The notes beneath the pieces were generated by a model that was not told the DNA's origin, searched no databases, and saw nothing but the letters and a program-made list of their open reading frames with translations. Shown in pieces: positions 1 through 38,841 of a stretch of 38,841 nt of DNA. Each line of letters begins with the position of its first letter. The first letter of the stretch is position 1. Position numbers and translations under genes: made by a program. Source of the DNA: Melioribacter roseus (GTDB taxonomy: Bacteria; Bacteroidota; Ignavibacteria; Ignavibacteriales; Melioribacteraceae); assembly GCA_020722005.1 (NCBI GenBank), contig DYLP01000025.1:1-38841 (forward strand), given 5' to 3'.

Positions 1-110
1 GTTCAAGGTTATTGGTTCTTTGTTCGTGGTTCTTAGTTTATTGGTTCTTTGTTCTTGGTTCAAGGTTTTTTAGTTTTTTAGTTTCTTAGTTCTTGGTTCA
101 AGGTTTATTG
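1..110. repeat. Degenerate G/T-rich minisatellite-like repeat
   Basis: The plus strand here is almost only T and G and is built from imperfect copies of two short units. 'gttcaaggtt' occurs at 1-10, 58-67 and 96-105. 'attggttctttgttc' occurs at 11-25 and 40-54. The copies are not evenly spaced, so this is a degenerate rather than a strict tandem array. It lies beyond the groEL terminator, contains no open reading frame and runs off the window edge, so its full length is unknown. No function can be assigned. Confidence 0.7.
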
Positions 111-175
111 TCTTTGTGAGCGAGCGAAGCAAATTCTAACGAACACCCCCGCTTATCATGATGTAACGATTGTCA

Positions 176-208
176 TACAAAAAAAGTCCCGCATTAGAGC
201 GGGACTTT
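176..208 (-). terminator. Rho-independent terminator of groES-groEL
   Basis: A perfect 10-bp inverted repeat ('aaagtcccgc' 183-192 and 'gcgggacttt' 199-208, loop of 6) lies 24 bp beyond the groEL stop codon. On the minus strand the stem is followed directly by a run of T residues, the classic intrinsic terminator layout. Confidence 0.9.
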
Positions 209-232
209 GAATCACCGGGAGGAAGAAATTTA

Positions 233-1876
<1,644 letters not shown>

Positions 1877-1887
1877 TTATCAAAATT

Positions 1888-2187
1888 TTATTTTTGAACT
1901 ATACCATAAATGTCGCTTTCGCGCATAATAAGATATTCTTCGCCGTCAATTTTAATTTCCGTACCGGAATATTTTCCGTACAGAACAGAATCTCCCACTT
2001 TAACGTGCATATTAATTAATTTTCCGTCTTCTGTAATTCTGCCCTCACCGACGGCAACAACAGTGCCTTCGATTGGTTTTTCTTTTGCAGTATCGGGCAA
2101 AATAATTCCACCTTTTGTGGTTTCTTCGGCTTCTTTCGGTTTTACTATTACTCTGTCAGCCAAAGGTTTAATCTTGAATTCTGCCAT
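1888..2187 (-). CDS. groES: 10-kDa co-chaperonin GroES
   Basis: GroES is the heptameric lid that closes the GroEL chamber. The 99-residue protein is full length. It starts '[17 protein letters not shown]' and carries the mobile-loop region '[19 protein letters not shown]' type sequence typical of the family, ending 'SDIYGIVQK'. A perfect AGGAGG ribosome site sits 7 nt before the ATG. It is the first gene of the operon. Its promoter and a CIRCE element are directly upstream, so heat-shock control through HrcA is expected, although no hrcA gene is in the window. Confidence 0.99.
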
Positions 2188-2216
2188 ACTTTAACCTCCT
2201 TTTAATTTTAAGTTAA

Positions 2217-2243
2217 TTAGCACTCTTTTTAAACGAGTGCTAA
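2217..2243 (-). promoter_or_regulatory. CIRCE operator (HrcA binding site)
   Basis: A perfect inverted repeat of TTAGCACTC (2217-2225) and GAGTGCTAA (2235-2243) is separated by exactly 9 bp, matching the CIRCE consensus without a mismatch. It sits about 30 bp before the groES start codon and overlaps the end of the -10 box. HrcA bound here should block RNA polymerase until heat shock. Confidence 0.97.
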
Positions 2244-2270
2244 TATAAATTTATTCAATAATTTTGTCAA
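2242..2270 (-). promoter_or_regulatory. groES-groEL promoter
   Basis: On the minus strand the -35 box TTGACA (2265-2270) and the -10 box TATATT (2242-2247) are separated by 17 bp, nearly the ideal vegetative sigma-70 promoter. The last two bases of the -10 box are the first two of the CIRCE repeat. The layout does not resemble the Bacteroidetes TTTG/TAnnTTTG promoter. Confidence 0.85.
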
Positions 2271-2328
2271 GCATTTTCTTTTATTTTTGCTTAAAAGTAC
2301 GCATTTTTAGATAGGATTAAATATCTTT

Positions 2329-3630
2329 TTAATCTTTCTCTACGCTCCGTGCAAAGATATAATCGAGATTAGCCAGCATTTTGTCGGGATTAAAAACTTC
2401 CTCGATTTCTGCTTTCGATAGATATTTCAATGCTTCGTCGGATTTAAGAAGTTCGTCTTTTAGATTTGTTGATTTATCCTGCCAGACTTTCATAGAGCAA
2501 TCCTGTACAATTTTATAAGCTTCTTCTCGAGTTATCCCCTTTTCGACCAGTTTAAGCAGAATTTTCTGCGAGAAGATAAGTCCACGAGTTTTATTAAGAT
2601 TTTCCAGCATATTTTCAGGGTAGACGACCAGATTGTCTATCAATTTTATTGCAAGATTGAGCATATAATCGAGTGCGATGCAACTATCGGGCAGAATAAC
2701 TCGTTCGGCAGAAGAATGCGAGATATCACGCTCGTGCCAAAGAGGCACATTTTCCAGTGCAGCAATCGAATTTGCCCTTAATACACGAGCCAATCCACTT
2801 ATCCGTTCGCTAACTATCGGATTTCTTTTATGTGGCATTGCAGAGGAGCCTTTTTGCCCTTTTGAAAAATATTCTTCTGCTTCGAGGACTTCGGTGCGCT
2901 GCAAATGTCTGATTTCGATGGCTATTTTGTCGAGTGTTGTGCCGATGATTGCAAGAGTGGTAAGAAACTCGGCGTGTCTGTCGCGTTGAACCACCTGAGT
3001 TGCTACCGGCTCGGCTTTCAAACCGAGATTTTTGCACACATATTCTTCAACCTGCGGCGATATATGGTCGAAAGTTCCAACAGCTCCAGAAATTTTTCCA
3101 ACGCTTACATTTTGAATTGCCCTTTCGAGTCGATCAATATTTCTCTTTGTTTCTTCGTACCAGAGAGCGAACTTCAATCCCATTGAATACGGTTCGGCGT
3201 GAATCCCATGACTACGTCCTACACAAATGGTTCTTTTATGTTCGAGCGCTCTTTTTTTCAGTACCTTTTTTAATTCGTATAAATCTTTTAATAACAATTC
3301 GCTGGCTGTTTTTATTTGATAAGCAAGCGAAGTATCGAGCACGTCCGACGAAGTCATTCCGTAGTGGATATGTCGTGAAGCTTGTCCTACATATTCAGCA
3401 ACGTTCGTAAGAAAAGCTATAACGTCGTGTTTCGTGGTTTCTTCGATTTCAAGAATTCGTTTCAAATCGAAATTAGCTTTTTCTTTTATCTCTTTAAAAT
3501 CCTCATCTGGAATTTCACCCATTTTATGACGCGCTTCGCAGGCTAAGATTTCCACTTTCAACCAGGTTTCGAATTTAAATTGATCGCTCCAGATATGTCC
3601 CATCTCGGGACGGGTATAACGGGAAATCAT
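2329..3630 (-). CDS. purB: Adenylosuccinate lyase
   Basis: PurB cleaves SAICAR to AICAR and adenylosuccinate to AMP, both with release of fumarate, in purine synthesis. The 433-residue protein has the fumarase/aspartase-superfamily signature GSSAMPHKRNP near residues 261-271 (flexible loop with the catalytic Ser) and a His in 'GRSHGIHAEP' around residue 141. 'HYGMTSSDVLDT' is also typical of PurB. Its start overlaps the htrA stop by one base (TAATG) and lacks a strong ribosome site, so translation is probably coupled to htrA. Other purine genes of the window (purS, purQ) are about 11 kb away on the other strand. Confidence 0.97.
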   Translation of the reverse strand: MISRYTRPEMGHIWSDQFKFETWLKVEILACEARHKMGEIPDEDFKEIKEKANFDLKRILEIEETTKHDVIAFLTNVAEYVGQASRHIHYGMTSSDVLDTSLAYQIKTASELLLKDLYELKKVLKKRALEHKRTICVGRSHGIHAEPYSMGLKFALWYEETKRNIDRLERAIQNVSVGKISGAVGTFDHISPQVEEYVCKNLGLKAEPVATQVVQRDRHAEFLTTLAIIGTTLDKIAIEIRHLQRTEVLEAEEYFSKGQKGSSAMPHKRNPIVSERISGLARVLRANSIAALENVPLWHERDISHSSAERVILPDSCIALDYMLNLAIKLIDNLVVYPENMLENLNKTRGLIFSQKILLKLVEKGITREEAYKIVQDCSMKVWQDKSTNLKDELLKSDEALKYLSKAEIEEVFNPDKMLANLDYIFARSVEKD

Positions 3631-4805
3631 TATTTTCTCTCCAGTTTCATTTTCTTGATAAGAATTTTATTGTCCCTCAAAATTTTAACGTTAATTACAT
3701 CGCCGGGTCTGAATTCCTGCAATATGCCGATCAAAGTATTTTCATTATTTACCTTGAAATTATTTATACTGAGAATGATGTCATAGACCTTAAAACCTGC
3801 TTTATCTGCTGGCGAATTTTTTATCACATTGGTGACGATTACTCCGTGAGAACTTTTTAAGTCGTATGCTTTTGCAATGGAAGGGTCGATAGTCTGGATG
3901 CTGAGACCTGTCCAGAATTCGCGGTCAATCTTGCCTTTTTCTTTCAATTCTTTAATTACCTTTTTAATTTTATTAGAAGGGATTGCAAATCCAACGCCCA
4001 CGTTGCCGGAGGAGCCCTGAGCAGTATAAATTAAAGTATTCATTCCGATTAACTGTCCGATAGCATTTACAAGAGGACCGCCGCTGTTTCCTGAATTAAT
4101 TGCGGCGTCGGTTTGAAGCATATCGACATAATATCGATTGTTTGCGGCGCCGAGATTCATACCTTTTGCGCTAATAACTCCAACTGTAACCGTAGGCTGG
4201 TCGTTAATGTCGAAAAGACCAAAAGGATTACCCAGAGCAATTACCCATTCTCCAATCAGTATGCTGTCTGAATCACCAAATTCAATGTAAGGCAGATTTT
4301 CGGCATCAATTTTTAACAGACAAATATCCGAGACTGGATCGGAGCCTACTATTTCGGCTTCGTACTGTGAACCATCTGTCAAAGTAACAATAGCTTCGAC
4401 TGCATTGCCAGCTACGTGGTCATTCGTCAAAATATATCCATCAGGTGATATAATCGTACCCGAACCTAAACTCCTGACTTGCTGATTATAAACGCGGTCA
4501 CCAAAAAATTGTCGGAAGAATGGATCGAGCGAAAAGATGTCTCTGTATTGTCTGATTTCGGTGACGTTAATGCCAACGACGGCAGAATTTACTCTTTTTA
4601 CTGTTTCGGTAATAATTGTATTTCGTGAGTTCGATATGCTATTATTTACCTGAATTGAATTGGAAAACTTAGAATTTAGATTCGAAGATTCTAAAATATT
4701 TTCTAAAGCGTCTGTATCGGGTTTTGCAATTACAAAGGCATAAAATAAAACCAGAATTGACGTAGTTACAGCCGAAGAAAGGAGCGCTAATTTAAGATTT
4801 TTCAT
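3630..4805 (-). CDS. HtrA/DegP-family periplasmic serine protease with one PDZ domain
   Basis: A membrane-anchored or secreted trypsin-like protease for envelope protein quality control. The start at 4805 is chosen (391 aa) because an AAGGTG ribosome site lies just upstream and it leaves 1 nt after plsY. A start 27 bases upstream is possible. The N-terminal segment 'LALLSSAVTTSILVLFYAF' is a signal or anchor helix. From that start the catalytic triad is His130 (TNDHVAG), Asp160 (SDPVSDICLL) and Ser241 (NSGNSGGPL). A single PDZ domain follows, with the carboxylate loop near 'SSHGVIVTNVIKNSPADKAG'. One PDZ makes it closer in architecture to DegS than to DegP, but that alone does not fix its role. 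Confidence 0.95.
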   Translation of the reverse strand: MKNLKLALLSSAVTTSILVLFYAFVIAKPDTDALENILESSNLNSKFSNSIQVNNSISNSRNTIITETVKRVNSAVVGINVTEIRQYRDIFSLDPFFRQFFGDRVYNQQVRSLGSGTIISPDGYILTNDHVAGNAVEAIVTLTDGSQYEAEIVGSDPVSDICLLKIDAENLPYIEFGDSDSILIGEWVIALGNPFGLFDINDQPTVTVGVISAKGMNLGAANNRYYVDMLQTDAAINSGNSGGPLVNAIGQLIGMNTLIYTAQGSSGNVGVGFAIPSNKIKKVIKELKEKGKIDREFWTGLSIQTIDPSIAKAYDLKSSHGVIVTNVIKNSPADKAGFKVYDIILSINNFKVNNENTLIGILQEFRPGDVINVKILRDNKILIKKMKLERK

Positions 4806-4806
4806 T

Positions 4807-5436
4807 TTATTCACCTTTTTTACTTTTTGCAAGACTGGAAAAATATTCTTTAATCGGCAGGATATGTTTGGATAAAATAATCAGTAGCATTAAAGAAACC
4901 AGTATGCTGAAATTTAAAGTATCGGATGCCGAAGGCGAAGCATACTTATTAAGAATGTCACCCGATGTAAATGAAAGCAAACCCGTCAATAAAGTTGCTG
5001 TAAAATTAGCAAAATGTACATGGCGTCTGAAAAAGAATGCAACCAACCAGAGAACCACCCAGATACTCAACACCGGTATCGAAATTAGCAAAGCTCCACC
5101 TGCAGCCGTTGCCAATCCCCTTCCTCCTTTGAAATTTATCCAGAATGAATAGCAATGACTCAATACCGCACCAATGAGAGCAATCATCATAAATTCAAAT
5201 TTATAGCCGAATAAATATTCTGCAATCCAGACGCTCAAAAATCCTTTCAACGCATCGATTAAAAAAACAATCAGTCCAACTATTTTCGAATTCGTAACTT
5301 CATAAGAATTCATCGCACCCACATTGCCCGACCCTGTTTTAGTAATGTCTATTTTCTTCGATTTTTTCAGAAGCAAGTATGCCGTAGGAATGGAGCCGAA
5401 GAGTATACCTATTAATAAACTAAAAAGATAATTCAT
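4807..5436 (-). CDS. plsY: Acyl-phosphate:glycerol-3-phosphate acyltransferase PlsY
   Basis: PlsY transfers an acyl group from acyl-phosphate to glycerol-3-phosphate, the first step of phospholipid synthesis, in the inner membrane. The start at 5436 (209 aa) is preferred because it begins directly with the first membrane helix 'MNYLFSLLIGILFGSIPTAY' and has an AAGG ribosome site. An upstream ATG at 5463 would add nine polar residues. The three family motifs are visible: GSIPTAYL, GSGNVGAMN and FKGGRGLATAAGG, with about five hydrophobic helices. It is followed immediately by htrA. Other phospholipid genes (psd, pssA) are elsewhere in the window. Confidence 0.95.
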   Translation of the reverse strand: MNYLFSLLIGILFGSIPTAYLLLKKSKKIDITKTGSGNVGAMNSYEVTNSKIVGLIVFLIDALKGFLSVWIAEYLFGYKFEFMMIALIGAVLSHCYSFWINFKGGRGLATAAGGALLISIPVLSIWVVLWLVAFFFRRHVHFANFTATLLTGLLSFTSGDILNKYASPSASDTLNFSILVSLMLLIILSKHILPIKEYFSSLAKSKKGE

Positions 5437-5555
5437 ATAAAAACCTTTTTTATCATATTGCAAATCTACTAAAATTGGACATGCACAGAAAACCTGTCGT
5501 TCAACAAATTAAAATATTTATATGTTTCAACAGAGATGGTTTATAAGAGCGCGGA

Positions 5556-6509
5556 CTATTGATTTTGTTTTAAAACCTTTTTGAAATATTCGAGAGTTCG
5601 TTTTAACCCCTCCTGCCTGGAAATTTTAGGTTGCCAGCCGAGAATTTCTCTTGCTCGTGAAATATCGGGTCTTCTTACCTTTGGATCATCCTGCGGTAAT
5701 TCTTTATAAATAACTTTGCTATCCGAATCACACAATTCAATAACTTCTTCGGCAAATTGTTTCAAAGATACTTCGTCGGGATTGCCAATATTAACGGGAT
5801 AAACTTCATTCGACATTAACAACCTGAAAACGCCATCTACGAGGTCGTCGACGTAACAGAAGCTACGGGTTTGTGAACCATCGCCGAATACGGTTAAATC
5901 TTCGCCCTTGAGCGCTTGCATGAAAAATGTGGGAAGTGCCCTGCCGTCGTCAATTCTCATGCGAGGACCGTATGTATTGAAGATTCTTACTATTCTTGTG
6001 CTTAGTCCATGATACCTGTGATAAGCCATCGTCATTGCTTCGGCAAATCGTTTTGCTTCGTCGTATACTCCGCGTGGCCCAACAGGATTGACATTACCCC
6101 AGTAATCTTCACTTTGTGGATGAACAAGTGGATCACCGTAAACTTCAGAAGTGGATGCTAATAAAAAGACCGCATTCTTTTCTTTTGCCAGACCCAGCGC
6201 CTTATGGGTACCGAGAGAACCGACTTTAAGAGTTTGAATAGGAAGTTTCAGATAATCGATTGGACTTGCAGGCGAAGCAAAATGAAGCACATAATCGACG
6301 TTGTGCGGTACGTGAATATAGTTTGTAACGTCGAGCTTTATGAACTGGAAATTCTCATTGCCGAAGAGATGTTCAATATTTTCAATTCTGCCCGTTAGAA
6401 GATTATCCAGGCAAATAACTTTAATTCCTTCTGAAATTAAACGGTCGCAAAGGTGTGACCCGAGGAACCCAGCGCCGCCTGTAATTACTGCAGTTTTCTT
6501 GAATGTCAA
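5556..6509 (-). CDS. UDP-glucuronate decarboxylase (UDP-xylose synthase), SDR family
   Basis: Predicted to oxidise and decarboxylate UDP-glucuronate to UDP-xylose, a sugar donor for surface polysaccharide. The Rossmann motif GGAGFLG (11-17), the catalytic Tyr149/Lys153 (YDEAK) and STSEVYGDP fit the extended short-chain dehydrogenase family. '[11 protein letters not shown]' and the [13 protein letters not shown] segment are typical of the UXS group. The length of 317 residues is normal. The start codon is TTG inside a TTGA overlap with the stop of the BY-kinase gene, so the two are translationally linked. The context (chain-length regulator/kinase and SLBB export protein) supports an exopolysaccharide role. 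A dTDP-glucose dehydratase-like activity is less likely. Confidence 0.88.
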
Positions 6510-8737
6510 TTTGTTTTTACCTTAGTCTTCTTTGAACCGTTTGTTGGATTTGAATAATAGTAATAATATTTATAGTAAGAACTGTATCCGCTACGATAGC
6601 TGAAGTTATTCAAGACAGTACCAATGAAAGTTGAATTATCACGACGTAGTATTTCAACTGATTTTTCGAGTAAATCTATTTCTGTAAAGTTAGCCGATAC
6701 AACCAGTATAGTGGCATCGACAATCTGAGCAAGTATTTCCGAGTCGGTAACTGCAGCTAACGGTGGAGAATCGAAAACAACGTAGTCATATTCATCTTTA
6801 AGTTTCTTTATGAAATTAAGCATCTGTTCGGAGCCAAGAATTTCGGAAGGATTAGGTGGAATTGTGCCGGCGGTGATATAACTCAAATTATTAATGTCTG
6901 TCGTTCTGATAATTTCTTCATAACCAACCTGCTCAAAGAAATAATCTGTAAAGCCTGGGTATCTGATCTGTCCAAACACATTATGAAGTCTTGGTCTTCT
7001 AAGGTCAGCATCAACTATTACCGTTTTGAAATTTGCGTATGCAAGACTTCCCGCCAGATTAACAGCAGTAGTTGTTTTACCTTCCTGGGACCGCGATGAT
7101 GTAATTAATATTGTCTTTAAAGAATCCTTGTCGACCTTGGAGAATTTTATTCGAGTTCTCAGGGCTCGGTAAGCTTCGCTGGCGCTCGCATCGGGCTTTT
7201 TAGAAACAATAAATTCAAGTTCAGGATTGGTTTCAACACCGTCAATGTGTGGTATCCAGGCAAGTATATTAATATTTCTGTTTTGAATATCTTCAGGAGT
7301 TTTGATTGTGTTGTCGAAATTGTGCCGCAGGAATGCAAAGCCAACACCGAGTCCAACTCCAATTACCAATCCCACAAAAACGATCAGGAGCCTGTTTGGT
7401 TTAGAAGGTATTGTGGGAACTATTGCCTGGTCGACAATTAAAACATTACCTGGAACAGATTGCTCGTTTATAATTGCTTCCTGGTATTTCTCTTCTACCT
7501 GAAGGTATAATTTTTCGTAAGCTTGTTTTTCTCTCGTAAGACGTGCAAGATCAATTGAACTTGTGGGAAGTCGATTCAGCCTTTTATCGTATTCGGCTAC
7601 TATATCGCTTAGCTTGTCGTATGAAGCTTTCAGAGAACGATACTTGACCTCTTCTTCGAGAACTTTTTTGGTTAGCTCTTTAATTTCTTCTGGACTCGAA
7701 GCAAGTATACCTGCACGGTAAACTGTTAACTGATTATTAAGTTTTTCTTTCAAGTCGTTAATCTTGGCGTCGAATTCACGAATAATTTCAGAACGTCTGG
7801 GTGAATCTTTATATGATGATAGTGCTCTGTCCTTTTGAGTTTGAAGGTCGGCTATCTGCAATTGAAGATTTTTAATGTATGGTTCGGTGGCAAAACTTTC
7901 GATGTAGTCGTTTATATTAGGATCCTGCTTGGCGAGTTCTGCTTTATATTGTTTGAGAGTATTTTCTGTAATAGTAAGGTCAATTTTAGTAGCATTCATT
8001 TTAGATTCGAAGTCGGTCGTCTGTTCGATAAGTGCTTTCGCCTGTTCAGGTAGTTCTACAATTCCTTTTTCTTCTTGATACAACCTCAATGCTTCTTCTA
8101 CAGCTGACAATTCGGCAAGCTTTTCCTCACGTTGCCGCGCCAGAAATTCTTTGATCGAAGTCAATTGTTGTCTGTTATATTTCAAATTAATTTCTTTGTA
8201 AATATCTGCATAACAATTAGCAATTAACGACGCTTCATAAGGCGACCTGGATTCGACCGAAATATCAATTATATCGAGTCCCCTCTTTTGCGATATATCG
8301 ACATTTGATTCAAGTAGCTCGATGATCTCTTCAACCGTAAGAAGAGAGGGTTTACTACTTCTGTCCTCTTTACTTACAATCAGAGCAAATTTACTTTTGT
8401 CGCGAGCTAATTTAAAAGAATCGATAAGAGATTGTGCCACCTGGTTGCGCAAGGAATAACTTTTGAGTATCTCAATTTCGTTTGCGATGAAACGGTCGCT
8501 TCCAAAATCCTGAAATTCTGGAATCAAAGGTGCATCGAGAATATTGCCCTGAGGTTTTGTAATTTTTAATGTGGTAGTTGATTTATAAATGTTGGGTGCA
8601 TTCAGAGCATAAACTACTGCTACTATGAGCGCAGTCAAGCTTATAACTATTATACTCCAGATATTCAATCGAATCAGGTTTATATAATCTCTAAGCGAAT
8701 TATTCTCCTGATAAAAATTATTACCGTTGTTATTCAC
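6506..8737 (-). CDS. Polysaccharide co-polymerase fused to BY-kinase (Wzc-like)
   Basis: This inner-membrane protein combines a Wzz chain-length domain with a bacterial tyrosine autokinase and controls assembly and export of an exopolysaccharide. The order is an N-terminal helix (about 32-50), a long periplasmic coiled-coil region (about 60-440), a second helix ('[20 protein letters not shown]'), and a cytoplasmic kinase. The kinase has Walker A SQEGKTTT (about 550-557), Walker A' VDADLRRPR (about 575-583) and Walker B VVFDSPP (about 653-659). The tail holds nine tyrosines in 15 residues ([15 protein letters not shown]), the expected autophosphorylation cluster. The GTG start follows a GAGGG ribosome site. 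It lies between the SLBB export gene and UDP-xylose synthase. Confidence 0.95.
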
Positions 8738-8747
8738 GTTACCCTCA

Positions 8748-9266
8748 CTAATTACGTGTAATATTTAATATAAGAATTGTCAAGGATATTAAAGCGCTGA
8801 GAACAGAAACAATTATACTCACCGTTTCACGCGTATACAGCCGTGGAGCGCCTGGCACAACCAGGACATCGCCCGCTTCGAGATGTGGTAATCGAGCCGT
8901 CCTGGAATCGAGCTGCGACTCGTACATAATATCATTGTAGTTAACTTTAATAAGGCTTTGAGTCGAATCTGAATTAATGCGGTAAATTCTCAGATCGTCC
9001 AGATGAGCCGCATCGGTAGGCCCTCCTGCATACGACAAAAGATCCAGTACTGTCGTATAAACAGGTACAATATACTTACCCGGATATTTTACGAACCCCC
9101 ATACCGCTACTTTTATATTGACCGATTCCGGATCTGATAGGTCAAAATAACCACTCTGTTGATTGTATCTTTGCAACATCGACGAACCTAATTCATAATC
9201 TTTTATTTGACTGTAGGTATTTGATACAATGAATAACACTGTAATGAAAGCTAAAATACTTTTCAT
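8748..9266 (-). CDS. SLBB-domain exopolysaccharide export protein, small
   Basis: A secreted or membrane protein of about 172 residues with a signal peptide (MKSILAFITVLFIVSNTYS), one SLBB domain (about residues 50-135, around 'VWGFVKYPGKYIVPVYTTVL' and 'LLSYAGGPTDAA') and a C-terminal hydrophobic helix ('VSIIVSVLSALISLTILIL'). It lies just upstream of the BY-kinase gene, the usual partner of the Wza-type outer-membrane channel. It lacks the N-terminal polysaccharide-export domain of Wza, so it is either a reduced channel subunit or an accessory factor. A GTG nine bases upstream (9275) is an alternative start. The ATG is preferred because it begins the signal peptide directly. Confidence 0.85.
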   Translation of the reverse strand: MKSILAFITVLFIVSNTYSQIKDYELGSSMLQRYNQQSGYFDLSDPESVNIKVAVWGFVKYPGKYIVPVYTTVLDLLSYAGGPTDAAHLDDLRIYRINSDSTQSLIKVNYNDIMYESQLDSRTARLPHLEAGDVLVVPGAPRLYTRETVSIIVSVLSALISLTILILNITRN

Positions 9267-9283
9267 GACCCTCACTTTCCTTT

Positions 9284-10147
9284 TTAATCTGTTTGAAGGG
9301 ACAACCGTTTAGATGAAATAAAGCTGCCCAATAATCCAAGTAAAATTCCGAGTATTAATATAAGTAAATAAATTATATTAAAAAACCTGACAAAATTAAT
9401 ATTATTTAAAATTTCATTCAACAAGAACCCTAACAAATAGACAATTAAAAATGCCAACAAAGAAGAAAGAATTCCAACAAGAAAGCCGTAGAGGATAATC
9501 GGTATTTTCAACGTTACCAATTTGGCTCCAACGAGTTTCATTGTTTTATATAATTGATAATTAGCTTCAATCTGAAGACGACTATTGGTATAAACCAGAT
9601 ATACAGATAGAATAACAAGAGCTGCCGAAAAAAGATATATCAGAATCTGGAGAGAATCGAGATAATTGAATAATTTCAATACAAAATCATAATCGTAAAT
9701 TACATCTGTTACTCCACTTATTTTTTTTATCCTTTCAATTTCTCTTTCGAAATTTAGAGGATTAATCCTGTCCGGATTAAATTTAACGACAAATGAACGT
9801 GGTAGTGGATTATCGCTCAGGATTTTTCTAAAATCCTCACCGGTCTCCCGTATGAACTCCTCTGTAGCCTCGTCTTTATCGATAAAACGAACCGAAGAAA
9901 TTGAAGATATATCATTCAAGAGCAATTTAATGTCATTTATCTGGTTTTCGTCTAAATAGTCATCGACAAAAACCGAGACCTCAATGTTCCTCTTAATTTT
10001 ATCGGCTATCTTCGATGAGAAATAGACCATACCCGCAGAGAAGCTACACATCAATACAGCAACAGTAGTTATTGAAATTATGACTATAGTGGCAAACGGA
10101 GAACGATTGAAAATTTTAAAGGCTTCTTTAAAATAAAATGAAATCAT
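9284..10147 (-). CDS. ftsX: Cell-division permease-like protein FtsX
   Basis: FtsX is the membrane half of the FtsEX complex, which activates cell-wall hydrolases during division. The 287-residue protein has the family plan: an N-terminal helix (about 21-43), an extracellular domain (about 44-165) and three C-terminal helices with the conserved 'YQLYKTMKLVGA' segment before the last two. The start has an AGGG sequence about 10 nt upstream. ftsE, its usual ATPase partner, is not adjacent. It sits between a lipoprotein gene and the polysaccharide genes in one tight transcriptional run. Confidence 0.92.
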   Translation of the reverse strand: MISFYFKEAFKIFNRSPFATIVIISITTVAVLMCSFSAGMVYFSSKIADKIKRNIEVSVFVDDYLDENQINDIKLLLNDISSISSVRFIDKDEATEEFIRETGEDFRKILSDNPLPRSFVVKFNPDRINPLNFEREIERIKKISGVTDVIYDYDFVLKLFNYLDSLQILIYLFSAALVILSVYLVYTNSRLQIEANYQLYKTMKLVGAKLVTLKIPIILYGFLVGILSSLLAFLIVYLLGFLLNEILNNINFVRFFNIIYLLILILGILLGLLGSFISSKRLSLQTD

Positions 10148-10158
10148 AATGAATATCC

Positions 10159-10650
10159 CTAATAATTCGATTCGTCAATCCAGCGATAGATCTGCCACTT
10201 GTTATTATTCTTAATGAGTTCAAGATTAACTTTGCCATCGATATATTCGATGTCAACTGGAGAAAATGCTACAGTCAAATTAAAACTTCTAACAATATGC
10301 GTTGAATCGCCGCTGATAATAATTATATTATTCCAGACCAGATCGAGCCTTTGAGTGTTCTGAAACAGACCGTAAGTTGTTTTCATCTCTTCGTCTCTGC
10401 CCCAGCTGATGTCGTAACCTTTATCGTAATCCCGATATGTAAAAATAAAGTCGGGATGAAGCAATTGACTGTAGATCAAAGTATCTTTAAACGTATATGC
10501 ATACTGAAAATTTTTAAAGACACCTTCGACATCACTTTGGTTACTAATCAGGCGGTCGCCGCTTCCGACTGATTCGTCTAATCTGGGTGCAAAAGGGTTA
10601 ACGCATCCGCTCAGCATTAACAACAGTATGTAAGCTAACGACTTATTAAT
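10159..10650 (-). CDS. Putative lipoprotein, NTF2-like, with apparent AUU start
   Basis: Function unknown. No ATG allows a proper signal peptide: the first ATG (10617) is three codons before the lipobox Cys, and a TTG at 10623 gives only MLMLSGC. The frame is open upstream. Starting at ATT (10650) gives INKSLAYILLLMLSGC, a textbook lipoprotein signal with lipobox LSGC, preceded by GGAG at 8 nt and overlapping the upstream TAA stop by one base. The mature part (about 147 aa) has an NTF2-like look, with a region of the type 'FKNFQYAYTFKDTLIYSQLL' and a final 'KWQIYRWIDE' strand. It resembles the preceding lipoprotein and may be its paralogue. Coordinates are conservative from 10623 if the AUU start is rejected. 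Confidence 0.7.
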   Translation of the reverse strand: MNKSLAYILLLMLSGCVNPFAPRLDESVGSGDRLISNQSDVEGVFKNFQYAYTFKDTLIYSQLLHPDFIFTYRDYDKGYDISWGRDEEMKTTYGLFQNTQRLDLVWNNIIIISGDSTHIVRSFNLTVAFSPVDIEYIDGKVNLELIKNNNKWQIYRWIDESNY

Positions 10651-11221
10651 TTGATATTCTCCCTTTTAATTCACTCCAGCATTGGGAAGAATCACTTTTA
10701 TAATCCCGCCATTCAACAATAACCCATTGTTCGCGCGAATCTTTATAAACGCTCAGTTGAGAAGTTCCTTTATATTCTCCTGCAAGGGCTTTATTTGTTG
10801 TATTAATTAAAAGCGTATAATCGAAAATATAAATAGCACTGTCGCTAAATCGGTTTTCATTCAAATTATTGAGTGACAAACTAATATTCTTTCCTTCGGA
10901 TAAGTTTGCTTTCAAATTTTCCATAAAAAGTCGTTCGGAATTAAGGTCCCAATTTAATAATGCCGGGTTCACTGCAACGGACTGACCTGCTGGAACGAAT
11001 TTGTATTCTTTATCGAGAAAATTCTTGTCGACAAAACAAGCCAGATAATTTTCGGTAATCTTTTCTTCAATTGAAGATTCGAAATTTCGCAATAAAATTT
11101 CGGGTTCGCTTGCAGTTAAAAAACTTGAGCTCGGCTTTATCGGTTCTTCCGCATCACGCGTTGTAATCAGATCGCATGACGTCAATATAATTAATATCGA
11201 TATATATACGAGGTATTTCAT
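10646..11221 (-). CDS. Putative lipoprotein, NTF2-like
   Basis: Function unknown. The 191-residue protein has a type II signal peptide with lipobox ILTSC (Cys16), so it should be lipid-anchored in the envelope. The mature region has a helical start ('LLRNFESSIEEKITENYLAC') and ends with a strand 'QWVIVEWRDYK', the same plan as the following lipoprotein. The two are probably tandem paralogues with an NTF2-like fold (inference). It overlaps the methyltransferase gene by four bases (ATGA) and the next gene by one to three, so the three genes are translated together. Confidence 0.85.
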   Translation of the reverse strand: MKYLVYISILIILTSCDLITTRDAEEPIKPSSSFLTASEPEILLRNFESSIEEKITENYLACFVDKNFLDKEYKFVPAGQSVAVNPALLNWDLNSERLFMENLKANLSEGKNISLSLNNLNENRFSDSAIYIFDYTLLINTTNKALAGEYKGTSQLSVYKDSREQWVIVEWRDYKSDSSQCWSELKGRISN

Positions 11222-11949
11222 TTTTTGAAAAACATTATTAATCGAGGCGAATTGTCAGAGTAAGAACTTCCACTATAATCACCGTATAAATTAACCAATT
11301 TGTACCCAAATTGCTCGAATTTCTTGATAAGTGTGTTCGAGCTGTAAAGTTTAACAGATTCATAAAACGTTTTGAAATTATTCCCCTCTTTAATTTCAAT
11401 TTTTTTAATAACTCTATTATCTCTGAACGACCGTTTTTCGGTAATTACCAGGCCGTTTATTTTCCTGATCGTTTCAGTTTTGAGATTTTTTTCAAGATAT
11501 GTTTTATTCAGATAATCGAAGACGAACCACCCGTCGTTGTTAAGAAAATTATAGGACCTCTGAATAAAAGAAAAATTTTCCTCGTCGCTCTCAAAATATC
11601 CAAAACTTGTAAATAAATTCAAGATAAGATCGAATCGGGTTTTGAAACAAACGTTTCTGATATCGGCGCAAATCAATTTAATATCCAAGCTCGATTTTGC
11701 GGCTTCGTTTCGGGCTTTGTTGAGGAATAATTTACTCAGGTCAAATCCGATGACATTATAGCCTTTCGAAGCAAAAAAAAGAGCATGCCTGCCGAAACCA
11801 CACGCAGCGTCGAGAATAAGAGCATCTTTTTTCGGTTGTGTTTCTCTTAAAATTAAATTGCAGAACAGATGTGCTTCATTTAAATCGCGATGATTATAAA
11901 CGTTAAAATATTCTTCAGACGAAAACCAATCTTTATACCAGTTTTTCAT
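11218..11949 (-). CDS. Class I SAM-dependent methyltransferase
   Basis: The 243-residue protein has the class I methyltransferase core. Motif I is 'ILDAACGFGRHALFFA' (about residues 46-61, SAM-binding glycine loop), an acidic residue ends strand 2 ('VIGFDLS'), and 'ICADIRN' and 'FDLILNLFTSFGYF' form motifs II and III. A C-terminal all-beta stretch ('VITEKRSFRDNRVIKKIEIK') is typical of the Methyltransf_25-type proteins of unknown substrate. The substrate cannot be told from sequence. Its start overlaps the recR stop (TAATG) and its stop overlaps the next lipoprotein start (ATGA), so it is in an operon with recR and the lipoproteins. Confidence 0.9.
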   Translation of the reverse strand: MKNWYKDWFSSEEYFNVYNHRDLNEAHLFCNLILRETQPKKDALILDAACGFGRHALFFASKGYNVIGFDLSKLFLNKARNEAAKSSLDIKLICADIRNVCFKTRFDLILNLFTSFGYFESDEENFSFIQRSYNFLNNDGWFVFDYLNKTYLEKNLKTETIRKINGLVITEKRSFRDNRVIKKIEIKEGNNFKTFYESVKLYSSNTLIKKFEQFGYKLVNLYGDYSGSSYSDNSPRLIMFFKK

Positions 11950-12545
11950 TACAATTGAATTCTTCCGCTGAAAGCGCGTCCTATTGTCGCGGGGTCGGCA
12001 AACTCCAGGTCGCCCCCTATCGGCAGACCTCTTGCAATTCGACTGACCTTGATGGGATATTCTTTCAAAATTTTGGTTAAATAGAGCGATGTAGCGTCTC
12101 CTTCGGCGTCAGGATTCAAAGCCAGAATTATTTCGTTTATTCCACCAGCTTCAATTCTTTTAATCAATTCTTCGATGTGGAGTTTGTCGGGTGTGACATC
12201 GGATAATGGATTCAACACTCCACCCAGCACGTGATATACTCCGTTGTATTCGTTCGTCTTTTCGATAGCAATAACGTCACTTATATCTTCGACCACACAC
12301 ACTACAGAATGGTCACGTTTTGTACTTTTACAAATGTCGCATTTTTCTTCCACAGAAAGATTGAAACAGACTTCGCAAAAACGGAGTTTGTTTTTTAATG
12401 CGCTGATTGAATCCACGAGCGACTCTACTGTAGACTTGTCGCTCTTTAACAGATGAAGCGCCAATCGTTGAGCGGTCTTCTTTCCAATTGAAGGAAGTTT
12501 GCTCAACTCGTCAATTGCTCTTTGTAAAGGTTCGGCAATTAGCAA
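11949..12545 (-). CDS. recR: Recombination mediator RecR
   Basis: RecR works with RecF/RecO to load RecA on gapped DNA. The 198-residue protein contains the N-terminal helix-hairpin-helix (LPSIGKKTAQRLA), a four-cysteine zinc finger (Cys57, Cys60, Cys69, Cys72), a Toprim domain around 'VVCVVEDISD' and 'ALNPDAEGDATSLYL', and the C-terminal 'ARGLPIGGDLEFADPATIGR' motif. The start is TTG, one base after the ybaB stop. It gives the normal family N-terminus. The ybaB-recR pair is a widely conserved arrangement, though dnaX, which often precedes it, is not here. Confidence 0.97.
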   Translation of the reverse strand: MLIAEPLQRAIDELSKLPSIGKKTAQRLALHLLKSDKSTVESLVDSISALKNKLRFCEVCFNLSVEEKCDICKSTKRDHSVVCVVEDISDVIAIEKTNEYNGVYHVLGGVLNPLSDVTPDKLHIEELIKRIEAGGINEIILALNPDAEGDATSLYLTKILKEYPIKVSRIARGLPIGGDLEFADPATIGRAFSGRIQL

Positions 12546-12546
12546 T

Positions 12547-12873
12547 TTAAAATCCCGGTATGTTCATTCCAGGCGGAATCATTCCTTTTGTAACGGAAGC
12601 CATTTCTTCTTCCGCCATTTTAGAGGCGGCTCCCAATGCTTTATTAACCGCTGCAATGATAAGGTCTTCGATCATTTCCTTATCGTTGCTTTTAATGATT
12701 TCCTCATCTATATCGATCGAAATTATTTCTTTTCTCCCGTTGGCGGTTACTTTTACCATTCCGCCACCACTTTCTTCGGTAACTGTTTTGTTACCTAACT
12801 CTTCCTGCACTTTAACCATTTCCGCCTGCATCTTCTGAATTTGCTTTAGCATGTTTTGCATATTGAAATTCAT
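12547..12873 (-). CDS. YbaB/EbfC-family nucleoid-associated protein
   Basis: A small DNA-binding protein (about 108 aa) of the YbaB/EbfC family, dimeric and found on the nucleoid. The start at 12873 (MNFNMQNMLKQIQKMQ) is chosen because a perfect AGGAGG sits 4 nt upstream. An in-frame ATG at 12876 is equally close, and a longer version from 12927 would add unrelated residues. The N-terminal helix, the core ('GGGMVKVTANGRKEIISIDI') and a Met/Gly/Pro-rich tail (MIPPGMNIPGF) match the family. It is cotranscribed with recR, 1 nt apart. Divergent from psd across a 110-bp AT-rich gap. Confidence 0.93.
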   Translation of the reverse strand: MNFNMQNMLKQIQKMQAEMVKVQEELGNKTVTEESGGGMVKVTANGRKEIISIDIDEEIIKSNDKEMIEDLIIAAVNKALGAASKMAEEEMASVTKGMIPPGMNIPGF

Positions 12874-12985
12874 CATTCCTCCTGTTTGTAATATTCTTAC
12901 CACAAAATTATCAAAAAAAATTAACACAAGAAATTAAGCAAATAAAATATTAGATTAGTATGGTTTATTAAAATCTATTGATTAA

Positions 12986-13639
12986 ATGATAACTAAATAC
13001 GGGTTAAATACGTTCATCTTAATGGCGACAATTTCGTTGCTACTAATTATTGCTGGATTATTTGTTAATAATGGATGGATTAAATACGGATTGACAATAT
13101 TCGGTCTCTTTTTTTTGATATTCAATTTGAATTTTTTCCGTGATCCTGAGAGGATTCCACCGAACAGGGACGACGTAATTGTGTCGCCTGCCGACGGAGA
13201 AGTATTATTTGTTAAAGACGTGTACGAAAAAAGATTCATTGAGGATGAAGCCATTCAGATTTCGATATTTATGTCGCCTCTGGATATACATGTAAATCGA
13301 ATTCCGATTAACGGCAAGGTTGAATATCTGAATTATGTTGAAGGAGATTACCTTATGGCATTTTACGATAAATCGGATTTGAGAAACGAACGAACCGAAA
13401 TCGGAATTCAATCGAAATACGGCAAAATACTTTTTACTCAAGTGGCGGGTTTTATAGCCAGAAGAATCGTCTACGAAATCAAAAAGGGCGACACGGTAAA
13501 AATGGGCGACCGTTTCGGGATGATTAAATTCGGTAGTCGTTCGGATATTATCGTACCGAAAAAATGGATACCTGTTGTAAAATCGGGAGACAAAGTTAAA
13601 GCCGGCGAAACAATTTTATTCGAGTACAAAAATGATTAA
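12986..13639 (+). CDS. psd: Phosphatidylserine decarboxylase, short (PSD-A) form
   Basis: Psd converts phosphatidylserine to phosphatidylethanolamine. The 217-residue protein begins with two hydrophobic helices (about 8-27 and 33-47) and has the conserved 'VVSPADGEV'-type segment ('VIVSPADGEVLFV'), 'FMSPLDIHVNRIPINGKV' and the self-cleavage motif FGSR. Cleavage before Ser184 should create the pyruvoyl cofactor. The short length and GSR in place of GST are typical of the PSD-A form of archaea and many bacteria. It overlaps pssA by 8 bp, so the two enzymes that make phosphatidylserine and then decarboxylate it are coupled. Confidence 0.96.
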   Translation: MITKYGLNTFILMATISLLLIIAGLFVNNGWIKYGLTIFGLFFLIFNLNFFRDPERIPPNRDDVIVSPADGEVLFVKDVYEKRFIEDEAIQISIFMSPLDIHVNRIPINGKVEYLNYVEGDYLMAFYDKSDLRNERTEIGIQSKYGKILFTQVAGFIARRIVYEIKKGDTVKMGDRFGMIKFGSRSDIIVPKKWIPVVKSGDKVKAGETILFEYKND

Positions 13640-14369
13640 TTCAAAATCTTTTGTTGCCAATTTTGTGACCTCACTCAATTTATTTTGTGGCTTCCTGTCG
13701 ATTGTTTATACCTCGCACGGGAATTATAAATTAGCTGCAATCTTCATTATTATGGCTGCAATTTTCGACACTTTAGACGGAATTATTGCGCGACTTTTGA
13801 GCACCTCAAGCAAATTTGGAGTAGAACTCGATTCACTTTCGGATGTTGTAAGTTTCGGAGCGGCACCGTCGTTCTTGATCTATAAAGCTTACACTTATCA
13901 ATTTGGTCTACCGGGAATAATCATAGGTTCACTTATACTGATTTTTGGAGCATTCAGGTTAGCGCGTTTTAACATTACAATCGGAGACCTTAACACAAAA
14001 GGAGATTTTACTGGATTGCCAATCCCACTTTCGGCACTAACAATTTCTACCTTAGTATTTTCTTATTCTTCCGATTCGGGTATGAACAAACCGTTAAACA
14101 TTTTCATTATCCCTTTAATACTACTATTATCCTTCCTGATGGTTAGTAAAGTACGATACAATGCTCTACCAAAATTGAAGGATAAAAAATTAAAAGAAAA
14201 ACTCGTCCTATTTTTTACATTGATTATTTCTTTATTTCTTGCATTTGAAACGAACGGAAGAATTTTATTCTTCATTTTTCTATCTATTGTTCTCTTTGGT
14301 ATATTTAGGCACCTTTATTTTTTCTTTTTTTCAAAAAATCAGATTTTAGAAACGACGCAGGAGAAGTAA
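13632..14369 (+). CDS. pssA: CDP-diacylglycerol-serine O-phosphatidyltransferase
   Basis: PssA makes phosphatidylserine from CDP-diacylglycerol and serine in the inner membrane, feeding Psd. The 245-residue protein has the complete CDP-alcohol phosphotransferase motif: Asp49-Gly50, Ala53-Arg54, Gly63, Asp67 and Asp71 with the exact DGx2ARx8Gx3Dx3D spacing. About six to eight hydrophobic helices follow. The start lies inside the end of psd. The next gene, purS, begins one base after its stop, so this lipid pair and the purine genes share one transcript. Confidence 0.96.
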   Translation: MINSKSFVANFVTSLNLFCGFLSIVYTSHGNYKLAAIFIIMAAIFDTLDGIIARLLSTSSKFGVELDSLSDVVSFGAAPSFLIYKAYTYQFGLPGIIIGSLILIFGAFRLARFNITIGDLNTKGDFTGLPIPLSALTISTLVFSYSSDSGMNKPLNIFIIPLILLLSFLMVSKVRYNALPKLKDKKLKEKLVLFFTLIISLFLAFETNGRILFFIFLSIVLFGIFRHLYFFFFSKNQILETTQEK

Positions 14370-14370
14370 A

Positions 14371-14631
14371 GTGTTCAAAGCAACTGTAATTGTTAAAAGA
14401 AGACCTACAATATTGGACCCACAGGGTAAAGCTGTAGAACAGGGCGCCAGATTGCTCGGTTTTAATAATGTAAAAAACACTCGCATCGGAAAATATATCG
14501 AATTTTTTATAGACACGGACGACAGAGAAGTTGCAGAAAAAGAATTGAAAGAATATAGCGAAAAGCTGCTGTCGAATCCCATCATGGAAGACTTTGAATA
14601 TCATTTAGAACAAGTAAACCAGAAAAATTAA
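14371..14631 (+). CDS. purS: Phosphoribosylformylglycinamidine synthase subunit PurS
   Basis: PurS is the small bridging subunit of the three-part FGAM synthase (PurS-PurQ-PurL) in purine synthesis. The 86-residue protein begins with GTG behind an AGGAG ribosome site. It has the typical '[20 protein letters not shown]' opening and '[17 protein letters not shown]' segment. purQ follows one base after the stop. purL is not in this window. Confidence 0.96.
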
Positions 14632-14632
14632 A

Positions 14633-15328
14633 ATGAAGATAAAATTTGGTATTGTAGTTTTTCCAGGCGCTAATTGCGACCACGATGCTTATTATGCTAC
14701 AAAAAAAGTACTCGGTTACGATGCCGAATTCTTGTGGCATAAAGAACCCGACCTGAAAGGTTCGAACGCAATACTTTTGCCGGGCGGATTTTCATACGGC
14801 GACTATCTCAGAACTGGCGCAATTGCCCGCTTCTCTCCGATTATGGATGAAGTGATTAAATTTGCCAACAGTGGAGGAATTGTAATCGGTATTTGTAACG
14901 GATTTCAGATACTGCTTGAAACAGGTCTTCTTCCCGGCATAATGCAAAAGAATATCAATCTAAAATTTATTTGTAAAGACGTCTATTTAAGGGTAGAAAA
15001 CAAAAATACTCTTTTTACAAAATTAGTTGACAAAAATGTAATAAAAATACCAATAGCGCACGGCGAAGGTAATTATTACGCCGACGAAAAAACACTGAGC
15101 GAACTCGAAAAGAATAATCAAGTCGTATTCCGATATTCCGACTCGAAAGGTGATGTTACACCGGAGTCAAATCCAAATGGCTCGCTCAATAACATTGCAG
15201 GGATAATAAATAAGGAAGGCAATGTACTTGGAATGATGCCCCACCCGGAAAGAGCATGCGATACAGCTTTGTCCAGAACTGACGGAGCTCTGATTTTCAA
15301 ATCGATTGCTGAAAGTATTTATAAATAA
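14633..15328 (+). CDS. purQ: Phosphoribosylformylglycinamidine synthase subunit PurQ
   Basis: The glutaminase subunit of FGAM synthase supplies ammonia from glutamine to PurL. The 231-residue class I amidotransferase has the nucleophile Cys88 in GICNGFQ and the His204/Glu206 pair in MPHPERA. 'FPGANCDHD' and '[20 protein letters not shown]' are strongly conserved PurQ segments. It directly follows purS. The catalytic PurL subunit must be encoded elsewhere. Confidence 0.97.
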
Positions 15329-15340
15329 GGAGGAGGAATT

Positions 15341-15559
15341 ATGTTTGGCAATTTAGGTGCATCTGAAATAATATTGATTGTGTTAGCGATACTTATACTT
15401 TTCGGCGCAAAGAAAATTCCGGAAGTAGCTCAAGGTATAGGCAAAGGAATGAGAGAATTCAAAAAGGCGATGCGAGAAGTAGAAGAAGACATCAAATCGA
15501 TCGATAAAATCGAAACGAAGAAAGAAACCGAAAAAGGAAAATCTGAAACTTCAAATTAA
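15341..15559 (+). CDS. tatA: Sec-independent translocase protein TatA
   Basis: TatA forms the pore of the twin-arginine pathway for folded proteins. The 72-residue protein has an N-terminal transmembrane helix (about 8-24), the Phe-Gly hinge (LFGAKKIPE) and an amphipathic helix ('GIGKGMREFKKAMREVEEDI') followed by a charged tail. It has an AGGAGG ribosome site. No tatC is nearby. The TatA/TatE type is favoured over TatB by length. Confidence 0.92.
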   Translation: MFGNLGASEIILIVLAILILFGAKKIPEVAQGIGKGMREFKKAMREVEEDIKSIDKIETKKETEKGKSETSN

Positions 15560-15564
15560 TTACG

Positions 15565-17004
15565 GTGCTTAAATTGACTCAATATAGAAATCATTCTGAA
15601 AAAATAGAATTAATTAAATCGGGAAAGATTTCCTTAAGAAAAAACGTTGAAGAATTTTTGCATGAGATCGAAGATAAAAAAGAACTCAACGCTTTCAATT
15701 TTGTTTTCGATGATGTTTTATTGCAAGCCGATAAGGTCGAAGAAAAAATTAAAAAAGGGAGTGCGGGCAAACTCGGTGGCATGGTCATATCGATCAAAGA
15801 CGTGCTCTCCATTAAGAGCCGTCCGATGACCTGCTCGTCGAAGATATTGAAAAATTACGAAGCAGTTTATACTGCCACGGCTGTTCAAAAATTACTCGAT
15901 GAAGATGCAATAATTATTGGCAAAACCAACTGCGACGAATTTGCGATGGGATCTTCGAACGAAAATTCTGCATTCGGAATCGTTCGAAATCCGCACGATA
16001 CGGAACGTGTGCCCGGAGGCTCGAGTGGAGGTTCAGCCGTTTCTGTTGCTGCGGATTTATGCGACGCCTCGCTTGGAACCGATACGGGCGGTTCGATACG
16101 TCAACCAGCTGCATTCTGCGGTGTATACGGTCTTAAACCTACTTATGGCAGAGTGTCGAGATACGGACTTACTGCATTTGCCTCTTCGTTCGATACTATC
16201 GGTCCTTTTGCTAAATCTATCGAGGATATTGCTCTTATTATGAGTGTTATTTCTGGAAAAGACCCGAAAGATTCAACAAGTCACGATATTGAAGTTCCAG
16301 CATTTACATTAAATGTCGACAATGTAGAAAAATATCGAGTCGGGATACCGAAAGAATATCTCAATCCTTCAAGCGAAGGTGGACTCGATCAAGAAATTAA
16401 AGAAGCCATCGAAAATCAAATCGATCTTTTAAAAGAAAACGGCTACGAAATTAAGGAAATATCACTCCCCCACACCGAATACGCAATTGCAACCTACTAC
16501 ATACTGACTACTGCCGAAGCTTCGTCCAATCTATCGCGTTATGATGGAGCGCATTACGGCTACCGATCGGACAAAGCCAATAATTTATTCGATATGTACA
16601 CCGAATCGCGAACTGAAGGATTTGGCAAAGAAGTTAAACGTAGAATTATGCTGGGGACATATGTTCTTTCGGCAGGTTATTACGACGCTTATTATAGAAA
16701 AGCTCAGAAAGTACGACGTCTGCTTAAAGAAGATTTCGACAAAGCATTTCAACAAGTCGATATTATGTTGACTCCCACAACGCCTACGGTTGCTTTCAAA
16801 ATTGGTGAAAAATCAGCCGACCCTCTCCAAATGTATTTGAGCGACATTTTTACAACGCCGGCCAACCTCGCAGGCATACCTGGTATCAATATTCCAGTTG
16901 GTAAGAATTCAGAAGGACTTCCTATTGGTCTTCAACTAATGGCTAATCATTTTGAAGAATTAAAACTACTCCGATTTGCTAAAAAGCTGGAGACGATACA
17001 GTAA
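15565..17004 (+). CDS. gatA: Asp/Glu-tRNA amidotransferase subunit A
   Basis: GatA hydrolyses glutamine and passes ammonia to GatB to convert Glu-tRNA(Gln) or Asp-tRNA(Asn) to the amide. The 479-residue protein has the amidase-signature triad Lys78 (ISIKDV), Ser153 (PGGSSGGSA) and Ser177 (GTDTGGSIRQPA). The C-terminal 'GIPGINIPVG' and 'GLPIGLQLMANHFEE' segments are also typical. The start is GTG, 5 bp after tatA, with no clear ribosome site. A TTG three codons on is an alternative. gatB and gatC are not adjacent. Confidence 0.95.
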   Translation: MLKLTQYRNHSEKIELIKSGKISLRKNVEEFLHEIEDKKELNAFNFVFDDVLLQADKVEEKIKKGSAGKLGGMVISIKDVLSIKSRPMTCSSKILKNYEAVYTATAVQKLLDEDAIIIGKTNCDEFAMGSSNENSAFGIVRNPHDTERVPGGSSGGSAVSVAADLCDASLGTDTGGSIRQPAAFCGVYGLKPTYGRVSRYGLTAFASSFDTIGPFAKSIEDIALIMSVISGKDPKDSTSHDIEVPAFTLNVDNVEKYRVGIPKEYLNPSSEGGLDQEIKEAIENQIDLLKENGYEIKEISLPHTEYAIATYYILTTAEASSNLSRYDGAHYGYRSDKANNLFDMYTESRTEGFGKEVKRRIMLGTYVLSAGYYDAYYRKAQKVRRLLKEDFDKAFQQVDIMLTPTTPTVAFKIGEKSADPLQMYLSDIFTTPANLAGIPGINIPVGKNSEGLPIGLQLMANHFEELKLLRFAKKLETIQ

Positions 17005-17084
17005 ATTAATTCGAGAAAATTCGGGTATATTTGAATTTCCTTTCTTAATTTTGTAAGAAATATAAACAAAATACGGGTAAAATT

Positions 17085-17978
17085 ATGAGTATCCTTCTCG
17101 ACAAAAGAACACGCGTTTTAGTACAGGGAATAACCGGAGGCGAAGGTTCTTTCCATACACGACAAATGCTCGAATACGGAACGAATGTAGTTGCCGGTGT
17201 AACCCCAGGCAAAGGTGGTCAGAAATTTGAAGACACCGATATTCCAATTTTCAATACTGTCAAAGAAGCAGTTGTAGAAACCAAAGCTACTGCGTCGGCT
17301 ATATTTGTTCCACCAGCATTTGCCGCCGATGCAATTTTAGAAGCTGCCGATGCAGGTATTAAATTAATCGTCTGCATAACCGAAGGGATTCCTGCCAGAG
17401 ATATGGTTCACGTTTATAATTCTTTGAAAGGGAAAGATGTGCGTTTGATCGGTCCTAACTGCCCCGGCATTATATCTCCAGGCAAAGCTAAAATTGGCAT
17501 TATGCCAGGCTTCATACACAAAAAAGGAAAAGTCGGTATAGTTTCGAGAAGTGGAACTTTGACATATGAAGCAGTAAAACAACTGACAGACCTCGGCATT
17601 GGTCAATCTACCTGTGTTGGTATTGGAGGTGATCCTGTAATCGGTTCTCGTTTTATCGATATTATTAAATTGATGAACGAAGACGAAGGCACAGAAGGAA
17701 TTGTTATGATCGGAGAAATTGGCGGCACTGCCGAAGAAGAAGCAGCAGAGTATATCAAAAAATATGTGAAGAAACCTGTTGTCGGTTTTATTGCCGGACG
17801 TACCGCACCTGCAGGAAGACGTATGGGACATGCAGGCGCAATTATTTCTGGCGGGAAAGGAACTGCAGCCGAAAAAATGGCAGCTCTCAAAAAAGCTGGA
17901 ATTATTGTCGTTGAAAGCCCCGCTGAAATCGGAATTACAATGAAAAAAGCTTTAGAAAAAAAATCAAAAAAGAAATAA
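17085..17978 (+). CDS. sucD: Succinyl-CoA synthetase alpha subunit
   Basis: The alpha subunit binds CoA and carries the phosphohistidine intermediate in succinyl-CoA/succinate interconversion (TCA cycle). At 297 residues it is full length. It has the CoA-binding Rossmann start '[20 protein letters not shown]', '[12 protein letters not shown]' and the phosphorylated His at about 249 in RRMGHAGAI. The beta subunit gene sucC is not adjacent, so the two subunits are encoded apart. An 80-bp gap separates it from gatA, and ndk follows at 16 bp. Confidence 0.97.
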
Positions 17979-17994
17979 ATGATGGAGGAATAAA

Positions 17995-18429
17995 TTGAGC
18001 AGAACATTGGCTATCCTCAAACCGGATTGTGTTCGCAAAGAATTAATGGGAAAAGTAATCAGTCATATTCAAGATGCAGGGTTTAAAATTGCGGCAATGA
18101 AAATGATCAAACTTACTCCCGACGCTGCCAAAGGATTTTATGAGGTACACAAAGAGAGACCATTTTTTCAGGAATTGATTTCCTATATGACTTCGGGTCC
18201 GTGTGTCCCAATTGTACTTGAAAAAGAGAATGCCGTTGAAGATTTCCGTAAATTGATTGGTGCAACCGATCCTGCTAAAGCCGAAGAAGGCACAATCAGA
18301 AAAATGTATGCAGAAAACATTCAAGAAAATATAGTTCACGGCTCCGATTCAGACGAAAATGCTGCGAAAGAGATTTCTCACTTCTTTTCAAGGAAAGAAC
18401 TTTTAGAAATTAACGGATGGGAAGAATAA
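17995..18429 (+). CDS. ndk: Nucleoside-diphosphate kinase
   Basis: Ndk transfers the gamma-phosphate of ATP to other nucleoside diphosphates through a phosphohistidine. The 144-residue protein has the catalytic His115 in ENIVHGSDS and '[15 protein letters not shown]' at the N-terminus. The start is TTG. It is fixed by a strong GGAGGA ribosome site 5 nt upstream and by the normal family N-terminus. It follows sucD, whose NTP product Ndk could equilibrate, in the same operon. Confidence 0.97.
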
Positions 18430-18430
18430 C

Positions 18431-19441
18431 ATGAAAAATATTTTAACCGCTCTGTTTATCGTTGCATTGATTGCAGGGTGCTCGAGCGAAAAGAAAAACA
18501 ATCAAGATAAAACTGAACTAAAACAGATCGATTTAAAAGGTCAAAATGTGACTATCGACTATAAATTCTCCAAAGGTGACGAGGTAAAGTATAAACTGAC
18601 TACAATTACAACAGCCAAAGAAACCATTCAAGCCGATACACTCATTGAATCAAGATCGAATGAAAATACGGTTTACCAGTTCGATATTAAAGTTATTGAA
18701 GTCGAACCCGACAACACTACTGAACTGGATATTACGATTTCATCATTAAAGATCAACGCTGATATCAATGGGCAAAAATTTGTTTACGATGCCAGCGCCA
18801 AGAACAATCCAGAACAAAATCAAAAATTCATTCAGTATTATGCAATTCACAATGTACCATATCGCGCACGAATAAGCAAAAAAGGTGAAGTGCTTGAAGT
18901 TTCGCGTTTAGATAAAATGGTCGATAAAATGAATTCATTACAACCCGAAAATCAGAAACTTACGACAGAACAAAAAGTTCAGCTTTCCAAAAGTATTGGC
19001 GACGCAATTATTCGTCCCATTACTCAATTAATTTTCCGGGAGCTTCCGGATAAACAACTGGCAAAGGACTCTACATGGGTCAAAACTTACCCTTCTCAAC
19101 TAAGCGTCTTTAACATCAACAACAATGTAAGATATAAAGTGGATGGTTTTGTTGAATACGATGGCAATCGCGCCATAAGTGTGAGTGCACATTTAAACAC
19201 TACCTGGACGGGAAACAAAAGCGGCGAGGAGAACGGTATTAAGTACAATTTTGAAGACCCGAAAATAAACGGCGATGGCAAACTCCTTTTCGATATCGAC
19301 AGAGGACTTTTGATAAAATCGGAGACCGGAACTACTGTAGAACTAAAAGCAAATCTCGAAATGTTGAATTCAATGCAAAAGAAAGTAAAGACTGTACGAA
19401 AAGATATTACGACAAATAAGAATATTATAGAATTGTTATAA
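18431..19441 (+). CDS. Hypothetical lipoprotein
   Basis: Function unknown. The 336-residue protein has a type II signal peptide with lipobox IAGCSS (Cys17), so it should be lipid-anchored. A short Lys/Asn-rich linker is followed by a mainly beta domain ('VTIDYKFSKGDEVKYKLTTI' through 'RGLLIKSETGTTVELKANLE') typical of large beta-barrel or beta-sandwich lipoproteins that begin by measuring 'total' strands such as the DUF6263-like group. That family assignment is a guess. It starts one base after ndk and ends 3 bp before a palindromic element. Confidence 0.85.
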   Translation: MKNILTALFIVALIAGCSSEKKNNQDKTELKQIDLKGQNVTIDYKFSKGDEVKYKLTTITTAKETIQADTLIESRSNENTVYQFDIKVIEVEPDNTTELDITISSLKINADINGQKFVYDASAKNNPEQNQKFIQYYAIHNVPYRARISKKGEVLEVSRLDKMVDKMNSLQPENQKLTTEQKVQLSKSIGDAIIRPITQLIFRELPDKQLAKDSTWVKTYPSQLSVFNINNNVRYKVDGFVEYDGNRAISVSAHLNTTWTGNKSGEENGIKYNFEDPKINGDGKLLFDIDRGLLIKSETGTTVELKANLEMLNSMQKKVKTVRKDITTNKNIIELL

Positions 19442-19444
19442 AAG

Positions 19445-19534
19445 AAGGCTGTCTAAAAATTATCTCTTTAAAGAAAAGAGCCACTGCTTTCACGAATTTT
19501 CTCAAATAATTTATTGAGATTTTTAGACAGCCTT
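19445..19534. terminator. Palindromic element between convergent genes (bidirectional terminator or MITE-like)
   Basis: A perfect 16-bp inverted repeat, 'aaggctgtctaaaaat' (19445-19460) and its complement (19519-19534), encloses 58 bp. Inside are two weaker hairpins (ctctt/aagag near 19464-19480, and ctcaa/ttgag near 19501-19518), giving a branched structure. It fills the whole gap between two convergent stop codons, so it should terminate transcription from both sides. The long arms, with GGCTGTCTAAAA ends like some insertion-sequence termini, also suggest a small mobile-element relic. A related element is at 21829-21911. Confidence 0.75.
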
Positions 19535-19538
19535 TATT

Positions 19539-20846
19539 TCAATTTTTTCTTTCTACAATTACTTTCAAGCCTTCAACTGCTTTGACAATTATTGGGCTAT
19601 CACGCTGAATATAATCACCTTCGGAAATAACGTCCACTCTTTTACCGTCAATTAATGCGGTGCCTGATGGTCTTAAATCGGTATATGCAATTCCCTCTCG
19701 TCCAATTAAGTCTTTCAAAGCTGGCAGGGTTCCATATCCGGATTTTTGTTCCACTTTTTTATCCAGAACCAATTTTGTTACAACACTCGTTTTCGGCAGG
19801 AATTTCAACATCAGCGTCATTATAACAAGAGTGGAAAAGAGTGTCAAAGCAAGTTGTATTATTGCAAACGAGATAATATCCCAATCGATCAAAGGGAAAT
19901 CCGAAACAAGTCCAAGAAAAAGACTAATGATCATAAGAGCAATGCCGCTTACTCCAAAGACGCCGAATCCAGGTACAATAAAAATTTCGATAAGAAGGAG
20001 AATTATGCCTGCAATAAAGAGAATTATTTCAAGAGCCGAAGCAAGTTCGAGAATATAACCGCTGCCAAAAAAGAGAGCTAAACTTATCAGTCCAATTGTG
20101 CCGGGCATTCCCCAGCCAGGAGTTTTTATTTCCGTATAAAGTCCTATTAATCCAATCATAATCAATAGCGAAGATACAACAGGATGGTTGAGGAATCTAA
20201 TAAAATCCTCAGCCCAGTTCGATTCGATGGTAATTAAGCTCGCATTTTTATATCCGAAAGCATCTTTAACTTCCTCGATACTAGTAAGGATTGTATCAGC
20301 CATACCGAATTTAAGAGCTTCTTCAGCTGTTAAAGTGACCAATTTTGTACTGTCGTCCTGCAGGTCTGCAACTACAATGGTCTCGTCAACCATTCCCTGA
20401 GCAATATCGGTACGTCTTCCGTTTTTTTCCGCAGTGGCTCTCATTTCCGAACGCATGTAGGATTGATATTTTTCTGATTGTTTTTGGCCAGTTTGATCGA
20501 CTACAGTTGTAGCTCCCATTGAGGCACCAGGGGTCATTACAATTTTTTCGCATGAAAGAGCTATTAATGCACCTGCGGAAATTGCTCGTTTGTCGATGAA
20601 TGCAATCGTTCTAACTTTACTGTTGAGAATCGCATCTTTAATTTGCGTCGCAGCATCGACTCTACCGCCGAAAGTATTAATGCGAAAAATGATTGCATCG
20701 GCAGTATTTTTTTCGGCTTCTTGAACTATCCTTTTCACATAAGGCGCCAATCCCAGATCGATATCGCCTTCAATATTTCCATAGTAAACTTTTTGTGCAG
20801 ATAAACTCGAAAGAAGTGCTAAGACCAGCAGTAGTATTTTTTTCAA
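19539..20846 (-). CDS. NfeD-family membrane-bound serine protease (long form)
   Basis: A membrane protein of the NfeD1b/ClpP-class group that cuts stomatin-like proteins and helps in membrane quality control. The 435-residue protein has a signal peptide (MKKILLLVLALLSSLSAQ), a ClpP-like protease domain (about 20-220) with the Ser nucleophile in RAISAGALIAL and a likely Lys base in the SEKYQSYMRS region, four or five membrane helices (about 228-345) and a C-terminal OB-fold NfeD domain ending in 'EGLKVIVERKN'. The start is TTG with a GAGGG ribosome site. The usual partner, a stomatin/slipin gene, is not adjacent. Confidence 0.92.
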   Translation of the reverse strand: MKKILLLVLALLSSLSAQKVYYGNIEGDIDLGLAPYVKRIVQEAEKNTADAIIFRINTFGGRVDAATQIKDAILNSKVRTIAFIDKRAISAGALIALSCEKIVMTPGASMGATTVVDQTGQKQSEKYQSYMRSEMRATAEKNGRRTDIAQGMVDETIVVADLQDDSTKLVTLTAEEALKFGMADTILTSIEEVKDAFGYKNASLITIESNWAEDFIRFLNHPVVSSLLIMIGLIGLYTEIKTPGWGMPGTIGLISLALFFGSGYILELASALEIILFIAGIILLLIEIFIVPGFGVFGVSGIALMIISLFLGLVSDFPLIDWDIISFAIIQLALTLFSTLVIMTLMLKFLPKTSVVTKLVLDKKVEQKSGYGTLPALKDLIGREGIAYTDLRPSGTALIDGKRVDVISEGDYIQRDSPIIVKAVEGLKVIVERKN

Positions 20847-20909
20847 ATCACCCTCTCGCTCAAATTTTTGTTACACTTAAATAACCAAATAGAACGATTA
20901 ATTCAATAC

Positions 20910-21800
20910 CTATCTACCGGTAAAAGCATAATTGAGCATTTTATAAACGAGTTTGGCAGCCACAAAATTTGACGAAGGATGATATTTCGAGGGCGCCAGT
21001 TCGACTACGTCGAATCCGACGACATTTTTTTCTGCCCCAACAATTTTCAGTAAATTCATCGTTTCGTCCCAGAAAAGTCCGCCAGGCTCTGGAGTGCCAG
21101 TTGCAGGCAGCAGCGAAGGATCAAATCCATCGACGTCAAATGTAATATAGACATTTTCGGTTAAATTATTTACAACCAATTCCTGCCAGTTTTCACCGTA
21201 CATTCCCGATTTTATTTCTCTGGCATAGAAAGTTTTTATATTGTATTTTTTTCTCAGTTCCACTTCTTCTTTGCATTGAGCGCGAATTCCTACTTGAACA
21301 ATATGCTTATTGAATTCGGCAATGCGAGCCATTACGGATGCATGTGAAAATTTACTTCCGTTATAACTGTCGCGTAAATCTGAATGCGCATCGATTTGCA
21401 GAATCGAAAGATTCGGGAAACGTTCACTAAAAGCCATTGCAGGCGCTGAAGAAATTGAATGTTCACCCCCCAACAAAACAACGAATTTACCGTTATCGAT
21501 ATGTCGCGCGCTCTCTTTGTAAATTTTTTTGAGAGATTTTTCAATCGATAAATTCTTGAAATCTAACGGCTCGAGTGTACAGATACCTTTTTCGAAACAG
21601 AGTTCACGCTTCATTTCCTCGTCATAAAATTCGACATAATGAGAAGCTTTAAGAATCTCTTCAGGTCCGGCAGCTGTACCACTGCCATAGCTGACGGTTC
21701 TTTCGAAAGGTGCCGAAAGGATAACGATTTCAGAATTTTCATAATTCGAATATTCTTTTTCGATTGCGAGAAAATTTTTCTTGGTGCTTAAAGCTTTCAT
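20910..21800 (-). CDS. speB: Agmatinase / ureohydrolase-family protein
   Basis: A manganese enzyme that probably hydrolyses agmatine to putrescine and urea. The 296-residue protein has the metal-binding motifs GGEHSIS, DAHSDLR and 'DVDGFDPSLLPATGTPEPGG', and opens with 'SAPFERTVSYGSGTAAGPEE', all typical of bacterial SpeB. Family members that act on other guanidino compounds share these motifs, so the substrate is inferred. An AGGAGG site fixes the start. No arginine decarboxylase gene is adjacent. The 121-bp gap to yajC holds a palindromic element. Confidence 0.88.
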   Translation of the reverse strand: MKALSTKKNFLAIEKEYSNYENSEIVILSAPFERTVSYGSGTAAGPEEILKASHYVEFYDEEMKRELCFEKGICTLEPLDFKNLSIEKSLKKIYKESARHIDNGKFVVLLGGEHSISSAPAMAFSERFPNLSILQIDAHSDLRDSYNGSKFSHASVMARIAEFNKHIVQVGIRAQCKEEVELRKKYNIKTFYAREIKSGMYGENWQELVVNNLTENVYITFDVDGFDPSLLPATGTPEPGGLFWDETMNLLKIVGAEKNVVGFDVVELAPSKYHPSSNFVAAKLVYKMLNYAFTGR

Positions 21801-21828
21801 CCATCCTCCTCAAAAGAAATAAGATAAC

Positions 21829-21911
21829 AGGGTGACTAAAAGTATTTATTCAACAATAAATTTATAAATAGTAGAATTCGTGGCTTAAAAAAATTACTTT
21901 TTAGTCACCCT
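21829..21911. repeat. Palindromic element between yajC and speB
   Basis: A perfect 13-bp inverted repeat, 'agggtgactaaaa' (21829-21841) and its complement (21899-21911), extends by three more pairs past a one-base bulge. It encloses an inner hairpin atttatt/aataaat. Like the element at 19445-19534 it is 80-90 bp, branched, and has arms ending in CTAAAA. It lies 10 bp after yajC. It may attenuate or terminate before speB, or be a small mobile-element relic. No T-run follows the outer stem, so it is not a standard terminator. Confidence 0.75.
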
Positions 21912-21921
21912 CATTCAACAA

Positions 21922-22239
21922 TTATTTGTCGTCCCGTAATATGGTAGCAATTGCCGAGCGTTCGAATTTCATTTTGACATTATTGCCAACGTCGACCAGA
22001 ACGGTTTTGTCGTCCAGCCCTGCTATTGTACCGTAGAGTCCGCTGCTTAGAATCACTTTATCGCCCTTTTGGACAGATGAGAGTAATTTTTCCCTTTCTT
22101 TGGCTCTTTTTTGCTGCGGTCTAATAATCATGAAATAGAATATTGCAAAGATTGCACCGAACATAATTAAAGTACTGATCAGTCCGCCCGAACCACCCTG
22201 TCCATTTGGAGGGGGAGCCATTGCTAATAATAAATCCAT
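21922..22239 (-). CDS. yajC: Preprotein translocase subunit YajC
   Basis: YajC is a small inner-membrane partner of SecDF in protein export. The 105-residue protein has a Pro/Gly-rich N-terminus, one transmembrane helix (about 20-40, 'ISTLIMFGAIFAIFYFMIIR'), the RPQQKR motif directly after it, and the conserved 'VQKGDKVILSSGLYGTIAGL' beta domain. An AAGGAG site lies 7 nt upstream. The start is directly adjacent to the tgt stop (TAAATG). tgt-yajC is a common gene pair. Confidence 0.96.
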   Translation of the reverse strand: MDLLLAMAPPPNGQGGSGGLISTLIMFGAIFAIFYFMIIRPQQKRAKEREKLLSSVQKGDKVILSSGLYGTIAGLDDKTVLVDVGNNVKMKFERSAIATILRDDK

Positions 22240-24187
<1,948 letters not shown>

Positions 24188-25414
24188 TCAATTAGAATCT
24201 TTTACATAAAGTTTTACCAGGTCGATTTTCTTTTTATCCGATTTAAGGATCTGGACTGAAAAGTTATCAATACTAAACGATTCATCTTTACGAGGAATGC
24301 GTCCAAGTTTTGTAGTGATATAGCCTGAAAGGGTTTCGTAGTCGCCTTCTTCGATATTCAAATTAAATTCCTCGTTTAAGTAGTCGATTTCCACTTTTCC
24401 GCTTAAAATATAAGTTTGCTCCCCAATTTTTCTGGCAATAATTTCGTCGACGTCGTATTCGTCTTTAATTTCTCCAAAAAGTTCTTCTATCAAATCTTCT
24501 ACAGTAATTATACCGGCTGTGCCACCAAATTCATCAACAACCACAGCCAGTGAAAATTGTTTGCTCAAGAATTCATTCAGCATCTCGAGACTTCTTTTTG
24601 ATTCGGGTACAAAAGTTACATCACGCAATACTGATTTTAATTCTTCTGGCATTTTTAAGAAATCTTTAACGAGCACCATCCCTTTTATGTTATCGAGGTT
24701 TTCTTCATAAACAATCAATTTGGAATAACCCGACTCGATAAACGTCTCGAGCACATCGTCAGTTAAAGAATTGATATCGACGCCTACAATATCCGTTCGT
24801 GGGGTCATGGCTTCGTAAACTTTCTGGTCACGGATTTCGATTATTTTATTGATTATATCGGATTGTTCCTCGTCGATTTTTTGTGCTTGACTGCTTTCAA
24901 CAATTAAATTCTGGATATCATCTCTGTCAATTTCATTTACCGCATCCTCTTCCTTTTTTGCATCAATTCGTTCAACGATTGAAGATATTCTCGAAGTAGC
25001 CGCAATAAAAGGATAAAATAAAATTGACAAAATTCTTATTGGTACTGAGGATACGAGCGCCAGGGCATCTGCCACTTCCCTGCCGATATATTTGGGAATT
25101 AATTCACCAAAGAGTAACAAAAATAAAGTAGAAATAATCAGTATTTCGAACTCATTGAAACCAAAATAGTTCAACAAGAAATAAGATGAAATCGAGGCAA
25201 AAGAAATATTAACAATGTTGTTGGAGATTAAAATGGTAGAAAAAAATGCTGCAGGTTTCTGAACAAAATAGAATGCTGTTTTTGCATAATAATTCCCCTT
25301 TCTCGCCCGTATTTCAAGCTTAATTTTATTAGCAACGATATATGCAATCTCAGCCGAAGAAAAAAAAGCGCTTGCAATTAATAATAAAATCAGAACCAGT
25401 AAATCATTTACCAT
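24188..25414 (-). CDS. CNNM/CorC-family membrane protein with CBS pair (hemolysin-like)
   Basis: A likely magnesium or divalent-cation transporter or regulator. The 408-residue protein has an N-terminal DUF21 membrane domain (about 1-180, opening 'VLILLLIASAFFSSAEIAYI'), two CBS domains (about 200-325, with 'MTPRTDIVGVDI' and 'VVVDEFGGTAGIITVEDLIE') and a C-terminal CorC_HlyC domain (about 335-408). The 'hemolysin' name in databases is historical. It starts 3 bp after the UbiA-family gene. Confidence 0.93.
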   Translation of the reverse strand: MVNDLLVLILLLIASAFFSSAEIAYIVANKIKLEIRARKGNYYAKTAFYFVQKPAAFFSTILISNNIVNISFASISSYFLLNYFGFNEFEILIISTLFLLLFGELIPKYIGREVADALALVSSVPIRILSILFYPFIAATSRISSIVERIDAKKEEDAVNEIDRDDIQNLIVESSQAQKIDEEQSDIINKIIEIRDQKVYEAMTPRTDIVGVDINSLTDDVLETFIESGYSKLIVYEENLDNIKGMVLVKDFLKMPEELKSVLRDVTFVPESKRSLEMLNEFLSKQFSLAVVVDEFGGTAGIITVEDLIEELFGEIKDEYDVDEIIARKIGEQTYILSGKVEIDYLNEEFNLNIEEGDYETLSGYITTKLGRIPRKDESFSIDNFSVQILKSDKKKIDLVKLYVKDSN

Positions 25415-25417
25415 AGA

Positions 25418-26290
25418 TTAACCATAAATTATCACTAAGACACATAAAATATACAAAATTGCGTTCAAAATAGTCGGAATATCAGACAATACAAGTTCGG
25501 CTGGGTCTTCTCCTCGTTTCTGCTTAATTGCCAGATAGAGATATCGGAAAACTCCATAGATAACGAATAATACTGTATATACTAAAGCTCTCGTGTCGAA
25601 TTCTCGCAATGTATGTTCTGAAATCGAGTACAGGGAATAAGAAATAATTATCCCTCCAGCGGTTATAGCTGTCAGTATATTAAAAAGTTCTATCGAATAG
25701 TCGACCAGAACTTTCCTTTTTAATTCCATATTTTCATAAGTTAAATACTCCACCCTACGCTTTATTACCGCCATAAAGAGCGATATAAAAACGGTAGCAA
25801 GTATCAGCCATCCAGACAATTCGACATTAATTATTACAGCTCCGCCAGCCACTCTCAATAAAAATCCAAATGCAATTATCATAACATCCAGTATGACCAT
25901 ATTTTTAAGGTAGATTGTATATAAGAAATTAACAAGAATATAGGTTGCAAGGATTAGAATAAATTGAATATTGGAAATGGATAGGATCAAAATCAAAAGG
26001 ATTAAAATTGCAGCCGCTATAAAAAGAGATTCTTTTACAGAAACTTTTCCACAGGCAATTGGTCTGTATTTTTTAACGGGATGCGAACGGTCATATTCGA
26101 CATCGAAAATGTCGTTTATGATGTAAACAAATCCTGAAGCCAGTGAGAAAGTGAAAAATGCCAGGGACGACAGAGATAAACTGTACGGGTCAAATAAACT
26201 TTTCGAAAAGATTAACGGGACAAATACAAATAGATTTTTAATCCAGCTTTTGACTCGAATCAATTTTAAGTATTGTACAAATTTGTCCAT
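25418..26290 (-). CDS. UbiA-family prenyltransferase, DPPR-synthase-like
   Basis: An integral membrane prenyltransferase with about eight or nine helices (290 aa). The first Asp-rich motif, NDIFDVEYDRSHPVKKYRPI, matches the polyprenyl-phosphate phosphoribosyltransferase branch (like mycobacterial Rv3806c) rather than quinone or heme synthesis, because of the HPxKxxRPIAxG extension. It would transfer phosphoribose from PRPP to a polyprenyl phosphate for cell-surface sugar donors. The exact substrate is inferred. It lies 2 bp after the mutase gene and 3 bp before the CNNM gene, in one operon, with no clear functional link to them. Confidence 0.85.
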   Translation of the reverse strand: MDKFVQYLKLIRVKSWIKNLFVFVPLIFSKSLFDPYSLSLSSLAFFTFSLASGFVYIINDIFDVEYDRSHPVKKYRPIACGKVSVKESLFIAAAILILLILILSISNIQFILILATYILVNFLYTIYLKNMVILDVMIIAFGFLLRVAGGAVIINVELSGWLILATVFISLFMAVIKRRVEYLTYENMELKRKVLVDYSIELFNILTAITAGGIIISYSLYSISEHTLREFDTRALVYTVLFVIYGVFRYLYLAIKQKRGEDPAELVLSDIPTILNAILYILCVLVIIYG

Positions 26291-26292
26291 AA

Positions 26293-27945
26293 TTAAAATA
26301 CAGGTGCGTCAGTATAAGTACCGAAATATTTTTTAAGTTCAGCGACCATTTCGCCGAGTGTAACATACTTTTCGGCAGCCTCAATTAACGGTGGCATAAG
26401 GTTCTTTCCGTCTTTAGCGGCGTTACCAATATTTTCGAGCGCTTTATCGACGTCGTTTTGATTTCTGCTGTTTCTTAATTCTGCCAGTCGTTTTCTTTGC
26501 TCAATTTCAACTTCAGGTGGAATTTTAAGTATCGGGATATCGATATTTTCATCTGGGTCAACAAATTCATTTACACCTACAATTATTTTTTCTTTACTTT
26601 CGAGTTGAAGCTGATACCGATACGCTGAATTAGCAATTTCTTTCTGGAAATAGCCAGCTTCGATGGCAGGAATAACTCCACCGAGTGCGTCAATTTCTTG
26701 AAAGATTTTTTCGGCTCCTGCTTCCATTTCATCCGTGAGTTTTTCGATGAAATAACTGCCACCTAATGGGTCTACTGTGTTAATCACTCCTGTTTCGTAT
26801 GCAAGCATTTGCTGCGTTCTCAGGGCAATTTTCACTGCTTTTTCGGAAGGGAGTGCTAAAGTTTCATCCATCGAATTTGTATGAAGCGATTGTGTTCCTC
26901 CGAGTACTGCTGCAAGCGCCTGATATGCTGTTCGGACAATATTGTTTTCAGGCTGTTGTGCTGTTAATGTACAACCTGCTGTTTGAGAATGGAATCGCAG
27001 CCACCATGAGCGTGGATTTTTTGCTTTATAGACTTCTTTCATACGTCGTGCATAAATTCTCCTTGCAGCTCTAAATTTGGCGATCTCTTCGAAAAAGTCG
27101 AGATGAGAATTAAAGAAAAACGAAAGTCTCGGAGCGAACATGTCGATATCCATTCCCCGTTCCAGGCATGCCTCGATGTAAGCAAAGCCGTCCGCTAAAG
27201 TGAAAGCCAATTCCTGAACAGCGGTTGAACCTGCTTCCCTTATGTGATATCCGCTTATTGAAATCGGATTCCATTTCGGTGTTTCTTTACTAGAGAATTC
27301 AATCATATCGACAATTATTCGCATCGATGGCTTCGGCGGAAAGATAAACTCCTTTTGAGCAATAAACTCTTTCAATATATCATTTTGAAGCGTACCGCTG
27401 AGGGAATCGAATCTCAACCCCTGCTTTTTAGCAACTGCAAGATAAAAAGCAAATATCATTGCGGCTGGCGAGTTAATGGTCATCGAAGTCGAAACTTTGT
27501 CGAGAGGAATATCTTTGAATAAGATTTCCATATCGAGGAGAGACGATACAGAGACGCCACAAATACCGACTTCGCCCCTGCTCATTTCAGCATCGGCATC
27601 CCACCCCATCAAAGTGGGCAGATCGAACGCAACGGACAAGCCCGTTTGACCTTTAGCGAGCAGATATTTAAAACGTTGATTTGTATCTTCGGGCGTACCA
27701 AAGCCAGCAAATTGACGCATTGTCCAGATTTTACCCCTGTAACCTGTAGTATGAATTCCGCGAGTAAACGGATACTCCCCCGGAAAACCGATATCCGACA
27801 AATAGTCTTTCCCTTCGATATCGTCGGGAAAGTAACATTCCTTTATGGGAAGGTCGGATACGGTTGAATATCTTCGAGGCACGGTTACCGATTCGGATAA
27901 CCGGTCAAGATATCTTTCTTTTGCTTTTTTGTATTCGGATTCCAT
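26293..27945 (-). CDS. B12-dependent acyl-CoA mutase large subunit, isobutyryl-CoA mutase-like
   Basis: A 550-residue catalytic subunit of the methylmalonyl-CoA mutase family, without the C-terminal B12-binding domain, which must come from a separate small subunit. It has '[20 protein letters not shown]', '[20 protein letters not shown]' and '[20 protein letters not shown]'. At the two positions that read the substrate, methylmalonyl-CoA mutase has Tyr89 and Arg207 (P. shermanii numbering). Here they are Phe79 (RQFAGF) and Gln197 (EFIAQKEF), the pair of isobutyryl-CoA mutase. So isobutyryl-/butyryl-CoA or a similar neutral acyl-CoA is the likelier substrate. Databases will probably call it methylmalonyl-CoA mutase. 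Neither the small subunit nor a MeaB chaperone gene is adjacent. An AAGGA site fixes the start. Confidence 0.88.
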
Positions 27946-27966
27946 CGAAATCCTTTCTTTTTATTA

Positions 27967-29811
27967 TTAGGTTCTACCGAAACGTTTGTCGAATTCTTCG
28001 ATTGGAATTTTAATTATTATCGGTCTGCCGTGTGGGCAGACATACGGCATTGAAGTTGCAAAAAGCTTATCGACCAAGATACGCATCTCTTTTTCATCGA
28101 GTTTATCGCCTGCCTTTATAGCTGCTTTACAGGAATATGATTTTGCAAGATTGTCTTTAACGTCGAGTATTTTCTCCTGCTGATTTTTTCTGTATTCGTG
28201 AAGAATTTCGAGAAGCGTATCGACTTCGTGTTCAGCTTTAAGGTCGGAAGGGATACCGATTATTTCCACACGGTATTTAGGTTTAAATTTGAGCGTAAAT
28301 CCTAGATTCGATAGATAGGGCTCAAGTTCTTTAGTTAATTCGTAATCCGCAGGATCCATATCAACTACCTGTGGAAAAAGTAAGTGTTGTGAAAATGGGA
28401 TATTTGCGCTAAACGAATTTAATGCCTGTTCATAAAGGATTCTTTCGTGTGCCACATGTGCATCAATAATCATAAGTCCACTTTTAATCTGAGAAAGAAT
28501 ATATTTGTTGTGGAGCAATACTATAAATGGGGTTTCGCTTTCCTTTTCCTGAGTTGATTCGAATCTATGGGTTATCTCCTTTTGCTGGGGTTGATTTTCG
28601 AATGGATGAGGTATCGATTCGGGCGCAGCGGCGGCATTAATCTCGTCGTCCATATGAAAGAGCCGTTTTAAATCTTCCACGTTATATTTCTTCGACTCCC
28701 ATTCAACTGCCGGTCGATCAGTAAAATCGTATCTTTCGATATTTCTAAAATTCTGAGGTCTTAATCTCTGATCTGGAGTTCCGCTGTTATCTAAAGTAAC
28801 CTGAGGCACAAGGTCATAACTACCGATTGTTTTTTTAATAACCGCATGAACGAACGCATAAATTTCTTTCTCGTCGTCAAATTTAACTTCGAGTTTGGAA
28901 GGATGAACATTGACGTCAACTTTTTTCGGGTCGATTTCCATAAAAAGTACGAAGAAAGGATAGTCCCCCTTTTCAAGTATATTTTCGAATGCCGAAAAGA
29001 CTGCATGATTAATTGTCTTATTAATCACGTAACGCTTATTCAAGAAAAAATATTGTTCGCCTTTGCTCTTTCTGAGATAATTCGGTTTTGTAACAAAGCC
29101 GCTAATGCCGATATAATCTGTAATTTCTTCGACTTCGAGCAACGCTTCGTCGATATTGTCTGCAAAAACAGCTTTCATTCTGTCGAGCAAACTTCCTTTT
29201 GGGAAATCAAACAGCAGGTCATCGTCGTTATAAAACTTGAATGAAATTTCTGGATGACTTAATGAAATGCGTTTAAAGGCTTCGATGATGTGTTTCAATT
29301 CAGTGGCATTCGATTTTAAAAAATTTCTACGAGCGGGTACATTATAAAAAAGATTTTTAACTGTAACCGATGTTCCCTTTTGGTAAGCAATTTTTTCCGC
29401 TAACATTTCGCTGGAATCTGTAAATCTAATATAAGTTGCAAGCTGGTCTTCCTGACGTCTGGTTTTTATTTCGAGCTGGCTAACAGAAGCAATAGAAGCA
29501 AGGGCTTCGCCACGGAATCCATAAGTTATAATTTTTTCGAGGTCATCGATAGTACTAATTTTGCTTGTAGCATGACGCTGTATGCAAAGCTCGGCATCTT
29601 CCTGACTCATTCCATCGCCATTGTCGATAACCTGAATGAGTGATTTGCCAGCGTTTTTAATTACTACTTCAATTTCGCTGGCGCCTGCGTCAATCGAATT
29701 TTCGAGCAGTTCCTTAACAACTGATTCAGGTCTGTTTACAACCTCGCCGGCGGCAATTTTATTGGCAATATTTTCCGGCAATATTTTTATTTTACGTGAT
29801 TTATTTTCCAT
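27967..29811 (-). CDS. mutL: DNA mismatch repair protein MutL
   Basis: MutL couples mismatch recognition by MutS to strand removal. The 614-residue protein has the GHKL ATPase motifs at the N-terminus (NSIDAGASEIEV, DNGDGM, GFRGEALASI) and a C-terminal dimer domain. The endonuclease motif DQHAx2Ex4E appears as 'DAHVAHERILYE', keeping Asp, His and both Glu, and the CPHGRP and SCKAAIKAGD motifs are present. A latent endonuclease as in bacteria without MutH is therefore expected. It follows folA by 12 bp and precedes the mutase gene by 21 bp. No mutS is in the window. Confidence 0.97.
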   Translation of the reverse strand: MENKSRKIKILPENIANKIAAGEVVNRPESVVKELLENSIDAGASEIEVVIKNAGKSLIQVIDNGDGMSQEDAELCIQRHATSKISTIDDLEKIITYGFRGEALASIASVSQLEIKTRRQEDQLATYIRFTDSSEMLAEKIAYQKGTSVTVKNLFYNVPARRNFLKSNATELKHIIEAFKRISLSHPEISFKFYNDDDLLFDFPKGSLLDRMKAVFADNIDEALLEVEEITDYIGISGFVTKPNYLRKSKGEQYFFLNKRYVINKTINHAVFSAFENILEKGDYPFFVLFMEIDPKKVDVNVHPSKLEVKFDDEKEIYAFVHAVIKKTIGSYDLVPQVTLDNSGTPDQRLRPQNFRNIERYDFTDRPAVEWESKKYNVEDLKRLFHMDDEINAAAAPESIPHPFENQPQQKEITHRFESTQEKESETPFIVLLHNKYILSQIKSGLMIIDAHVAHERILYEQALNSFSANIPFSQHLLFPQVVDMDPADYELTKELEPYLSNLGFTLKFKPKYRVEIIGIPSDLKAEHEVDTLLEILHEYRKNQQEKILDVKDNLAKSYSCKAAIKAGDKLDEKEMRILVDKLFATSMPYVCPHGRPIIIKIPIEEFDKRFGRT

Positions 29812-29823
29812 CCGACATTCACT

Positions 29824-30294
29824 TTAATTAATTCTAATATAATGATAAAGTACGAAATCGTTAAACTCTTTTTTTGTCGTCGTCCACTCTTCTGGATTAA
29901 AAGGAGGAAATAGGGTGTCTCCTTCAACGTCAAATTTCATTTCCGATATGAACATTTCAGAGGCAATATTGATAAATGCTTCATAAACTTGCCTGCCACC
30001 TATAATATAAATTTTTTCGTAATTATTGCAATATTTCAAAACATCATCGATACTGTTAAGCACAATGGCGTTAGCGACGTTAATTTCATATTCCTTATTA
30101 CGAGTTAAAACAATATTGAGTCTATTCTCGAGAGGCTTTTTAAGCGATTCCCACGTTTTGCGTCCCATTACAACGGGGTTCCCGTAAGTAATGTTTTTAA
30201 AGTGGTTTAATTCCTCTGAGGAATGCCAAGGCAATTCACCTTTATTGCCGATTAAATTATTTCTCGATTTTGCGGCTATTATAATAATTTTCAT
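29824..30294 (-). CDS. folA: Dihydrofolate reductase
   Basis: FolA reduces dihydrofolate to tetrahydrofolate with NADPH. The 156-residue protein has the usual features: 'IIAAKSRNNLIGNKGELPWH' (Trp-containing Met20-loop region), 'VVMGRKTWESL', 'NIVLTRN' and 'IIGGRQVYEAFI'. Its first 38 bases overlap the end of thyX in a different frame, so the two are translationally linked. No clear ribosome site is present at its start. Pairing with ThyX rather than ThyA is notable. Confidence 0.96.
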   Translation of the reverse strand: MKIIIIAAKSRNNLIGNKGELPWHSSEELNHFKNITYGNPVVMGRKTWESLKKPLENRLNIVLTRNKEYEINVANAIVLNSIDDVLKYCNNYEKIYIIGGRQVYEAFINIASEMFISEMKFDVEGDTLFPPFNPEEWTTTKKEFNDFVLYHYIRIN

Positions 30295-31231
30295 GAAAAA
30301 TTAATTCATGCCACGGTATTTGAATACCGAGCAAATTCAGTTTTTCTTCGAATTCAATTCTTTCCCTGTTCTTTGCAAGACGGTTTTCGATTTTTTTTAA
30401 CCAGCCATATTCATCAGCCAGACGCAACACTTCTTCTTTATTGCCAGAATTAATGGCTTTCAGAATATTTAATTCGAGTGCTGAAAAATTAATGCTGTTG
30501 TAGATATAATCCATGAATGCTTCCCACGTTATGGGGCACCATCGGGCTACAATTTCCTTTCCGATAACTTCGGCATATTGACGGATTTCATACTGTGCAT
30601 GCAAATCCATTCTTAAAGATATGAAGCGTAAAAGGTTGTGAAGGTCGATTTTCCAGTATGCTTCGGTGTATGTAGAAAGAGGCAAATCTTTACGGGCTTG
30701 TTCCCTTGCCACTCCCGCTTCCAGTCTTTCTTTATAAATTTCACGGGCATAATTCTGAAACTGGATTTCTTTTTGCGACAGAATTTTTCCAACTTCAGGG
30801 TTCAGAAAACCTTCGCTCCCCTGTTTATTATCTTTTGCCTGATACCTCCATTTGTCGGGCTCAGTTTTTTGAGAAGCATCGATCGCAATCGAATAACGGG
30901 TTGAATACTCGTTAACGTTCGCAGTTCGATGCCGTATCCACTGGCGCCACGTATCCATCGGAACGCGCACGTGAAATTTAATTTCGCACATTTCAAACGG
31001 CGTGGTGTGATGATTTCTCAAAAGATATCGAATTAGTCCTCGATCCTCGCTAACTTTCCTGGTGCCCTTTCCGTATGAAACACGAGCAGCCTGTACAATC
31101 GATTCGTCCGAACCCATATAATCAACCACACGAATAAAGCCGTCGTCTAAAACGGGAAATTTCTTCCCTAAAATCAAATCCAGTTCTTTGACTGAAACTC
31201 GCTCCAGAACTTCGTCTTTATTTTCCATCAT
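30257..31231 (-). CDS. thyX: FAD-dependent thymidylate synthase ThyX
   Basis: ThyX methylates dUMP to dTMP using methylenetetrahydrofolate with FAD and NADPH, releasing tetrahydrofolate rather than dihydrofolate. The signature RHRx7S is present (Arg100-His101-Arg102 to Ser110, with NEYSTRYS). At 324 residues it is longer than most ThyX proteins (about 220-250), with extra sequence at both ends, especially the C-terminal 'LLGIQIPWHELIFHENYYN' region. Two ATG codons are in tandem at the start. It is followed by folA with a 38-nt overlap. Confidence 0.96.
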   Translation of the reverse strand: MMENKDEVLERVSVKELDLILGKKFPVLDDGFIRVVDYMGSDESIVQAARVSYGKGTRKVSEDRGLIRYLLRNHHTTPFEMCEIKFHVRVPMDTWRQWIRHRTANVNEYSTRYSIAIDASQKTEPDKWRYQAKDNKQGSEGFLNPEVGKILSQKEIQFQNYAREIYKERLEAGVAREQARKDLPLSTYTEAYWKIDLHNLLRFISLRMDLHAQYEIRQYAEVIGKEIVARWCPITWEAFMDYIYNSINFSALELNILKAINSGNKEEVLRLADEYGWLKKIENRLAKNRERIEFEEKLNLLGIQIPWHELIFHENYYNSRKIEK

Positions 31232-31242
31232 AAATTCCGGTA

Positions 31243-32397
31243 TTAATTTTTAATTGTAAATTGATGCAGAATTTCTTTTGATACAATCTTAGCTGCAATC
31301 AAAATACCTTTCTCAATTTGCTCAATCGACTCTTCAAGCGTATCGAAATATTCCGCCAGCTCAATAATATGAATATTTTCTTCGTCCGGTAAATCACCTT
31401 CAGCTTCGCCGCAGACAATGTAGATAGGAATTCCAGCACTACTGAATTTATTCATTATCAAATAAGCACCTTTTGAGTACTTACTCTGGAAATCGAATTT
31501 CCCTTCGCCAGTTAAAACCAAATCATAATATTTGTCTGCTATATCAAGGTCTTCAAAAATAAAATTTTCTGCCGATTTTAATTTGGAGTCGAAGAACAAT
31601 TGAAAAGCTGCAGCCAATCCCCCACCAGCGCCATTGAGTTTTTGTTTCGTCTGGTCATTGCATTTTATTAATTCAAGAATTTTTTTAAAACCATCTTCCA
31701 GAACATTCAGGTCACTACCGGCAGCTCCTTTTTGACGAGCATATACCATCGTTGAACCTTCTTTGCCCAGTAGTGGATTGTTAACGTCGTGAACGATTGT
31801 AATATCAAACGGCAAATCTTTTTTGTTGTACTCAATTCTTTCTGCTTTAAGAAAATTGGCTGGTATAACTTCAAGCTTATTGTTATTTATATCGTACAGA
31901 TCAAGTCCCAGGCAATTCATCATGCCAAGTCCCATATCGTTCGTGGCTGTCCCACCTATACCTATTATCAATTCGTTTACCTCAAGGAAACCGTTCTCAT
32001 TGCTTCCAATTAATTGTTCGATTAACTCGCCCATACCTTTCGACGTAAGTAAAAGAGGCTTCCTTTTATTATCAGGCACTAAATTAAGTCCGAGAACCTT
32101 AGCAGATTCGATATAAACTTTTTTATCGAGAAGAGAATATCCAACCGGGCATAAAAATTTTTCGTCAGAATGAGGTGAGGAAATTTCGAAATGAAGCAAT
32201 TCCAGGCTAAAATAATTCTGTGCAACTTCCAAAAAGCCGTCGCCGCCGTCGCTTATCGGTTTATAATGGAATTCAATACCCTTTTTAAGGTCATCAGAGA
32301 TAAGTTTATCAAATGCTGTTTGAAATAACGAAGCAATTTCAACGGAGTTAGCGCATTCTTTGAATGAATTGGGTGCAATTAAAATATTTTTTTTCAT
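31243..32397 (-). CDS. Glycerate kinase (GlxK/GarK family)
   Basis: Phosphorylates D-glycerate, most members giving 2-phosphoglycerate. The 384-residue protein begins 'KKNILIAPNSFKECANSVEI' and has 'KPISDGGDGFLEV', 'IGIGGTATNDMGLGMM' (nucleotide loop), 'GAAGSDLNVLE' and 'LTGEGKFDFQS', all typical of the type I glycerate kinase family. It lies between the HIT and thyX genes at 9-11 bp spacings. Nothing nearby points to a glycerate-producing pathway, so the position in the operon is probably incidental. Confidence 0.93.
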   Translation of the reverse strand: MKKNILIAPNSFKECANSVEIASLFQTAFDKLISDDLKKGIEFHYKPISDGGDGFLEVAQNYFSLELLHFEISSPHSDEKFLCPVGYSLLDKKVYIESAKVLGLNLVPDNKRKPLLLTSKGMGELIEQLIGSNENGFLEVNELIIGIGGTATNDMGLGMMNCLGLDLYDINNNKLEVIPANFLKAERIEYNKKDLPFDITIVHDVNNPLLGKEGSTMVYARQKGAAGSDLNVLEDGFKKILELIKCNDQTKQKLNGAGGGLAAAFQLFFDSKLKSAENFIFEDLDIADKYYDLVLTGEGKFDFQSKYSKGAYLIMNKFSSAGIPIYIVCGEAEGDLPDEENIHIIELAEYFDTLEESIEQIEKGILIAAKIVSKEILHQFTIKN

Positions 32398-32406
32398 CTG
32401 AATTTC

Positions 32407-32919
32407 TTATTTCGAATTAGTCTTAAGTTTCGAATATGCTTCAATTAAATTCAACTTTGTATGGAGTAAATCCTGCGAAATTACTTTTACTTCGCCAAGT
32501 ACAGGGATAAAATTTGTATCGCCATTCCACCTTGGTACAATGTGGAAGTGAATATGCTCATCGATACCTGCACCCGCAGCTTTACCAAGATTTGCACCAA
32601 AATTAAAACCATGCGGCTTCATTGCTAAATCGAGTGCCTTCATACTTAATTTAGTTACCTGCATAATGGTTTTCAACTCGTCGTCGGTTAAATCGTCGAA
32701 AGAAGATAAATGCCGATTAGGAATTACCATTATGTGTCCACTATTATAAGGATAAAGATTTAGCATTACATAGCATAAGTCAGTACTAAAGACTTTCAGA
32801 GATTTTTCATCTTCGATTTTTTGATTAACAGCATCGCAAAAAATACATTGACTATCTTTCTTTTTATCCTTAAACGACTCGATATATTGCGAGCGCCAAG
32901 GCGACCACAGACGATCCAT
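32407..32919 (-). CDS. HIT-family nucleotide hydrolase/phosphorylase
   Basis: A 170-residue histidine-triad protein with the catalytic motif HIHFHIVPR (His122, His124, His126). Two N-terminal cysteines (CIFC, 25-28) suggest the zinc site found in Ap4A phosphorylase-like HIT proteins, as does 'WRSQYIESF' at the start. Probable role: breakdown of diadenosine polyphosphates or related nucleotides. The start has an AGGAG site. It is the first gene after the fusA2 terminator and probably begins a new transcript with glycerate kinase and thyX. Confidence 0.92.
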   Translation of the reverse strand: MDRLWSPWRSQYIESFKDKKKDSQCIFCDAVNQKIEDEKSLKVFSTDLCYVMLNLYPYNSGHIMVIPNRHLSSFDDLTDDELKTIMQVTKLSMKALDLAMKPHGFNFGANLGKAAGAGIDEHIHFHIVPRWNGDTNFIPVLGEVKVISQDLLHTKLNLIEAYSKLKTNSK

Positions 32920-32942
32920 AAATCTCCTATAAATATAGAGGA

Positions 32943-32985
32943 AAAAATAATTGACCCGTCAACCGGAAAATCGAATTGACGGGTC
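32943..32985 (-). terminator. Rho-independent terminator downstream of fusA2
   Basis: A perfect 10-bp inverted repeat ('gacccgtcaa' 32953-32962 and 'ttgacgggtc' 32976-32985, 13-nt loop) lies 26 bp after the fusA2 stop. On the minus strand the stem is followed by AATTATTTTTTCC, a usable U-rich tail. Confidence 0.85.
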
Positions 32986-33011
32986 GTAAAATTGATAACA
33001 CCTTTGATTTA

Positions 33012-35108
33012 TTATTCAGCCGTTTCTTCTCTATGTTTTTGATATTCTTCGATAATCTTAGCTTCCACTTCTTTCGGCACTTCTTCGTAGTGAGAGAAGC
33101 TCATTTTGAACATGCCTCTGCCCGACGTCAAACTGCGCAACTGAGTTGAATATTTATGCAGTTCAGCAAGTGGAACTTTTGCTTTTATAATCTGGAACGG
33201 CGATTCTGAGTCCATTCCAAGTATTTTACCTCGCCGGCTAGAAATATCACCCATAACGTCGCCCATGTATTCTTCGGGAATTTTTACTTCCACGTCGTAT
33301 ATCGGTTCGAGAATAACGGGTTTGGCTTCCATAAATCCTTTTTTGAAAGCCTGAGAAGCTGCAATTTTGAACGAAACTTCGTCCGAGTCTACAGTGTGAT
33401 AAGTGCCGTCGAACAATGTAACTTTAACATCGACTACCTGATTTCCGGTTAGAATACCTTTCGACATAATTTCTTTCAAGCCTTTTTCAACTGCTGGCAC
33501 AAATCTACCCGGTACTACACCGCCTACGATAGCGTCGACAAATTCAAATCCCGCTCCTCGTGGCAACGGTTCAAGTTTTAGGTGTACGTGACCATACTGT
33601 CCCCTTCCGCCCGATTGCTTTTTGTGTTTATATTCAGCGTCGTTGCAAACACCTTTAATCGTTTCACGGTAAGGAATTCTTGGTTCTATGAGGCCAACGT
33701 CCACACCGTACCTATCCTTCAACAATTTTACGGCAAGATTTAACTGAAGCTCGCCCTGTCCAGCAATAATTGTCTGTGAAATTTCAGGGTCGTATTTTGA
33801 AATCAAAGTTGGTTCTTCTTCGTGTGCCGTATGCAGAGCAGCAGAAATTTTATCTTCATCGCCTTTAGCTTTCGGTTGAACCGCCATTCTTATAACCGGT
33901 TCCGGATATTCGATTTCAGGCAGAACTACTGTGAAATTCTTCGAACAAAGAGTGTCACCTGTATGACTGTCTTTCAGTTTAACGACAGCACCGATATCAC
34001 CAGCTTTAAGGCTACTTACTTCAGTTCTGTTGTGTCCGTTCAAAATGAAGAGTTGCCCGACCCTTTCAATTTTCTCTTTATGCGTGTTTACAAGGTCAAT
34101 ACCTTGTGTAATGGTGCCGGAATAAACTTTGAAGATTGAAAGCTCGCCAACGTGTTGTTCGGAAAGAGATTTAAAAATAAACAACACAGGCTCGCCATTC
34201 GGGTCGCACTTAATTTCGACTGGAGTACCGCTTTCTTTCAATTTAGCCTGGAGTGGTTTTCTATCGGCAGGCGATGGAAAATACTTTTCAACAAAATCGA
34301 GGAATGTATTTGCGCCTACACTTTTTGTAGCCGCCATAGGAAAAGCGGGAATCATAGTTCCATTAATAATTGCTTTTTTAATTCCAATTACAAGATCTTC
34401 TTCGGATAATGTACCTTCCTCAAAAAACTTATTCATCAAATCTTCGTCGGATTCTGCAACTTTTTCGATTAATTCTTCTCTCAATTTTTCTGCCTGTTCT
34501 TTAAGATTTGCCGGAATATCTTCCAGAGCAACTTTTTTCGAACCGGCATCGCCGTAGCTGACAAGTTTCATTTTAACTAAATCGACAACAGAATTGAAAT
34601 TCAGACCCTCGTTTACTGGAAAAGCAACCACACTTACATCTGGAGAAAGTCTTTTCTTTGCAACTTCAATTGTTTCAAAGAACTTAGAATGTTCATTGTC
34701 TACCTTGTTAACAATTACTGCCGATGGAATATTATATTTTCTTGCGTACTCCCATGTCAATTCGGTACCGACTTCAATGCCTTCGGCACTTTTAATTACC
34801 GAAACGGCTACGTCGGAAACATAAAGACTGGAGATGACCTGACCGATAAAATCTGGGAAGCCGGGGGTATCGATCAAATTAATTTTTTTACTGTTCCACT
34901 CCATATGGAGCGGTGTTGCATAAATAGATATTTGTTTTTCAATTTCATTCTGATTAAAGTCAGATACAGTAGTACCTTCTTCAATTTTACCAATTCTATT
35001 AATAGCGCCGCATGTAAAAAGGAGTAATTCGGATATGGAAGTTTTACCGCTTCCGCCGTGTCCAATTAATGTGATGTTTCGGATTGCATCTGGATTGTAC
35101 TCTTTCAA
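33012..35108 (-). CDS. Elongation factor G-like GTPase (FusA2 type)
   Basis: A 698-residue protein with all five EF-G domains, but of the divergent EF-G-like branch. The P-loop is GHGGSGKTS (16-24) rather than AHIDAGKTT. Switch I lacks the RGITI core ('EKQISIYAT'). Switch II is DTPGFPDF with Phe84 where EF-G has the catalytic His. NKVD (134-137) is intact. Domain IV ('QSGGRGQYGHVHLKLEPLPR') is well kept. Translocation activity is uncertain, and proteins of this type may act in ribosome recycling or stress translation. The start is TTG with AGGAG 8 nt upstream. The true fusA is expected elsewhere. Confidence 0.93.
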   Translation of the reverse strand: MKEYNPDAIRNITLIGHGGSGKTSISELLLFTCGAINRIGKIEEGTTVSDFNQNEIEKQISIYATPLHMEWNSKKINLIDTPGFPDFIGQVISSLYVSDVAVSVIKSAEGIEVGTELTWEYARKYNIPSAVIVNKVDNEHSKFFETIEVAKKRLSPDVSVVAFPVNEGLNFNSVVDLVKMKLVSYGDAGSKKVALEDIPANLKEQAEKLREELIEKVAESDEDLMNKFFEEGTLSEEDLVIGIKKAIINGTMIPAFPMAATKSVGANTFLDFVEKYFPSPADRKPLQAKLKESGTPVEIKCDPNGEPVLFIFKSLSEQHVGELSIFKVYSGTITQGIDLVNTHKEKIERVGQLFILNGHNRTEVSSLKAGDIGAVVKLKDSHTGDTLCSKNFTVVLPEIEYPEPVIRMAVQPKAKGDEDKISAALHTAHEEEPTLISKYDPEISQTIIAGQGELQLNLAVKLLKDRYGVDVGLIEPRIPYRETIKGVCNDAEYKHKKQSGGRGQYGHVHLKLEPLPRGAGFEFVDAIVGGVVPGRFVPAVEKGLKEIMSKGILTGNQVVDVKVTLFDGTYHTVDSDEVSFKIAASQAFKKGFMEAKPVILEPIYDVEVKIPEEYMGDVMGDISSRRGKILGMDSESPFQIIKAKVPLAELHKYSTQLRSLTSGRGMFKMSFSHYEEVPKEVEAKIIEEYQKHREETAE

Positions 35109-35145
35109 GATGAAGTCTCCTTATAATATTTATCGATCGAGAAAT

Positions 35146-35523
35146 TTATTTTCGTGTAAGTGTAGACCAAAAAGCCCGAAGACCCTTAACAACGGCTCTT
35201 AAATTCGATATGAAATTAGCGGCTTTCTCTTCCTCTTTCAATATTTTCGTTGTTTTGAATAAACTTACTTTTTCTTTGAATTTCTTAATTGACGAATCAA
35301 TTTCCGTCCAGTAGCCTTCAATATCTGAGACAATTCTTTTAGCTTTGTCGACGGTATCGTTTAGATTGTCGACAGCTGGAATAGTCTTATTGATCAGCAT
35401 ATCAACATCTTTACGAAGGGCTTGGAGATTTTCTGTAATTATTTTCAGATAGATAATCAAAAAAACGCATAAAGATATTGCCGCTAATATTAAAACAATC
35501 AGTAAAATGTCGATTAAAGTCAT
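35146..35523 (-). CDS. DUF948-like membrane protein
   Basis: Function unknown. The 125-residue protein has one N-terminal transmembrane helix (about 4-28, 'DILLIVLILAAISLCVFLII') followed by a coiled-coil-like helical region ('LRKDVDMLINKTIPAVDNLN') and a basic C-terminus. This matches the DUF948 family. It follows the YtxH-like gene by 9 bp, a pairing common in this kind of small envelope-stress protein. Confidence 0.85.
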   Translation of the reverse strand: MTLIDILLIVLILAAISLCVFLIIYLKIITENLQALRKDVDMLINKTIPAVDNLNDTVDKAKRIVSDIEGYWTEIDSSIKKFKEKVSLFKTTKILKEEEKAANFISNLRAVVKGLRAFWSTLTRK

Positions 35524-35532
35524 GATTAGTTA

Positions 35533-35955
35533 TTATGATTTCTTTTCTGAACGATAAGCATCGACACCAGCTTTAACGGCAGCTTTTAATTTATCGCTTT
35601 CTTGTCCCACTTTATCAATGCCAGTATGAACAACGTCGGAGGCTTTGGCTTTAGCGTCAGTTAAAACTTTTTCGGCTTCGTCTAAAAGCGCATCTACTTT
35701 TTGTTTTGCTTCGGCTACCAATTTTTCGGATTTTTTCTTCCCTTCATTTATCAACTGATTTGCCTTATCTTTTGCAACTGTTAGATACGATTCTGCGTCG
35801 TCCATCAAATCTTTTGACTTAAGGCGAATATCTTCTCTTAATTCTTTTCCGCTTTTAGGTGCGAACAACAATCCTAATAACGAGCCAATAGCAGCTCCTG
35901 CAAAAAGACCGATAAGCACCCCTTTTCCAAAACCTTTTGTTTCGTCGTTATGCAT
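35533..35955 (-). CDS. YtxH-domain protein
   Basis: A small protein (140 aa) with a glycine-rich N-terminal hydrophobic segment ('GVLIGLFAGAAIGSLLGLLF') followed by APKSGKELRE, the hallmark of the YtxH/GvpP-like family, then a long Lys/Ala/Glu-rich helix with near-repeats that resembles late-embryogenesis-abundant or apolipoprotein helices. Stress-linked in other bacteria, role unknown. An AGGAGG site fixes the start. It is followed by the DUF948-like gene. Confidence 0.9.
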   Translation of the reverse strand: MHNDETKGFGKGVLIGLFAGAAIGSLLGLLFAPKSGKELREDIRLKSKDLMDDAESYLTVAKDKANQLINEGKKKSEKLVAEAKQKVDALLDEAEKVLTDAKAKASDVVHTGIDKVGQESDKLKAAVKAGVDAYRSEKKS

Positions 35956-36075
35956 ATAATCCTCCTCTGTCTGTTTTTAAGTGTTGTAAAATAATAACAG
36001 CCTTCTCTAAAATCAAGGTTTGAAAGAAAATAGGGATGAATAATCGGGAAAAAAAGATAATTATTGAATAATGCT

Positions 36076-36657
36076 TTATTGCGTAATACCGAGAATTGCC
36101 AAATAAATTTTTGTAATTGGCAATCCGACCACATTGTAATAACAGCCGTTAATTTTAGAAATAAAGAGGGCGCCATAATCGTCCTGTATACCGTACGCCC
36201 CGGCTTTATCCATAGGACTACCGCTTTCAATATAATTAATAATCTCTTTACGTTTTAATTTTCGAAACGTAACTCTGGTTTTTTCGTAATCGACAATTTT
36301 TTTTCCGTTCGACAGATTTGCGACCACAAATCCGGTATAAACTGTGTGTGTATTCCCGCTCAGTTTCGAGAGTGTTTCAAATGCTTCCTTTTTTGTGCTG
36401 GGTTTTCCGAGTATTTCTTTATTCAATACAACAATTGTATCGGCAGTAATAATAATTCCCTCTTTTACTTTTTTAGAGGCAGCTTTGAATTTATCCAGAG
36501 CCAGCCGCTTAACGGTTTGCGCAGGATGTTCGCCGTCCTGAATATCTTCATCTACGTCGACAGAAAACGCTTTGAAATTTATATTCATCAATTTAAGCAG
36601 TTTGCGCCTGCGCGGTGATTTTGAGGCAAGGTAAATAGGGATATTTTTAAGAATCAT
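36076..36657 (-). CDS. maf: Maf nucleotide pyrophosphatase
   Basis: Maf hydrolyses non-standard or modified nucleoside triphosphates and can affect septum formation. The protein (193 aa from the ATG at 36657) has 'LASKSPRRRKLL' at the N-terminus, 'DEDIQDGEHPAQTVKRLALD', the catalytic Asp in ITADTIV, and 'LGKPSTKKEAFETLSKLSGN' followed by HTVYTG. These fit the YhdE-like (dTTP/UTP) subfamily. A TTG directly after the upstream stop (36666) is an alternative start. The ATG gives the usual family N-terminus. Confidence 0.95.
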   Translation of the reverse strand: MILKNIPIYLASKSPRRRKLLKLMNINFKAFSVDVDEDIQDGEHPAQTVKRLALDKFKAASKKVKEGIIITADTIVVLNKEILGKPSTKKEAFETLSKLSGNTHTVYTGFVVANLSNGKKIVDYEKTRVTFRKLKRKEIINYIESGSPMDKAGAYGIQDDYGALFISKINGCYYNVVGLPITKIYLAILGITQ

Positions 36658-36666
36658 AGTAGTCAA

Positions 36667-37059
36667 TTATCGGAACAAAGCTTTAATACTGCCCCATGTG
36701 CGTTTTACGCTTGAGACTCTGTGGACTACATTAAATGGAGCGCTGTAAGAGACCTGACCGTCTTTATCAACAATTTTCAGACGATAAGCATAAACAGCGT
36801 CTGTTGATTTAAAAGCAGTCTGGTCGATATATTCATAACTTTGGTCGGGTTCGGGTTCGATTCTGGCAAGGAACATAAACTGACCGCTTACGGTTCTGCG
36901 CTCTATTTCAAAATGGCTCAAATTTACTTCGCTGGAAGTTTTCCATGTAATTAAAATGTTATTATCCTGACTTTCTGCTTTGAACTCAAGTATGGTCGTC
37001 GGAGCATAGAGTAGTGTTGCGGAAATCAATATGGTCAATATGGTAAATTTTGTCTTCAT
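36667..37059 (-). CDS. Small secreted fibronectin-III-like protein
   Basis: The 130-residue protein has a signal peptide (MKTKFTILTILISATLLYA) and one beta-sandwich domain with the pattern 'NNILITWKTSSEVNLSHFEI' and 'YAYRLKIVDKDGQVSYSAPF', as in the Fn-III-like repeats of secreted proteins of Bacteroidota and Ignavibacteria. It lacks a C-terminal sorting domain. The last part ('VKRTWGSIKALFR') is basic. Role unknown, perhaps an adhesin fragment or binding module. It lies directly upstream of maf and its promoter leaves almost no leader. Confidence 0.85.
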   Translation of the reverse strand: MKTKFTILTILISATLLYAPTTILEFKAESQDNNILITWKTSSEVNLSHFEIERRTVSGQFMFLARIEPEPDQSYEYIDQTAFKSTDAVYAYRLKIVDKDGQVSYSAPFNVVHRVSSVKRTWGSIKALFR

Positions 37060-37071
37060 ATTTTCTTGTCA

Positions 37072-37100
37072 AATATATTGGAAGAGATTAAGATTGTCAA
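37072..37100 (-). promoter_or_regulatory. Promoter of Fn-III gene and maf
   Basis: On the minus strand TTGACA (37095-37100) and TATATT (37072-37077) are separated by exactly 17 bp, the same layout as the groES promoter. The -10 box ends 12 bp before the ATG, so the transcript should have a very short leader with no Shine-Dalgarno. Confidence 0.7.
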
Positions 37101-37190
37101 GTTTTTATTTTTAATCTAATTTAAAAGAATTTATCAATGCTTTGAATTACTCTTCAATAATTATATCAGGTTTTTTCAATAACTTAAGAA

Positions 37191-37234
37191 CAGCACAAAT
37201 GCCGCTTACCTAATGACAGACGGTTGATTTGCTG
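37191..37234 (-). other. Imperfect hairpin after the membrane-protein gene
   Basis: On the minus strand CAGCA-AAT pairs with ATT-TG-TGCTG (bulged), and CCG with CGG further in. It lies directly beyond the 10-bp repeat 37235-37244, downstream of the 37246 stop codon. It may be a weak terminator or part of a recombination site. The bulged stem recalls an attC site, but R-box ends are not clear. Confidence 0.4.
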
Positions 37235-37244
37235 GTTAAAACGC
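37235..37244. repeat. Left copy of 10-bp inverted repeat flanking an orphan gene
   Basis: 'gttaaaacgc' here is the exact complement of 'gcgttttaac' at 37679-37688. The two copies closely bracket the gene at 37246-37668, one base beyond the stop and about 11 bases before the start. Confidence 0.7.
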
Positions 37245-37245
37245 A

Positions 37246-37668
37246 TTATAAACCTTTAATAATAACTTCTTGATTAGAACTTTTTACATCATTAACAAAT
37301 CTTGAAAATTCTGCCAAACCATTTACTCCGAAAATTTTATTTGACTTAGTCCGAATTATTAATGAATTAGAACCATCGCTTTCAACTGAATTTATTTCAC
37401 TGAACTTTATTTTTGTTTCTTTGTGAAAAATACTAAAAAAACTGGCAGAATCTTTGTTAACGTTTATTTTTACCGGACGGTTGAAATATTTAGCCCAATT
37501 CCAAAATGCAAAAACAAAAAATGGTAAATCTAAAAGAAGTTTGAGTCTATCGACATCTGAATACTTAAAAAATATTACAATAATGGATATTGAAAGTATT
37601 GGCAAAGCCCAAATGCTGCATTTAAGAAATTTATTCAGCTCTAATGAATACTTAATTTCTTCACACAT
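37246..37668 (-). CDS. Hypothetical membrane protein with PH-like tail
   Basis: Function unknown. The 140-residue protein has two hydrophobic helices (about 14-34 and 42-60), followed by a small beta-rich domain ('VKINVNKDSASFFSIFHKET' to 'SLIIRTKSNKIFGVNGLAEF') that looks like the bacterial PH-like domain of similar small membrane proteins (inference). An AAGGTG ribosome site fixes the start. It stands alone, bracketed by a 10-bp inverted repeat, and belongs to the accessory stretch at the window's end. Confidence 0.75.
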   Translation of the reverse strand: MCEEIKYSLELNKFLKCSIWALPILSISIIVIFFKYSDVDRLKLLLDLPFFVFAFWNWAKYFNRPVKINVNKDSASFFSIFHKETKIKFSEINSVESDGSNSLIIRTKSNKIFGVNGLAEFSRFVNDVKSSNQEVIIKGL

Positions 37669-37678
37669 ATTTCACCTT

Positions 37679-37688
37679 GCGTTTTAAC
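37679..37688. repeat. Right copy of 10-bp inverted repeat flanking an orphan gene
   Basis: 'gcgttttaac', complement of 37235-37244. On the minus strand it reads GTTAAAACGC just before the ribosome site of the orphan gene, similar to (but not an exact match for) the GTTRRRY end of an integron attC site. Confidence 0.7.
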
Positions 37689-37906
37689 GGTGTTGCCGAG
37701 AAGTGTTGTCCCAGAACAAGGATGCCGATTAGAAAAACAACTCCTATAATTTAGTAGACAGTTCGTAAATTTCATCGTGCATACTGGTGGCAACTAATTT
37801 ACATTTTGCAATACACTAAAAGTGAAACTCATTAAAAAGAACAAACTATAAAACACAAAAAATACTGCTATGAAAATGCGGTCGGGTAGAAAACTTTTTA
37901 ACTTGC

Positions 37907-38697
37907 CTAGAACCGATAACTCAGAGACAAGGACTGCAAATTTGTTTTTACTTCAACTGATTTAAAAGAAAATAATGTTGTGATTACACCGGCTACTAGA
38001 CAAGTTATACCAACAATCGATTTTCGTGTTTTGGAGGATTCAAGTTCTGATGAATCGAAATTTTTATCAAACTTTTTTTGAAAGTCAATTGTCTTTTGTA
38101 TATCACTTGCGGAAGAAAAATTATCCAATGCTAATGTAAAAGACGCAACACTAATAGCTAATAATGGAATATATGGATATTCATACTTTTTATGAAATGT
38201 GGGTATTAATTCATCTGTAATTGGAATTGGTGTTCTAGATAATTGTAATAAATTTAAATTTTCTTTCCATATACCAACTTTATTTTTTTGTGCTCGTTCT
38301 TGTTCTTCGATAAGTTTAGAATAATAATCCTTATTTACATCTGGTAATAATATGGCGTAACCATTTGATAGAAATCGACTTGCCAAATCAGATTTTGAAA
38401 AAGCATAAGAGATATAAGCTATTGCCGAAATAGTTCCGTCATCATTTTTTTTAAAAACTCAAAATCAAATTTACGATCAAGTAATAATCTCGTTTCCCAT
38501 TTCAATATCTCATCTGCTAGATTAGATAATATTATGTTTGTATCATTTAGAGCTGGCACAAACAATCCATATAATTTGACTTTCACGTTGTTATCCAACT
38601 CAAACAAATTTGTTTCTAAAATTTTGGTGATACGATATCTTTGACCGATAGTAAACGTAAAGGAAAAAAAGAATAAAATTAGAATTTTTGATTTCAT
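37907..38697 (-). pseudogene. Frameshifted staphylococcal-nuclease-like protein with membrane tail
   Basis: Two overlapping frames join into one protein at an A8 run (minus strand; T8 at 38445-38452). The first half (from ATG 38697, with a GAGGT site) has a signal peptide and 'YRITKILETNLFELDNNVKV', 'KLYGLFVPAL'. It ends with a stop 23 nt later. After a -1 shift it continues 'KKNDDGTISAIAYISYAFSK', 'LASRFLSNGYAILLP' and 'AQKNKVGIW'. This order is that of SNase/thermonuclease domains. The usual catalytic Arg-Glu-Arg set is not seen: DGDT is ETNL, RLIGIDxPE is KLYGLFVPA, YGR is DDGT. Two hydrophobic helices follow. It could be a pseudogene, a sequencing indel, or a frameshifting gene, since T TTA AAA and A AAA AAA slippery heptamers are in the right phase. 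Confidence 0.75.
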
Positions 38698-38726
38698 TTT
38701 TACCTCTATTATTGGCAAACTAATAT

Positions 38727-38762
38727 CACGCGCTTCAGCCGCAGCGAGCCGAGCGAAGCGTG
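38727..38762. other. GC-rich hairpin upstream of the SNase-like gene
   Basis: A 36-bp stretch much richer in G and C than its surroundings forms a stem cgcttc (38731-38736) / gaagcg (38755-38760), extended past a 2-base bulge by cacg/tg pairs. It lies between the stop of the partial gene at the window edge and the start of the SNase-like gene. A similar 'gagcgagcgaagc' string is at 119-131. It may be a terminator or part of an attC-like site. Confidence 0.5.
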
Positions 38763-38790
38763 TCGTCTGGATGCACTTGTTGTACAAACA

Positions 38791-38841
38791 TTATCGTTTC
38801 CACTCAATATGGTCGTTAATGTGATGCTTTTCAAATGTTTC
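38791..38841 (-). CDS. Partial gene, C-terminal end only
   Basis: Reading in from the window edge on the minus strand, 16 codons (ETFEKHHINDHIEWKR) run to a TAA stop at 38791-38793. Nothing indicates the family. The reading is supported only by its plausible composition and by a structured spacer immediately downstream. Confidence 0.4.
   Translation of the reverse strand, partial: ETFEKHHINDHIEWKR

Follow-up and report, generated by a model that had tools for sequence, protein, structure and literature searches.

In the part of the survey by Antonov et al. (2013; PMC3711429) that was available, singleton frame breaks confirmed by BLASTp are expected to be mostly sequencing errors, and lone homologue-confirmed breaks without a conserved site are assigned to sequencing error or to a recent indel. 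Rescue at a homopolymer was demonstrated experimentally for tssM1 of Citrobacter rodentium, in which the interruption comes right after an A-run, the remainder of the gene lies in another frame, and an A11 tract restores it (PMC4256274, in excerpt). In E. coli and Buchnera, insertions during transcription grow exponentially with the length of the A/T run, as described in the accessible portion of PMC5574713. Regarding gene cassettes, integrons in Ignavibacteriae were already reported in PMC9024848, whose available sections also describe sedentary integron cassettes, or clusters of attC sites, which lack an integrase.

The window analysed here is a whole contig of 38,841 nucleotides (C78) belonging to a draft genome of 2.66 Mb in 79 contigs (G000). 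On its minus strand there is a gene similar to staphylococcal nuclease (SNase) whose reading frame is broken. Like the singletons found by Antonov and collaborators in the part of their work cited above, this is a lone break confirmed by homologues and with no conserved frameshift site; unlike them, it falls exactly on an A8 run with slippery heptamers in phase. It shares with tssM1 the interruption right after an A-run and the remainder in another frame, but the run is A8 instead of A11 and the relatives have no run. We give a probability of about 0.85 to the reading that a gene that is otherwise ordinary lost its frame through a single homopolymer indel, either by mutation or by sequence error, and that it is not a case of programmed recoding. 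The parts of the gene are located as follows.

38419..38697, minus strand: 0-frame part of the SNase-like gene (its N-terminal half), from the ATG to an early TAG (38419-38421), 92 aa
38445..38452, minus strand: junction of the two frames at an A8 run, which is T8 when the plus strand is read
37907..38452, minus strand: remainder of this gene (its C-terminal half), read in the -1 frame as far as the TAG at 37907-37909; scores 25.7 bits with Pfam SNase

The open reading frame begins with the ATG at 38697, which has AGAGGT immediately 5′ of it, and the 0-frame product reads FLKKMMTELFRQ before the stop at 38419. As written, the DNA encodes a 92-aa N-terminal fragment. The first-pass annotation had described one SNase-like gene split over two frames that meet at the A8 run, with both slippery heptamers in phase and KKNDDGTISAIAYISYAFSK recovered by re-reading in the -1 frame. 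This description held: the coordinates agree, the orthologues are continuous across both halves, the junction codons (TTT TTA AAA AAA ATG) put both heptamers, T TTA AAA as well as A AAA AAA, in phase, and KKNDDGTISAIAYISYAFSK is found in the -1 frame. No second lesion was detected in the N-terminal or the C-terminal half. A restart of translation for the C-terminal half was considered and discarded, as the earliest start codon listed in the -1 frame is a TTG at 38386, which is not preceded by a Shine-Dalgarno-like stretch.

The orthologue search covered 164 genomes of the order, its own included, and relatives spanning both halves were found in three other genomes: G070 (54% identity), G104 (53%), and G113 (41%), which are Ignavibacteria, Ignavibacteriaceae, and Ignavibacteriales MAGs. 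A GTDB scan gave the identical three loci, and so the orthologues are three and not six. Considering that full-length relatives occur in only these three genomes, the gene is accessory. All three have an uninterrupted frame with no A-run at the junction, where they read ISKDGND, GSTEDGT, and ITNDS; orthologues of exactly this kind had been named by the first-pass annotation itself as evidence against its proposal. The alignment of the N-terminal half ends at residue 84 with L002, 84 with L021, and 81 with L022, and that of the C-terminal half starts at residues 93, 88, and 101, respectively. Since both halves match one continuous protein in the three orthologues, their join is not due to chance. 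The differences at codon positions 1/2/3 were 0.28/0.22/0.68 for the N-terminal half and 0.35/0.23/0.54 for the C-terminal half in comparison with L002, 0.35/0.20/0.51 and 0.35/0.29/0.46 with L021, and 0.54/0.34/0.71 and 0.43/0.29/0.54 with L022. With the halves compared in their respective frames, the third position was the most divergent in the six comparisons (two halves by three orthologues), which indicates that both halves were constrained as protein through most of their history. This constraint would also be expected of a rescued gene and was counted, like the in-phase heptamers, against the indel reading.

According to the indel reading, the product of the intact gene would combine an N-terminus resembling a signal sequence with an SNase-like domain (OB-fold) that lacks the catalytic residues and, at the C-terminus, a hydrophobic module; the gene would be carried as an integron-type cassette. 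One indel event at the A-run would have split it into two frames, either in the cells, where the gene would be a recent and dispensable pseudogene, or as an error in the draft sequence. We infer that the break is recent and has no useful rescue.

Other frame breaks in the same genome were surveyed by comparing the ORFs in 2.0 Mb of the 3.3-Mb genome G001, from the same genus, with the G000 sample, which gave 368 conserved genes. Nine of them were flagged in G000 and four were kept upon reading the DNA. Two of the four are broken at A7 runs, namely, an M23 peptidase (L038, G000:C17:16677-17803) and a tRNA-editing protein of PF04073 (L043 with L133, G000:C37:24967-25427); the other two are a histidine kinase broken off any run and an MBL-fold protein broken near the N-terminus. 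The PF04073 (tRNA_edit) protein, which we take to be YbaK-like, matches only its own two split pieces within the genome. Among the flagged genes that were dropped, a presumably SdhC-like one had a C-terminal difference, apparently an extension on the G001 side, a presumably SRAP-like one had C-terminal variation, and three were apparently shadow, upstream, or intergenic ORFs. The reverse survey flagged 8 of 357 query genes in G001 (raw flags), and therefore G000 is not exceptional. Frame breaks are a low background in the G000 sequence, through mutation or error. In the stretches of these 368 genes that matched best, A7 was found 232 times and longer runs, of eight to ten A, 75 times. None of these 75 longer runs sits at a flagged break, so that breaks at A8 are infrequent; this was also counted against the indel reading.

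A-runs were counted in 508 ORFs of at least 150 aa from a 711-kb sample of G000, and the expectation was obtained by synonymous shuffling. A8 was observed 102 times (134.0 expected), A9 7 times (42.9 expected), and A10 or longer twice (32.0 expected); in 1419 ORFs of G001 the corresponding counts were 227 (348.1 expected), 13 (128.2 expected), and 1 (78.7 expected). Runs of at least nine A are strongly avoided in the ORFs and A8 is common and tolerated, a pattern that agrees with Baranov et al. (2005; PMC1088944), where, in the part available, the length is put at nine in a large share of genomes. Separated by register, A8 in the register of the junction was not depleted (39 observed and 39.9 expected in G000; 78 and 85.8 in G001). 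The two other registers were depleted in G000 (27 against 46.8 and 36 against 46.4) and in G001 (78 observed, 142.1 expected; 71 observed, 115.7 expected); an in-phase A AAA AAA is also present in one of these registers but absent from the one with the strongest depletion. A mild depletion was seen for T TTA AAA when in slippery phase (72 against 98.3 expected, sd 9.3, in G000; 152 against 168.9, sd 10.6, in G001), and TTT AAA A was depleted more. These register counts give no clear sign of costly or frequent ribosomal slippage. Given how often A8 occurs in this AT-rich genome, slippery heptamers in phase prove little and it is the orthologues that decide; the locus serves mainly as a caution about the weakness of such heptamers as evidence in a genome of this kind.

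The first-pass annotation had proposed four causes for the split. Two of them, expression by slippage and phase variation, find no support, because the orthologues are intact and have no run, and no stimulatory structure accompanies the site; a recent pseudogene and an assembly indel are the causes that remain, and two conserved G000 genes are likewise broken at A7. Among the rivals of the indel reading, the one that survives best is that the break is real and that slippage of the polymerase or the ribosome at the A8 run gives some full-length protein, without having been selected. The in-phase A AAA AAA and T TTA AAA are consistent with it, as are the exponential growth of transcription insertions with run length and the restoration of tssM1, but the known tract (A11) is longer than A8 and A8 is tolerated in G000, and we judge it unlikely. 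It is very doubtful that the Ignavibacteriales tolerate A-run breaks in some genes, cassette genes included, by means of transcriptional or translational slippage at A7-A8 that is frequent enough to give a certain amount of full-length protein, with homopolymers acting as expression dampers. Phase variation, in which the length of the run would differ among cells and toggle the gene on and off, could suit an A-run lying inside a gene for a protein with a signal-like N-terminus; we hold it to be highly improbable, since the run is missing from the three orthologues and, with 102 occurrences of A8 in 508 ORFs, it is not special. Programmed -1 frameshifting, that is, a selected slippery site giving short and long products in a set ratio, deserves next to no credence in spite of the heptamers in the correct register, given that the break and the run are present in none of the three full-length orthologues, that no structure stood out downstream (107 nt from the run, z -0.75, stability equalled or exceeded in 47 of 200 shuffles), and that visual inspection of the 20 nt preceding the A8 showed no Shine-Dalgarno-like stretch. 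Judged by title, no literature on the subject of frameshift in Ignavibacteria was found.

Turning from the rivals to the gene that, in our preferred reading, a homopolymer indel has broken, the members of its family begin with what, judged by eye, resembles a signal sequence, followed by a domain similar to SNase and, at the C-terminus, by a hydrophobic module. The hydrophobic module is also present on proteins that have no SNase part (L004, L010, and L011). The similarity to the staphylococcal nuclease domain is given by the Pfam profile and by the best structural matches. With PF00565, whose cut-off is 21, the C-terminal half from the window scores 25.7 bits, L002 29.3, and L021 31.4, and L022 remains just under the cut-off with 20.2; the N-terminal half by itself had no Pfam match close to a cut-off, and NCBIfam offered no useful family. 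A structure model of the orthologue L031, built from three sequences, was poor overall (mean pLDDT 47.6) and usable at residues ~21-100, where the values were 57-87. Its best PDB matches were staphylococcal nuclease (1snd, E 2.6e-05) and SND1, and a four-row sequence profile reached only SND1, weakly (E 0.0088).

The catalytic residues of SNase are R, E, and R. The canonical-looking protein L018 has DGDT, R, PE, and GR, whereas in the window protein and the three orthologues TNLF or NNIF replaces DGDT, the first R is K or Q, and the E and the GR are missing. As the catalytic residues are not kept, comparison of the sequences suggests that this SNase-like family is non-catalytic. Among 11 further aligned SNase-like proteins of the order, D.NL replaces DGDT in 10 (L003, L005-L009, L016, and L023-L025) and L018 alone looks canonical, so a non-catalytic family of this type may be widespread in the order.

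In integron cassettes, each gene is flanked by its own complementary pair of core motifs. The surroundings of the SNase-like gene were inspected in this respect, and the following elements were located, a setting that is absent from the first-pass annotation.

38728..38761, minus strand: GC-rich imperfect palindrome upstream of the SNase-like gene; considered as a genome repeat and rejected, with a single copy in the draft
38714..38723, minus strand: TTAGTTTGCC, cassette-start motif 5′ of the ATG and end of an attC-like site, found by eye
37898..37907, minus strand: GGCAAGTTAA, with which the attC-like site following the SNase-like gene begins, found by eye; 8/10 complementary to TTAGTTTGCC
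37688..37907, minus strand: attC-like spacer of ~220 bp, resembling the spacer upstream of the L032 orthologue
37679-37687, minus strand: TTAAAACGC before the 140-aa gene, found by eye; exact complement (9/9) of GCGTTTTAA, which lies within GCGTTTTAAC
37246..37668, minus strand: next gene, 140 aa, with a weak PF20197 match under the cut-off; apparent neighbouring cassette
37235..37244, minus strand: GCGTTTTAAC after the 140-aa gene, found by eye

In the L032 orthologue, TTAGTTTGC precedes the ATG and GCAAACTAA follows the stop; by a raw count made by eye, the core motifs are complementary at 9/9 positions in L032 and 7/9 in L031. Since each gene has its own complementary pair, the arrangement is integron-cassette-like. 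The spacer of the window and the one before the L032 gene gave a local score of 124, against a maximum of 55 in 300 shuffles. The former lies after its gene and the latter before its gene, that is, it is a like element on the opposite side. The resemblance of the window spacer to an array element of G001 was weaker (63 against a maximum of 50 in 300 shuffles). The flanks of L033 and the downstream flank of L032 did not resemble the window spacer, and no second copy of it better than E 0.16 was found in the draft.

In G070 the L032 spacer matched at 20 positions spread over 11 contigs, and three of these positions were within 3 kb of an integron integrase (439 bits); in G001 it matched once, ~5 kb away from an integrase scoring 426 bits. 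At E 0.01 it had no match in G000 and G113. No integron integrase over the cut-off was found in G000, G104, and G113. In its complementary short core motifs and repeated spacer, the locus resembles the sedentary integron cassettes and integrase-lacking attC clusters, as these are presented in the available sections of PMC9024848, and in some related genomes copies of the L032 spacer lie near an integrase. It differs from them in the length of the window spacer (~220 bp), and the draft has no integrase over the cut-off. An attC site would fold as a bottom-strand hairpin; the spacer strands here were no more stable than shuffles (z -0.95 for L032 and 0.60 for the window). This folding result speaks against the cassette reading, and so do the negative results given above for spacer matches, flanks, and integrases. 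On balance, we read the end of the contig as belonging to an array of cassettes with no integrase close by. As a by-product of the analysis, an SNase-like family without the catalytic residues would seem to move about within Ignavibacteriales as an integron cassette.

The gene is 144 bases away from the contig end in the window and ~200 bases away in G070 (27-kb contig), and the L032 copy is on a 3-kb contig, a pattern as if nearby repeats had interrupted the assemblies. In G001 (G001:C1:657608-665863, L086 and L087) an integron integrase is followed by repeated elements, and a 70-aa fragment at 665654-665863 begins much like the integrase.
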